Assembly: GCA_016188045.1 (NCBI GenBank)
Contig: JACPIM010000016.1
Location: 1-48,889 of the forward strand
Length of the DNA: 48,889 bases
From: Candidatus Woesearchaeota archaeon
Lineage (GTDB): Archaea; Nanobdellota; Nanobdellia; SCGC-AAA011-G17; JACPIM01
Reading direction: 5' to 3'
Shown here: positions 1-48,889 of the stretch, in pieces
How the letters are laid out: each line of letters starts with the position of its first letter
Position numbering within the stretch: position 1 is the first letter of the stretch
The notes under the pieces: model-generated
What the model was told of the DNA's origin: nothing
Databases searched by the model: none
What the model saw: only the letters and a program-made list of their open reading frames with translations
Made by a program: the position numbers and the translations under genes

Positions 1-19
1 ATAATCGCCGTGACCCGGA

Positions 20-75
20 CTTTCATGAACTTTCTTTTTCTTTCGCGAACGTTTCTTTTTAAAAAGAAAGGTTCT
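20..75 (-). other. Non-canonical T-loop intron of tRNA-Ser
   Basis: About 56 bases interrupt the T loop between TTCAAA and the final T60, with a one-base ambiguity. The 3' border reads ATGAAAG, the same as in the tRNA-Lys T-loop intron at 37202-37236. The intron is nearly filled by a hairpin-rich module with core CTTTCGCGAACG (40-51, plus strand) and a TTTCTTTTT/AAAAGAAAGG stem (52-71) that recurs near 16018-16092. Confidence 0.78.
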
Positions 76-108
76 TTTGAACCGGGACGCCCTTTTAAAG
101 GCCAGGCT

Positions 109-121
109 TGCTCGCATAATT
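109..121 (-). other. Anticodon-loop intron of tRNA-Ser
   Basis: These 13 bases sit between loop position 37 and A38, the canonical archaeal tRNA intron site. Both anticodon stem strands flank them directly. The exact cut could shift by a base because the borders are A-rich. Confidence 0.8.
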
Positions 122-219
122 TTCCAGGCCTGTGCAATACCAGGTTATGCGATCACGGCATAGATAAATTTAATAAAGAAATTATGTTTTTAAAAACCTT
201 GCTAAAACAAGATTCATAA

Positions 220-335
220 AAAATCTATCTAAAAAAGTTGATAAGAACCAAAATAAAAAAGATGATGATAAGAAACATATAATTTAAATGGAAATTGATA
301 AGAATTTAGGCAGGTTGATAAGGATGCAATCCTTA
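220..335. other. Intergenic spacer with repeated GATAAG motifs
   Basis: This spacer separates the rpsJ stop from the tRNA-Ser 5' end. It holds GATAAGAA at 240-247, 267-274 and 297-304, and GATAAGGA at 317-324. The last copy forms one arm of a perfect hairpin at 318-336. No coding sequence is visible. Confidence 0.5.
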
Positions 336-336
336 T
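318..336. repeat. Hairpin element, copy 1 (GCA loop)
   Basis: Arms ATAAGGAT (318-325) and ATCCTTAT (329-336) pair perfectly around a GCA loop, directly at the end of rpsJ. Flanks GGTTG and TACT match copy 2 near 26030. It could act as an RNA 3'-end structure for rpsJ or be a copy of a dispersed small repeat. Confidence 0.65.
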
Positions 337-644
337 TACTCAAGCATCTCAATCTCAATAGAAACGCCTTCAGGTATAGGAACCCTCATAACCAATCTTA
401 AAGCCCTCTCATTTATACCTAAATCAATCAATCTTTTATGAACCCTCATTTCAAAATTGTCAAAACTTGCTTTCCCATCACCACAAGGGGCTTTCCTTGT
501 TGTTAATTTCAATCTTTTAGTAGGTAATGGAATAGGCCCTTTAATATCAACTTTTGTTTTTTTAGCAATCTCTTTAACAGACTCGATTATTTGGTTTATT
601 TTACCAATATCAATACTAGCTAAATTAATTCTTGCTTTTGGCAT
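336..644 (-). CDS. rpsJ: 30S ribosomal protein S10 (uS10)
   Basis: A 102-residue protein matching the usual archaeal S10 length. It has the characteristic core PIPLPTKRLKLTTRKAPCGDG and the MRVHKRLIDL segment of the head-domain protein. S10 binds 16S rRNA in the small-subunit head. It lies downstream of tuf, as in many archaea. A TATA box (667-674) is centred 26.5 bases before the ATG, which suggests its own leaderless transcript in addition to any read-through from tuf. Confidence 0.95.
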   Translation of the reverse strand: MPKARINLASIDIGKINQIIESVKEIAKKTKVDIKGPIPLPTKRLKLTTRKAPCGDGKASFDNFEMRVHKRLIDLGINERALRLVMRVPIPEGVSIEIEMLE

Positions 645-666
645 TTTTAAAATTTAAGAAAATGAA

Positions 667-674
667 TTTATAAA
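667..674 (-). promoter_or_regulatory. TATA box of rpsJ
   Basis: TTTATAAA centred 26.5 bases upstream of the rpsJ ATG places the predicted transcription start on the start codon itself. Confidence 0.5.
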
Positions 675-679
675 CCTTA

Positions 680-982
680 CTAATATGGTTTAAAATGATT
701 AGTATGTCTTCTTAACATAACATCTCTTGCCCTTCTATCAACAAAAATTATTCCCTCTTGCCCTTGAGTACTGGCTCCTACTTCTCTAACAACGCCTTCT
801 AAAGAACCTTCAATTATCCCACCATTATCAGTATCAACCCATAGATAATTTCCTGTTTTATCTTCTCTCCATATAAACCCAAAAAATTTAACTTTAGTTG
901 GATCTGGATAACCCTCTAATTCACCAGCTCTAAAAACCTTATAAAAATGATCATAGTTAGGTAAAACCGTTATTTTTTTCAT
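680..982 (-). CDS. Hypothetical protein between tuf and rpsJ
   Basis: A 100-residue soluble protein that I do not recognise. It starts 11 bases after the tuf stop and ends 35 bases before the rpsJ start, so it sits inside the translation operon. It has no signal peptide or membrane segment. Aromatic residues are common in the first half (YDHFYKVF, FFGFIWRED, YLWVDTD), and a conserved-looking EGIIFVDRRARDVMLRR stretch lies near the C-terminus. The compact mix of strand-forming segments suggests a small beta-rich fold. Its position suggests a role linked to translation, but nothing in the sequence proves it. Confidence 0.7.
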   Translation of the reverse strand: MKKITVLPNYDHFYKVFRAGELEGYPDPTKVKFFGFIWREDKTGNYLWVDTDNGGIIEGSLEGVVREVGASTQGQEGIIFVDRRARDVMLRRHTNHFKPY

Positions 983-993
983 TGTTGTAAAAT

Positions 994-2280
994 TTAAAGA
1001 GGCTTTTTAACCAAGTCTATGCACATACCAGCAGCAACAGTGCTACCAGCATCTCTTATAGCAAATCTTGCCATATGCGGTATGTCTTTCTGCTTCTCAA
1101 TTACTAATGGCTTAGTTGGTTTAACTCTAACAATTCCAGCTTCACCATTTTTCAAAAAGTCAGGTTTTTCCTGTAAAACTTGTCCAGTGGCTGGATCTAA
1201 TTTCTTCTCAATAGCATCAATTCTGCATGCTACTTGTGCTGTATGTATGTGGAATACGGGAGTATATCCAACACTTAAAACAGTTGGATGATTTAATACA
1301 ACAATCTGTGCTGTAAATTCACTAGCAACAGTTGGTGCATTATCTGTATGTCCTAATACATCTCCTCTGGCAATATCTTTCTTTCCAATTCCTCTTACGT
1401 TAAATCCCACATTGTCACCTGGTTCTGCTTCATTTATCTGTTCATGATGCATCTCTATAGTTTTAATTTCACCAGTAACTCCTTTACCTTCTCTAGCAGG
1501 AACTATGATTACTTTGTCTCCAATTTTCATCTTTCCAGTTTCAACTCTTCCAACTGGAACTACACCAATACCAGTAATGTTATAGACATCCTGTATTGGA
1601 AGTCTTAATGGTAAATTAGTTGGCTTTTCAGGTTGTTTTAATAAATCAAAAGCTTCTAACAAAGTTGGTCCTTTATACCAACTCATATTAACAGACTTCT
1701 TAACAACATTATCTCCTTGATAAGCGCTTTCAGGTATAAACACAACATTCTCCACTTTATATCCGGCAGTTTTTAATAAATTAGTTACTTCACTTTTAAC
1801 ACTATTAAACTTATTTTCATCAAACTTAACAACATCCATCTTATTCATCATAACATTGATTTGCTGTACCCCTAGAGTTTTACATAACCATACATGTTCT
1901 TTAGTCTGTGCCATTACTCCCTCAGGAACACTTACAACTAAGAAAGCTGCATCAGCTTGTGAGCTTCCTGTAATCATATTCTTAATGAAATCTCTGTGTC
2001 CTGGAGCATCTATAATTGTGATTTCATACTTATTAGTATCAAACTTTTTATAGGATAAATCAATAGTAACTCCTCTTTCTCTTTCTTCTTTTAATTGATC
2101 CATTACAAAAGCAAATTCAAAACCTACTTTTCCAACTTCTTGAGCTTTTTCTTTTAATTTTCTCATTTCTTGCTCGTTAATTTTACCAGAATCATACATA
2201 AGTCTACCTACAGTAGTACTTTTACCTGAGTCTACATGACCTACAAATACTATATTTAAGTGTGGTTTTTGTTTAGCCAT
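994..2280 (-). CDS. tuf: Translation elongation factor EF-1A
   Basis: 428 residues, the usual archaeal EF-1A length. GTPase motifs are clear: G1 GHVDSGKST (14-22), G3 DAPGH (91-95) and G4 NKMD (146-149). The two beta-barrel domains follow, with [14 protein letters not shown] and the C-terminal HMARFAIRD-type region. It delivers aminoacyl-tRNA to the ribosome. The start follows a good ribosome site (AAAGGAG about 8 bases upstream), and a TATA box at 2341-2348 implies a leader of roughly 38 bases, unlike the leaderless neighbours. Confidence 0.97.
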
Positions 2281-2340
2281 CTTTATTTCTCCTTTAAAAT
2301 GAAAATTTGATAATAATTACTCTAAAAACTAGAGATTCTA

Positions 2341-2348
2341 TTTATAAA
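2341..2348 (-). promoter_or_regulatory. TATA box of tuf
   Basis: On the minus strand CGAAAGC precedes TTTATAAA, a plausible BRE-TATA pair 64 bases before the tuf ATG. A Shine-Dalgarno-like AAAGGAG follows in the leader. Confidence 0.5.
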
Positions 2349-2475
2349 GCTTTCGGAATTTTTGTTGATTTTTTTATCATAATCTTGGTAATTCATAATT
2401 ACCTATATCGCTAGAAAAAGGAGATTATAAGACCTCTAGTTCTTATCTAATTAAAAATAAATAAACTTTTCGAAA

Positions 2476-4671
2476 TTATTCTTTTTGTATAGCCAAGTCT
2501 TCATCTACAGAAAGTCCTTTTCTCTCTCTTATGCTTCTTATTATCTTTTGTTGTAATTCATTAGGTAATTTCTCATACATTTGATCAACTAAGTATTGCA
2601 CTCCTCTTCCACCAGTAGCGCTTCTTAAATCATTGCTTAATCCAAACATCTCACCAACAGGCAATTTAGCTTTTACAGTTATATGCTCTCCTTCCTGATT
2701 CATCTCTAATAACTGTCCTCTTTTGTTCTGCACTAATTTACTAATTTCACCAATATAAGTTCCAGGAGCCTCAATTTGCAATATTTGAACCGGCTCATAA
2801 ATTAAAGCACCTGCATTTAACATAGCACCTTTAATAGCCGCCCTGACAGCAGGCAATACTTGAGCAGGACCTCTATGAATGGCATCTTCATGTAATTTAG
2901 TATCCATCAAGCAAACTTTCATTTTAACACCTGGTTCTCTGGCTAATGGACCTTCTTTCATTACTTGCTCAAAACCATCCAATACTAATTCTATAACTTC
3001 ACCAATATGAACTTCTCCTCTTGTCTGATCTAAAAATAAATTACCTTTAAAAACATCTCTTACATTTCTAGCCATTTTAGCATCCCAGCCTAAATTTCTA
3101 AGAACATCTAGTAAAAGTTTATCATTTTTCTTAACTCTTCCTTCAGGAATTTCACCTGATTTAATAGCTTGATAAACATTATCCTCCAAAGGTTCAACAA
3201 TTATGTAGAATTTATTGTGTTTATTAGGGCTTTTACCTTCTATTTCAGCACTTTTTTTCAAAACAGTTTCCCTATAAACTACAATAGGAGCACTGGTCTT
3301 AACATTCAATCCTTTTTCTCTTTTAATCCTGTTTTCAATAACTTCTAAATGCAATTCCCCCATTCCGTGCATTAAGTTTTCTCCGGTTTCTTCATTAATC
3401 TCAATTGTTACACTCGGATCTTCCTTATTTACTTGTTTTAAAACTTCAACCAATCTAGGCAAGTCACTTGCTTTAGCAGCTTCTATGCTTTTAGTTATTA
3501 CAGGTTCAAATAAATGTGTTAAAGCTTCAAATGGTTCCATAGGATTTGTACTTACAGTTTCACCTGCAAAAACATCTTTTAATCCTATAATACCAACAAT
3601 GTTCCCGGCAACAGCTTCGCTAACTTGTATTCTTTGTGCACCCTTATAGATAATAACTTGTTGCACCCTTACTTTTCTTTTAGCCAAGTTCATATAGACT
3701 TCATCGCCTTGTCTAACAGTTCCTGAAAATAATCTTCCCGCAGCAACTTCACCGGCATGTTTGTCAATATCAATTTTAGTACAGATAAAACCAACAGGCC
3801 CATTAACATCACAATTAATTAAAGATTTTCCTTCAATGCTTTCCTGATCTCCCCTCCATATATGAGGTATTCTATATTTTTGAGCTTCTTTTGGATTAGG
3901 ATGATGTTTAATTACCATCTCTAAAACAACTTTATGAACAGGGGCTTTTTCATGTAATACTTTATAACCGTCCTCTTTTTCAGAAGTATATGCATCAATT
4001 ATATCTTTAAAACTTATTTGATGTTTCTGCATATAAGGAAAATTAACACCCCATTTATGAAAAGCACTTCCAAAAGATACACTTCCTTCTTGAACATTTA
4101 CTTGCCATTTTTCCTTAAATTCATCAGTGGCAATATGTCTTATTAATCTGTTAACATCATTTATAATTTTTATAAATCTCTCCTGCATTTGTTGAGGAGT
4201 TAGCTTAACTTCCTTGATTAATCTGTCAACTTTATTAATAAAAAGAACAGGTTTTACTCTTTCTCTTAAAGCCTGCTTTAAAACAGTTTCAGTTTGAGGC
4301 ATTATTCCTTCAACAGCATCAATTAAAACTATAGCGCCATCAACAGCCCTCATTGCCCTAGTCACGTCTCCACCAAAATCAACATGTCCTGGTGTATCAA
4401 TTAAATTAATTAAAAAATCATTTCCTTCATATTGATGAACCATGCTAACATTAGCAGCATCTATTGTAATTCCTCTCTCCTGTTCATCTTCTCTAAAGTC
4501 CAAAGCTAATTGTTTTCCAGCCAGCTCATCTGAAATCATACCTGCACCAGAAAGTAAATTATCAGAGAATGTGGTTTTTCCATGGTCAATATGAGCGCAA
4601 ACCCCAATGTTTCTTATCATTTCCGGAATTCTCATTAATTCTTTAACTTTTTCAGTAGTTTTATCAGCCAT
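2476..4671 (-). CDS. fusA: Translation elongation factor EF-2
   Basis: 731 residues from the ATG at 4671. An upstream in-frame ATG at 4716 would add 15 hydrophobic residues not expected in EF-2. G1 AHIDHGKT is at 26-33, DTPGHVDF and NKVDR follow. The domain IV tip contains DAIHRGPAQ, whose His599 is the diphthamide target in archaea and eukaryotes. EF-2 drives ribosomal translocation. A TATA box centred at 4697.5 is 26.5 bases from this ATG, supporting a leaderless start. It is separated from tuf by 195 bases with its own promoter. Confidence 0.96.
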   Translation of the reverse strand: MADKTTEKVKELMRIPEMIRNIGVCAHIDHGKTTFSDNLLSGAGMISDELAGKQLALDFREDEQERGITIDAANVSMVHQYEGNDFLINLIDTPGHVDFGGDVTRAMRAVDGAIVLIDAVEGIMPQTETVLKQALRERVKPVLFINKVDRLIKEVKLTPQQMQERFIKIINDVNRLIRHIATDEFKEKWQVNVQEGSVSFGSAFHKWGVNFPYMQKHQISFKDIIDAYTSEKEDGYKVLHEKAPVHKVVLEMVIKHHPNPKEAQKYRIPHIWRGDQESIEGKSLINCDVNGPVGFICTKIDIDKHAGEVAAGRLFSGTVRQGDEVYMNLAKRKVRVQQVIIYKGAQRIQVSEAVAGNIVGIIGLKDVFAGETVSTNPMEPFEALTHLFEPVITKSIEAAKASDLPRLVEVLKQVNKEDPSVTIEINEETGENLMHGMGELHLEVIENRIKREKGLNVKTSAPIVVYRETVLKKSAEIEGKSPNKHNKFYIIVEPLEDNVYQAIKSGEIPEGRVKKNDKLLLDVLRNLGWDAKMARNVRDVFKGNLFLDQTRGEVHIGEVIELVLDGFEQVMKEGPLAREPGVKMKVCLMDTKLHEDAIHRGPAQVLPAVRAAIKGAMLNAGALIYEPVQILQIEAPGTYIGEISKLVQNKRGQLLEMNQEGEHITVKAKLPVGEMFGLSNDLRSATGGRGVQYLVDQMYEKLPNELQQKIIRSIRERKGLSVDEDLAIQKE

Positions 4672-4693
4672 AATTAGATTCAAAAAAATTAGT

Positions 4694-4701
4694 TTTATAA
4701 A
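4694..4701 (-). promoter_or_regulatory. TATA box of fusA
   Basis: TTTATAAA on the minus strand is centred 26.5 bases before the ATG at 4671. This also argues for that ATG over the one at 4716, which lies upstream of the box. Confidence 0.55.
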
Positions 4702-4754
4702 CATTTCGAATTTCAAAGAAAAACTTAATAAACATAAAAGTTAAAAAGAAAGTG

Positions 4755-4775
4755 ATAGGAAACGTAGTTTCTTAT
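4755..4775. repeat. Hairpin element, copy 3 (GTA loop)
   Basis: Arms ATAGGAAAC (4755-4763) and GTTTCTTAT (4767-4775) pair with one G-T and a GTA loop. The sequence differs from the perfect copy at 26030-26050 by only two bases. It lies 16 bases before the start of the S-layer-like gene, where it could act as an operator or as a 5' leader hairpin. Confidence 0.6.
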
Positions 4776-4790
4776 GTAAAAAGAGGCAAG

Positions 4791-7136
4791 ATGGAAAAAA
4801 AACTATTATTGATAATTCCTTTTCTATTATTTCTAATACCCATAACATATTCAGATTCCTGTAATTCAGCTTGCATAAAAAAAGGATATGGCTACGGTAT
4901 GTGCTCTAGTACCTGTGGATCAAATTTAACAATTCCTGGAGCAGCAGATTGTCCAAAATTTGGTCAAGCAGTTATGGTAATAGGCACAGAATCCATTAAT
5001 AAATATGAAAATGCAGAGTCATACGAATCAGATGATATAGAAGAGCAAGAATGGACCTGGATTTTAAGAAATTTAAAAACAAAAGCCAGCACATATATAA
5101 GGGATACCTCTGACGATACACAGCATACAGGCCCCATAATAGGAATAAAAAACAATTTCTTGGCAGACACATTATCTTCAACACCAAACCCAGCAGTAAA
5201 AGCAGGCAGTAAATTTTGTTTGCCAGAAGAATATCTATGCATAGATTTTGTTTCATTAACTCCAAATACATATGCTGACTATGAAATATCAAAAACAACA
5301 GTAGACTTAAGTTCATTTAATTCATCTTGGTCATCAAAAGCAGCAATTTACATTAATTCAATCACTGACTCTAATGGATTAAAATTACAAACAGCAAGTT
5401 GGGACTTTCCTGTTGCATCAGACTCAACAACAGATAAAATCTGGATAATAAACAATGGCTCAACTTACGCAGGAATTTATTATGAAGATTCCACAAATAC
5501 TAAAAAACTTGCGGGATACATAAATATGAATTCTGATTCAATAGATCAAAACATAGTGGATATTAATTATCAAAACACAAAAGATACAAACATACAGATT
5601 GATTTGAGAAATAGCTTTTCAACTGGCAATAATTTAGATTTAGTCCTGGATATTTTAGGTGAAAAAGGAAGTGCATCAACAAACGGCAATGATGACCTAA
5701 CTATTAATTTAATGCATACTGCCAGTAATGATTTTCAAGGATTTGGAACAACTTCGGCATCAGCAGAAGATGCAGACCTAGTCTGGGTTTCAACTAACAT
5801 AGGAAAAAAAGAAGTTGATTTAAGAACATTATACGGTATTATAATAAAGAACCCTAAACAAAATGCTGATTCTGACAAAGTTCAATTGCAAATTCCAGAT
5901 GATCAGGTTTATGCAAATATATCATTAACAGGAAAGTCAACTCTCGTTTTAAGTTCACCAATTGAAAATGAAACTAAAGTTTTAGGTGATATAATTTCAG
6001 AACCAATGTTAGCTAGCGAAGTAATTGGAAAACAGGATTATAATGTAATTTATGTTGGTGGTCCTTGCGCAAATCCTTTATTGGAAGAATATGATGAATT
6101 TCCTAAATGTTCAAGCTGGAATTTAAATCAGGGCGAAGCAATGATCAAATTAGCAAAAAATGGGAAAAACACGGCAATGTTGGTGGCTGGAACAACAGCA
6201 GAAGACACAAGAATGGCTTCTCAATTTGTTAAAGACAAGTTTCCAAAGGTTAAATTAGAAGGAAAAACAATTATTCTAAAAAAAGGCAATATATCTAAAA
6301 TGATTGGAGAAACTTTTGATGTAGATTTCTCAGATTATCCATATCCTTTTGTTCAAAACGGAAAACTAACAAATACTTTGTTTGTGTTTGGTGACAAAGC
6401 CAAAAGCGATGACACTATTGGCGCTTCTGATATTTCCTCTGCTTTAATGAGAATAACAAGAAATACGATTGTACCGGCAAATAAAACAGAAGGAGTGACT
6501 GGAACTGCTTCTTCTTCATATAATATTCCATTAGGCAATAACATAGGAGATGATAATTACTTCAATAAATTAATAACTATAAGTGATGTACCCACATTAA
6601 GAAAAGGAAAAGTACAATTAGGCGGAGAAGATATTTCAATTCATGATACAGTTGAATTATATAATTCTGGTCCGGTAATACAAACAAGTTTGTCTAGTAA
6701 TGATTTCGCCTATGGTTCTGATGTAGTTATGGAGCTAGGACAAGGCAGATTAAGATACTATTATGTTTTTGATGAAGAAGTTGATTTAAAGCAAATATCT
6801 GCATCAAAGCCGTTGGATGTTAAATTCCTAAACACAGAACTTGCAATCACAGAAGTGGATACAAACAAGATAACAACTCAATCAGCAACAGAACATTTCC
6901 TTAATATAGGAGATGTAGTAAAAATAGATAGTGATAAAATAAAACTAGTGGATATAGGTGACACAGGAGAAATTAACATAGAAGCTAATGTTTCAAATAA
7001 CCTAACTAGAAAAATACTGCAATTAGGACAAAGGATAAATATTCAGGGAATAGATATAAAAAATATTAATACTTATAAGCCTGGCTCAGAAGAAGTTAGT
7101 TGCTGTTGCACTGATTTGTTGTCTTTTTTAAAATAA
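4791..7136 (+). CDS. S-layer-like secreted surface protein
   Basis: 781 residues. I place the start at the ATG at 4791 because a signal peptide (MEKK, then LLLIIPFLLFLIPITYS) begins there; an upstream in-frame ATG adds only a basic leader. A segment near residues 420-475 contains VIYVGGPCANPL, a spaced Cys and VAGTTAEDTRMA, which resembles the archaeal S-layer domain of Methanococcus-type proteins. The rest is beta-rich with many Asn and Ser and several N-glycosylation sequons. The N-terminal mature region has five cysteines. The C-terminus has no membrane anchor and ends in SCCCTDLLSFLK. It probably forms or coats the cell surface. The family call rests on the VGGPC/DTRMA signature only. Confidence 0.75.
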   Translation: MEKKLLLIIPFLLFLIPITYSDSCNSACIKKGYGYGMCSSTCGSNLTIPGAADCPKFGQAVMVIGTESINKYENAESYESDDIEEQEWTWILRNLKTKASTYIRDTSDDTQHTGPIIGIKNNFLADTLSSTPNPAVKAGSKFCLPEEYLCIDFVSLTPNTYADYEISKTTVDLSSFNSSWSSKAAIYINSITDSNGLKLQTASWDFPVASDSTTDKIWIINNGSTYAGIYYEDSTNTKKLAGYINMNSDSIDQNIVDINYQNTKDTNIQIDLRNSFSTGNNLDLVLDILGEKGSASTNGNDDLTINLMHTASNDFQGFGTTSASAEDADLVWVSTNIGKKEVDLRTLYGIIIKNPKQNADSDKVQLQIPDDQVYANISLTGKSTLVLSSPIENETKVLGDIISEPMLASEVIGKQDYNVIYVGGPCANPLLEEYDEFPKCSSWNLNQGEAMIKLAKNGKNTAMLVAGTTAEDTRMASQFVKDKFPKVKLEGKTIILKKGNISKMIGETFDVDFSDYPYPFVQNGKLTNTLFVFGDKAKSDDTIGASDISSALMRITRNTIVPANKTEGVTGTASSSYNIPLGNNIGDDNYFNKLITISDVPTLRKGKVQLGGEDISIHDTVELYNSGPVIQTSLSSNDFAYGSDVVMELGQGRLRYYYVFDEEVDLKQISASKPLDVKFLNTELAITEVDTNKITTQSATEHFLNIGDVVKIDSDKIKLVDIGDTGEINIEANVSNNLTRKILQLGQRINIQGIDIKNINTYKPGSEEVSCCCTDLLSFLK

Positions 7137-7176
7137 ATGATTTTACAACCTTAAAATTTATACAGAAAATAGTAAG

Positions 7177-7281
7177 ATGAAGATAAGAATTTCAATATTG
7201 CAAAGCTTAAGAATAAGGTATTCAAAGACTTATGTATATGAACTGTTATGTTCAATTGAGAAAACGGATAATTTTGATTGA
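7177..7281 (+). CDS. Possible 34-residue micro-protein
   Basis: An ATG-initiated frame encodes a basic peptide starting MKIRISILQSLRIRYSK and ending in TGA. A TATA-like AAATTTATA lies about 20 bases upstream. There is no homology evidence and length alone is not convincing. Confidence 0.2.
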   Translation: MKIRISILQSLRIRYSKTYVYELLCSIEKTDNFD

Positions 7282-7292
7282 GGTTTGGAGCT

Positions 7293-7784
7293 TTATTTCT
7301 CTGATGAACATGTTAATAAATGATATACTCCCATCTGTTGCAGTCTCTTAACTTCCCTTCTTTTTCCAAACAAATGGAAAAAAATACCCTTGCTTCTAAG
7401 TTCCTCACGAAGACGAAGAAAGTTTAATTCATGTAATGAAATATCATTTAAGCCAGCAGAAAAATAATCTGCCTCTTCTTCGCGTATTGCTGCTTGAGGT
7501 CGATGTCCATTTAAATGTCCAGCTACAATATGACCTATTTCATGACCAAGAACAAGAGGCCCATATCGCTCTAATTCAGCATGACAAAAAATGTACAGCC
7601 CGCTTTCATCATCTTTGACTACCCTACCACTGTTCACCATGGGTGTTTTGATCACATTAACAACACCAAATTCATTTCTTGCTATCCTTTCCAAGTCATC
7701 AGTAGATTTAGGTTTATATTTGACTCTAAGTCTATCAATTTCAATGTCCAATTTTTCAACGATATTTGGTTCAATCATGCTCAT
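7293..7784 (-). CDS. ImmA/IrrE-type metallopeptidase
   Basis: 163 residues with HEIGH at 81-85, the zinc-binding and catalytic HExxH motif, and the downstream EEEAD at 102-106 that supplies the third ligand in ImmA/IrrE proteases. Such enzymes cleave helix-turn-helix repressors of mobile elements or stress regulons. No partner repressor gene is adjacent, so it is an orphan here. A second ATG at 7778 is an alternative start, because the TATA box at 7801-7808 is 26 bases from it. The C-terminal 50 residues are basic and lack recognisable motifs. Confidence 0.85.
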   Translation of the reverse strand: MSMIEPNIVEKLDIEIDRLRVKYKPKSTDDLERIARNEFGVVNVIKTPMVNSGRVVKDDESGLYIFCHAELERYGPLVLGHEIGHIVAGHLNGHRPQAAIREEEADYFSAGLNDISLHELNFLRLREELRSKGIFFHLFGKRREVKRLQQMGVYHLLTCSSEK

Positions 7785-7869
7785 AGATAGTACTTTTCTA
7801 TTTATAAATCTTTCAGTTATTTACTACTTCAAAGTTACTATGAAATACTAGATAACATTTTATTCTTTA

Positions 7870-7990
7870 AATTGCTGGGACTTCATCCTTGATACGCCGA
7901 TTTTTTTACTTTGGATTTTTCGGCCTCGTCCGAACGTTGCACTAAAATCTCGTCCCCCTTTCAGTCGTCGTGGCATATAACGAGGGTTTC
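7870..7990 (-). ncRNA. Candidate structured noncoding RNA or 3' UTR
   Basis: This gap between two minus-strand genes is much richer in G and C than its surroundings and has no open frame of note. It holds pairing segments such as CCTCGT with ACGAG and a CCGA..TCGG stem around a T-rich loop. In AT-rich archaea such islands often mark structured RNA. No family was recognised. Confidence 0.25.
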
Positions 7991-7994
7991 AATT

Positions 7995-8963
7995 CTACAA
8001 CCCAAACAACCCACCAATAAATAATCTTAATACGAACCTAACTATAAAAAAGATAGCAAGTGTTAGTGCAACTAAAATAGGAAGAAATTTTAAACCAGCT
8101 TTTTCTTTTCCTTTGCTAATCAACCCCAAAACTAAAGAGCCTAATATTGAGCTTGTTAATAAACTAACAACTGAAAAAGTCAAGATAAAAGATGAAGAAA
8201 GATTAACTTTTGAAAAAGAAATTGGCAAAGTAGCTGTTCTTGGAACTTCAATCTGAGCTAAATTGGTTTGTAAAACTTCAACTAAAAAAGAAGACAAACC
8301 AAATAATATTGGAGAACCGATAGCAATTGCAGAAAAAATAAATATAACATACATCAAAACATTAGTCCTTATCTTATCTTCCAGGAATTTTTCCTGTCTC
8401 AAGTTTTTGGCAGTTTGTTCTAATAACTCAGTTAATTCCCCTCCGGATTTTAAACCAGAAGTTATCAATAACATTGTTTTCTTTAAAATATCAGATTTGA
8501 AATGCTTGCTCATTTCAAGTAAAGAATCACCCAAATCCTTCCCTAAAGTTATTTTTTTTCCAACTTCGTTTATTTCGTCGCTTAAAGTCCCAAATTCAGG
8601 CCTGGCACTTAATAAAAATGCTCTATCAGTAGTTAGTCCTGCCCTTAAATTAGAAGTCATCAGCTGTAAAGCATCAGGCAACACATTCTCAATAAATCTT
8701 GCATTATAATCAGCTTTTAAAGACAAACCAAAATATAATGTTAGTTGTATTATTATAAATAATAATATCAAAACTATAATAAATTTAAACTGAAATAAAA
8801 AAGAAATAAAAAAAGCAAAAGCTATTGAAAATAATAAACTAAGCATTAAAAAAAATCCAAAAAAAGTATTCTCGTCTACTTTTAATTTTGAATATTGAAA
8901 TAATTTAACATAGTGTTCCCTTATTTTTTTAGGATAAATCCTGGTTAATAATGAGTAGACCAT
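7995..8963 (-). CDS. TadC/FlaJ-type pilus platform protein (second copy)
   Basis: 322 residues with the type II secretion F-domain layout: two N-terminal membrane segments (about 38-80), a cytoplasmic helical domain containing LRAGLTTDRAFLLSARPEFG and a GKDLGDSLLEM stretch, then three C-terminal membrane segments. Platform proteins anchor the assembly ATPase in type IV pilus machines. Its ATG overlaps the stop of the upstream paralogue by one base, so the two are cotranslated and probably pair. It is the last gene of the pilus operon. Confidence 0.82.
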   Translation of the reverse strand: MVYSLLTRIYPKKIREHYVKLFQYSKLKVDENTFFGFFLMLSLLFSIAFAFFISFLFQFKFIIVLILLFIIIQLTLYFGLSLKADYNARFIENVLPDALQLMTSNLRAGLTTDRAFLLSARPEFGTLSDEINEVGKKITLGKDLGDSLLEMSKHFKSDILKKTMLLITSGLKSGGELTELLEQTAKNLRQEKFLEDKIRTNVLMYVIFIFSAIAIGSPILFGLSSFLVEVLQTNLAQIEVPRTATLPISFSKVNLSSSFILTFSVVSLLTSSILGSLVLGLISKGKEKAGLKFLPILVALTLAIFFIVRFVLRLFIGGLFGL

Positions 8964-9856
8964 TATTCAAGCAAAGTTGGCCTCCTTGTTTTAATAATCC
9001 CTATAAACATTATCTGAAAAAATAATACAAAAACATACATTCCCCAAAAGATCAATTTGGTAATGAATTCAGAAGAAGATATAAAAGAGCTTATTACTAT
9101 TAAGAAAGTAATTCCCAAAGAAGGCAATATCACAGTAATTAACATATAAAACATAGCCAAAGGATTTAATTGCCCGCCATATCTTTGTATTTGTATTAAT
9201 TGCTCTTCAGACAAGGAAGATATAATCTGTCTAATCACAATTCCTACATCAGCACCAGATTTCATTCCATTCACTAGCTGCCAGATCGCCCTCCTAAAAT
9301 ATAAAGACGGATTCTTAGTTGCAATCTGGTCTAAAACTTCAATTTGTGATATTCCTGCATTTATTTTCTTAACAGCAAGAGCAAATTGTTTAGAAACCTC
9401 ACCATAATCTTCATTAGAAATGCTAACTAAGACGTTGAATAATGGAACACCCGAGTTTAGTTGTACTAAAATATTTTGTAATGCAGACAATAAATTTCTT
9501 TCAATATCCCTTATTTTCCTTCCTGCAACTAGTTTGGGATATAACATTTGCTGGATAAGAATAAATAGTGTAATAGGAATCGAAACTAATACAGACAGTA
9601 AAATTGCATTCTCTATCTTTATTAAAAATAAAAAAATACTGAATAATATATTAATAAAAATAAAAAACACGATAGAAGCAGTAATGCACATACTTGCATA
9701 TTCTGCGGGATTAAGATTGTACTCAGAATGTTCAATATTCACTTTCAACCCAGGAAAATTCTTCTCTATTTTTTTACCCACCCCCAAAAAAATACCGGAA
9801 ATTCTCCCTAAAAACGCAATAGGCAATATTGAAAAAGGAATTTTAATTTTTCTCAT
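8963..9856 (-). CDS. TadC/FlaJ-type pilus platform protein (first copy)
   Basis: 297 residues, same fold as the gene that follows it: N-terminal membrane pair (about 57-105), a cytoplasmic F domain with LNSGVPLFNVLVSI and GMKSGADVGIVIRQI, and two C-terminal membrane segments. The start overlaps the ATPase stop by four bases (ATGA). Two different platform proteins behind one ATPase is the TadB/TadC-like arrangement. It probably forms a heterodimer with its neighbour at the membrane. Confidence 0.83.
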   Translation of the reverse strand: MRKIKIPFSILPIAFLGRISGIFLGVGKKIEKNFPGLKVNIEHSEYNLNPAEYASMCITASIVFFIFINILFSIFLFLIKIENAILLSVLVSIPITLFILIQQMLYPKLVAGRKIRDIERNLLSALQNILVQLNSGVPLFNVLVSISNEDYGEVSKQFALAVKKINAGISQIEVLDQIATKNPSLYFRRAIWQLVNGMKSGADVGIVIRQIISSLSEEQLIQIQRYGGQLNPLAMFYMLITVILPSLGITFLIVISSFISSSEFITKLIFWGMYVFVLFFQIMFIGIIKTRRPTLLE

Positions 9857-12800
9857 TGAAGCTGTTTTTCTCCCACATAATATTTATTCATGATCTCTCC
9901 AACTTGATCAACAGTCCTGATATTTTTCTTAACCATGGACCTTAAAATGCTGTTTTTTTCCTTTAAGTCCTGCACTAATTCTTGTGTTGTCATACCTGTA
10001 TGCACATTTAAATCTTCGAATAGATGGATGCTTTCAGCATGTTGAACAAAAGTATCGTTGCTTGTCTTCCACCTATACAAAATATTTGGCCTTATTTCTT
10101 CATTTTCCTCAACTATGAATTCACCAAGCTGGTATAATCTTCTTAGTGCTTTTCTTCTGTCTCTGAACATTACTACATTAAGATTTACAGCCCCCAATAA
10201 ATTATTAGGGACACTTATTGGAGGATTAACTAATCTCCTTATAGTTTCGCTTATGGAATTTGCATGAACAGTAGCATAAACACTATGCCCCGTATGCATA
10301 GCCTCAAATAATACCTCTGCTTGATCATGTTTTCTAATTTCACCTAATATTATTCTATCTGGTCTCATTCTTAAAGAATTTACTAATAGATCGAGCATTG
10401 TGTCCTCAACCAAAGTAAAGTTACCACTCCCAGCCAAAAAGTACTTAGAATCCTCTGGTGTTATATCATAACTCGGTATATTCTTAAGGTTCTTTTTTAT
10501 TATAACCTTCTCGATTTTCACATATTCTACTTCTTCTTTGCTTCTCTCAGATAAAGCATTCAAGCTTTTTTCTTCTTTTTTTGATGTGTGGACTCTTGTT
10601 GAAAGTAATGAAACCAAATCATTCAACCTATCTCTAGAAATAGTGTTATCATCGTTTTCTACATATCTGTAATAAAAATTGTATCTTTCGTCTTTATTTA
10701 AATAATTTTTTAATGTTTCTAGATGATCTTTTACTATAAACACAGGAATTCTATTTCTTATTGTACCTTCCTTAAAATTCTCTAAAAGATTTAATTTAGC
10801 TTTTTCTATATTGGACTCTTTTCTAAATTCCAAAAGAGCACATGTTTTTTTAACATCCTTTCTGCTTAGTATATTCAAGGCATAAATATTATTTCTAGCA
10901 AATCCAGTTTTACCACCGTTATATGTAGTAGAGAGAATTCCTAATCTTAAAAATAAATATTTAAACTCATTTATAATATCTTGATTAATCGAAAAAAGCG
11001 ATATTTTGCCCTTACTTATAGAACCATCACCATCAATATAACCAGCCAAGAATGAGGCTATAACCTTTTCTTGAGACCTCATTATAATTTTCGAAACACT
11101 AATTGATTTTGCATATGTCGCATTGAATAATTCTTTCATCAAACAAGTTATTACGGAAGAGAATAAGCAGTATTTATTATACTCTTTATTATAATATTTT
11201 ATATCCAATCCAAATAGTTTTTTTACCAAGCCCTTTAAAATATAACTTATCTCTTCTTTTTGTGATATCATTATTCTATCTTTATTTATAAATTTTTCAG
11301 CTAAAACAAAACCTGCAAAGTAAGCGAGATCTTCATCAACTATTCTCGGTATTTTAACAAAGTTAGAATTTTTGCCTCTCCCTTTAAGATACATAATCTT
11401 ATTTTCAAAATAGTCTAAAGAATAATCAGATAATTCTATCATTTTTTTAAGAACCTGCATATTCACTATACCTGTTTTTCTATAATAATTAAAACATTGT
11501 CTCTTTACACCACAGAGTTTAGCTATCTCTTTAAGCTTAAATTTTTTTCTAAGATCTTTTTCTAAGATAAGATAATCATCTTTTATTTGATATGCATAAA
11601 TGCCTTTTTTATCAAAAACATCGAATATTTTTATTTCTTGTTTGGCAGCATTGATATTTATTTTAGTAAATAATGGTACATACCCTCCAATCTTTTTTAT
11701 TTCAAAAGGATTTAACAAAGAGATTTTTCCTTCCTTAGTTAATATAGGTAACTTTGTATTTTCTGTTATAGAGAATTTTGTTCCATCTCTACAGAATATA
11801 TCACATATATATTTTCTATTTGTGATTTTTGAAAAAGCTTTTATCTTTTCTTGTTTATATTTCAGATTTAGTGGGTCACCAGCTAAAATGGTATCACCAT
11901 CACCTTCTGATGCAAGTAAATTACTTTTAATCTTTTTATTTCCTTTAGATAATTTCTCTTCAACATATCTAGATATTTCACGAAGTTCACCTTTCCCATC
12001 CACTATAAATGAACCGGGGTACATACAAACTTCACCTTTTCCTTCTGGATTCGGTTGTCTTACTGTTAAAGGAACCCAATATAAAAACTTGGGCAAAAGT
12101 AGTTCCCGAGTGTCCTCTATGCTTATGATCCTATGATTTGGAGGCATAAAGGGCATACAAACGTTTAGAAAGGACGTTTTTCCACTAGCAGTTCCACCAG
12201 AAATTAAAATATTCATTTCATATTGTATTGCCAACCATATTAAGGCAAAAATTTCAGATGAACAAGTATTATTTTTAATTAAATCAGTCACAGTCCAAGG
12301 ATCGCGAGCAAATTTTCTGATAGTTATAGTATTTCCTTTGTTCGATATGGGATATAAAACAGCATTAGCCCTGTCTCCTGTAACTAAGTGAGCATCTAGT
12401 AATGGACTTAAAGTGGTTATTTGTCTTCCAACTCTTCTGGCAATTGTATTAGCGTAATTCTGTATTTTTAGTTCAGTCTTAATAGTAATATTGGTTTGCA
12501 ACCAGCCATATTTCCTGTGATAAACCCTAACTGGCTCTGAAGAAGAGGTAATAACTATTTCTTCTAAAGAGTCATCATTAAGCAAGAATTCCATTTCATC
12601 TAAGCCCAACATCTCATGCAACAAACTCCCGGTTAGAAAATCAACAGTTTCTTTTGGAATATTTGGTATTATGCTTCTAAAAACAGCTTCTGAACTTTTC
12701 TTGAATCTTTCTTTTAAGTTTTCAATTATTTTTGGATCTAATATCTCATGAGCTCCAACATTAACCTCAGTAATTAGTCTATTCTTTACTTCATTTAATA

Positions 12801-12930
12801 AAATTAAAGTTGATCTGCTTATTTGTGGTATGTTTACTTTATATATCAAGCCAAGATCCTTAATTTTTTCTATATCAACTCTTACAATTATGCCATCTGC
12901 ATTAATATTGTAATTGTCAACTATAGTCAT
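9853..12930 (-). CDS. Type IV pilus assembly ATPase (CpaF/TadA-like) with intein
   Basis: The precursor is 1025 residues: an N-extein (1-301), an intein (302-843) and a C-extein (844-1025). Spliced, it gives a 483-residue secretion ATPase of normal length. Walker A GGTASGKT is at 245-252, the Asp box IEDTRELLLP at 271-280, Walker B RIILGEI near 864, and the His box MHTGHSVYATVHANS follows. Joining the exteins restores GKGEV/TMLDLLVNSL, the expected continuous motif. The enzyme powers pilus assembly from the cytoplasm. The start overlaps the previous stop by four bases. Confidence 0.93.
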   Translation of the reverse strand: MTIVDNYNINADGIIVRVDIEKIKDLGLIYKVNIPQISRSTLILLNEVKNRLITEVNVGAHEILDPKIIENLKERFKKSSEAVFRSIIPNIPKETVDFLTGSLLHEMLGLDEMEFLLNDDSLEEIVITSSSEPVRVYHRKYGWLQTNITIKTELKIQNYANTIARRVGRQITTLSPLLDAHLVTGDRANAVLYPISNKGNTITIRKFARDPWTVTDLIKNNTCSSEIFALIWLAIQYEMNILISGGTASGKTSFLNVCMPFMPPNHRIISIEDTRELLLPKFLYWVPLTVRQPNPEGKGEVCMYPGSFIVDGKGELREISRYVEEKLSKGNKKIKSNLLASEGDGDTILAGDPLNLKYKQEKIKAFSKITNRKYICDIFCRDGTKFSITENTKLPILTKEGKISLLNPFEIKKIGGYVPLFTKININAAKQEIKIFDVFDKKGIYAYQIKDDYLILEKDLRKKFKLKEIAKLCGVKRQCFNYYRKTGIVNMQVLKKMIELSDYSLDYFENKIMYLKGRGKNSNFVKIPRIVDEDLAYFAGFVLAEKFINKDRIMISQKEEISYILKGLVKKLFGLDIKYYNKEYNKYCLFSSVITCLMKELFNATYAKSISVSKIIMRSQEKVIASFLAGYIDGDGSISKGKISLFSINQDIINEFKYLFLRLGILSTTYNGGKTGFARNNIYALNILSRKDVKKTCALLEFRKESNIEKAKLNLLENFKEGTIRNRIPVFIVKDHLETLKNYLNKDERYNFYYRYVENDDNTISRDRLNDLVSLLSTRVHTSKKEEKSLNALSERSKEEVEYVKIEKVIIKKNLKNIPSYDITPEDSKYFLAGSGNFTLVEDTMLDLLVNSLRMRPDRIILGEIRKHDQAEVLFEAMHTGHSVYATVHANSISETIRRLVNPPISVPNNLLGAVNLNVVMFRDRRKALRRLYQLGEFIVEENEEIRPNILYRWKTSNDTFVQHAESIHLFEDLNVHTGMTTQELVQDLKEKNSILRSMVKKNIRTVDQVGEIMNKYYVGEKQLQ
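10402..12027 (-). mobile_element. Intein with LAGLIDADG homing endonuclease
   Basis: 542 residues inserted between Val301 and Thr844 of the ATPase. It begins with Cys (codon 12025-12027) and ends LVED (last codon 10402-10404), so the C-terminal residue is Asp instead of the usual Asn and the penultimate one is Glu instead of His. Block B reads SITENTKLPIL: the usual TxxH histidine is not present. A helix-turn-helix-like stretch (about 466-500) precedes two LAGLIDADG motifs, LAYFAGFVLAEKF (535-547) and FLAGYIDGDGS (627-637), both with an acidic residue. Splicing probably uses Cys1 and Thr+1. Confidence 0.9.
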
Positions 12931-13883
12931 ATTATTTTATCTCCCGGAACATCAAATAAATTAATATTTACGTCTTCTTTTTTGCATTCTAGATTTTCAC
13001 TAGGATCTTTTCCAGAACCAGGCAAAACAACTCCCTTGCTAACATTTGTTTTTACCCATTTATCATTAGTAATATCATAGGTATACATAACACCAGATTT
13101 AACTATTACAGTTGATTTTTTATCAACACTTTCTGCTCTTAATAGTTGATCTTTAATATAATACCATATTTCTCCTCCCCTGCAAACATAAGTTCCATTT
13201 CCAGAAAAAGCTTCCTTAACATTCTCGCTAGCAACTTCAACTCCTCTTTCAGATTCTGGCATTGGTCTTATAACATTTATTTTATCGCCCGTATTTTGTA
13301 TCAAACCATTTATAATAAAAAAACCAACTAAAGCAACAAGCACAACGCCAGCCAAAGATAAACCAACAATAATTCTTTTCTTTTTATTAACCGTCTTTTT
13401 TTCATCAACCACAAAGCCTTTTTTTATAAACTCCGGTTCACCAAAAGCGGGTACACGATATTCTATTAATTCATTTTCATTAAGTATTTCACCCCATCTT
13501 TGGGCAACAGTCTTGTCTACATTAAAAGCCCCTGTAATTTTGCTTAATGGAACAGTATTTTCCTTTTCAATAACATCGCATAATCTATCAAAATCAGTTT
13601 GATAAATAGAACTCAATTTTGGTAAAACAAGTTTTTTATCTTCTCTTTTTACAGAAGCTTCTTCTTTTTTAAAACCAAAATTTGGTATCTTAATTTTTTT
13701 AAATGTACTTAAAATATTTTTATTTTTTATCTCCTCTAAAATTTTTTTTACTTTATTTTTTTCATTTTGAGGGGCAGTTTTAATTTTTTCTTTAACTATC
13801 TTATTTTTTACTTTATTTATATTATCTGTTTTGCTTTTTCCATTAGTATAACTAGTAATTTCTTTCTTTTTCTCTTTTTTCAT
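12927..13883 (-). CDS. Winged-helix membrane protein of the pilus operon
   Basis: 318 residues from the ATG at 13883. The first 90 residues are very Lys-rich and low in complexity. Residues 95-150 look like a winged helix (PLSKITGAFNVDKTVAQRWG, then a wing ending in PEFIKKG). One membrane helix spans about 171-194, and the C-terminal 120 residues lie outside, with two cysteines (CRGG, ECKK). The stop overlaps the ATPase start by four bases. It may link the ATPase to the membrane or sense an outside signal; I do not recognise a named family. Confidence 0.75.
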   Translation of the reverse strand: MKKEKKKEITSYTNGKSKTDNINKVKNKIVKEKIKTAPQNEKNKVKKILEEIKNKNILSTFKKIKIPNFGFKKEEASVKREDKKLVLPKLSSIYQTDFDRLCDVIEKENTVPLSKITGAFNVDKTVAQRWGEILNENELIEYRVPAFGEPEFIKKGFVVDEKKTVNKKKRIIVGLSLAGVVLVALVGFFIINGLIQNTGDKINVIRPMPESERGVEVASENVKEAFSGNGTYVCRGGEIWYYIKDQLLRAESVDKKSTVIVKSGVMYTYDITNDKWVKTNVSKGVVLPGSGKDPSENLECKKEDVNINLFDVPGDKII

Positions 13884-13937
13884 CAAATTTTATAAGAATT
13901 CTACCATATATTAATCCTTGTTATGATTGATTGATAA

Positions 13938-14732
13938 CTACACAACCCTAATTGCGCTTTTTTTAAAAAACTTATACTCAGAGAAGTTTATTGTTAGAAC
14001 ATTATCATTGGTCTTAATATCAACTTCCCTGCCTAAATCATTCAAGCTTATTATGTTAGTTGTTACATTTATTTTTGTTTCAGAATCAATAGTTAATATA
14101 TTGCTGCTAACATTAACATAGGCAATTAAAAGATCAGCATTATCATATAACTTAAACCTGGCTATGCTACTAGAGCTACAACTAGTTCCGCTAGCACCTG
14201 TAGCAGTAACATCCAGTTTCCCGCTGGAGCTTCCAGAACAAGAAGTTCCATCTAATACTTTGCCAGTTACAATATCAACTCTGTATTTATTAAAATTCAA
14301 AGTTCTCGGCTGAACCTTAATAATATCGTCACCAAAATCAATATGATAATATTTTATGTCATGCGGTCTTATCCATACTGCTAAATCATCACTTAAACTA
14401 GTATTAATATTTATATTGTAACTTGAATTAATAAATCCATTAAATTTAGTTAAATTATTTCCAAAATTAACATCATTGTCATTAGGCAATTCCTCTGTAA
14501 AACTAACAGTACTCCCCTTAACTATAGTTATTCCAGAAACACTATCAAAGATATTTCTAAATCCTTCCTGAACAGATTCATCTAATACCCTTGCTTTTTC
14601 AAAAACAATATAATCACTGACCCTTTCCCTTGAAGTTTTAAAACTATCAGATATTATCAAAGCAAAGCCTAAAAAGATTATAACAACTATAAAAAATCCC
14701 AATGTCAGGAACATTCCTTTTATTTTGGCCAT
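13938..14732 (-). CDS. Membrane-anchored pilus operon protein
   Basis: 264 residues from the ATG at 14732 (MAKIKGMFL); an upstream ATG at 14753 adds seven residues. One N-terminal membrane helix (about 9-30), then an extracytoplasmic domain rich in beta strands with many Asn and Ser, plus two close cysteines in the SCSGSSSG region and two more in TSCSSSS. It lacks the KGQ cleavage motif of its operon partners. It overlaps the upstream gene by 13 bases. It is probably a minor pilus component or assembly factor. Confidence 0.7.
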   Translation of the reverse strand: MAKIKGMFLTLGFFIVVIIFLGFALIISDSFKTSRERVSDYIVFEKARVLDESVQEGFRNIFDSVSGITIVKGSTVSFTEELPNDNDVNFGNNLTKFNGFINSSYNININTSLSDDLAVWIRPHDIKYYHIDFGDDIIKVQPRTLNFNKYRVDIVTGKVLDGTSCSGSSSGKLDVTATGASGTSCSSSSIARFKLYDNADLLIAYVNVSSNILTIDSETKINVTTNIISLNDLGREVDIKTNDNVLTINFSEYKFFKKSAIRVV

Positions 14733-15121
14733 ACACCATACCTCGCTATGCATAAATCTAGATTATTAGTAACTACAATCCTCTCTCCTTTTACTAAAGT
14801 ACTGCTTACACTTCTGTTAGATTCAATTATTTTATCCTCACATTCCAATCTAAAACTATAATCAAAATTTTTAGGAAGTATGTTTTCAACACTTGTTTTT
14901 ATGCTGTTTTTATTTAAAGAATCAAGTTTTCCATTTACATCCAAAACAGTGAATATGTCATTAGCAAGATTGAACTGCTGCAATAACTCATAATTTTCCT
15001 CATTTTCCTTGTTAACCATAAAAAACGAGCTTATTAAAACTATCATAACTAAGAAAATGGCAATTACAGCATCTAAAGAAAAAACTTGCCCTTTATTCCC
15101 ATAATGTAAATTCCAATACAA
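14720..15121 (-). CDS. Minor pilin with class III signal peptide
   Basis: The protein has a GNKGQVFSLDAVIAIFLV leader: a basic tail, the Gly-Gln cleavage site and a hydrophobic helix, as in archaeal class III prepilins cut by an EppA-like peptidase. The start is uncertain. I prefer TTG at 15121, because GGAGG lies eight bases before it; an ATG at 15136 has no ribosome site. The remaining 100 residues form a small globular domain with two cysteines. It overlaps the gene upstream. Confidence 0.72.
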   Translation of the reverse strand: MYWNLHYGNKGQVFSLDAVIAIFLVMIVLISSFFMVNKENEENYELLQQFNLANDIFTVLDVNGKLDSLNKNSIKTSVENILPKNFDYSFRLECEDKIIESNRSVSSTLVKGERIVVTNNLDLCIARYGVWPK

Positions 15122-15599
15122 CTTCGCTACCTCCATTTAATACAATTCTTTGAATAGTTATTACAAATTTTGAACTTAAACTTGGCTTGTTTCCAAGTTC
15201 AACATCATTATCATGAACTTGAATTAACGCACCATTAGAATCAATTATCCTAAAATAAAAATCATACGCTTCTATGTTGAAAAGTTCTCTAACATCATCA
15301 TACTCCATATCTATAAATTCCTCTATTTTATTACTTGACAAAACCCGATCATTGCTAACTAAACCAATTACATTAACCTTATCAGCATCATTCTCCCACT
15401 TATCAGGAACTCCTCTTGTTTCAACTAAAATATCAGTTATTTTTATGGCCTTTTCAGATAAATCTTCATACGCAATCTTATTATCTAATCTCTTTGAAAA
15501 ATTATCCCAAACCAGTATTAGAGTAACTAGCAGTATAATAAAAACAGTAGCACTAATGAATAAATCCAAAGATTGCACTTGTCCTTTTTTAGATAACAT
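15093..15599 (-). CDS. Minor pilin with class III signal peptide
   Basis: 168 residues from the ATG at 15599, which places a short basic leader MLSKKGQ before the hydrophobic helix (SLDLFISATVFIILLVTLIL). A longer frame upstream would put an extra hydrophobic run before the cleavage site, which is not expected. The mature domain is beta-rich and acidic and contains no cysteine. It overlaps the previous stop by 11 bases and the next gene by a few tens of bases, so the minor pilins are tightly coupled. Confidence 0.78.
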   Translation of the reverse strand: MLSKKGQVQSLDLFISATVFIILLVTLILVWDNFSKRLDNKIAYEDLSEKAIKITDILVETRGVPDKWENDADKVNVIGLVSNDRVLSSNKIEEFIDMEYDDVRELFNIEAYDFYFRIIDSNGALIQVHDNDVELGNKPSLSSKFVITIQRIVLNGGSEVVLEFTLWE

Positions 15600-16005
15600 A
15601 TGTAACATCAACAAAATCACCCACATTTTTTGCTTTAAATTCACCAGCATGTACTAATCTAGAGGGAAACTGATTTATAGGAACACTACAAAAAACAACG
15701 TCAGCTTCAGCATAATCAGAAGAAAATCCTTTTTCTTTTAAAGAATAAATACCAATTAACCTGGAGTTATTCAAAAGATCAAATTCATATTCAGAATTAG
15801 ATATGATTTCGGTCCCATTACCATTAATAAAAGCTCCAGTTATTAAATTACTAATCTTAATGCATGTATCTCTTTGTGAAACAAATTTTTCAGCATTTTG
15901 ATTATCTGTTCTCTTATTAAAACCATATCCAAGAATAAATAAAAACATAAGAAAAACAGCACCAATAACAAAAATTCCCTCAACACTAGTTTGTCCTTTT
16001 TTCAT
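15589..16005 (-). CDS. Minor pilin with class III signal peptide
   Basis: 138 residues from the ATG at 16005: MKKGQTSVEG followed by a hydrophobic helix (IFVIGAVFLMFLFIL). The Gly-Gln site and the Glu at +5 of the mature protein match type IV pilin rules. The C-terminal domain has two cysteines (DTCIKI, FCSVP) that may pair. A longer frame reading into the upstream spacer is rejected because the spacer is repeat DNA. Confidence 0.8.
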   Translation of the reverse strand: MKKGQTSVEGIFVIGAVFLMFLFILGYGFNKRTDNQNAEKFVSQRDTCIKISNLITGAFINGNGTEIISNSEYEFDLLNNSRLIGIYSLKEKGFSSDYAEADVVFCSVPINQFPSRLVHAGEFKAKNVGDFVDVTYVI

Positions 16006-16009
16006 TTTT

Positions 16010-16094
16010 ATTTTTTTCTTTCGCAAACGCCTAAAGCTTTCGCTTGGGCCCAATTGCGCAAACAATTTGGGTTTCTTTTTCTAAAAGAAAGGCT
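16010..16094. repeat. Hairpin-rich intergenic module, shared with tRNA-Ser intron
   Basis: Contains CTTTCGCAAACG (16018-16029), an imperfect CCCAATT/AATTTGGG stem (about 16049-16071) and the hairpin TTTCTTTTT..AAAAGAAAGG (16072-16092). The first and last parts match the tRNA-Ser T-loop intron at 40-71 almost exactly, but with 42 bases between them instead of none. It separates the Cys-rich pilin from the rest of its operon. Confidence 0.55.
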
Positions 16095-16095
16095 T

Positions 16096-17043
16096 TTAAG
16101 GGATGCAACAACAAAAATCTCCTGTTGGCCCACCTATACAATAATCATCCCCACCAGACTGATAAACTTCACCATTATTATTACATTGTGCTTGATTCTG
16201 TCTGCACACCCCATTATTATAACTTCCAAACCAAACACAATAATCACCGCAATTGCTTACGCTTGGAGGAACTTCAGGGCATGAAGCAGCATTCCATAAT
16301 ATATAATAATTTAGTTGAACATCATAAGGACAACAACTATAACCACTAGGAATAGGACAATCACTACTGCAAGTATTACAGTTATCCCCTGGTAATCCCG
16401 TACATATTCCATCTCCGCATTGTATTTGAACAGTGCTTACGCAACTTCCACTTCCTTGACTATCACAAACATTTCCAGAAGCACATCCATCTTGTTCTCC
16501 ATAACAATCACTACAATCACAATCTTCATTACTATCACAGATCAAATCACCACAATAACTATTACAATCACTAGAACAACTAACGGCATTTTCATTGCTA
16601 CTGCAAATACTATCCCCGCAATATCCTCCTAATAAAACCTTAACAACACCATCAGAATCCCTGAAAGTTTCAACAGCAACCCTAAAATTACCTTTATTAG
16701 TTAAATTTCCTATAAAACCGGGAGCAGCTTTTAAATTGGCTTTTGAAAAAGATAAATACTCTGATATTCTGCCAAAAATTGTTAAATTCATAGTTATGGT
16801 TTTATTTGCAACAGATACTCCAGTAACTCCACTTGGAATATTAACCCAAACTGTGTCCTTGCTTCCTAAACCAGAGCTATAAACAAGATCAGCAGCATTA
16901 GTAATAGACTTAACAGTATCATCTGCTTGATTAAGTCTTATGTTTTCCCCAGAACTTCTGGTAGCATAATAAAAAAGAGGAACGCTAACAAATATTACAA
17001 TTCCAACAATTATTAAATATTCTATACTAACTTGTCCTTTCAT
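16096..17043 (-). CDS. Cys-rich pilin-like protein with CGDG repeats
   Basis: 315 residues. MKGQVSIEYL and a hydrophobic helix form a class III prepilin leader with Glu5 of the mature pilin. Residues 30-140 form a pilin-type domain. After that come three repeats of the form CGDxIC..C..DC (142-160, 164-180, 209-229) and further cysteines, ending in CCCIP: more than 25 cysteines in 175 residues. The tail likely forms a disulfide-knotted, perhaps calcium-binding, tip or adhesion region. It is the first gene of the pilus operon. Confidence 0.8.
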   Translation of the reverse strand: MKGQVSIEYLIIVGIVIFVSVPLFYYATRSSGENIRLNQADDTVKSITNAADLVYSSGLGSKDTVWVNIPSGVTGVSVANKTITMNLTIFGRISEYLSFSKANLKAAPGFIGNLTNKGNFRVAVETFRDSDGVVKVLLGGYCGDSICSSNENAVSCSSDCNSYCGDLICDSNEDCDCSDCYGEQDGCASGNVCDSQGSGSCVSTVQIQCGDGICTGLPGDNCNTCSSDCPIPSGYSCCPYDVQLNYYILWNAASCPEVPPSVSNCGDYCVWFGSYNNGVCRQNQAQCNNNGEVYQSGGDDYCIGGPTGDFCCCIP

Positions 17044-17119
17044 TATAAAATTAAAAATCTTCTATTTTTATTATAGTTTGTTTTTCTTTGTAGAGTAGTT
17101 AAAAAAATTATTTTTTAGG

Positions 17120-17174
17120 GTTTTTTCATTTTCCGCCAACGCTTTTCAAAAGTGTTGTCCAAAGAAAAGCTTAT
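17120..17174. repeat. Hairpin-rich spacer between divergent pilin genes
   Basis: Holds an AACGCTTTT/AAAAGTGTT near-palindrome (17138-17156) and TCCAAAGAAAAGCTTAT (17158-17174). That last 17-base string recurs exactly at 37611-37627 inside the tRNA-Asp-like intron. It lies next to the promoter of the major pilin gene. Confidence 0.45.
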
Positions 17175-17179
17175 ATATT
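17170..17179 (+). promoter_or_regulatory. TATA box of the major pilin gene
   Basis: CTTATATATT lies about 56 bases upstream of the ATG at 17231, giving a leader of about 30 bases that contains the GAGGTGA ribosome site. Confidence 0.4.
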
Positions 17180-17230
17180 AGTAAAATCAAATTAAATACA
17201 TAAAATAATTATTAAACGCGAGGTGATTTG

Positions 17231-17686
17231 ATGAAAAGAGGACAAGCAGCTATGGAGTTCTTAATGACTTACGGCTGGGCTATTCTTGTAGTTCTAATTG
17301 CAATAGGCGCATTAGCTTATTTTGGTGTTTTAAACCCAAGCAGATTTTTACCAAGAAGTTGTACGCTAATGCCAGGTTTAGATTGTAATGACTTTAAAGT
17401 ACAAGCCTCAGATAACACAGTTCATATATTCATAAGAAATGGAATTGGTGATAGTATTGATTTTAGTGCTTTAAATATTGATGTTGACGGTACAACATGT
17501 ACTGCAATAAATCCAGCATCAATTAATGACGGAGCGTTGTCTCCAGAACTAACAGTAACATGTGGTGATGCTTTAGTAGGTGCAGTAGGAACAAGATTTA
17601 GAGGTTCAGTAACTGGAACTTACACAATAGGAACAAGCACTGTAACCCATACATTAACAGGACAAATAGTTTCACCTGTAGAATAA
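17231..17686 (+). CDS. Probable major pilin
   Basis: 151 residues from the ATG at 17231, chosen because GAGGTGA lies five bases before it. The leader KRGQAAMEFLMTYGW and the helix AILVVLIAIGALAYFGVL match the abundant pilin style of Pacearchaeota/Woesearchaeota, with cleavage expected between Gly and Gln. The mature domain is a small beta-rich fold with four cysteines and many Thr and Ser. It is transcribed away from the assembly operon, has its own strong ribosome site and is followed by T-rich DNA, all fitting a highly expressed filament subunit. Confidence 0.85.
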   Translation: MKRGQAAMEFLMTYGWAILVVLIAIGALAYFGVLNPSRFLPRSCTLMPGLDCNDFKVQASDNTVHIFIRNGIGDSIDFSALNIDVDGTTCTAINPASINDGALSPELTVTCGDALVGAVGTRFRGSVTGTYTIGTSTVTHTLTGQIVSPVE

Positions 17687-17725
17687 ATTTTTTTATTTTT
17701 TAACTTTATTTCTTTTTTTATTAAT
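17687..17725 (+). terminator. T-rich terminator after the major pilin gene
   Basis: Runs of T (seven, six and seven) follow the stop codon with no strong stem, as in archaeal oligo-T termination. Confidence 0.45.
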
Positions 17726-17808
17726 GTTTACTAATTAGAAACTAAAGGGGCATTTATTTATATTCTACAACAACAATACTTAAAAACTCAAATATTTTTA
17801 AAAGAAAG

Positions 17809-18048
17809 ATGGCAGAATACTCTCAAGCATTATGTCAATATTTAGGACAAATTGAGCTAAAAGCATCTCAATCTGGGGATTCTTTTGCACGTTATCTATG
17901 TTTTTATGATGCTTTAGACTCACTAGCCTGTAAAGGGTTATCAGAAGAAGATTCAAGATTAGCAAGAGACATTCTTAGGAATAGAGCAAGAGAAACAAAG
18001 CCGTGGAATATTGGTAGCGCATCTGGAGAAGCCGGAGAAGCGGATTAA
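17809..18048 (+). CDS. Hypothetical small acidic protein
   Basis: 79 residues, unrecognised. It is mostly helical (AEYSQALCQYLGQIELKAS, then a second helix around EEDSRLARDILRNRAR) and ends in an acidic GEAGEAD tail. A TATA-like CTTAAAAA is centred 26.5 bases before the ATG, consistent with a leaderless transcript. It stands alone between the pilin gene and a broken convergent gene. Confidence 0.6.
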   Translation: MAEYSQALCQYLGQIELKASQSGDSFARYLCFYDALDSLACKGLSEEDSRLARDILRNRARETKPWNIGSASGEAGEAD

Positions 18049-18057
18049 AATAAAAAA

Positions 18058-18431
18058 CTACACCTCGCTAAAGAACTTAACTGCAAAATCACAAAAAGCA
18101 ATAATAACATTTTTATCCAAATTAAATTCATCCCTGCTACCTAAATATTTTCTATCTTCTGGAGTTATTTTTTCTCCAACTCTTAATTCTTGATAAGTAA
18201 CACATTTAATATGTTTCTTTGAAACAAGAATAAAATAACAGTTTTCAAAAGAATTCTCCCCTTTATCATCCCTTCTTTGTATTTGCTCTCTCGTTTAGAT
18301 AATCCATTCTGTTCTTCAAAATTATCACTTTGATGGATTCGGCATAATGGTTGACTATATCTTATCATAGAATATTTATATTCTTCAGGTAATATTTCTT
18401 TTCCACATTCTTTACAATAAAACCCCAACAC
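18058..18431 (-). pseudogene. Frameshifted zinc-ribbon protein gene
   Basis: The reading frame starts at GTG 18431 behind TTGGTGA and encodes CKECGKEILPEEYKY, a zinc-ribbon-like Cys pair with a later C and H. After residue 47 it shifts at a GAGAGAG tract (18286-18292). Removing one GA unit joins it to a second open frame (SFENCYFILVSKKHIK ... LGSRDEFNLDKNVII) that ends at TAG 18058. The joined protein would have about 122 residues. As written, the first frame ends early in unrelated sequence. It may be a true pseudogene, a phase-variable tract or a sequencing error. Confidence 0.6.
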
Positions 18432-18479
18432 AAATCACCAAGAAATATATTAAGTAATAACTATATAAACTATTTTATT

Positions 18480-19178
18480 TCAAAAAACAACCGTCTTCTT
18501 ACTAACCTTTATTCCATTATCGCCTAAAACCAATTCAAAAGTCTTCTCAGGTATTTTAGTTCCCCTCATTTTCAAAATCTCAATTCCTCTGATTCTTTCA
18601 TCTTTGCTTCTTATATGATAAAGTAAGATTATGCTGTCAACTTCAAATTCCAAAGCAGCAGACATTACAGATTCATGGTCAACAGATCTTGCCTGTGAAG
18701 TCACAACCGCAGTGCAATTCCATTTACCGATTAAATCAAATAGAGACAAAGCAGCCTCTTTTTTAGTTAATTCATCCTCATACAATAAAGAAAAACTAGT
18801 TATAGAATCTATCACAATTCTTTTAGCTTTCAACTTCTCAACCATGGCATCAACCATACCGCCGCCTTCAACTAAAATTTTCTTAACCTGTTCAGGGCTG
18901 TATTCTAAAAACCTAAACAATCCTTTCTCTTCATATTTTTTTAAATCCCAGCCTATAGACAGCATATCGTCATACATCTTATCTTTTTTTTCCTCAAAAG
19001 TTATATAGATCCCGCACTCACCTTTTTTACAGCCCTCCATTAAAAAGTGCATTCCAAATATTGTTTTTCCGCTTCCAGGTTCACCAGCAATTAAATTAAC
19101 AGAATTTCTTTTAAAACCGCCCTGCATTAAAGGATCTAGTCCAGGAACTCCTGAAGATATCCTAGCTTCTTTTACCAT
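18480..19178 (-). CDS. KaiC-like RecA-family ATPase
   Basis: 232 residues from the ATG at 19178; a TTG four codons earlier is weaker. Walker A GEPGSGKT is at 32-39 and the Walker B region RIVIDSITSF near 115. The VPGLDPLMQGGF entry motif and FLMEGCKKGE match single-domain KaiC-type ATPases common in archaea, which couple ATP to signalling or DNA-related tasks. It overlaps the upstream paralogue by 17 bases, so the two probably act as a hetero-oligomer. No output domain is present. The exact partner process is unknown. Confidence 0.85.
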   Translation of the reverse strand: MVKEARISSGVPGLDPLMQGGFKRNSVNLIAGEPGSGKTIFGMHFLMEGCKKGECGIYITFEEKKDKMYDDMLSIGWDLKKYEEKGLFRFLEYSPEQVKKILVEGGGMVDAMVEKLKAKRIVIDSITSFSLLYEDELTKKEAALSLFDLIGKWNCTAVVTSQARSVDHESVMSAALEFEVDSIILLYHIRSKDERIRGIEILKMRGTKIPEKTFELVLGDNGIKVSKKTVVF

Positions 19179-19884
19179 TTTTACTTCCAAAGTCAGTTTC
19201 TTTTTCTAATAACACAAAAGGTATCTCATCAGGATAAACAAACATTCCTCCTTCTTTAATAATTAATGGATAAATATCAATTGAATGATCCTGTCCCCTC
19301 ATCTTGACAACTTGTATGCATCTTTCATATCTATTGTTTTTCCTGACTTTTAATAGTCTTATGACTCCATCAAACAAGTATTCTTCTGGCTGATACCCGT
19401 TTATATCCACTGAAGTAAAATCTTCCTCAGAAATGGCAACTAACAAAACTTTTCTCATGGAATTTATTAAATCCAGTATCTCTTTCCTGTAATTTAATTC
19501 ATTTCCCCATGTAGAAAATTTGAATATAGTTAAAGAATCAATAGCAACTCTTTTAATTTTATTCCTCTCAATTATATCCAGAGGGGTTGCAATAGAGACT
19601 AGTTTCTTTAAACTAATTGTTTGGCTTACTAAGAACACTTTTTTTTCTTTTTCATATTTTTCTAAATTCATACCTAAAGTTTTAGCATATGCCCTAACAT
19701 CATCTAAATCTTCGGTAGTGATAAATAATCCTTTCTCACCATTTTTAGCTCCGTCAATTATGAAATTTAAAGCAAGAACCGTTTTACCTGAACCAGGAGC
19801 ACCCTTAATTAAGACAGAAGCGTTTTCTCTAAAGCCACCCTTTAATATCTTGTCTAATCCTGGAACCCCTGTTTTCATTAACAT
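19162..19884 (-). CDS. KaiC-like RecA-family ATPase
   Basis: 240 residues. Walker A GAPGSGKT is at 28-35, preceded by the VPGLDKILKGGF entry motif. The Walker B region KRVAIDSLTIF lies near 122. It resembles the gene that follows but differs enough to be an ancient duplicate. The start has ATG at 19884 and another at 19878 with a T-rich, likely leaderless promoter region upstream. A third, degenerate relative lies at 21914-22468. Confidence 0.85.
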   Translation of the reverse strand: MLMKTGVPGLDKILKGGFRENASVLIKGAPGSGKTVLALNFIIDGAKNGEKGLFITTEDLDDVRAYAKTLGMNLEKYEKEKKVFLVSQTISLKKLVSIATPLDIIERNKIKRVAIDSLTIFKFSTWGNELNYRKEILDLINSMRKVLLVAISEEDFTSVDINGYQPEEYLFDGVIRLLKVRKNNRYERCIQVVKMRGQDHSIDIYPLIIKEGGMFVYPDEIPFVLLEKETDFGSKNGKRS

Positions 19885-20197
19885 ATAATAATATTAAAAA
19901 ATACAACTATAAAAACCTTGCTTTTTATTCACTTTCCGAGGCGCCGCCTTTAAGAGAAAGCTTTAAATATTAAAAGACGATTATTTTAAAAAAGGAGGAG
20001 AGGTTATGAATAATTATTTTCTAAATCTTGCTAAAAAGGAATAGAAAACATTTATGAATTTTACAATCTATTTTAGGTAACATCTACCAAATTTAATTTG
20101 TAAAAAATCATTGAATTTAAGATGCTTTTTCTATAGGCGAAAGATTTATAAATCTACCAAAGTTATATATATTAGTAACTTTAGTGACTTATATAAA
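19885..20197. other. Divergent intergenic region with a possible leader peptide
   Basis: The region separates the KaiC-like genes from the AbiE module. It holds a GGCGCC-centred G+C patch (19938-19952), a TTTAAATATTAAA box, and then AAAGGAGGAGAGG followed by a 12-codon frame (20006-20044, MNNYFLNLAKKE). A TATA-like TTTATAAA at 20154-20161 probably serves the AbiEii gene. Confidence 0.4.
20006..20044 (+). CDS. Possible 12-residue leader peptide
   Basis: ATG with one of the strongest ribosome sites in the window (AAAGGAGGAGAGG) opens a frame of 12 codons, MNNYFLNLAKKE, ending in TAG. It could be a leader peptide, a remnant or chance. Confidence 0.2.
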   Translation: MNNYFLNLAKKE

Positions 20198-20842
20198 ATG
20201 GCTGAAATACCAATAATACTAAAGCTAAGGAAACGGGCACAGAAAGATGTAGCTAGTGCTCAAGATAAAATTGTTGAGGAGATTTTCAAGATTTTTGGTA
20301 AGACGGCAGTATTGCATGGCGGGACAGGTATTTGGAGATGTTACAGTGGAAATAGGTTCTCAGAAGATGTTGATGTTTATATACCGAAGAATTTAAACAA
20401 GCTTAATTTGGTTTTTGAAAATTTAAAAAAATTAGGATTCATTATTGAAAAGAAGAAAATCGAAGAAAATATTTTACACTCAAGTTTGAAGTTAGATGGA
20501 ACAATTGTTAAATTTGAGGCATTTTTTAAAGAAATAAAAGGCGAATTAAAAGAATACAAGAAAATAGATGGAAATATTATTACTATTTATACTTTGATTC
20601 CAGAGGAACTCATAAGGGAGAAAATAAATGCTTATCAAAATAGAAGAAAAATAAGGGATCTTTATGATATATTCTTCTTATTGAGGTATACTAAAAATAA
20701 GGGAGAAGTTTCAGATGAATTAAAGAAATTTATTAAGAACTTCAGGAGTCCGACAGATGAAAAAGAGATCCATAGTTTGATTATTGAGGGCATCGTGCCT
20801 GATGTTGAAGGAATGCTGAATTACATAGAAAGGGAGATTTGA
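20198..20842 (+). CDS. AbiEii-type nucleotidyltransferase toxin
   Basis: 214 residues from the ATG at 20198; an earlier in-frame ATG would add 29 residues of unlikely sequence. HGGTGIWR (40-47) and FSEDVDVY (54-61) form the GGT..R/SEDVD signature of the AbiEii nucleotidyltransferase family, whose characterised members inactivate tRNA or other targets in type IV toxin-antitoxin systems. IREKINAYQNRRKIRDLYD near 165 is the second conserved block. Its stop lies two bases before the antitoxin start. The toxin comes first here, the reverse of the common order. Confidence 0.85.
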   Translation: MAEIPIILKLRKRAQKDVASAQDKIVEEIFKIFGKTAVLHGGTGIWRCYSGNRFSEDVDVYIPKNLNKLNLVFENLKKLGFIIEKKKIEENILHSSLKLDGTIVKFEAFFKEIKGELKEYKKIDGNIITIYTLIPEELIREKINAYQNRRKIRDLYDIFFLLRYTKNKGEVSDELKKFIKNFRSPTDEKEIHSLIIEGIVPDVEGMLNYIEREI

Positions 20843-20844
20843 GC

Positions 20845-21435
20845 ATGGGGAAGAAAAAGTATCTAGACAAAATAGAAAGTTTATTTGAAAAGAGCCCAGT
20901 AGTTACTTTTAATTCGATTAAAATGATAGTTAAAGATAAAAAAAATATTAAACAATACACAAAACAGATAATTCGGAATTTAATTAAGCAGAACAAAATA
21001 AAGAAGATAACAAAAGGATTCTATACTACCCATGAAGATCCTTCTTTGGCTGTTTTTTGTTTTTCTGGATATCTGGGAGTCCAGAATGCAATGAGCTTTC
21101 ATAATCTTTGGGAGCAAGAAACAGTGCCAGTAATAATTACCGCGAGAAGAGTTAGGTCTGGAAGACGAGTAGTATTCGGGGCGAATGTTGTAATTAAAAA
21201 AATAAATAAAAAATATCTTTTTGGCTTTGAATATTACAAAGACGGGGATTTTTATTTTCCATATTCAGACATAGAGAAGACATTCATAGATATGATTTAT
21301 TTTAGGCAGCCTTTGGATAAAGAGACCATTCTAGAATTCAAAAAAATGATAGATAAAAAGAAATTAAAATTATATTTGAAGAAATATCCAAAAAAATTCA
21401 TGAAAAAAATAGATAATATTTCAAAATTTGAATAA
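20845..21435 (+). CDS. AbiEi-type antitoxin
   Basis: 196 residues from the ATG at 20845, with AGGGAG upstream. The N-terminus is a winged helix (FNSIKMIVKDKKNIKQY ... KITKGFY), followed by the AbiEi C-terminal region with AVFCFSGYLGVQNAMSFHNL and FPYSDIEKTFIDMIYF. Such antitoxins repress their own operon and block the toxin without stable binding. The very basic C-terminus (KKLKLYLKKYPKKFMKK) is typical. It is coupled to the preceding toxin gene. Confidence 0.83.
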   Translation: MGKKKYLDKIESLFEKSPVVTFNSIKMIVKDKKNIKQYTKQIIRNLIKQNKIKKITKGFYTTHEDPSLAVFCFSGYLGVQNAMSFHNLWEQETVPVIITARRVRSGRRVVFGANVVIKKINKKYLFGFEYYKDGDFYFPYSDIEKTFIDMIYFRQPLDKETILEFKKMIDKKKLKLYLKKYPKKFMKKIDNISKFE

Positions 21436-21614
21436 AATTTTACAAAAGTCTTTATTTCGGATAGTTAACCTAATCATAAGACTATGCCTTTATTAATTAG
21501 CATATTTTTAGACCAATTTTTTAAATAAAAAGTTTTAAAAACAAGCAGAACTTAGGTAAATAAGGAAAAAATGATTTAGTTAGGCAAGTAAAAAAGTTTG
21601 TTGGGTGATTTAAA

Positions 21615-21704
21615 ATGAAAACAGATTGGACTAATGTTGCTTTTTGGATTTTGATAGCATTAATAATTATCTTATTAATTGCTTCATTTTTTAAAGGAGG
21701 GTAG
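21615..21704 (+). CDS. 29-residue single-pass membrane peptide
   Basis: ATG at 21615 follows GGTGATTT, the same leader style as the pilin gene. The peptide MKTDWTNVAFW continues into one membrane helix (ILIALIIILLIASFF) and stops at TAG 21702-21704, with the next ATG directly after it. Its last codons AAAGGAGGG serve as ribosome site for that next gene, which strongly supports a real operon. Confidence 0.65.
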   Translation: MKTDWTNVAFWILIALIIILLIASFFKGG

Positions 21705-21917
21705 ATGAAATTACAAGATATAATACTGTGGATAGTTGTATTGTTAACAATAATTGTTGTCTTATGGTATATTTTTGGAAACAGTCCCAGTTTCGAGCAG
21801 GCGATTCTTGTTCTGTTGCTTGGACTTTCAATAACTACCCTAGTTAAATTGAGGGTTCTTGAAACTCGCTTTAATTTTTTAGCTAGAGATTTTCGAGAAC
21901 ATTCTAAGAAAAGATGA
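21705..21917 (+). CDS. Small two-helix membrane protein
   Basis: 70 residues with two membrane helices (about 6-24 and 33-47) joined by a short FGNSPSFEQ loop and ending in a basic tail (ARDFREHSKKR). It starts immediately after the micro-gene stop and ends with a four-base overlap into the next gene. The family is unknown to me; small two-helix proteins of this kind are common in DPANN genomes. Confidence 0.75.
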   Translation: MKLQDIILWIVVLLTIIVVLWYIFGNSPSFEQAILVLLLGLSITTLVKLRVLETRFNFLARDFREHSKKR

Positions 21918-22468
21918 AAAAAGAGGATTTAGGTAAACTAAAGAGTCTAAATCAAAACGTTGTTTTAGCAACAGTTTCTGCAAAAAACTATCAAAAGACA
22001 AATAATAAACTAATAAGGTATCTAACTCAAAAGGTAAACATTCCGGGAGTTTATGTAACTTTAAATAAACCATATGAAACTGTTTCTAATATATTTAATA
22101 AAGAAAAAATTGACACAAGATTAATAATTTTCATAGATGCAATTACAAAAACAACTAATGAAAAAATTAAAAAAACAAAAAACTGTTTATTTATAGGAAC
22201 TCCAGAAAATTTAAGTGATATCTCAATTTCAATGGATCAAGCAGTTACTTCTTTGCCTGGAAAGGAAAAATTTCTATTCTTTGACAGTTTAAACACATTG
22301 TTAATGTATAATGATGTAACTACAGTAGCAAGATTCATTCATTTTTTATCGGGAAAAATGCGTGCATGGAAAGTTACAGGGATCATAATATCGTTACAAA
22401 AAAAGGGTAACGAAGATTTAATTAATGAATTATTACAATTTTGTGATATAAGATTGGATTTCAAATGA
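21914..22468 (+). CDS. Degenerate RecA/KaiC-like protein without Walker A
   Basis: 184 residues. The order of segments (VVLATVSAKNYQKTNNKLIR, GVYVTLNKPYE, RLIIFIDAITK, FLFFDSLNTLLMY, GIIISLQKKG) follows the strand pattern of KaiC-type ATPases: the FFDSLNTLL block aligns with Walker B and the following helix. The position expected for Walker A has no GxxGxGK. It is probably an inactive relative that binds membrane partners or a signalling protein. It overlaps both neighbours by four bases. Confidence 0.6.
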   Translation: MKKEDLGKLKSLNQNVVLATVSAKNYQKTNNKLIRYLTQKVNIPGVYVTLNKPYETVSNIFNKEKIDTRLIIFIDAITKTTNEKIKKTKNCLFIGTPENLSDISISMDQAVTSLPGKEKFLFFDSLNTLLMYNDVTTVARFIHFLSGKMRAWKVTGIIISLQKKGNEDLINELLQFCDIRLDFK

Positions 22469-22905
22469 CAAAAAAACAAACATTAGATATTAAAAGCATA
22501 TTAGTATTCATTGCAATAATCGTAGCTATATATCTTTTATCTTCTATTAGTAAATCATTAGAGATAACAGTGGGTGCTTTTTCATTAAGCATAGGAGTAC
22601 TGGCAATAATCTGGACTTTAATAGCAAAATACAGCTTATCGCCAAAATCAACATTAAGATTATTCACAAATAGTTTTTTAGCCTGTTTAATAGCATTAAT
22701 AGCTTTATCTTTCATAAAATTAATAGCGTTTATGACAGTATATTCAAGAAATTTGATTTACATAGAATATATATTAACCACAATCGTGTATTTATTTTTC
22801 TTAATCTCAGCGTATTATATTTTATCAATAGGAAAACAATTTGGTTTCCAGTCAAAAGCAGCAGAGATAAAAAAGATAATAGAAAAAAAGAATCATAAAA
22901 AATGA
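22465..22905 (+). CDS. Four-helix membrane protein
   Basis: 146 residues with four predicted membrane helices (about 11-27, 36-56, 68-88, 99-120) and a Lys-rich cytoplasmic tail (KKIIEKKNHKK). No known motif was seen. It sits between the degenerate KaiC-like gene and the half MFS gene with four-base overlaps on both sides, so its job is likely shared with them. Confidence 0.72.
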   Translation: MTKKQTLDIKSILVFIAIIVAIYLLSSISKSLEITVGAFSLSIGVLAIIWTLIAKYSLSPKSTLRLFTNSFLACLIALIALSFIKLIAFMTVYSRNLIYIEYILTTIVYLFFLISAYYILSIGKQFGFQSKAAEIKKIIEKKNHKK

Positions 22906-23531
22906 ATAATACCATTAAATTATTGATGATATCTGATATATTTATCATTACGGGTTTTGGTTTAATTGATCCAATTTTAGCTATTTTTATCAAAGATAAC
23001 TTAATAGACGGAACAATTTTCGCAGCAGGTTTATCAACAACTCTATTTTTAGTTACAAAATCAATTATACAATTGCCATTTTCAAGATATGTTGATTCCC
23101 ATGATGATAAAGTTCGTTTTTTAATAATTGGAACTTTATTAATTTCTTTTGTTCCGTTTATTTATATATTTGCAACTTCCATGAAATATATTTACCTAGC
23201 CCAGTTTATCCATGGTATAGGTTCTGGTTTAGCATTTCCAACCTGGTTAGGATTATGGAGTTCACATTTAGATAAAAAACATGAAAGCTTTGAATGGAGC
23301 TTATATTCCGCTATTGTAAGTATAGGAACCGCAATAGCAGGAGCTTCAGGAGCAGCAATAGCTCAATTTTTAAGTTTTAGAGTTAGTTTTTTTATAGTTT
23401 TCATAGCCTCATTAGTCGGTTCTTTTATTTTATTTGGCCTGGAAAGGAAAGAAGGGAAAAAGACTAAAGAAATAAAAATAATGCATTATCATCAGAAGAG
23501 AAAATCACATCATTTACATAAATATTCTTAA
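22902..23531 (+). CDS. Half-size MFS transporter
   Basis: 209 residues with six membrane helices, the size of one MFS half. DPILAIFIKDNL, the RYVDSHDDK loop (MFS motif A region) and GIGSGLAFPTWLGLWSSHLDKKH mark the N-terminal half of the superfamily. A complete transporter has twelve helices, so this either works as a dimer or is truncated. The C-terminus is His- and Lys-rich (MHYHQKRKSHHLHKYS). The stop codon falls inside a 22-base repeat that recurs 279 bases later. Confidence 0.72.
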   Translation: MNNTIKLLMISDIFIITGFGLIDPILAIFIKDNLIDGTIFAAGLSTTLFLVTKSIIQLPFSRYVDSHDDKVRFLIIGTLLISFVPFIYIFATSMKYIYLAQFIHGIGSGLAFPTWLGLWSSHLDKKHESFEWSLYSAIVSIGTAIAGASGAAIAQFLSFRVSFFIVFIASLVGSFILFGLERKEGKKTKEIKIMHYHQKRKSHHLHKYS

Positions 23532-23538
23532 AAAGACA
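23517..23538. repeat. 22-base direct repeat, copy 1
   Basis: CATAAATATTCTTAAAAAG followed by ACA spans the last codons of the MFS gene and recurs exactly at 23796-23817 in the same orientation, flanking the next small gene. Confidence 0.7.
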
Positions 23539-23571
23539 AGTTTTTAAACTGTTTTTTAAAAAAAAGAGAGT

Positions 23572-23781
23572 ATGGTATTTAAACCAGATAATGAAGTCAT
23601 GGAATTTTTAGATGAATTAATTGAATTTGATAGAGACGAGCCTGTAAAAACCAAGATATCATATAAAGAAATGTGGTTTGAATTTAATGAAATAAGGAAG
23701 CTAATCAATGAAAGAACTTTGTTAGGTGAGAGTCTTTATCTTATTATAGAAAGAATGTATGCACTAAGGGGAGATAGTTAA
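23572..23781 (+). CDS. Hypothetical small acidic protein
   Basis: 69 residues, largely helical, acidic N-terminus (PDNEVMEFLDELIEFDRDEP). Not recognised. TATA-like TTTTTAAA is centred 27.5 bases before the ATG, suggesting a leaderless transcript. It is bracketed by two exact 22-base direct repeats (23517-23538 and 23796-23817). Confidence 0.55.
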   Translation: MVFKPDNEVMEFLDELIEFDRDEPVKTKISYKEMWFEFNEIRKLINERTLLGESLYLIIERMYALRGDS

Positions 23782-23795
23782 GGAAAATTCATAAT

Positions 23796-23817
23796 CATAA
23801 ATATTCTTAAAAAGACA
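23796..23817. repeat. 22-base direct repeat, copy 2
   Basis: Exact second copy of the repeat at 23517-23538. It lies between the small acidic gene and the convergent PIN gene. Confidence 0.7.
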
Positions 23818-23820
23818 TGT

Positions 23821-24210
23821 TTATTCTATTTTCAGAAATTCACTTACAGAAACAATCTTGATCTTTCCAAATTCTTTTAACTTTTTAAGATGCTCGTCGC
23901 CAGAGATGATAAAATCAACATCAGCTTCAACAGCACATTCAAGTAGAATATTATCATCCATATCCTCCTTAATCACATCAAGTTTTGATTTCGTATCTAC
24001 AATAATAGCAATTTTGTAAATAATTTCCAAGAATTTATTTTTTTGCTTTTCTATGAATTTAAATTTTGGATAATTCATAACTCTTTTTAATTCTACTAAT
24101 TGTTTTACAGAAATAAACAAATCATGCTCTCTATTAATAATCTTTCTTAACAAATTTTTTGAATTTCCTTCCCAACCAATAGAAGAAATTAAATTATTTG
24201 TATCAAATAA
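23821..24210 (-). pseudogene. PIN-domain toxin without a start codon
   Basis: The open frame runs from just after the antitoxin TAG (24211-24213) and reads LFDTNNLISSIGWEG, the PIN active-site start, then the rest of a COG1569-like PIN domain ending SGDEHLKKLKEFGKIKI. There is no ATG, GTG or TTG before the catalytic Asp. The first possible start, TTG at 24153, would drop the DTN motif. Toxin and antitoxin lie in one frame split only by TAG. The intact relative at 25324-25722 overlaps its antitoxin by eight bases. Most likely a decayed toxin. Confidence 0.7.
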
Positions 24211-24480
24211 CTATCTTTTTCTTGCCCATTTAATTGCCCCTTCTACATCGCTTTCTTTTACTTTATTTTTCTTAAATTGAGATTCTATATCTTTTGCTAG
24301 AGATTCGAAATCCAATTTAACTTTAGGCATATCTACTTTCTTAAATAAAACCCCATTTTGTATTGGAAAAGCAACAAATCTTTCACCAGGACTTAAATTA
24401 GATGATTCTCTAATCTCTTGGGGTACAACCAATTGTCCTTTTTCAGACATTTTTACAAGTTCTATATCGTTTTCTTTCAT
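24211..24480 (-). CDS. AbrB-family antitoxin (VapB-like)
   Basis: 89 residues from the ATG at 24480, preceded by GGTGAT; a GTG three codons earlier overlaps that ribosome site. The swapped-hairpin DNA-binding motif is clear: MSEKGQLVVPQEIRESSNLSPG, then FVAFPIQNGVLFKK. The C-terminal helical part (SLAKDIESQFKKNKV ... AIKWARKR) would wrap the PIN toxin. Its toxin gene next door appears broken, so it may now be a solitary regulator. Confidence 0.82.
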   Translation of the reverse strand: MKENDIELVKMSEKGQLVVPQEIRESSNLSPGERFVAFPIQNGVLFKKVDMPKVKLDFESLAKDIESQFKKNKVKESDVEGAIKWARKR

Positions 24481-24546
24481 TTCTATCACCAGTTTAATAG
24501 TTAAACAGTTGAACTATTTAAATCTTTCTATGTATTAACACTAGTA

Positions 24547-25302
24547 TTATTTCTTAGCTGTTTTCCAAACATTGTCAAAAACTTCTTTGAAAGTATCAGC
24601 AAAAATTTTATCTTTAATTAAAAAAGCCCTTGGAATTTTTGAAGTATAATACTGTATATAAACCATATTATCTACTATTCCCCACTCAGCTAAATTTTTC
24701 AGCTCATAAAATGCTACTTGAGTATTCTTATTTTTCCTTTTTTTAGCTAATTCTTTATCTTCTAAAGGAAGTAAAATCTTTGCTTTTGCATTTAATTTAT
24801 TTCTTATTTTGTGATGCTCATCATAAAAGCCAATTAATCTTTCATAGGCCTCTTTCTTTCCCCCATAAATTTTTTCCTCACTATCCCTTGTTAACAAGGA
24901 ATTGATTTCATGCCACATTGATTTTATTCCTATTAAACCTTCATAATACTTATATTTTGAATATGGCTCTTCATTAATCTCTTTTTTCTTTAAGTTATCA
25001 ATTACTTCGTTTATTTCTTTTCTTTCTTCTTCTAGTCTTCTTTGTTTTTCTAAGAATAATTCATTTAGAGCTTCTGGTGGTGAAGGCATAAAAATTTTAA
25101 TATTATTTTGAACCCTATAGCTCACTAAACCTTTTTTAATTAAAGAATCGAGAATTTTATAAATATTCGAGCTCGCTATATTTGTTTCTTTACATAATTC
25201 TCCAGTCTGAGACTCTTGCAATTTAAGTAAAACCAAATAAGTTCTTACTTCTTGCTTTGTTAATCCTACTTTACTTAATATTTCATCAAATTTATTTTCC
25301 AT
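24547..25302 (-). CDS. TrmB-family transcriptional regulator
   Basis: 251 residues. The N-terminal winged helix (LTKQEVRTYLVLLKLQESQ ... NIYKILDSLIKKGLV) and a coiled-coil hinge (EKQRRLEEERKEINEVIDNL, about 83-108) match TrmB proteins. The C-terminal part (KYYEGLIGIKSMWHEI ...) is the effector-type domain without a clear sugar-binding signature. It stands between two AbrB/PIN modules, all on the minus strand. Regulated targets cannot be told from the sequence. Confidence 0.85.
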   Translation of the reverse strand: MENKFDEILSKVGLTKQEVRTYLVLLKLQESQTGELCKETNIASSNIYKILDSLIKKGLVSYRVQNNIKIFMPSPPEALNELFLEKQRRLEEERKEINEVIDNLKKKEINEEPYSKYKYYEGLIGIKSMWHEINSLLTRDSEEKIYGGKKEAYERLIGFYDEHHKIRNKLNAKAKILLPLEDKELAKKRKNKNTQVAFYELKNLAEWGIVDNMVYIQYYTSKIPRAFLIKDKIFADTFKEVFDNVWKTAKK

Positions 25303-25323
25303 TTTTAATAGATAACTTTATTT

Positions 25324-25722
25324 TTATTTAATGTTTTCCAAAAATTCATTCGCATTGATTATCTTAATACCTTTAAATTCCTTCAAATCTAATAAATCCG
25401 GATCACCAGTAACAATATAATCAACTTTACCATCAAAAGCACATTCAACAATCTTGTTATCATTTTTGTCCCTTATAACATCAAATTTGCTTATCACATC
25501 AATAATAAGACAATAATTCATAAGAATATCAACCAATTCTTTTATATTTTCTTCTGGAAACTGAAATTTGTTTCTTAATTTATCCACAACTTCATCCAGA
25601 ATTTCAACAGAAATCACTAATTGGTATTCTCCCAAAATGCCTTTTCTGATCACTTCATATGGTTTCCCACTCCAAAAGACAGATGAAATAATTATATTTG
25701 TATCTGGCAATACCCTAATCAT
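25324..25722 (-). CDS. PIN-domain ribonuclease toxin (VapC-like)
   Basis: 132 residues, complete. LPDTNIIISSVFWSG carries catalytic Asp7. SVEILDEVVDKL and the DKNDNKIVECAF block supply the other acidic residues, with VDYIVTGDPDLL as the closing motif. This is the COG1569-like VapC type that cuts RNA. ATG 25722 overlaps the antitoxin stop by eight bases, which couples translation. It is the intact counterpart of the broken toxin at 23821-24210. Confidence 0.88.
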   Translation of the reverse strand: MIRVLPDTNIIISSVFWSGKPYEVIRKGILGEYQLVISVEILDEVVDKLRNKFQFPEENIKELVDILMNYCLIIDVISKFDVIRDKNDNKIVECAFDGKVDYIVTGDPDLLDLKEFKGIKIINANEFLENIK

Positions 25723-25960
25723 CTTTTAGCACATCTTTTTCCTTTATGCCTTTTTTTGCAGCAAAGGTTCTGCCAAATTTGGCCAATCTTTCAAATTCTT
25801 TTACAGTTGGCAGTTCTACTTTCTTGAATATGATAGTATCTCCTCTACCGTAAACTGCAAATTTGGTTCCGGCTTCTATTTTCATGTGTTCTCTTATTTC
25901 CTGTGGAATTACAACCTGTCCTTTAGGGGAAGTTGTTGTTATTTGAACTTCTTTTTCCAT
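25715..25960 (-). CDS. AbrB-family antitoxin (VapB-like)
   Basis: 81 residues with the AbrB swapped-hairpin motif TTSPKGQVVIPQEIREHM and FAVYGRGDTIIFKK. The C-terminal helix (FERLAKFGRTFAAKKGIKEKDV) would neutralise the downstream PIN toxin. GGTGATACACT precedes the ATG. AbrB-type antitoxins bind their own promoter. Confidence 0.87.
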   Translation of the reverse strand: MEKEVQITTTSPKGQVVIPQEIREHMKIEAGTKFAVYGRGDTIIFKKVELPTVKEFERLAKFGRTFAAKKGIKEKDVLKDD

Positions 25961-26029
25961 AGTGTATCACCAAGTAAAACTATTTTACTTTTGTACTTAA
26001 ATACTTTTTGGTTTCTTTTTAGGAGGTTT

Positions 26030-26050
26030 ATAAGAAACGCAGTTTCTTAT
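26030..26050. repeat. Hairpin element, copy 2 (GCA loop)
   Basis: Arms ATAAGAAAC (26030-26038) and GTTTCTTAT (26042-26050) pair perfectly around GCA. GGTTT precedes it and TACT follows, matching copy 1 at 318-336, whose arms differ by paired changes. It lies between the VapB and receiver-domain genes. Confidence 0.65.
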
Positions 26051-26052
26051 TA

Positions 26053-26072
26053 CTACTATATTAACATAGTAG
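26053..26072. promoter_or_regulatory. Inverted repeat, possible operator
   Basis: CTACTAT (26053-26059) and ATAGTAG (26066-26072) with a six-base spacer lie directly after hairpin copy 2 and just upstream of a TATATAAA box (26077-26084) that probably serves the receiver-domain gene. Confidence 0.4.
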
Positions 26073-26193
26073 CAAATATATAAATATATCTATCATTATA
26101 TAATTACTAACAAATAGTTAAAAATTATTTGTTTATTATCAATTGCGTTGGTTATCTTTTCCAACCTTAAACAAAAAAGAGGAGGAAAAGAAA

Positions 26194-26619
26194 ATGAGTT
26201 TAGGAAAGAAAGCGCTTGTTGTAGAAGATAATCCTTTTTGGGCAGAGAGATTTAAAGAACTCGAAGAAAGATTTGACTGTCCGATATTAACAATTCTAAA
26301 GAACCCTAGAAGAGACTCACTTGATGAAAGATTCCTCCAAAGTATTGAAAAATGTTTAAGAGACATTAAATATGAAGTAATACTCATGGATGGTCATTTG
26401 GACCTTAAATTAGGAGGAGAAGGAATCTATGCTGAATGTGATGGTACCATAATAATAAGAAATCTAAGAGAGGCACATTATGGCGAACTTAATCTTAATA
26501 CCCCAATATATAGTATATCTTCTGGTGGACGTATTGAAGGAAGTATTGGTTCATTAGGAAAATCTAATTCCACTATTAGAAAAACAGTAGATTTTATAAT
26601 ACAAAAATATCTCACATAA
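26194..26619 (+). CDS. Stand-alone receiver (CheY-like) protein
   Basis: 141 residues from the ATG at 26194, chosen for the GAGGAGG ribosome site 8 bases upstream; an earlier in-frame ATG lacks one. LVVEDNPFW supplies the acidic pair (Glu11, Asp12), and EVILMDGHLD places the likely phospho-acceptor at Asp66. IYSISSGGR gives the Ser/Thr switch region. No output domain and no kinase gene are nearby, so it is an orphan receiver. Its TATA box and two inverted repeats upstream suggest controlled transcription. Confidence 0.75.
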   Translation: MSLGKKALVVEDNPFWAERFKELEERFDCPILTILKNPRRDSLDERFLQSIEKCLRDIKYEVILMDGHLDLKLGGEGIYAECDGTIIIRNLREAHYGELNLNTPIYSISSGGRIEGSIGSLGKSNSTIRKTVDFIIQKYLT

Positions 26620-26642
26620 GTATAAATTATATTTTTTTCTTT

Positions 26643-27239
26643 TTATCTAGAACTATCAGCCTGCCTCTCTAATTCTACTTTTTTAGAATAAGCCGCACTA
26701 TTTTGATCTCTATTAGAAGCAAATATAATTTCATCAGCTAAGTTATCAACAAATTTTTTCTTCTTTCCAAAAGATTTCTGATAAGATCCTTGAACCATCA
26801 TTCTCAAAGCAATATCAATTCTTCTCTGAGGCGCACAATCAACAGCTTGTGGGTATCTAGCACCACCATACTCAATAGTAGTTATCTCCTCTCTTGGAGC
26901 AGAATTTTCAATGGCCTTAACAAAAACCTCAACAGGATTTTTATTAGTTTTTTTCTCAATTATAATCAATATATTTTTAACAATTTTAACCGCATTTTGG
27001 TTTTTACCAGAAGCTCTTCCAGAAGTTAATTTATGTTTCTTACCCCTATGACCTGGAACCATCACCTTATTTATTAATCTTTCAACAATATTGCTTTTGC
27101 TTTTATGAAATCTTAATCTATTTCTTCCACTCGATTTAGGTATAATTATAGGATTTAAATTAATATAATTTTTTAATCCAGGATCAGCTACATCAATACC
27201 GCTCATATCCCACCTATTAAATAATTTAATTTCAACCAT
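26643..27239 (-). CDS. rpsG: 30S ribosomal protein S7 (uS7)
   Basis: 198 residues, normal for archaea. Typical S7 segments include VERLINKVMVPGHRGKKHKLTSGRASGKN, the APREEITTIEYGGARYPQAVD block and the C-terminal RDQNSAAYSKKVELERQADSSR. S7 nucleates head assembly of the small subunit. The start directly follows the stop of the unknown gene between it and rpsL. The gene that usually follows in archaea, fusA, is about 22 kb away. Confidence 0.96.
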   Translation of the reverse strand: MVEIKLFNRWDMSGIDVADPGLKNYINLNPIIIPKSSGRNRLRFHKSKSNIVERLINKVMVPGHRGKKHKLTSGRASGKNQNAVKIVKNILIIIEKKTNKNPVEVFVKAIENSAPREEITTIEYGGARYPQAVDCAPQRRIDIALRMMVQGSYQKSFGKKKKFVDNLADEIIFASNRDQNSAAYSKKVELERQADSSR

Positions 27240-27587
27240 TTAAACAGCAACCTCTTGTAATCCTATCTTAACAGATAAATAATCTTTTAACCTATCGAGC
27301 AACTCACCAGATTCTAATTCTGGGATTAAATCTACATCAGTAATTGCAATATGAACCAGGGTTTCACCTTTCTTGGCAGATACATCATCCTCAACACCAA
27401 AATAGTTCATAGCTACAAAAAAATCATGTATCCCTTCTCTTCCATTAAACAATGCAGCTCTTCTCCCTAAGTCTACTTCAGTAATACGTGCCATATTTAC
27501 TCTAGATTCCGCATCTGAAAATTCTCTAAATTTATTAAAATATTTCAAAGCATCTTCCTTTACAATATATCTGGTATCAATCCACAT
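27240..27587 (-). CDS. Hypothetical protein between rpsL and rpsG
   Basis: 115 residues, soluble, acidic, unrecognised. It starts one base after the rpsL stop and ends directly at the rpsG start, so it is translated with two ribosomal proteins. Segments include KEDALKYFNKFREFSD and GREGIHDFFVAMNYFGVEDDVS. Two beta-strand-like stretches near the end (TLVHIAITDVDLI) suggest an alpha-beta fold. A ribosome-linked role is inference from position only. Confidence 0.75.
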   Translation of the reverse strand: MWIDTRYIVKEDALKYFNKFREFSDAESRVNMARITEVDLGRRAALFNGREGIHDFFVAMNYFGVEDDVSAKKGETLVHIAITDVDLIPELESGELLDRLKDYLSVKIGLQEVAV

Positions 27588-27588
27588 T

Positions 27589-28026
27589 TTATCTTCTACC
27601 TTTCTCTATTTTTCCTCTAACCAAGGCATTTAAACTCTGATCATTAACTTTTATAACTTTCCATCTTACACCAGGAATATCACCTTTACTTTTTCCTCTA
27701 GAACCCCCTATGCTCTCAACAATAACTTCATCATGCTCATCTATGAATTTAATGGCATTATAACCAGGAACAAAAGCAGTTACTTGCCTTCCATTTTTAG
27801 TTAATTGAACAAAAACGCATTTTCTCATTGCAGAATTTGGCTGTTTTGCTTCTAATTGTCTTTTCTCTAAAACTATGCCTTTAGCTTGAGCAGCACCACC
27901 CAAAGGATCAGATTTCTCTTTTAAATTTAAGGCTCTTTTAACAAAATTTTTATTGTTCCACCTAAACATTTTCCTTCTATGTTTTAATTTATTTCCTGCT
28001 CCTAATCCTCTAGGCTTATTTCCCAT
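27589..28026 (-). CDS. rpsL: 30S ribosomal protein S12 (uS12)
   Basis: 145 residues, normal archaeal length. The decoding-centre loop [15 protein letters not shown] and [34 protein letters not shown] mark S12. It sits in the order L30e-NusA-S12-S7 but is separated from nusA by a TrmB gene and an unknown gene. Confidence 0.96.
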
Positions 28027-28098
28027 TTTATTTCACTTATTTTGTGGTCTTAGCACTTTTTCTAAAAGGGCTAAATTCAATTTATAAAGATTACTATC

Positions 28099-28809
28099 TT
28101 ACTTTTTTGCTATTTTCCATAACAACTGAAAATGCTTTTTAAAACTATCAGCCAACTGTTTTGATTGGATTCTTATTGCTACCAGTTCTGGCTCCCATAT
28201 AAGATTTAAGAGGGTATTACCATAACACAAATTCATTGTTGTACTACTAAACTCTTTAGGAAGATATTTAATTTCATAGTACATTGTCGGTGGTTTAGCT
28301 GTTTCTTTAGTATAAATAAACCTATGCATAATTTTATTTTTTGTTTGTTCTCTAAAATAATACTCTGCAAATTCAGGCAAAAATCTCCTCAATTGACCAG
28401 TAACGCTATATCCAAAAACCTCTTCTTTTTTTATAAGTATATCTTTTAATGCAAATTTTATCCCTTGTTCTCCTTTAAAAACCTCCACTGTAACTTTTTC
28501 TGGAATTTTAGCCTGAATGTCTTTAAGTTCAACAATAACATTAGCTATTTTTTCCTCTTGTTCTTTTAAATAACCCAATATAAACCCAGGATCAATCCCA
28601 CGAAAAAATTGTTTGTTCTCTTTAGATAAAAAAGTAACAAAACCTTTTAACTTAAGTTTCTCCAAACTATCATAAATATTTGTCCTATGTAAACCTGAAT
28701 TTTGGCTTATTTCTAAAACAGTAGCTTCCCCTATTTTTAAGAGAGTAATATAAATTCTAGCTTCGCTATCGGAAAAGCCAATTCCCTTAAGTTTTTCTTT
28801 AACATTCAT
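28099..28809 (-). CDS. TrmB-family transcriptional regulator
   Basis: 236 residues. The winged helix (FSDSEARIYITLLKIGEATVLEISQNSG ... TNIYDSLEKLKLKGFV) and a coiled-coil hinge (EEKIANVIVELKDIQAKI) are typical of TrmB, followed by a C-terminal effector-type domain (EVFKGEQGIKFALKDIL). It resembles the TrmB gene at 24547-25302 in layout but not closely in sequence. Its position inside the rpsL-nusA interval is unusual for this conserved cluster. Confidence 0.85.
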   Translation of the reverse strand: MNVKEKLKGIGFSDSEARIYITLLKIGEATVLEISQNSGLHRTNIYDSLEKLKLKGFVTFLSKENKQFFRGIDPGFILGYLKEQEEKIANVIVELKDIQAKIPEKVTVEVFKGEQGIKFALKDILIKKEEVFGYSVTGQLRRFLPEFAEYYFREQTKNKIMHRFIYTKETAKPPTMYYEIKYLPKEFSSTTMNLCYGNTLLNLIWEPELVAIRIQSKQLADSFKKHFQLLWKIAKK

Positions 28810-28922
28810 ATTAAAAATAAGATCAAAATAATTTATAAATGTTTCGTCTTTTTATAGACAAATAACATTTAAAAACAGATTATACGACTACTATCTAAAA
28901 GTAAATTTATAAGAAAAATAAA

Positions 28923-29243
28923 ATGGAAATTAATATTGAAAGACTTATTAATAGAGCATACCAATGTAAGTGGATTCAAAATAATATTGACCCACATTAT
29001 GGAATTATGTATACGGCACATATTGAAGATTTTAAATTAAAACTCTATTACCTTGTTAGTACTCGCCCATTTATGTTAATAGTGAGCCACGGATCTCAAG
29101 AAGTTCTCAGGATGGATGACGTAGGAGAATTATTCCTACATGTAGATTCTATTAGAAAAAAGAAAATCGAAGAAAAAGAAAAACAAACTGAAGAAAGAAG
29201 ACGCGCTCTTCTGAAAAAATTAGATTCAATAATCTGTAGCTAA
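28923..29243 (+). CDS. Hypothetical protein
   Basis: 106 residues on the strand opposite to the surrounding rpo/rps block. N-terminal part is a mixed fold (AYQCKWIQNNIDPHYGIMYTAHI), and the C-terminus is a charged helix (RKKKIEEKEKQTEERRRALLKKL). No family recognised. AAATTTATAAG lies just upstream of the ATG, too close for a classical leaderless box. It may be a recent arrival in the conserved cluster. Confidence 0.55.
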   Translation: MEINIERLINRAYQCKWIQNNIDPHYGIMYTAHIEDFKLKLYYLVSTRPFMLIVSHGSQEVLRMDDVGELFLHVDSIRKKKIEEKEKQTEERRRALLKKLDSIICS

Positions 29244-29274
29244 AGATTCTATGAAAATAATGTTTAGGAAACTA

Positions 29275-29682
29275 CTATCTAACTATTACCTCTATATCTT
29301 TAAAGTATCTTTTAACTACTTCATTGACAAATTTCAAATTGCTCCTATCCCTACCAAATATCTTTCCTTTTAATTTCATATCTTCTGAAGATATTATCAC
29401 CTTATTCTCCTCTTTAGTAATTTCAAAGCCTTTTAATGGGTATAATATGTTTTGTACAAACTTAACAACATCATCACTAAAACCAATAACCCTAATCTTG
29501 TGCTTTATTTTTAAAGCCAATTTCTTTATATTTTCCCCATTTTTTCCTATAACTTTTCCTAATAAGAAAAAGTCAACAACGTATATTAGTTCATCTTCTC
29601 TAAAAAAACAATCTTTAACATGAACCCTTGTGTAATTTTCAAAGGTATTCATATAACCAATAGTTTTAGTATCAAACTTCAT
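29275..29682 (-). CDS. nusA: Transcription factor NusA-like (archaeal, two KH domains)
   Basis: 135 residues from the ATG at 29682, two bases after the L30e stop; an earlier in-frame start would overlap L30e heavily. Two KH-type RNA-binding units are visible: FFLLGKVIGKNGENIKKLALKI and GKIFGRDRSNLKFVNEVV, each with the GxxG loop or its variant. Archaeal NusA lacks the bacterial N-terminal and S1 domains, so this short length is normal. It follows rpoA2 and L30e in the standard archaeal order. Confidence 0.88.
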   Translation of the reverse strand: MKFDTKTIGYMNTFENYTRVHVKDCFFREDELIYVVDFFLLGKVIGKNGENIKKLALKIKHKIRVIGFSDDVVKFVQNILYPLKGFEITKEENKVIISSEDMKLKGKIFGRDRSNLKFVNEVVKRYFKDIEVIVR

Positions 29683-29684
29683 TT

Positions 29685-29927
29685 TTAACAACTTAGAACA
29701 ATAATTTGGTGTGGTCTCTTGCAAACCAATGCAATCTCATCACTACTTTCCTCTAATTCTATGACCTCTGTTTTGTATTTTTTTATTTCTTCTCTGATTT
29801 TATCAGGACAATTTTTAGCTAAGAAAACACATTTAGCCTTACCTAGCTTCAAGTCTTTAATTGTATTATCTATTCCATATATAATTTTTTCTTCCCTCAA
29901 TGCCTTTTTTAATTTCTCGATGCTCAT
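29685..29927 (-). CDS. Ribosomal protein L30e-like (L7Ae superfamily)
   Basis: 80 residues, slightly shorter than usual L30e. The pattern KIIYGIDNTIKDLKLGKAKCVFLAKNCP followed by VIELEESSDEIALVCKRPH matches the L30e fold, where the glycine-rich start contacts kink-turn RNA. It overlaps the rpoA2 stop by four bases and precedes nusA, the conserved archaeal arrangement. The C-terminus (IIVLSC) is short. Confidence 0.85.
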   Translation of the reverse strand: MSIEKLKKALREEKIIYGIDNTIKDLKLGKAKCVFLAKNCPDKIREEIKKYKTEVIELEESSDEIALVCKRPHQIIVLSC

Positions 29928-31072
29928 TTTTCAACTTCCTTCATTTTTATTACCAAATCCGGCAATCCCGTACCTAAAGGAACCGGTTGATTTAATATAA
30001 CATTTTCTATAACAGAATTTAAATTATCTTCCTCTCCTATTAAACTTGCATTTACAATGTGTTTTATAGGAGTTTCAAAACTAGCTCTAGCCAAGACAGA
30101 TTCTTTTTCTCCTGTAATACCACTCCTGGTTATTCCTTTTATAAATCCAGAACTAGTAATAACATCTGATATAAACATAATGTGCCTTATATCAATGTCC
30201 AACCCCTGATCATTCATAACTTTAGATGATTCATTAATTATTGCTTGTCTAGCAGCTTCAATGCCCAATACTTTCTTAATTTCATGAATATCATTTGTAA
30301 CAGTTTTTGTTTCATCAACTTCTTTAATTTTAAAAACTTCCTTTAAATTGCTTCCTGCAGCTAAAATCATAAATTCATTACCAGATTTAACAGGTAATAC
30401 TTGTTTAACTCCCTTTACTCCTGAGACATAAGCCACTTTTGCCTTTTCCTTTAATTTGTATAACTCAATCAATTGGTTTTCCTCAGATTTGGGCTTTAAA
30501 ACAAGTTTTTCAGTTCCTAATTTTACGTTTAACTTTGGAAATCCTTCAGCAATAGCTTTGCATATGTCATCTTCGCTTAAGTTTAAATTCCTCATTCTTT
30601 TCTTATTTAATCCGGCTTCAATTTGCAATTTAGGAATATTTATCACAAAACTGCTAGAAACATCCTTTAATTTTATTTCTTTAATGGCGGCTGCAATTTT
30701 TTTAACTTTGGCAGGATCTTTGTTCCAAGGCGATTTTATGTAAACATTCATTAAGGGAGTTTTAATCTCTTTTCTGGCATCAAATATCTCTATTAACCTA
30801 GGCAATCCCAAGCTTACACTCATTTCAGCTACTCCAGCAAAGTGGAAAACATTGAGAGTCATTTGGGTCGAAGGCTCACCAAAACTTTCAGCAGTTATAA
30901 CGCCTATGGATTCCCCAGCATTTATTTTCGCTCTTTCATATATTTGCTTTAATCTCAATAATACTTTCTCAACCTCTTTTTTAGTTAATTTTCTACTTAA
31001 GGTTTCTTTTTTCAAGGCTTTCAAAATTGATCCAGGAATTTTTCCCTTGTAACTTTTAATTAATTCTTCCAT
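29924..31072 (-). CDS. rpoA2: DNA-directed RNA polymerase subunit A''
   Basis: 382 residues, the C-terminal part of the archaeal split largest subunit. GESIGVITAESFGEPSTQMTLNVFHFAG is the bridge-helix/trigger-loop region, followed by MSVSLGLPRLIEIFDA. The C-terminus has GTGLPDLVIKM. It begins directly after the rpoA1 stop. There is no intein. Confidence 0.96.
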   Translation of the reverse strand: MEELIKSYKGKIPGSILKALKKETLSRKLTKKEVEKVLLRLKQIYERAKINAGESIGVITAESFGEPSTQMTLNVFHFAGVAEMSVSLGLPRLIEIFDARKEIKTPLMNVYIKSPWNKDPAKVKKIAAAIKEIKLKDVSSSFVINIPKLQIEAGLNKKRMRNLNLSEDDICKAIAEGFPKLNVKLGTEKLVLKPKSEENQLIELYKLKEKAKVAYVSGVKGVKQVLPVKSGNEFMILAAGSNLKEVFKIKEVDETKTVTNDIHEIKKVLGIEAARQAIINESSKVMNDQGLDIDIRHIMFISDVITSSGFIKGITRSGITGEKESVLARASFETPIKHIVNASLIGEEDNLNSVIENVILNQPVPLGTGLPDLVIKMKEVEK

Positions 31073-33643
31073 TTATTTCTCTCCAACAACGTGTTTTATA
31101 ACTTTAACTACATCAATAGTTCCAGCTTCACTTTTACTTACATCAATATTATCTTCACCATATTTAAATTGTACAATCGCCCTATTTGCGTCTCTAACAG
31201 TACCATCATATTCAACTTTTAAATCTTGTAAGGCATTAGCTAATCTCCTATACAAATAACCAGATTTAGGGGTCCTCAAAGCGGTATCCATAAGAGCATC
31301 TCTTCCTGTCATTGCATGAAAAAAGAACTCATAGGGCTTTAAACCTGATTTAAATCCCCCTCTAACAAAACCACGGGCTGCAGCACTTAAATCTCCTTTT
31401 TTAAATACGCTTAATGTTCTTCCTCTATATCCTTTCTTAATTCTTTGTCCGCCTAAGGCTTGCTGACCTACACAAGCAGACATCTGAGCCAAATTTAATA
31501 TGTTTCCTCTAGCACCAGACCTTGCCATAATAATAGTTGGATTAAATTCGCTTGCACTATCAGCAACCAAGTCACCAATTTTATTCCTGACTTTATTCAA
31601 AAGCTCTAATATTCTAACTTCCAATGTATCCCCTAAGGTCTTTCCAGGCAAGATCTCAAGTTTTTTAGTTTTATATAATTCTATAATATCATTTACATTT
31701 TTTTCAGCTTCAATTAATAATTTATCTATTTTTTCCTGAACGTCTGTCGGCAAATCAGTATCTGCTAAAGATGTTGAAAATCCTGTTTTCAAAAGCAACT
31801 TTATTCCCAATCTAAATATTTTACCTATGAAATCTAAAGTAACTTCCTGCCCATATTCAGCATATATTTCCCTTATTAAATCACCACTCTCATCTCCAAT
31901 GGAATTATTATCTATAACGCCTTCTATCAATTCACCTTTTTTAATCAATACTTCCTTTTTGCCCTTGGATTGCCCTATAAAATCGAAATTTTTAGGTAAT
32001 AAAACACTAATAATCTCCCTTCCGTTAATTTTCTCTTTCTTAGGCAATCTTGAAAAATCATCAATGCCTATAGAAGAAAGTAATTCTACAGCTTCTTTTC
32101 TTGTAAATTCTAAATATTTTGTTAATAAATAATTGCCAGTTACAGCATCTTCAACACACCCTATGATATTTCTTCCATTCTTTGGAGACATTATCTGGGT
32201 TTGTACTTGCATTAAAATATCCGCCTCAGCTCTTGACTCTTCATTTTGTGGTATATGCAAGTTCATTTCATCACCATCAAAATCAGCATTATAAGGAACA
32301 CAAACACTCGGATTCAATCTAAAGCTTTTCCCAGGCAGGACTTTAATTTTATGGCACATAATGCTCATTCTGTGCAAACTTGGCTGCCTGTTAAATACTG
32401 CTATATCGCCATTTATTAGATGTCTCTCAACAATGTACCCTTCACTTAATTCATTTAATATCTGTTCTTTAGTTTCATCAGTTATCCTTTTTTTCTTGCC
32501 ATCTGCAGTTATAACATAATTAGCCCCAGGATACTTATCAGACCCATTTTCAATAAGTTTTTTTAACCATTCTTTGTTCCATTCAGTAACTCTCTCAGGA
32601 ACAGTTAACTCCAAAGCAACAGATTTAGGAACACCAACTTCATTAAAGTTTGCTTCTGGATCCGGGCTTATTACTGTTCTTGCAGCATAATTAACTCTTT
32701 TACCTGCCAGGTTATGTCTAAATCTTCCCTCTTTGCTCTTTATTCTCTCGCTTAAAGTTTTTAACACCTGCCCAGATCTATGTCTAGCCGGGGGTACTTG
32801 TGCAATTTCATTATCAAAATAGGTAGTAACATGATACTGCAATAAATCCCACAAATCTTCTATAATTATTTCAGGAGCTCCAGCATTTATGTTTTCAAAT
32901 AATCTCTGATTAATCCTCACTATATCACCCAATTTATGAGTTAAATCATCCTCACTCCTTTCACCAGTTTCTAAAGTAATACTTGGTCTTATGGTAACAG
33001 GAGGAATAGGCAACACAGTTAATATCGTCCATTCGGGCCTTGCATATCTTGGATTTAATCCTAATAATATGCAATCTTCATCAGAAACTTTTGCTAATCT
33101 CGCCCTAACCTCTATAGGCGTTAATCTTTTATCCTTTTCATAAAAACTAGATGGTTTTTCTAATTTTATAGTGTATTGCTTCTCACCACAAACAGGACAT
33201 TTTTTTATGTTTTTCAATGTATTTATAATCTCCCTAACTTTTTTTCTTCTAGCAGTTAGTCCTTTTTCTTTCTCCAAGGTATTTAGTTCATTTATCAGAT
33301 TATCTTTAGTATTTTTATCTAATAAGACAAGACCACAACTACCACATGTTGATCTTAAAACATCTAAAACTATTTTAACATAATTTATATGAACAATGGG
33401 TCTTGCTAACTCTATATATCCAAAATGACCAATACACTCTTTTAATTTGCCACCACAGGTTCTGCACCTTAATCCAGGATCAATAACCCCCAAGTGGGTA
33501 TCCATTAACCCGCCATCAACAGAATATCCTTCTTTATCATATAATTCAGGGGTTACGATTTTAACAGAAGCCATTTTTTTAATTTCGTCCGGACTAAGTA
33601 AACCAAAATTAATACTTCCTATTTTTTTATATATATATTCCAT
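31073..33643 (-). CDS. rpoA1: DNA-directed RNA polymerase subunit A'
   Basis: 856 residues. Zinc sites C60xxC63...C70xxH73 and C100xxC103...C149xxC152 are in the clamp. The catalytic magnesium motif NADFDGD is at 452-458. RFRHNLAGKRVNYAARTVISPDP and GGFKSGLKPYEFFFHAMTGRD are typical. It transcribes DNA as the core catalytic subunit with A''. It starts one base after the rpoB1 stop region and has no intein. Confidence 0.97.
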   Translation of the reverse strand: MEYIYKKIGSINFGLLSPDEIKKMASVKIVTPELYDKEGYSVDGGLMDTHLGVIDPGLRCRTCGGKLKECIGHFGYIELARPIVHINYVKIVLDVLRSTCGSCGLVLLDKNTKDNLINELNTLEKEKGLTARRKKVREIINTLKNIKKCPVCGEKQYTIKLEKPSSFYEKDKRLTPIEVRARLAKVSDEDCILLGLNPRYARPEWTILTVLPIPPVTIRPSITLETGERSEDDLTHKLGDIVRINQRLFENINAGAPEIIIEDLWDLLQYHVTTYFDNEIAQVPPARHRSGQVLKTLSERIKSKEGRFRHNLAGKRVNYAARTVISPDPEANFNEVGVPKSVALELTVPERVTEWNKEWLKKLIENGSDKYPGANYVITADGKKKRITDETKEQILNELSEGYIVERHLINGDIAVFNRQPSLHRMSIMCHKIKVLPGKSFRLNPSVCVPYNADFDGDEMNLHIPQNEESRAEADILMQVQTQIMSPKNGRNIIGCVEDAVTGNYLLTKYLEFTRKEAVELLSSIGIDDFSRLPKKEKINGREIISVLLPKNFDFIGQSKGKKEVLIKKGELIEGVIDNNSIGDESGDLIREIYAEYGQEVTLDFIGKIFRLGIKLLLKTGFSTSLADTDLPTDVQEKIDKLLIEAEKNVNDIIELYKTKKLEILPGKTLGDTLEVRILELLNKVRNKIGDLVADSASEFNPTIIMARSGARGNILNLAQMSACVGQQALGGQRIKKGYRGRTLSVFKKGDLSAAARGFVRGGFKSGLKPYEFFFHAMTGRDALMDTALRTPKSGYLYRRLANALQDLKVEYDGTVRDANRAIVQFKYGEDNIDVSKSEAGTIDVVKVIKHVVGEK

Positions 33644-33644
33644 T

Positions 33645-35447
33645 TTAATATTTACTGACTAAATTTAGTTTAGGATAAACCCCCAAAGATTTTAATTCAT
33701 CTAATAATAATTTAAAGGCGTAGCTTAGTTCTATTGCGGTAATCTCCACATTAGCTCCGCACCTTATGCAAAATTTTTTATTCCTATAATCATCGCTAAC
33801 AGCTAAGGAACCACAACTCTCACAAACATGAACCACGGTTTTATCTGAATCAAATCTTTCTTTAAGCAATAAACTAGCACCGTGTGCGACAAAACAATCT
33901 TTCTCCATCTCTCCTAATCTTAATCCACCGCCTTTGCTTCTACCTTCTATTGGTTGTCTCGTTAATAATTGTATTCTTCCAGATGCTCTAGCATGCAATT
34001 TATTTGCAACCATATGTTTAAGTTTCAGGTAAAACATATTACCTATGTAAATATCTGCCTTGTAAATCTCGCCGGTTATACCATTATACATGGTTTCACA
34101 ACCATTTTCTCTAAATCCTAATTCTTTCAATTCCTTCCTTAATTCTTCAACATTTTCAGAACCAAAAGTAGTGCCATCAATATATCTTCCAGATAAAGCA
34201 CCAACTTTTCCAGCTATAACCTCTATTAAATGGCTTATGGTCATTCTAGAAGGAACAGAGTGTGGTGAAAAAATTATGTCTGGTTGTATCCCACTGGCAG
34301 TAAATGGAATATCCGCCTCTGGAACTATGGCACCTATAACTCCTTTCTGACCGTGTCTTGAAGCAAATTTATCTCCAACCTCTGGAATTCTTAAATCTCT
34401 AACCCTTGCTTGAACCAATTTATTTCCTTCTTCATTCTCAGTCAATACCACCATATCAACTTTGCCTTCTTCTCCTTGTTTAACAGCAACACTGCTCTCT
34501 CTTCTTGTTGATGCCGCAATAGAAAATTCTTCTAGCTCACCTAAAAATCTAGGTGGACTTGTTTTTCCAATAATCACATTATCAGGTTCAACCTTTACTT
34601 CAGGACCAACAATACCGTCAGCATCTAATAATTTATAGTCCTTTTCACTTTTATATCCTTTAACTTCTTTATCTGGTATTCCAATCTCATCAACCAAACC
34701 ACCAGAATATCTTAATTCTTCTGCAACATAAGGCCTGAAATAAGTGCTTCTTGCTAATCCTCTTTGAACACTTCCTTTATTTACTACAATTGAGTCCTGC
34801 ATGTTATAACCACCATAGCTCATTAATGCAATAACAATATTCTGCCCAGAAGGATGATTTTTATATCTGGAAATTTCATGCATAAAACTTTGTACTATTG
34901 GAATCTGCGGAGAATGCAATACACTCACATCAGTATCCATTCTTAATAAATAATTTGTGGCATATAATCCTAAGCTTTGTTTTTGTGTTTTACTACCCCT
35001 GTTTAATCTAGAACTTTGAACAAAATTAGCATAAGGAACTAAACTTGTAGTTAATCCCAACAATATGCTTGGGCTTATTTCCAAATGAGTATGTTCATTA
35101 GTAACATATTCTTCATTCAAGGCAACGAGGGCATTTTCTTCTTCAGCAGCATCTAAATATTCTATAATACCATTTGTTATCAGGTCCTTCCAGGATAGTT
35201 CACCTTTTCTGCACTTGTTTATAATTTCTGTAGTTACTTTGCTTTTTCCATTTTCAATAATTATAACCGGTCTTCTTACTCTCCCCTTTGAACTTTCAAT
35301 GTGAATTTCATTTAATTTCTTATCATAATAGATATTTAGTTCACTAGGCAATTTGTTGGTTCTTCTCATTTCTTTGAATTTACTAACAAAATTTTCTGTG
35401 TCATCCACATTCCCAATAAATCTTTCATCTAAAAATATATCAACCAT
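33645..35447 (-). CDS. rpoB1: DNA-directed RNA polymerase subunit B'
   Basis: 600 residues, the C-terminal half of the split second subunit. Conserved blocks include MSYGGYNMQDSIVVNKGS, VGDKFASRHGQKGVIG and HKLHARASGRIQLLTRQPIEG-like sequence. A zinc site C542xxC545...C560xxC563 lies near the C-terminus. Its ATG overlaps the rpoB2 stop by eight bases. Confidence 0.96.
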   Translation of the reverse strand: MVDIFLDERFIGNVDDTENFVSKFKEMRRTNKLPSELNIYYDKKLNEIHIESSKGRVRRPVIIIENGKSKVTTEIINKCRKGELSWKDLITNGIIEYLDAAEEENALVALNEEYVTNEHTHLEISPSILLGLTTSLVPYANFVQSSRLNRGSKTQKQSLGLYATNYLLRMDTDVSVLHSPQIPIVQSFMHEISRYKNHPSGQNIVIALMSYGGYNMQDSIVVNKGSVQRGLARSTYFRPYVAEELRYSGGLVDEIGIPDKEVKGYKSEKDYKLLDADGIVGPEVKVEPDNVIIGKTSPPRFLGELEEFSIAASTRRESSVAVKQGEEGKVDMVVLTENEEGNKLVQARVRDLRIPEVGDKFASRHGQKGVIGAIVPEADIPFTASGIQPDIIFSPHSVPSRMTISHLIEVIAGKVGALSGRYIDGTTFGSENVEELRKELKELGFRENGCETMYNGITGEIYKADIYIGNMFYLKLKHMVANKLHARASGRIQLLTRQPIEGRSKGGGLRLGEMEKDCFVAHGASLLLKERFDSDKTVVHVCESCGSLAVSDDYRNKKFCIRCGANVEITAIELSYAFKLLLDELKSLGVYPKLNLVSKY

Positions 35448-36930
35448 TTTTAATATCCTTTAACCCTATTTGATATAATGCTTTTTTTATCTTATCTTCA
35501 TCATAAGTCTGATGTGATATTGTACTCAATAATGCAAGATTTTTTCTTAACCCAATTGAAGTTCCCTCGGGTGTTTCTATTGGACACAACCTGCCCCAAT
35601 GTGTGCTATGTAATGCTCTTGCTTCAAAATTCTCTTGGGAAGCACTTAATAGACTAACCACTCTTTGTAAATGACTTAATGTAGCTAAAAAATTAGTTCT
35701 ATCCATGTTTTGGCTAATCCCCCTTCTTCCACCAACCCAAGCACCAGTAGCCATAGCGCTTTTTATTCTTGACGTTAATAATTTATCCCTTATTATTATT
35801 TTAACAGAACTAAATTTACCCCTTTTTACCAATCTTTGAAAATTATATAATAAATCATTAACCAACGCCCTCATATTAACTCTAAACAAATCAATCAACA
35901 AATCACCACTTAATTTCAATCTCTTATTCGAATAATGATCCTTATCAATTATAATTCCTTTCTGGGCAATTAATAAAAATCTCCTAATCAATTTGCATAA
36001 ATTATATGCTTTAGTTAACCTATCTTTTTCTGCTATTCCCAAGTGAGGTAATAAATACTTATCCAGGTTCTCAAACACTTTCTCAGTTTGAACTTCTTTT
36101 GGAGCCATAATGCCCATCCTCTTCGCAATAGCTTCAATGGCCTCGCTTTGTTTCTTTAGTTCAACGGAATTAAACAAATTTATTAAAACATCATCCAAGA
36201 TTTTTTCTTCAGATATGGCCTTTGAAATTTCTTCATCTTTTATTAGACCAAGTGTTTTTATTAAATCAATTACAGGAATTCTCTTAAATCTTGTGAACGA
36301 TACATATATTATTCCATCTTTCATTTGTTCTATTGTGTGTGGTATTCTATAAGAACCCATTTCAGAAAAAATTTGTGCAGTATACTTGCTTGGTCCGCTT
36401 TTTTTTCTATTAAAAAACATTTTGTTAGAGACTAGATCTTCTACAGTAATAAGCACCCTTTCATTGCCATTTAAAATAAAATAACCACCAGGATCATCAG
36501 GATCTTCACCCTTTTCAGCTAGTTCTTCATAATTTAATCCATTTAAATAACAATATTTGCTCTTTAACATTATTGGAATTTTTCCAATCTGCGTCCTAAA
36601 AGAATCTCTTTGAACGCCATCTATATGCACACTAATATTCAGAAATATTGGTGCAGAATAACTTATTTTTCTTAATCTTGCTTCAATAGGATAAATCGAT
36701 CTTTTGCTACCGTCTGCTTCTACTATTATTGGCTTTTCAATTTCAATCTTGTCTAATTTAATTCTAAAATCTTGAACATCCGGAGGAATTATAGTGGGAA
36801 CAACATCGCCTATTTCTTTAATTACCTCTTGCATCCCATGTTCTATAAAATAATTAAAACTATCTATGTCAGCTTTAACTAAAGAATTTTCATCAAAATA
36901 TTTTTTTATTAACTCGTTACCTTTAATCAT
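35440..36930 (-). CDS. rpoB2: DNA-directed RNA polymerase subunit B''
   Basis: 496 residues, the N-terminal half of the second subunit. GYFILNGNERVLITVEDL, RRGISQNMDRTNFLATLSHLQRV and HSTHWGRLCPIETPEGTSIGL are typical. The split between B'' and B' occurs after the last block, as in many archaea. It overlaps the rpoH stop by eight bases. Confidence 0.96.
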   Translation of the reverse strand: MIKGNELIKKYFDENSLVKADIDSFNYFIEHGMQEVIKEIGDVVPTIIPPDVQDFRIKLDKIEIEKPIIVEADGSKRSIYPIEARLRKISYSAPIFLNISVHIDGVQRDSFRTQIGKIPIMLKSKYCYLNGLNYEELAEKGEDPDDPGGYFILNGNERVLITVEDLVSNKMFFNRKKSGPSKYTAQIFSEMGSYRIPHTIEQMKDGIIYVSFTRFKRIPVIDLIKTLGLIKDEEISKAISEEKILDDVLINLFNSVELKKQSEAIEAIAKRMGIMAPKEVQTEKVFENLDKYLLPHLGIAEKDRLTKAYNLCKLIRRFLLIAQKGIIIDKDHYSNKRLKLSGDLLIDLFRVNMRALVNDLLYNFQRLVKRGKFSSVKIIIRDKLLTSRIKSAMATGAWVGGRRGISQNMDRTNFLATLSHLQRVVSLLSASQENFEARALHSTHWGRLCPIETPEGTSIGLRKNLALLSTISHQTYDEDKIKKALYQIGLKDIKNG

Positions 36931-37168
36931 GTATTACCACCCTGTAATATACAGATTTTGAAGCAGTTTGGCTGTTTCTGATTATTTTTATAATGTCTCC
37001 TGCCTTGACACCAAAATCAACAATAGCTGGATCTTTTCTAGAAATTCTTGGCAACTGGTTGGGATTTATATTATATCTGCTTAGTAATTTATCTCTATCT
37101 TCTTTAGTCAATAAAATATGTTCAGGAACCAAGATATGCTGTTTAATATCTATTTTGTCTTCTTTCAT
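36923..37168 (-). CDS. rpoH: DNA-directed RNA polymerase subunit H
   Basis: 81 residues with HILVPEHILLTKEDRDKLL, LPRISRKDPA and VYYRVVIHD, all typical of RpoH/Rpb5 C-terminal domain. It is the first gene of the polymerase operon. The tRNA-Lys gene ends about 20 bases upstream on the same strand with no visible terminator between, so both may share one transcript. Confidence 0.95.
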   Translation of the reverse strand: MKEDKIDIKQHILVPEHILLTKEDRDKLLSRYNINPNQLPRISRKDPAIVDFGVKAGDIIKIIRNSQTASKSVYYRVVIHD

Positions 37169-37201
37169 TTTCTGTTTGTGATATGGAAGGGCCGGACGGG
37201 A

Positions 37202-37236
37202 CTTTCATTATGGGTTGATAAGGGTTTACCCTTATA
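37202..37236 (-). other. Non-canonical T-loop intron of tRNA-Lys
   Basis: 35 bases sit between TTCAAA and T60 of the T loop (one-base ambiguity). On the minus strand they carry the hairpin ATAAGGGT-AA-ACCCTTAT and end in ATGAAAG, the same 3' end as in the tRNA-Ser T-loop intron. The hairpin and its GGTTG flank match the dispersed element at 313-336. Confidence 0.8.
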
Positions 37237-37258
37237 TTTGAACCCGCGACCACCTGGT

Positions 37259-37274
37259 TTCTTTAACTTCTACT
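37259..37274 (-). other. Anticodon-loop intron of tRNA-Lys
   Basis: 16 bases (AGTAGAAGTTAAAGAA) sit between loop position 37 and A38, the canonical site. Both anticodon stem strands flank them. Confidence 0.8.
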
Positions 37275-37312
37275 TAAAAGCCAGGTGCTCTACCGTGCTG
37301 AGCTACCGGCCC

Positions 37313-37549
37313 AATCTCTCTAGCTATATAATCAATACTAAAAAAGGTAAAAAGATCTATTTTTTATAGAAATCTACCTCATTTGTTATCAAAGTATAGC
37401 TAGAATTGTTATGATAAATAAATGAATTAAGTAAAAAGTTAAACATTTTGTGGGAATAGCCGAATAAAGTTTGATATCTTTAGAATTTTGCCAAATTAGT
37501 CATTTATATAGTTTTCGGTCAACTTTTTTTAAAAAGTTTAATAAAAAAA
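37313..37549. other. Spacer between tRNA-Lys and the tRNA-Asp-like gene
   Basis: About 237 bases of AT-rich DNA with no gene visible. A T-run (minus strand, just after 37550) probably ends the tRNA-Asp-like transcript. TATATAATC at 37324-37333 is a weak promoter candidate for tRNA-Lys. Confidence 0.4.
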
Positions 37550-37655
37550 CGCCTGTGCCGAGAATCGGACTCGGGTCTGGGCCTATCTGTTTTCTTTTCC
37601 AAGGTTTTCTTCCAAAGAAAAGCTTATCGACAGGGCCCTGTACTAGCCATTGTAC
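37550..37655 (-). tRNA. tRNA-Asp(GTC)-like gene lacking the 5' acceptor strand
   Basis: From the D arm to the 3' end the fold is good: D stem GTAC (37655-37652) with GTAC (37643-37640), loop AATGGCTA, anticodon stem GGGCC/GGCCC, anticodon GTC, variable loop AGAC, T stem CCGAG/CTCGG, 3' acceptor CACAGGC (37557-37551) and G73, an aspartate identity base. A 43-base intron (37585-37627) sits at the canonical site. The matching 5' strand GCCTGTG is absent upstream for at least 200 bases, where TCTAGCTCG is found instead. The T loop reads TCCGATT with C at position 55. It may be a pseudogene, or half of a split tRNA. Confidence 0.6.
37585..37627 (-). other. Anticodon-loop intron of the tRNA-Asp-like gene
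   Basis: 43 bases between loop position 37 and A38, with an internal CTTTTC/GAAAAG stem. Its plus-strand 17-base segment TCCAAAGAAAAGCTTAT (37611-37627) also occurs at 17158-17174 beside the major pilin promoter. Confidence 0.7.
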
Positions 37656-37719
37656 CGAGCTAGATTTTTAATTTATAAAGTTTGCTTTTAGAAAAAATAT
37701 CCCCACTCCCGGATTTGAA

Positions 37720-37743
37720 TTTCCCGAAACTGATTAAGTTCCT
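37720..37743 (-). other. T-arm intron of tRNA-Asn (position 53/54)
   Basis: 24 bases separate CCCGG from TTCAAATCCGGG. Inside, GTTCC-CGGA-GGAAC can form a hairpin across the 5' border. The site differs from the 59/60 site used in tRNA-Ser and tRNA-Lys. Confidence 0.75.
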
Positions 37744-37759
37744 CCGGGAACCTTTCGGG

Positions 37760-37835
37760 TTGGGCTGACTTATTTTCATCCATACCTTTAGGTTAGTCAA
37801 TAAGTGAATTCATCTTTAGCTTACCTTAAAAAGGT
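37760..37835 (-). other. Anticodon-loop intron of tRNA-Asn
   Basis: 76 bases, unusually long, between T37 and C38 at the canonical site. Internal ACCTTTTTAAGGT and TTGACTAACC / GGTATGG stretches can pair. The border base is ambiguous by about one. Confidence 0.7.
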
Positions 37836-37894
37836 AAACAGCCGAATGCTCTACCATTGAGCTAAGTGGGGATATATAAAAAACATCAAAAATA

Positions 37895-37904
37895 ACTTAT
37901 AAAC
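37895..37904 (-). promoter_or_regulatory. TATA box of tRNA-Asn
   Basis: GGTTTATAAG on the minus strand is centred about 28 bases before the first tRNA base, the normal archaeal spacing. Confidence 0.45.
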
Positions 37905-37927
37905 CTTACTATTCGATTATAATAAAA

Positions 37928-37935
37928 AATATAAA
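37928..37935 (+). promoter_or_regulatory. TATA box of the MTA phosphorylase gene
   Basis: AATATAAA is centred 26.5 bases before the ATG at 37958, implying a leaderless transcript. Confidence 0.45.
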
Positions 37936-37957
37936 CTGTTTCATAAAAAGTAAATTT

Positions 37958-38743
37958 ATGATTAAAGTGGGTATTATAGGTGGTTCTGGTTTAGATAATC
38001 AAAATATTCTAAAGCAACAAGAAGATATCCAATTAAATACGCCTTATGGAAAACCATCTTCTGATTTATTAACAGGAAAAATAAATAATACAGAAGTTGT
38101 TATATTATCAAGACATGGAAAAGACCATTCTATTATGCCAACGAATGTTCCGTTTAGAGCAAATGTTTATGCTTTAAAAAAATTAAACTGCTCCCACATA
38201 ATTGCAACAACAGCAGTAGGTTCATTAAAAAAAGAAATAAAGCCGGGAGATTTTGTTTTTTTAGATCAGTTCATTGACAGAACTACAAAAAGACATTCAA
38301 CTTTTTTTGATAAAGATAAAGTAATTCATTTTCCTTGCTCAGAACCATTCTGCCAACACATAAGAAGCCTATTATCTGAGACAGCATCAGAATTAAATTT
38401 CTCACACCATAAAAAAGGAACAGTAATAACAATAGAAGGACCAAGATTTTCAACAAAGGCAGAATCACATCTATTTAGACAATGGGGAGCAGACGTTATT
38501 AATATGAGCACAGTTCCAGAAGTAAATTTAGCGGGCGAGGCAAGAATATGTTATGCCTCAATTGCTATGTCTACTGACTTCGATTGCTGGTTGGAAACAG
38601 AACGGCCCGTTACTTTTGACATAATAATAGACAGAATGAATAAAAATGCAGGAAATGTAAAAAAATTAATTTTACAAACATTACCAAAAATAAAAAGATT
38701 AGACTGTATATGTAAAACAAAAATTAGTGAACCAATAATTTAA
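37958..38743 (+). CDS. mtnP: S-methyl-5'-thioadenosine phosphorylase
   Basis: 261 residues, normal length. GIIGGSGLD (6-14) is the phosphate-binding loop, SRHGKDHSI and NVPFRANVYALK follow, TTAVGSLKKEIKPGDFVFLDQFIDRT and the substrate site IEGPRFSTKAE, NMSTVPEVNLAGEA match the trimeric PNP/MTAP family. It cleaves methylthioadenosine to adenine and methylthioribose 1-phosphate. The stop is two bases before the apt remnant start, an operon that would have converted the released adenine to AMP. Confidence 0.92.
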   Translation: MIKVGIIGGSGLDNQNILKQQEDIQLNTPYGKPSSDLLTGKINNTEVVILSRHGKDHSIMPTNVPFRANVYALKKLNCSHIIATTAVGSLKKEIKPGDFVFLDQFIDRTTKRHSTFFDKDKVIHFPCSEPFCQHIRSLLSETASELNFSHHKKGTVITIEGPRFSTKAESHLFRQWGADVINMSTVPEVNLAGEARICYASIAMSTDFDCWLETERPVTFDIIIDRMNKNAGNVKKLILQTLPKIKRLDCICKTKISEPII

Positions 38744-39008
38744 AATGGAACATCTGAAAGAAAAAATAAGAACAATTCCAAACTACCCAAAAGAAGGAGT
38801 AATGTTCCTGACATTACAACACTATTAAAAGATCCAGAGGGATTTAATGAGATAATAAGTTTATTTATTAGTAGATATAAAGATAAAAAAATTGATATTG
38901 TAGCAGCAATTGAATCACGCGGTTTCATTATTGGTGGAGCATTAGCTCATCAATTAAAAGCCGGTTTTGTTCCTTTAAGAAAACCAGGAAAACTACCCGC
39001 AGAAACAA

Positions 39009-39188
39009 GCAAAATTTGTGAGAATTACTTTGCGAAATATATTTGTAGTGGTGGACGCGTAATAAGAAATTTGCACGGATTGCATAGCAGGAATATCGAA
39101 GAAATAGACCCTTACCAATGCAAATTAATCAAAGAACTTTTAAAGGATGCAATCTTAAGGATTTATAAAAATTTTGTGGAGAAAAATA
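39009..39188 (+). other. Unassigned insert inside the broken apt gene
   Basis: After the APRT LPAET block the frame stays open without start for about 55 codons (containing GGRVIRNLHGLHSRNIEEIDPYQ and LLKDAILRIYKNFVE) and ends near 39210. It is not APRT. It may be the tail of another gene brought in with the GNAT gene; I do not recognise it. Confidence 0.4.
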
Positions 39189-39623
39189 ATGATAAAAATA
39201 AGACTCCTTAGAGAGAATGATTGGGTAACTGTTAAGCCTTGGCTATATGAACTTGCAAGAGAATCATTTGGAGAAGTAACCCCTTCTATTTTAGAGAAAA
39301 AGATTAAAGAAGATTATCAAAAGGAGCCAGAAGGTTTTGTTGTAGCTGAAGATGAGTCCTCCAGAAAAGTTAATGGACTTTTATGGTTTTCTATATTTCC
39401 AGAGAAAAAATCTGCATTTATTCATGCAATATATGTTCTTCCAACATATAGAGGAAAGGGCATTTCAGACTCTCTTATGGATTATTTAGAAGAATATTGC
39501 AAAAAACAAGATTTGGATAATATAGAGCTAAACGTAACTGTTGGCTTAGAGCATGCTGTAAAATTTTATCTAAGAAGAGGCTTTGAAGTAAAAAGATACC
39601 TTATGAGCAAAAAAACAAAATGA
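39189..39623 (+). CDS. GNAT-family acetyltransferase
   Basis: 144 residues from the ATG at 39189. The acetyl-CoA site is IYVLPTYRGKGISDSLMDYL near 85-105, and the C-terminal HAVKFYLRRGFEV is typical of N-acetyltransferases. The acceptor is unknown. The gene lies within the remains of apt, so it probably arrived by insertion. Its last four bases overlap the next short frame. Confidence 0.82.
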   Translation: MIKIRLLRENDWVTVKPWLYELARESFGEVTPSILEKKIKEDYQKEPEGFVVAEDESSRKVNGLLWFSIFPEKKSAFIHAIYVLPTYRGKGISDSLMDYLEEYCKKQDLDNIELNVTVGLEHAVKFYLRRGFEVKRYLMSKKTK

Positions 39624-39841
39624 CTTCTATAATAGATGTTCATGGAGCACATCTTTCAGATTTTGAGAGATTTCATTTAGAATACGGCGAATTTGAAGAG
39701 GCAAAAGAATTAATAGAATCATTTGGCGGAGAAATAGTTGAAGCGGCATTTATAATTAATCTATTGGATTTAAAAGGAATTGATAAATTAATAAACTCCG
39801 GATACAAGACTTTTTCATTAATTCAATTTGAAGGAGATTGA
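39620..39841 (+). CDS. Short chimeric frame ending in the APRT C-terminus
   Basis: 73 residues beginning MTSIIDVHGAHLSDFERF. From about residue 28 (EEAKELIESFGGEIVEAAF) to the end it matches the last 46 residues of adenine phosphoribosyltransferases. It lacks the catalytic region. Overlap ATGA with the GNAT gene could allow translation, but a function is doubtful. It is best seen as the 3' remnant of the broken apt gene. Confidence 0.5.
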   Translation: MTSIIDVHGAHLSDFERFHLEYGEFEEAKELIESFGGEIVEAAFIINLLDLKGIDKLINSGYKTFSLIQFEGD

Positions 39842-39884
39842 AACCATAGTAGTATTTATATATTTAATAAATTAAATAAATCAG

Positions 39885-40226
39885 ATGGTAACAGAAATAA
39901 CAAATAGTTTTTCATCATTATTTTACATTACCCCGCTTGTTATTATTGCAATTATAACTTTAATTATTTTCTTTATCAGAAAATTAAATTATAATTTTAA
40001 ACAGGTATTAAAATCAATTTGGATTTCATTATTAATCACTATAAGCATTCAGATATTAGTTTTATTAGTAAGTATGTTTTTACTTCCTCAACAACTATGC
40101 AAAATAGGTGCTAACTGTCCCACTAATGCAGAAGTATCTCTATCATTTTTACCTTATACTACACCAATAATATTTCTATTTGTGATATTAATCTATTATA
40201 TAAAAAAATTTATCAAAAAGAAATAA
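39885..40226 (+). CDS. Three-helix membrane protein
   Basis: 113 residues with helices at about 12-30, 42-68 and 85-107 and a Lys-rich end. No motif recognised; two cysteines in CKIGANCPTN lie in the loop between helices 2 and 3. TATA-like TTTATATA is centred 26.5 bases before the ATG, so probably leaderless. Confidence 0.68.
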   Translation: MVTEITNSFSSLFYITPLVIIAIITLIIFFIRKLNYNFKQVLKSIWISLLITISIQILVLLVSMFLLPQQLCKIGANCPTNAEVSLSFLPYTTPIIFLFVILIYYIKKFIKKK

Positions 40227-40227
40227 C

Positions 40228-40638
40228 ATGCAAATTAGAAATTACAAAGATCAAGATTTTCCAAGATTAGTAGGATTATTGAAGGCCACAAATAGTTACT
40301 ACGAACCATTAAACACAAGAGAAAATTTAAAAAGAAAAATAGGACGCGATCCAAATTCAATCATAATTTTAGAAGACGATAAAAAATTAGTTGGAACCGT
40401 ATTTATAATTTATGACCCATTATGTTCTTTTATTTATCATCTTAGCCTTCATCCAGATTATCAGAAAAGGGGGTTTGGAAAGAAATTAATGGACGAAGCA
40501 GAAAAAAGATTAAAAGAAGCAGGAATAAAAAAGCCAACTTTATTTGTCACAGAAGATAATAAGGGGGTAATAGATTTTTACAAAAAAAGAGGCTGGTCAG
40601 TTATGGGCAAAGTATTTGATATGAAAAAAGAGTTATAA
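40228..40638 (+). CDS. GNAT-family acetyltransferase
   Basis: 136 residues. LSLHPDYQKRGFGKKLMDEAEKRL is the acetyl-CoA pyrophosphate loop, and LFVTEDNKGVIDFYKKRGW the C-terminal substrate motif. The start lies one base after the membrane protein stop, so the two are cotranslated. The acceptor is unknown; it is not a close copy of the GNAT gene at 39189. Confidence 0.85.
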   Translation: MQIRNYKDQDFPRLVGLLKATNSYYEPLNTRENLKRKIGRDPNSIIILEDDKKLVGTVFIIYDPLCSFIYHLSLHPDYQKRGFGKKLMDEAEKRLKEAGIKKPTLFVTEDNKGVIDFYKKRGWSVMGKVFDMKKEL

Positions 40639-40640
40639 TT

Positions 40641-42083
40641 CTATTTCTCCCTTCCACTAAAAACAAGTCTATTAGATTTAACATTAACTAATCTTTTTCC
40701 TTTCCCATAATGTTGCACCAAAGCAGGAGGCAACATCATTTTACCAACCAAAGGCAATTTGGAACTTACTTTGTATGAAATTATCCTTTCTTCTCCTGGA
40801 TCTAACTTATCTATTTCCCAGATTAATCTCATGCCGGCAGTTCCTTGTTGTATCTTGCTAGGCTTCAAAGTACCAAAATCAGATTCTGGTTTAATTACTT
40901 TAGGCAATAAATCAATAACTTTTAGATTATAAATTTCTTTATGCGTCTTATTTCTAACATGCAACAAGATTTTTAATTCCGTTACACCATCTTTAGATTC
41001 ACTAATTTTAAAAACACTTTTTTTAACAGAAACATTTCTTTGTCTCAAATATATTACAAAGGCAATTATTATCAATAAAGCCAGCAAAGAAAAGAATAAC
41101 CACCTATAATCTGTTTTAACAACTATCCTATAAATAGATCCAGGTGGGATAGTAAATTCCCATTCATATCTCAATCCATTTTCATCGCTAACAAATTTTC
41201 CTTTGGGTTCTGTCGTAGTAAATAATTTTTGAAATGAAGTTATAGGAAAACTAACACTCTTAGATATTTCTGTATTTCCCTCATTCTCCCTGACAATTTC
41301 AACAGTAGTGCTCAAAAAGCCCTTAGTTTTCAGATCACTCTCTCTTAAACTTGGATTCTCACCAACATAAAATTTCAAACTTTTGCTACCTTTTATTTTA
41401 CCATCTTTAAATAATCTTATAGCCAAGCTATATTCTCCCTTCTGAATTAATGAATCTATCTCAAGATTAAACTTAATTGTCTTTTTTTCAAACCCATTTA
41501 AACTAACCCTGTCTTCTAGATTAAATATTGTGCTAGTATAAGATATATCTAAGTTTTCTAAATTATCTTTACCATTATTTGTTAAATTGATTAATATTTC
41601 ATTTTTCTTTCCAGGAGTCATTTCTTTAGGCAGCCCAATTTCAATTCCAACAAGCTCAACCGATGGTATCACATATGTAGTTAACGCTGTCTCTTCTCTT
41701 AACTGTTGATCTATAGGCGATCTTATTAATACTTTTGTTATATAATTTCTATCGGGCCTAACCGATTCTAAAAATTTTGTTTTCACCTTAACTTCAACCT
41801 CAGACGCAGCAGGCACAATAATGTTGCTGCCAGGTTCAAAGAAAACATTTTCAACAGCATCAGAAAATGGAGCAACACCAAAATCTTCTGGTTTTAATTT
41901 TAAAGTTTTATCCCTCAATTCAGTATTTTTTATCTTTATAATATGAATAGCAGTTCCTCCGGGTTCAACACTGCCTTCTACTTTAGAAGAACTTATTACA
42001 AGACCAGCAGCATTTACATTAGATACAATCAAAATAGCAAGTATTAGCACTATTAATAATAAAAATAACCTATTGGTAACCAT
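40641..42083 (-). CDS. Secreted or membrane-anchored protein with Ig-like repeats
   Basis: 480 residues from the ATG at 42083; an earlier in-frame ATG at 42116 adds basic residues. The N-terminus is a signal peptide (LFLLLIVLILAILIVSNVNA, cleaved after NA). Then follow beta-sandwich domains of the NEW3/COG1470 kind (KNTELRDKTLKL, SNVFFEPGS-like segments), a membrane helix (about 335-355, FFSLLALLIIIAFVIYL) and a C-terminal cytoplasmic beta domain (LLHVRNKTHKEIYNLKVIDLLP). Likely a cell-surface structural protein. No binding motif seen. Confidence 0.72.
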   Translation of the reverse strand: MVTNRLFLLLIVLILAILIVSNVNAAGLVISSSKVEGSVEPGGTAIHIIKIKNTELRDKTLKLKPEDFGVAPFSDAVENVFFEPGSNIIVPAASEVEVKVKTKFLESVRPDRNYITKVLIRSPIDQQLREETALTTYVIPSVELVGIEIGLPKEMTPGKKNEILINLTNNGKDNLENLDISYTSTIFNLEDRVSLNGFEKKTIKFNLEIDSLIQKGEYSLAIRLFKDGKIKGSKSLKFYVGENPSLRESDLKTKGFLSTTVEIVRENEGNTEISKSVSFPITSFQKLFTTTEPKGKFVSDENGLRYEWEFTIPPGSIYRIVVKTDYRWLFFSLLALLIIIAFVIYLRQRNVSVKKSVFKISESKDGVTELKILLHVRNKTHKEIYNLKVIDLLPKVIKPESDFGTLKPSKIQQGTAGMRLIWEIDKLDPGEERIISYKVSSKLPLVGKMMLPPALVQHYGKGKRLVNVKSNRLVFSGREK

Positions 42084-42186
42084 ATTAATTTTACGGGCTT
42101 TATTATATTTAAACATTATGGTGCTTCTAAAACCTCGCTAACATGCTAACTTTTTATTAATCTCACGGATTATTTTAATTATTACT

Positions 42187-42525
42187 TCACCCTTGTTGTA
42201 AAACTACCATCTCTTTTTCTTGATATCTTCCTTCTATTACAGATAATACCTCATTAAATGCTCTGATTAATACTTGAACTTCTGGTTTTTTTAAATTTAA
42301 TCTATATAGTTGAATACCTCTCAATTTTCTCGTTGGTAGAATTATTTTATTTTTTATTAATTCTTTGGCGGTATTATAAGTTGTCGCCCTACTTAATCCT
42401 GTTTCATTTGCAACATCACCTATGCTAAAGTCTAATTCTCTCATTTCTAAGAAAAACTCAATTATTCTGTTTTTAGGAGTAATTCCAAATATTTCAACAA
42501 ATGCCTCCCATTCTTTTTTTGCCAT
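42187..42525 (-). CDS. Winged-helix regulator
   Basis: 112 residues from the ATG at 42525; an upstream in-frame ATG at 42552 overlaps the NYN gene. FSIGDVANETGLSRATTYNTAKELIKNKI is a helix-turn-helix, followed by a wing (KLRGIQLYRLN) and a helical tail. It follows the NYN nuclease directly, so it may regulate it or form a toxin-antitoxin-like pair. Confidence 0.75.
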   Translation of the reverse strand: MAKKEWEAFVEIFGITPKNRIIEFFLEMRELDFSIGDVANETGLSRATTYNTAKELIKNKIILPTRKLRGIQLYRLNLKKPEVQVLIRAFNEVLSVIEGRYQEKEMVVLQQG

Positions 42526-42539
42526 TTTAACTCCAGATT

Positions 42540-43085
42540 TTATAAGATACAATCTTTAATAAATTCCTCTATAACATAAAATGTTTGTGAAGCAACTTTT
42601 TTAAGATGATGGGAAAGTACTTTTCTATTTCCTATAGCTACATAAATTACCTTTTTGCCAAAACCTTTTGCAGCTAAAACCGCCCCAGAGAAGTCTCCAT
42701 CATTTGAAATAAGATAAGCTTCATCATAAATATCTTTTTGAGCATCTAAAGCCAAATCTAAAGCAAGATTAACATCACTTGCCTTTTCAACATAGTATAT
42801 ATCTCCCTCTCTTTTTCTTTTTTCTAACCTCCCCAAGATTATATTTAGTTTATCAATTTTCTTAATTTTTTCAAAAAAGCTCTGCTGTTCAGCATACATT
42901 TTGGGATTACTAAACTGCTCAATCGGAGCAGTGTAATAATTTATTTTGATTAATCTATTATTCACAACAAATTTTTTACAGAATTTTTCAATATCAATTT
43001 TACAATGAAATGTATTTTTTATGGAAAAGTAAAGATTACTACCATCAATGTAAATCGAAATTTTCCTATCTTTAGAATTTTTCAT
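42540..43085 (-). CDS. NYN-domain nuclease (PIN-like)
   Basis: 181 residues. ISIYIDGSNLYFSIK (Asp14) and YLISNDGDFSGAVLAAKGFGKKVIYV mark the NYN/LabA fold, with acidic residues for metal binding. The VNLALDLALDA helix also matches. NYN proteins cut RNA. Upstream of the start lies a perfect inverted repeat (43094-43117), and downstream follows a winged-helix gene; together they look like a self-regulated unit. Confidence 0.83.
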   Translation of the reverse strand: MKNSKDRKISIYIDGSNLYFSIKNTFHCKIDIEKFCKKFVVNNRLIKINYYTAPIEQFSNPKMYAEQQSFFEKIKKIDKLNIILGRLEKRKREGDIYYVEKASDVNLALDLALDAQKDIYDEAYLISNDGDFSGAVLAAKGFGKKVIYVAIGNRKVLSHHLKKVASQTFYVIEEFIKDCIL

Positions 43086-43093
43086 ATGAAAAA

Positions 43094-43117
43094 CATAGGA
43101 TCCTTACAGATCCTATG
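43094..43117. promoter_or_regulatory. Perfect inverted repeat upstream of the NYN gene
   Basis: Arms CATAGGATC (43094-43102) and GATCCTATG (43109-43117) with spacer CTTACA lie nine bases upstream of the NYN start codon. A fitting operator for the winged-helix protein, or a hairpin in the leader. Confidence 0.5.
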
Positions 43118-43235
43118 GACTTAATTACTTATTAAAAAGCTTAAACGCTTTATATAGTTTACTATTTTTTAAAATAGCCCAGTTTTAAATATTTAAATTC
43201 TGATAAAAAAAATTATTGTAGATTTCAATTTCTTT

Positions 43236-43496
43236 TTGTTAGTGTTTCTTTTCTATTTAAAAAGACAAATTGTAATACCGCAAACCATAAGGGAGAAAGC
43301 CGGTTTAACAGAGTGTGAAACATTAACAGTAACTGCTGAAGACAAACTGATCGTGTTAAAAAAAATAGCCAACCCAATAGACGCAGAAGATCTAAGGATC
43401 TTAAATGAGATTAAAGGAGCATCGAAAGAACTTGCTAATGGGCAATATAAGAAAATGAGCAGTGAAGAATTCTTAAAAGAAATTTCTAAATGGTAG
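43236..43496 (+). CDS. AbrB-like antitoxin with an odd N-terminus
   Basis: 86 residues from a TTG start. The AbrB core KRQIVIPQTIREKAGLTECE and LIVLKKI is clear. However, residues 1-9 (LLVFLFYLK) replace the usual TVSSKG entry. A one-base A insertion at the AAAAA run near 43258 would explain this, as the other frame reads VSVSFLFKK. It overlaps the RelE-type gene by seven bases. Either a real alternative start or a slipped frame. Confidence 0.65.
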   Translation: MLVFLFYLKRQIVIPQTIREKAGLTECETLTVTAEDKLIVLKKIANPIDAEDLRILNEIKGASKELANGQYKKMSSEEFLKEISKW

Positions 43497-43708
43497 AAGT
43501 TATCTATACAGAAAAATTTGAAAAAGAACTAAAAAAAGTGGATAAAGCAATAAAACAATTAGAGAAAATTATAGAAAATCCACAAATAGGCAAATCATTA
43601 AAATATAATCTTAAAGGAGAAAGAACAGTTTATGTTAAACCATTTCGAATAATTTATTCTTTTTTCAATAACACAATTTATTTTTTGAGATTTGAGCATA
43701 GAAAATAA
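43490..43708 (+). CDS. RelE/ParE-type toxin
   Basis: 72 residues. VIYTEKFEKELKKVDKAIKQLEKIIENP and LKYNLKGERTVYVKPFRIIYSFF, FLRFEHRK match RelE/ParE mRNA-interferase or gyrase-poison toxins, with the basic C-terminus typical for substrate contact. It overlaps the AbrB-type gene, forming an AbrB-RelE pairing; the short size is normal for the family. Confidence 0.82.
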   Translation: MVEVIYTEKFEKELKKVDKAIKQLEKIIENPQIGKSLKYNLKGERTVYVKPFRIIYSFFNNTIYFLRFEHRK

Positions 43709-43760
43709 GTATACTAAACAGAAATGGAAATTTTTGTGGGTGATTAATTTTAAAAGCGCT

Positions 43761-44261
43761 TTACCTACCTTTACCTTTCTTAAACATTCTATCTAAAGGC
43801 TCTAATAAATAATCCTCTAGAGTCCCTGTTATTGTATCATTACCTCTAGCTGAATCTTCAATTTGTGTTTTCATATGATCAAAAAACATATGAATCGAAG
43901 CAGACGCTATATTGTCCCCACAATTTATACAGTAGCTAAGCGAATATATAGGATATTTATGGCCTAATTCCCCTGAAATAAATGCATTTACCACTTCTGG
44001 CCTATTTTCCAAATAGTTTATATTATCTTTTGGTGATAGCGGATGTCCTTGACTATATTCTGGTTTCCATAATTTGCCTCTCCCTGGAGTAACAATAAGA
44101 ACCCAGTCATATCTTGTTTTCCCAGCCTTATTTAAAAAAATAGGAAAAGTTGGTGGTACTTCAAATCGTCTTTTGCTATCTAATTCAAAATATTCCCGAA
44201 TAAGTGGTATGTCTGTAGCTACAATTACTCGCAATTTTTCTATATCTCTAGTTTCTACCAT
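43761..44261 (-). CDS. Hypothetical protein
   Basis: 166 residues from the ATG at 44261, chosen because the TATA box (44285-44292) is 27.5 bases away; earlier starts are possible at 44270 or 44279. The protein has KLRVIVATDIPLIREYF near the start, SYCINCGDN with two cysteines, and a basic end (RMFKKGKGR). Not recognised; no signal or membrane segment. It stands alone between the RelE module and rad50. Confidence 0.6.
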   Translation of the reverse strand: MVETRDIEKLRVIVATDIPLIREYFELDSKRRFEVPPTFPIFLNKAGKTRYDWVLIVTPGRGKLWKPEYSQGHPLSPKDNINYLENRPEVVNAFISGELGHKYPIYSLSYCINCGDNIASASIHMFFDHMKTQIEDSARGNDTITGTLEDYLLEPLDRMFKKGKGR

Positions 44262-44322
44262 TTGTTGCATATAAAACAAAGAGATTTATAAATCTTCCTA
44301 TTTTATCTACTAATGGGTAATA

Positions 44323-46374
44323 TCAAATAACCTCACTAACATGTTCATTTTTCCTTATCCTAATCACCCTATCAACAAAACTTTCTATTTTACTATCGTG
44401 GCTTACCAATATAACCTGGTTCATATTTAATTCATCTAAAACATTTTTCATTAAGTCCAATTGCGTGCTTGAAAATCCATCCGTGGGTTCATCTAAAACT
44501 AACAAGTCTTTAGTCTTAATTATACTAATTAAATCATTTATTACCTGATTTAGAGCTAACCTATACGCTAGCGCGGCAGCAGTTTTTTCCCCCCCACTTA
44601 AATAATGATAATCTATTATATGCCCATTCTGCTCTATCACGGGAGTAAAACTTTCATCTAATTTAACATTCATTATATCACTATCAATAAGCATCCCAAA
44701 CCATTTCTGAAATAATAAATTAAAATCATTATGTATTCTAAATAATACTTTCCTCTCAATTAAATCCATTAAATTAACAAATTTCTCTTCAAGCCAATTT
44801 TGAATTCTAGTTAAATACAACAATTTCTCTTTATCCAAGCCTTTAAGCTTTATTTCATTTTCAATTTCATCAGCCTGTTTATTTAAGCTTTTTATAGTTG
44901 AATTTAAAGAAGATAACTTAATTTCTAATTCTCTGTGCTTTTCATCTATTTTTCTTCTTTCAGATAGCAGTTCTTTATGGACCTTTTCCTTTTCATCATA
45001 ATTAAAAACTTCTTTGCCCACATTATTAATTATCTTAATTAACTCATTTAATTTATTTTTATTTTCTTTATTTTCTCTTTCTAATATATCTTTATGCTCT
45101 TTTTTCTCTAAAACCAATTTATCTTTCAAAGACAAGGATTCAAGTTTAGCCAATTTTTCTTTAAATTTATCAATTTCATCTTGTAAAGACAATATCTCTG
45201 TTTTTTTATTTTCTAATATTTTTTCGCTTTCTTTTATTTTAACGCTTGCAACTTTAATTTTTTCATTTTCCTCATTTATCACTTCTTTAATATGATTAAG
45301 AGTAACTCTCTGTTTGCATAAGGGACACATATCCAGCTTCGATATTTTTTCATTAATATCTTCAGAGCTAATTATTTTGTTTCTTAATCCTCCTAATAAT
45401 GAATTTAATTCTGAAACATCTTCTTTTAATTTACTTAATTTTTTCTCTTTTTGAAAAATATCATCTCTATCGATTAAAATTCTGTTTTTCTTTATATCCT
45501 CTTCAGTAAGTTTTATCTCATTAGTTAATTTTTCAATTTGTAAGTTATTTTTCTTTATTAAATTATTAACCTGCTCTAACTCAAGTTCTTTAAACTCTTT
45601 TTGTTTTGTTAAATCCCTTAATTTAGTTAGATTTTCCTCGTTTTCTTTTATTTTATTTTCGATTAACGCAAGTTCATTTACTCTCTCTTTAATATCTTTC
45701 TCCAAAACAAGAACATTCTCATTTAACTTGTTAATCTCGTTTTTTATTTCTTTTTTCTTATTCACTTTTTCATCCAAATCAGCGATTTTGCCCGCTAATT
45801 CTTTTCTGATTACTTTTATATCTTGAATTAAAAACCTGGAATTATCTTTAATTCTTTTATACTTATCAACCCCAAATACCTTTCTTAAAGTTTCAAGTCT
45901 TATTTCCTCGCTTCCTAACAAAATGCTCTTCATTTCCTCTTGCGGAGTATAAACCGTATATTTGTAAATTAATCCTTTAGTCTTAGTCAAGAAATCTTTA
46001 GGATAATTTAGTAAGCTTAATATAGAATCTTTTAATTCTATTGCGCTTCCATCAAATCTTTTTCCATCAATAATAACAAACCCGGCATCTTGTGAAATAT
46101 TTTCTCCTGATTTTTTCAAATTTCTCCTTATTATTATGTTTTTATTATCAATATCTAAATCCAATTCAATAGAACCCCTATTTTCACCATTTCTCAATAA
46201 ACTTGCTCCTGTTAAATTGCCACCAAATCCAAACAAAGCAAATTCAATAGCTAATAATACTGTACTTTTGCCAGATCCTATTTCTCCAGCCAATAAAGTA
46301 TATCCATCTGAAAAATTAATTTCTTGATTTAAATAACTCCTAATGTTTTCTAGTTTTATTTTATTTAGTTTCAT
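44323..46374 (-). CDS. rad50: DNA double-strand break repair ATPase Rad50
   Basis: 683 residues, shorter than many archaeal Rad50 (about 850-900) because the coiled coil is short. Walker A GEIGSGKS is at 30-37, the zinc hook CPLC at 350-353, signature LSGGEKTAAALA at 592 and Walker B LLVLDEPTDGFS near 623. With Mre11 it forms the complex that tethers and trims broken DNA ends. It overlaps the mre11 stop by 14 bases. Confidence 0.95.
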   Translation of the reverse strand: MKLNKIKLENIRSYLNQEINFSDGYTLLAGEIGSGKSTVLLAIEFALFGFGGNLTGASLLRNGENRGSIELDLDIDNKNIIIRRNLKKSGENISQDAGFVIIDGKRFDGSAIELKDSILSLLNYPKDFLTKTKGLIYKYTVYTPQEEMKSILLGSEEIRLETLRKVFGVDKYKRIKDNSRFLIQDIKVIRKELAGKIADLDEKVNKKKEIKNEINKLNENVLVLEKDIKERVNELALIENKIKENEENLTKLRDLTKQKEFKELELEQVNNLIKKNNLQIEKLTNEIKLTEEDIKKNRILIDRDDIFQKEKKLSKLKEDVSELNSLLGGLRNKIISSEDINEKISKLDMCPLCKQRVTLNHIKEVINEENEKIKVASVKIKESEKILENKKTEILSLQDEIDKFKEKLAKLESLSLKDKLVLEKKEHKDILERENKENKNKLNELIKIINNVGKEVFNYDEKEKVHKELLSERRKIDEKHRELEIKLSSLNSTIKSLNKQADEIENEIKLKGLDKEKLLYLTRIQNWLEEKFVNLMDLIERKVLFRIHNDFNLLFQKWFGMLIDSDIMNVKLDESFTPVIEQNGHIIDYHYLSGGEKTAAALAYRLALNQVINDLISIIKTKDLLVLDEPTDGFSSTQLDLMKNVLDELNMNQVILVSHDSKIESFVDRVIRIRKNEHVSEVI

Positions 46375-47548
46375 TTTCCAATATCTTATAACTATTAGTC
46401 AAAATTCTTTTTTCATAATCATTTACCTTCTCGCCTTCATGCTTCTCTTCCATTAAAACTTTCATTAAACCGAGCGTTACTTTATCAGCATCTTTAACTT
46501 CTTTAACCTCATCCATAACATTATTAATTAATATTTCTTCAATTTCCTCTACACTTTCACCTTTAACTTCCACATCTTTAAATTCCTTCGTTGTCAATTT
46601 ACTGATATTTTTCAAAACAATATAACAGTCTAAATCATCAATCATTTTTTTGAAATTAATATCAGATATTTTTCCAGAACTTAATTCACCGAAAACCCTT
46701 AACGTCACTATTTTATCTTTTAGATCTTTATCGAATAATTCCCTTATGATTTTAGTTTCTGCTTCATTAGCATTTAGCTCATTCACATCAATATTAAAAC
46801 TTTCAACTTGTTTTAATTTTATCTCAATTCTTTTTAAATTTAGATTATCATCTACTATACAGAATCTTCCACATTTTAATTCTTCTAATTCTTTAAAATT
46901 GTTAGGAAATAACGGTCCTGGATAAACTATTTTTCCATATCCTTCTATTTTTTTATCAAATAAATAATGCACATGACCACCAGCATAATAATTAAAATTC
47001 TTAGGTAAACTCAAATAACTTTGACCTTGAACTTTTTCAAATTCTTCTGGCTTGAATTCATCTAAAGTAGTATGAAATAAAAAGATCTTAAACCCCTTTT
47101 CTTCTTCCAAATGTTTTTTTTCTAAATTATCGTATTCCAAACTTTCTAATCCTGCTCTTCTACCATAAATTCCAGTTAATTTAACACCGGTCTTATCAAT
47201 AGTAAAAATTAGTTTACCCTCTTTGAATTTCATAACATTCTTTGCCAAACCGGCTTCTTCTAAAACATCCAGCATTGTTTTTCCAGAAGGAGAAAAATCA
47301 TGGCTCCCAGGTATTATGTAAACATCAATATCATTTTCTCTTAACTTATTTAAAACAGAAGCAGTTTCCTTAATCAAATCAATTTGAGGCAAACTAGTAT
47401 TGAATAAATCGCCAGATATTAAAACAAACCCAACATTTTCCTTAATGCAAATATCAATCGCTTTTCTAAAGCTCTCAATAGTTAAATTCTTTAATTCTTC
47501 TTCTCTCCATCCACCTATATGTACATCTGCTAAATGTGCAAATTTCAT
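46361..47548 (-). CDS. mre11: DNA double-strand break repair nuclease Mre11
   Basis: 395 residues. Phosphoesterase motifs: DVH (8-10), SGDLFNTS (about 45-52), IIPGSHDFSP and the later FHTTL and GGHVHYLF. The third motif reads GSHD instead of the usual GNHD. The C-terminal capping and Rad50-binding region is shorter than in euryarchaea. It is the upstream gene of the mre11-rad50 pair and starts at an ATG with an AT-rich promoter. Confidence 0.94.
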   Translation of the reverse strand: MKFAHLADVHIGGWREEELKNLTIESFRKAIDICIKENVGFVLISGDLFNTSLPQIDLIKETASVLNKLRENDIDVYIIPGSHDFSPSGKTMLDVLEEAGLAKNVMKFKEGKLIFTIDKTGVKLTGIYGRRAGLESLEYDNLEKKHLEEEKGFKIFLFHTTLDEFKPEEFEKVQGQSYLSLPKNFNYYAGGHVHYLFDKKIEGYGKIVYPGPLFPNNFKELEELKCGRFCIVDDNLNLKRIEIKLKQVESFNIDVNELNANEAETKIIRELFDKDLKDKIVTLRVFGELSSGKISDINFKKMIDDLDCYIVLKNISKLTTKEFKDVEVKGESVEEIEEILINNVMDEVKEVKDADKVTLGLMKVLMEEKHEGEKVNDYEKRILTNSYKILENETK

Positions 47549-47615
47549 AACTATTAAAGAGTAATTAGTTTTTATAAGAATTTATATGATTTAATATCCA
47601 ATTTTATAAATTAAT

Positions 47616-48104
47616 CTATTTCCTTATAATATAGTTCAATAAACCACCACAAGAAAAACCTATTAAATAACCATAATAATCAAAATTAAAAATCAATAAC
47701 AAAAAAGGAACAAAAAACAACAGACTAGGTAGGGCTTTTTTTAAATTTCTTAATAAGCTTCCATAAACTAAGCCATTAATAAAGATCAGACTTGAAATCA
47801 AGAGTAATAAATTTTTATTCATAAAACCAACAACCAATCCAAAACCTAAAAATAAATATTCATCTAAATAAATTCCAACTATGAATCCTATTATGGCAAA
47901 TATAATTACAATTAAATAATTCTCAGAAAAATACAATAAAATCAATATTACTAATAACAAAATAATTCTTTTCAGCCAAATAAAATACCTGGCACCAAAT
48001 TTTCCAAATTTAATCTCTTCTTTAGCAATTCTTCTCAATAAAAAACCAAAAAAGATCCCGAAAAAACTTATCAATATAACAAAATATTCTAGCATTTTAT
48101 TCAC
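47616..48104 (-). CDS. Multi-pass membrane protein
   Basis: 162 residues with about five to six hydrophobic helices (for example FVILISFFGIFFGFLLR, LLVILILLYFS, VIIFAIIGFIVGIYL). No named family. It overlaps the pilin-like gene upstream by eight bases, so both are translated together. Possibly an assembly or anchoring partner of that pilin. Confidence 0.7.
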   Translation of the reverse strand: MNKMLEYFVILISFFGIFFGFLLRRIAKEEIKFGKFGARYFIWLKRIILLLVILILLYFSENYLIVIIFAIIGFIVGIYLDEYLFLGFGLVVGFMNKNLLLLISSLIFINGLVYGSLLRNLKKALPSLLFFVPFLLLIFNFDYYGYLIGFSCGGLLNYIIRK

Positions 48105-48606
48105 GAATCCTGAACTTTGTTGCTTTGCTCTCTATAACCCTATCTCCAAATTTAGGCATGATTTCAACATAATCTATTTCACCTAAATTGCTAGAATCAA
48201 ACTCAAATTCAACATTTTTATGCTCGAAAACACCCAAAGCAACATAAAAATCATCATTTACATAAGAATTTCCATCTTTATCAACTACTCTAACAACAAA
48301 TTTCTTTATTTCAATTTCACCGTTATTTGTTATAGAAATCAATATTTTTTTCTTATTTGATTCTATTAAAGCCAACCCTTGTATAATCTTTTGTAAATTT
48401 CCTTTATAACCAGAAACATATCTCGCATCATCCACAGAATAATCTATCTTGTTGGTAGCATCCACAACATCTACTTCTTCACTTGCTCTCTCTTTTGTTT
48501 TTTCTAAATATCCCGTAGCCCACATATAAATAGAACCAGCAACAAGTACGACAAAAGCAATTAAGAGTACGGTCGCTATTAATGGACTTATTCCTTTACT
48601 TTTCAT
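48097..48606 (-). CDS. Archaeal type IV pilin-like protein (Pilin_N type)
   Basis: 169 residues. MKSKGISPLIATVLLIAFVV followed by LVAGSIYMW is the leader-helix of archaeal type IV pilins (DUF1628 type), with cleavage expected before ISPLIA. The mature domain is beta-rich, acidic and cysteine-free. This is a different leader class from the KGQ pilins at 15-17 kb, so the window encodes two pilin types. ATTTAAAG lies about 28 bases upstream of the ATG. Confidence 0.8.
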   Translation of the reverse strand: MKSKGISPLIATVLLIAFVVLVAGSIYMWATGYLEKTKERASEEVDVVDATNKIDYSVDDARYVSGYKGNLQKIIQGLALIESNKKKILISITNNGEIEIKKFVVRVVDKDGNSYVNDDFYVALGVFEHKNVEFEFDSSNLGEIDYVEIMPKFGDRVIESKATKFRIRE

Positions 48607-48750
48607 GATAATATCTAAAGAATAAAGATTATTTAAAGGTTATTAAAGTAACATTCTACGATTCTGTAAAATTAATCAATTGTAATGATAAATGAGGAAA
48701 TTAAAATAAAAAAGGAGTTTACAATCCAGTGAATAATTCCACCTACTCAT

Positions 48751-48778
48751 GTGAACTACTCAGGGCTAAAGCCCTGAG
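48751..48778 (-). mobile_element. Hairpin resembling an IS200/IS605 element end
   Basis: On the minus strand CTCAGGGCT-TT-AGCCCTGAG (48759-48778) is a perfect 20-base palindrome, followed by TAGTTCAC. Subterminal hairpins of this style next to a TTCAC-like end occur at the ends of IS200/IS605 elements. The rest of the element would lie beyond the window edge. Confidence 0.4.
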
Positions 48779-48781
48779 CGT

Positions 48782-48889
48782 CTAACGAGAGAAGCTGGTT
48801 AGTTGCATTTGTTCTTTATCTTGTTTGTAATATTCGTAATCTAATGCTTCCCAATGTTTTTTCTGGCTTCTTTCAACATAGAATTTTAC
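48782..48889 (-). CDS. C-terminal 35 residues of a gene cut by the window edge
   Basis: An open frame without start runs in from the right edge (VKFYVERSQKKHWEALDY ...) and stops at TAG 48782-48784, four bases before the hairpin. The tail is basic and charged. Its place beside the hairpin fits a transposase or TnpB-type gene, but the 35 residues carry no decisive motif. Confidence 0.4.
   Translation of the reverse strand, partial: VKFYVERSQKKHWEALDYEYYKQDKEQMQLTSFSR

What the first reader, a model, noticed from the sequence alone, without database searches (positions are those of the whole stretch)
37550..37662. tRNA-Asp-like gene with no 5' acceptor strand
Seen: D arm, anticodon arm with intron, T arm, 3' acceptor CACAGGC and G73 are all present, but GCCTGTG is absent upstream and not found downstream either. 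A TATA-like ATTTATAAAG (37671-37680) is placed so that transcription would begin near the D stem. T-loop position 55 is C. Inference: either a decaying gene or a tRNA whose first seven bases come from a separate transcript. Split tRNAs are known in Nanoarchaeum, though split at other sites.
Basis: partly seen in the sequence, partly recalled or inferred. Interest (0 to 1): 0.65.

Follow-up and report, generated by a model that had tools for sequence, protein, structure and literature searches.

The report
tRNA-Asp gene missing its 5' end
In a small archaeon (Woesearchaeota), the normally single, conserved gene for the aspartate tRNA has lost its first nine bases while the rest looks healthy; a small recent deletion or an assembly error explains this best, and no separately encoded missing piece could be found.

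Summary
On the minus strand, 37655-37550 encodes nucleotides 10-73 of a tRNA-Asp(GTC): perfect D, anticodon and T stems, a 43-nt intron at 37/38, 3' acceptor CACAGGC and G73. Nucleotides 1-9 are replaced by TCTAGCTCG. The host is a Woesearchaeota genome (G000, 1.02 Mb, 24 contigs, 92.5% complete).

The gene is the positional ortholog of the tRNA-Asp next to tRNA-Lys upstream of rpoB. All 42 other Asp genes testable in relatives, including both same-family genomes, have an intact 5' acceptor, and nine near-complete relatives have exactly one Asp gene each. No second Asp gene and no 5' partner was found: all 36 GCCTGTG sites and 22 GYYTGTGTR sites lie in ORFs, other tRNAs or 23S rRNA, with no leader pairing beyond chance. 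No Thg1-type repair enzyme was detected.

The strong TATA box sits 20 nt before G10. In 29 other tRNA genes here it lies about 28 nt before nucleotide 1, so about 17 nt are missing. The body shows no decay: C55 and A15 occur in intact relatives.

Best reading: a recent ~17-bp deletion, or an equivalent assembly error, removed the leader end plus nucleotides 1-9. A trans-encoded acceptor strand is not excluded (about 15%).

The parts
37550..37655 (-). tRNA-Asp(GTC) body, nucleotides 10-73, with a 43-nt intron; nucleotides 1-9 missing
   Evidence: direct reading and intron-tolerant finder; Asp covariance model 41.3 bits
37640..37655 (-). D arm GTAC-AATGGCTA-GTAC (nt 10-25), 4 Watson-Crick pairs
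37579..37638 (-). anticodon arm GGGCC-CTGTCG[intron]A-GGCCC; intron 37627-37585 at position 37/38; CTGT/ACAG can form the central helix of a BHB-type site
   Evidence: folding of the pre-tRNA shows the anticodon stem, intron hairpin and T arm
37558..37574 (-). T arm CCGAG-TCCGATT-CTCGG, C at position 55
37550..37557 (-). 3' acceptor strand CACAGGC and discriminator G73
37656..37664 (-). TCTAGCTCG in the place of tRNA nucleotides 1-9; does not pair with CACAGGC; its CTAGC can pair with GCTAG of the D arm
37671..37680 (-). TATA box CTTTATAAAT, 11.0 bits on the genome's own tRNA-promoter matrix, centre -20 from G10
   Evidence: only 4 of 97758 window positions reach 10.9 bits
37690..37700 (-). 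T-rich tract after tRNA-Asn, terminator-like
37543..37549 (-). T7 tract directly after G73, terminator-like
37700..37871 (-). tRNA-Asn(GTT) with introns, complete acceptor CCCCACT/AGTGGGG
37188..37312 (-). tRNA-Lys(TTT) with introns in the anticodon and T loops, complete acceptor (3' end approximate)
35440..36930 (-). RNA polymerase subunit B'' (rpoB N-terminal half), synteny anchor
   Evidence: Pfam; 80 related loci

Best explanation
This is the ordinary, positionally conserved tRNA-Asp(GTC) gene of a Woesearchaeota genome, broken at its 5' end by a small deletion. About 17 bp are missing: roughly the last 8 nt of the leader plus tRNA nucleotides 1-9. The promoter and the body from G10 on are left intact. 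As assembled, the locus would make a transcript starting in or near the D loop that cannot close an acceptor stem, so it would not be charged. Because tRNA-Asp is essential and single-copy in relatives, the deletion is either very recent with an intact copy in unassembled sequence, or not in the organism at all (an error or minor variant in a metagenome assembly). Shown: the missing bases, the intact body, the promoter spacing deficit, the intact single-copy orthologs, and no partner or second copy in the assembly. Inferred: the deletion event, its recency and the lack of function.
For: All 42 other testable Asp genes from relatives keep a paired 5' acceptor; the two further exceptions of the finder are a false call (L182, whose real gene is intact) and a gene cut by a contig end (L189). 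Nine near-complete relatives, two of them single-contig, each have one Asp gene, and all nine are intact. Both same-family genomes have Asp 2-3 nt before Lys with a full acceptor (L115, L266). TATA centre is -20 from G10, against a median of -28 (quartiles -30 to -27) from nt 1 in 29 other tRNA genes of the genome, a deficit of about 17 nt. The D stem is intact right at the breakpoint, as expected of a deletion ending at nt 9/10. Body integrity argues for recency: C27-G43 of both nearest relatives is G27-C43 here, and T13/T22 is C13-G22. C55 occurs in 5 intact tRNAs of relatives and A15 in the intact Asp of G010. No other detected tRNA of this genome lacks its 5' acceptor.
Against: No second tRNA-Asp was found in the assembly, so a true deletion would be lethal unless a copy lies in the missing ~7%. 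The spacing to tRNA-Lys has also changed (237 nt against 2-34 nt in most relatives, 158 nt in one), so the locus was really rearranged and is not simply mis-assembled at one point. The TATA box is the best-scoring of the set and the unit has T-tracts on both sides, which looks like a maintained transcription unit. The body has no sign of relaxed constraint.
Confidence: 0.62

Rival explanations
1. Split tRNA: nt 1-9 (or 1 to about 17) are encoded on a separate small transcript and joined in trans by the splicing endonuclease and ligase, using pairing between the leader of this 3' piece and a trailer of the 5' piece.
For: The body is intact and has its own strong promoter and T-tract. It is the only Asp gene found. 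tRNAs of this genome are full of introns, and intron sites are where splits arise (PMC4033280). Split tRNA-Asp(GUC) is known in Aeropyrum pernix and Thermosphaera aggregans (PMC3218864).
Against: None of 36 GCCTGTG or 22 GYYTGTGTR sites looks like a 5' half: all lie in ORFs, other tRNAs or 23S rRNA. GYYTGTGTR is no commoner than its reversed control (22 against 23). Best leader duplex -9.8 kcal/mol against a random 5% level of -8.9 in 36 tests. Known cases have 13-14 bp of trans pairing (PMC3218864). TATA spacing would start the transcript inside the D loop and leave no leader. The best combined candidate (G000:C15:53307) lies inside a 527-codon reading frame.
Confidence: 0.15
2. Old pseudogene, drifting since the 5' end was lost, with a divergent functional tRNA-Asp elsewhere.
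For: The 3' acceptor differs at three of seven positions from the nearest relatives. My isotype survey of the genome is incomplete (Glu, Cys, Tyr and Met were not recognised), so another Asp could have been missed.
Against: All stems are perfect, with both-side changes. C55 and A15 are seen in intact tRNAs. GGC-G at 70-73 is kept. The Asp model would be expected to find an intact copy: it scores Asp with a 41-42 nt intron at 73-80 bits, while the best G000 hit is 48 bits and is not Asp.
Confidence: 0.15
3. A 5'-truncated transcript is rebuilt by a 3'-5' polymerase (Thg1-like protein) using the 3' acceptor as template.
For: Thg1-like proteins repair 5' ends of tRNAs in other systems (PMC6471195, PMC4284800; found, titles and abstracts only).
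Against: No Thg1 family hit in the assembly at E up to 0.1. Unpaired nt 8 and 9 have no template.
Confidence: 0.02

Closest known systems
Split tRNA-Asp(GUC) of Aeropyrum pernix and Thermosphaera aggregans (PMC3218864)
   Same: Same isotype; a 3' piece with its own promoter; a rearrangement at the tRNA-Asp locus in one lineage while relatives stay intact
   Different: Those split at 37/38 with a BHB site and G+C-rich trans pairing (14 bp in A. pernix), and the 5' half is next door; here the break is at 9/10, with no leader room and no partner
Intact Woesearchaeota tRNA-Asp genes (e.g. G001 L115, G002 L266)
   Same: Position next to tRNA-Lys, anticodon loop CTGTCG, intron at 37/38, G73, T-arm sequence nearly identical to G002
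   Different: They have nt 1-9 and sit 2-3 nt from tRNA-Lys; here nt 1-9 are missing and Lys is 237 nt away
Permuted tRNAs of Thermofilum pendens (PMC3218864)
   Same: Also noticed through abnormal promoter-to-tRNA spacing
   Different: There the 5' half lies downstream of the 3' half; here no GCCTGTG lies downstream

Membership tests
tRNA-Asp(GTC), Woesearchaeota ortholog | Anticodon GTC, G73, D/anticodon/T arms matching the family | tested here: met
tRNA-Asp(GTC), Woesearchaeota ortholog | Syntenic position (Asp then Lys, upstream of rpoB) | tested here: met
tRNA-Asp(GTC), Woesearchaeota ortholog | Seven-base-pair acceptor stem | tested here: not met
   5' strand absent
Split (trans-spliced) archaeal tRNA | A partner locus encoding the missing part | tested here: not met
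   none in the 92.5% complete assembly
Split (trans-spliced) archaeal tRNA | Complementary leader and trailer forming a BHB-type site at the junction | tested here: not met
   no duplex beyond chance
Split (trans-spliced) archaeal tRNA | Own promoter at the expected distance from the 3' piece, with leader | tested here: inconclusive
   strong TATA, but its spacing puts the start inside the D loop
Split (trans-spliced) archaeal tRNA | Mature joined tRNA seen in RNA | not testable with these tools
   no RNA data
Permuted tRNA | 5' half located downstream of the 3' half | tested here: not met
   no GCCTGTG on the minus strand of the contig
Thg1-like 5' repair substrate | Thg1-family enzyme in the genome | tested here: not met
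tRNA pseudogene (long decayed) | Broken stems or loss of conserved core bases | tested here: not met

The most novel reading that the evidence does not exclude
The acceptor 5' strand and nt 8-9 of the only tRNA-Asp are supplied from a separate transcript encoded in the unassembled part of the genome. This would be a split between acceptor stem and D arm, a site not among the known split sites I could check, and in a lineage (Woesearchaeota) with no split tRNA in the papers I found.
Probability: 0.13. Interest if true: 0.8.

Novelty: new member of a known kind. Interest (0 to 1): 0.36.

Why it matters
If the break is real and the gene works, it would be a tRNA whose seven-base acceptor strand is made separately, a smaller and more 5' tRNA piece than in the split tRNAs I know of, and it would extend split tRNAs to Woesearchaeota. 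If, as is more likely, it is a deletion or an assembly defect, it shows that gene-level checks of metagenome genomes should include promoter spacing and synteny before a 'split tRNA' is claimed.

Tried and rejected
Exact and wobble searches for a 5' half (GCCTGTG 36 sites; GYYTGTGTR 22 sites; GCCTGTG with nearby CGAGCTAG, 0 sites): all in ORFs, tRNAs or 23S rRNA. Site G000:C15:53307 (TATA 7 bits at -29, GTTTGTGTAGCTAG, partial leader complement) was rejected because it lies inside a 527-codon reading frame. G000:C14:89006 (GCCTGTG outside any long ORF) was rejected as the 3' tail of 23S rRNA by its sequence. Permuted arrangement rejected. Convergent neighbour as in T. aggregans: no GCCTGTG, GTCTGTG or GCTTGTG nearby on the plus strand except the gene's own complement. 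A long cis intron: no GCCTGTG anywhere upstream in the contig. C55 and A15 as decay marks: rejected, both occur in intact relatives. Thg1 repair: no enzyme found. Loss of RNase P as in Nanoarchaeum: rejected, RNase P RNA is present at 110 bits. The first leader test mainly revealed the dispersed intron-like element and AT-rich matches.

Full report
What was checked. I read the minus strand of the window around the finding and located each tRNA element. From 37655 to 37550 there is a complete tRNA-Asp(GTC) from nucleotide 10 to the discriminator: D arm GTAC-AATGGCTA-GTAC, anticodon arm GGGCC-CTGTCG[43-nt intron]A-GGCCC, variable loop AGAC, T arm CCGAG-TCCGATT-CTCGG, 3' acceptor CACAGGC, G73. 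In place of nucleotides 1-9 stands TCTAGCTCG, which does not pair with CACAGGC. GCCTGTG does not occur on the minus strand of this contig at all. Standard finders report nothing because of introns, but a covariance model built from sixteen relatives' tRNA-Asp, without this gene, finds it.

Host and synteny. The contig belongs to a 1.02-Mb, 24-contig genome, 92.5% complete. Its RNA polymerase B'' is most similar to Candidatus Woesearchaeota records. The order on the minus strand is tRNA-Asn, tRNA-Asp, tRNA-Lys, rpoB''. In Woesearchaeota the pair Asp-Lys just upstream of rpoB is conserved. The same-family genomes G001 and G002 have Asp 2 and 3 nt before Lys, with full acceptors GCCCTGG and GCCTTGG. 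In the window the Asp-Lys spacing is 237 nt.

Is it unique? My intron-tolerant finder saw 45 distinct Asp candidates in all loci held, and 42 have a paired 5' acceptor. The three exceptions are the window gene, a false call in L182 whose real Asp is intact, and L189, where the contig begins inside the gene. In nine near-complete relatives the Asp model's top hits contain exactly one Asp(GTC) each, always with positions 1-73. In the window's genome no other Asp was found. The same model scores the introned Asp genes of G001 and G002 at 80 and 73 bits, while the best hit in G000 is 48 bits and is a glycine tRNA. About twenty other tRNA genes of G000 were decoded by the acceptor finder and all have both acceptor strands. 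This survey is not complete: I did not recognise Glu, Cys, Tyr or Met tRNAs, so a multiply interrupted or unassembled Asp could be missed.

Is the body decaying? C at position 55 and A at 15 looked suspicious. But TC at 54-55 occurs in 5 of 209 intact tRNAs of relatives, and the intact Asp of G010 has A15. Against both nearest relatives, pair 27-43 changed from C-G to G-C and T13/T22 became C13-G22. So the stems were under selection until recently. The body reads as a working tRNA.

Promoter spacing. I trained a TATA matrix on 29 other tRNA genes of this genome. The box centre lies at a median of -28 from nucleotide 1, with quartiles -30 to -27. The Asp box CTTTATAAAT scores 11.0 bits, above all 29; only 4 of 97758 positions in the window reach 10.9 bits. 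Its centre is 20 nt before G10, that is 11 nt before where nucleotide 1 should be. An intact gene would need about 37 nt from box to G10, so about 17 nt are missing. A deletion of that size ending at the 9/10 boundary accounts for the lost acceptor, the intact D stem and the short spacing in one step. Chan et al. (PMC3218864) also used promoter spacing to detect abnormal tRNA genes.

Search for a separate 5' piece. All 36 GCCTGTG sites in the assembly were read. Those not in long ORFs are other tRNAs, the gene's own complement, and the 23S rRNA tail. GYYTGTGTR, which allows G-U pairs and the usual nucleotides 8-9, gives 22 sites against 23 for the reversed control, all inside long ORFs. Pairing of the 40 nt after each GCCTGTG site with the leader does not exceed chance. 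Pattern search for GCCTGTG followed by CGAGCTAG gave none. The most tRNA-like candidate, G000:C15:53307, lies inside a 527-codon reading frame. Matches to the complement of the leader and D arm in the 436 kb held (overlaps counted) are short or AT-rich. Known split tRNAs show 13-14 bp of perfect trans pairing and a BHB site (PMC3218864); nothing of the kind is seen.

Other mechanisms. Repair by a Thg1-like 3'-5' polymerase lacks the enzyme in this assembly and would have no template for nt 8-9. RNase P RNA is present, so this is not a Nanoarchaeum-like loss of 5' processing.

Conclusion. The feature is real as sequence. The best-supported account is a small deletion, recent in the organism or introduced in the assembly, that removed the end of the leader and nucleotides 1-9 of the normal tRNA-Asp gene. 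A trans-encoded acceptor strand is not excluded, because tRNA-Asp is essential, the body is intact, and 7% of the genome is missing. It has no positive evidence beyond that.

Noticed in passing
window 37627-37585 (-); G000:C9:201387, C17:29128, C24:63977, C14:89637; L032, L033, L034, L035, L036: The Asp intron carries a dispersed ~37-nt element (AAGCTTTTCTT..AAGAAAACCTTGGAAAAGAAA). Near copies (88-95% identical) sit upstream of ORFs, inside the 23S rRNA peptidyl-transferase region and, in relatives, in or beside ribosomal-protein reading frames: a mobile or repeatedly copied intron-like element.
   Followed up: partly
G000 tRNA loci L014, L015, L016, L017, L019, L023, L025: tRNA genes of this genome are unusually rich in introns at non-canonical places (D loop, T loop, variable region and, in L025, apparently next to both acceptor strands), which defeats ARAGORN and Rfam thresholds.
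   Followed up: partly
G000:C24:3499-3619 and C24:14891-15011: Two tRNA-Arg(GCG) copies with the same introns but different discriminator base and flanks, 11 kb apart.
   Followed up: no
window 37313-37549: The Asp-Lys spacer (237 nt, against 2-34 nt in most relatives) holds a 25-nt degenerate copy (76%) of the Asp promoter region (37490-37514) and a 10-bp inverted repeat TCTAGCTATA/TATAGCTAGA, whose TCTAGCT also occurs in the Asp leader.
   Followed up: partly
window 1-134 and G000:C3:1-60: The contig starts inside a tRNA-Ser(GGA) with introns that overlaps the start of contig C3, so C2 and C3 probably join there.
   Followed up: no
G000 as a whole: No tRNA-Glu, Cys, Tyr or Met was recognised in the survey; they are either multiply interrupted or missing from the assembly.
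   Followed up: no
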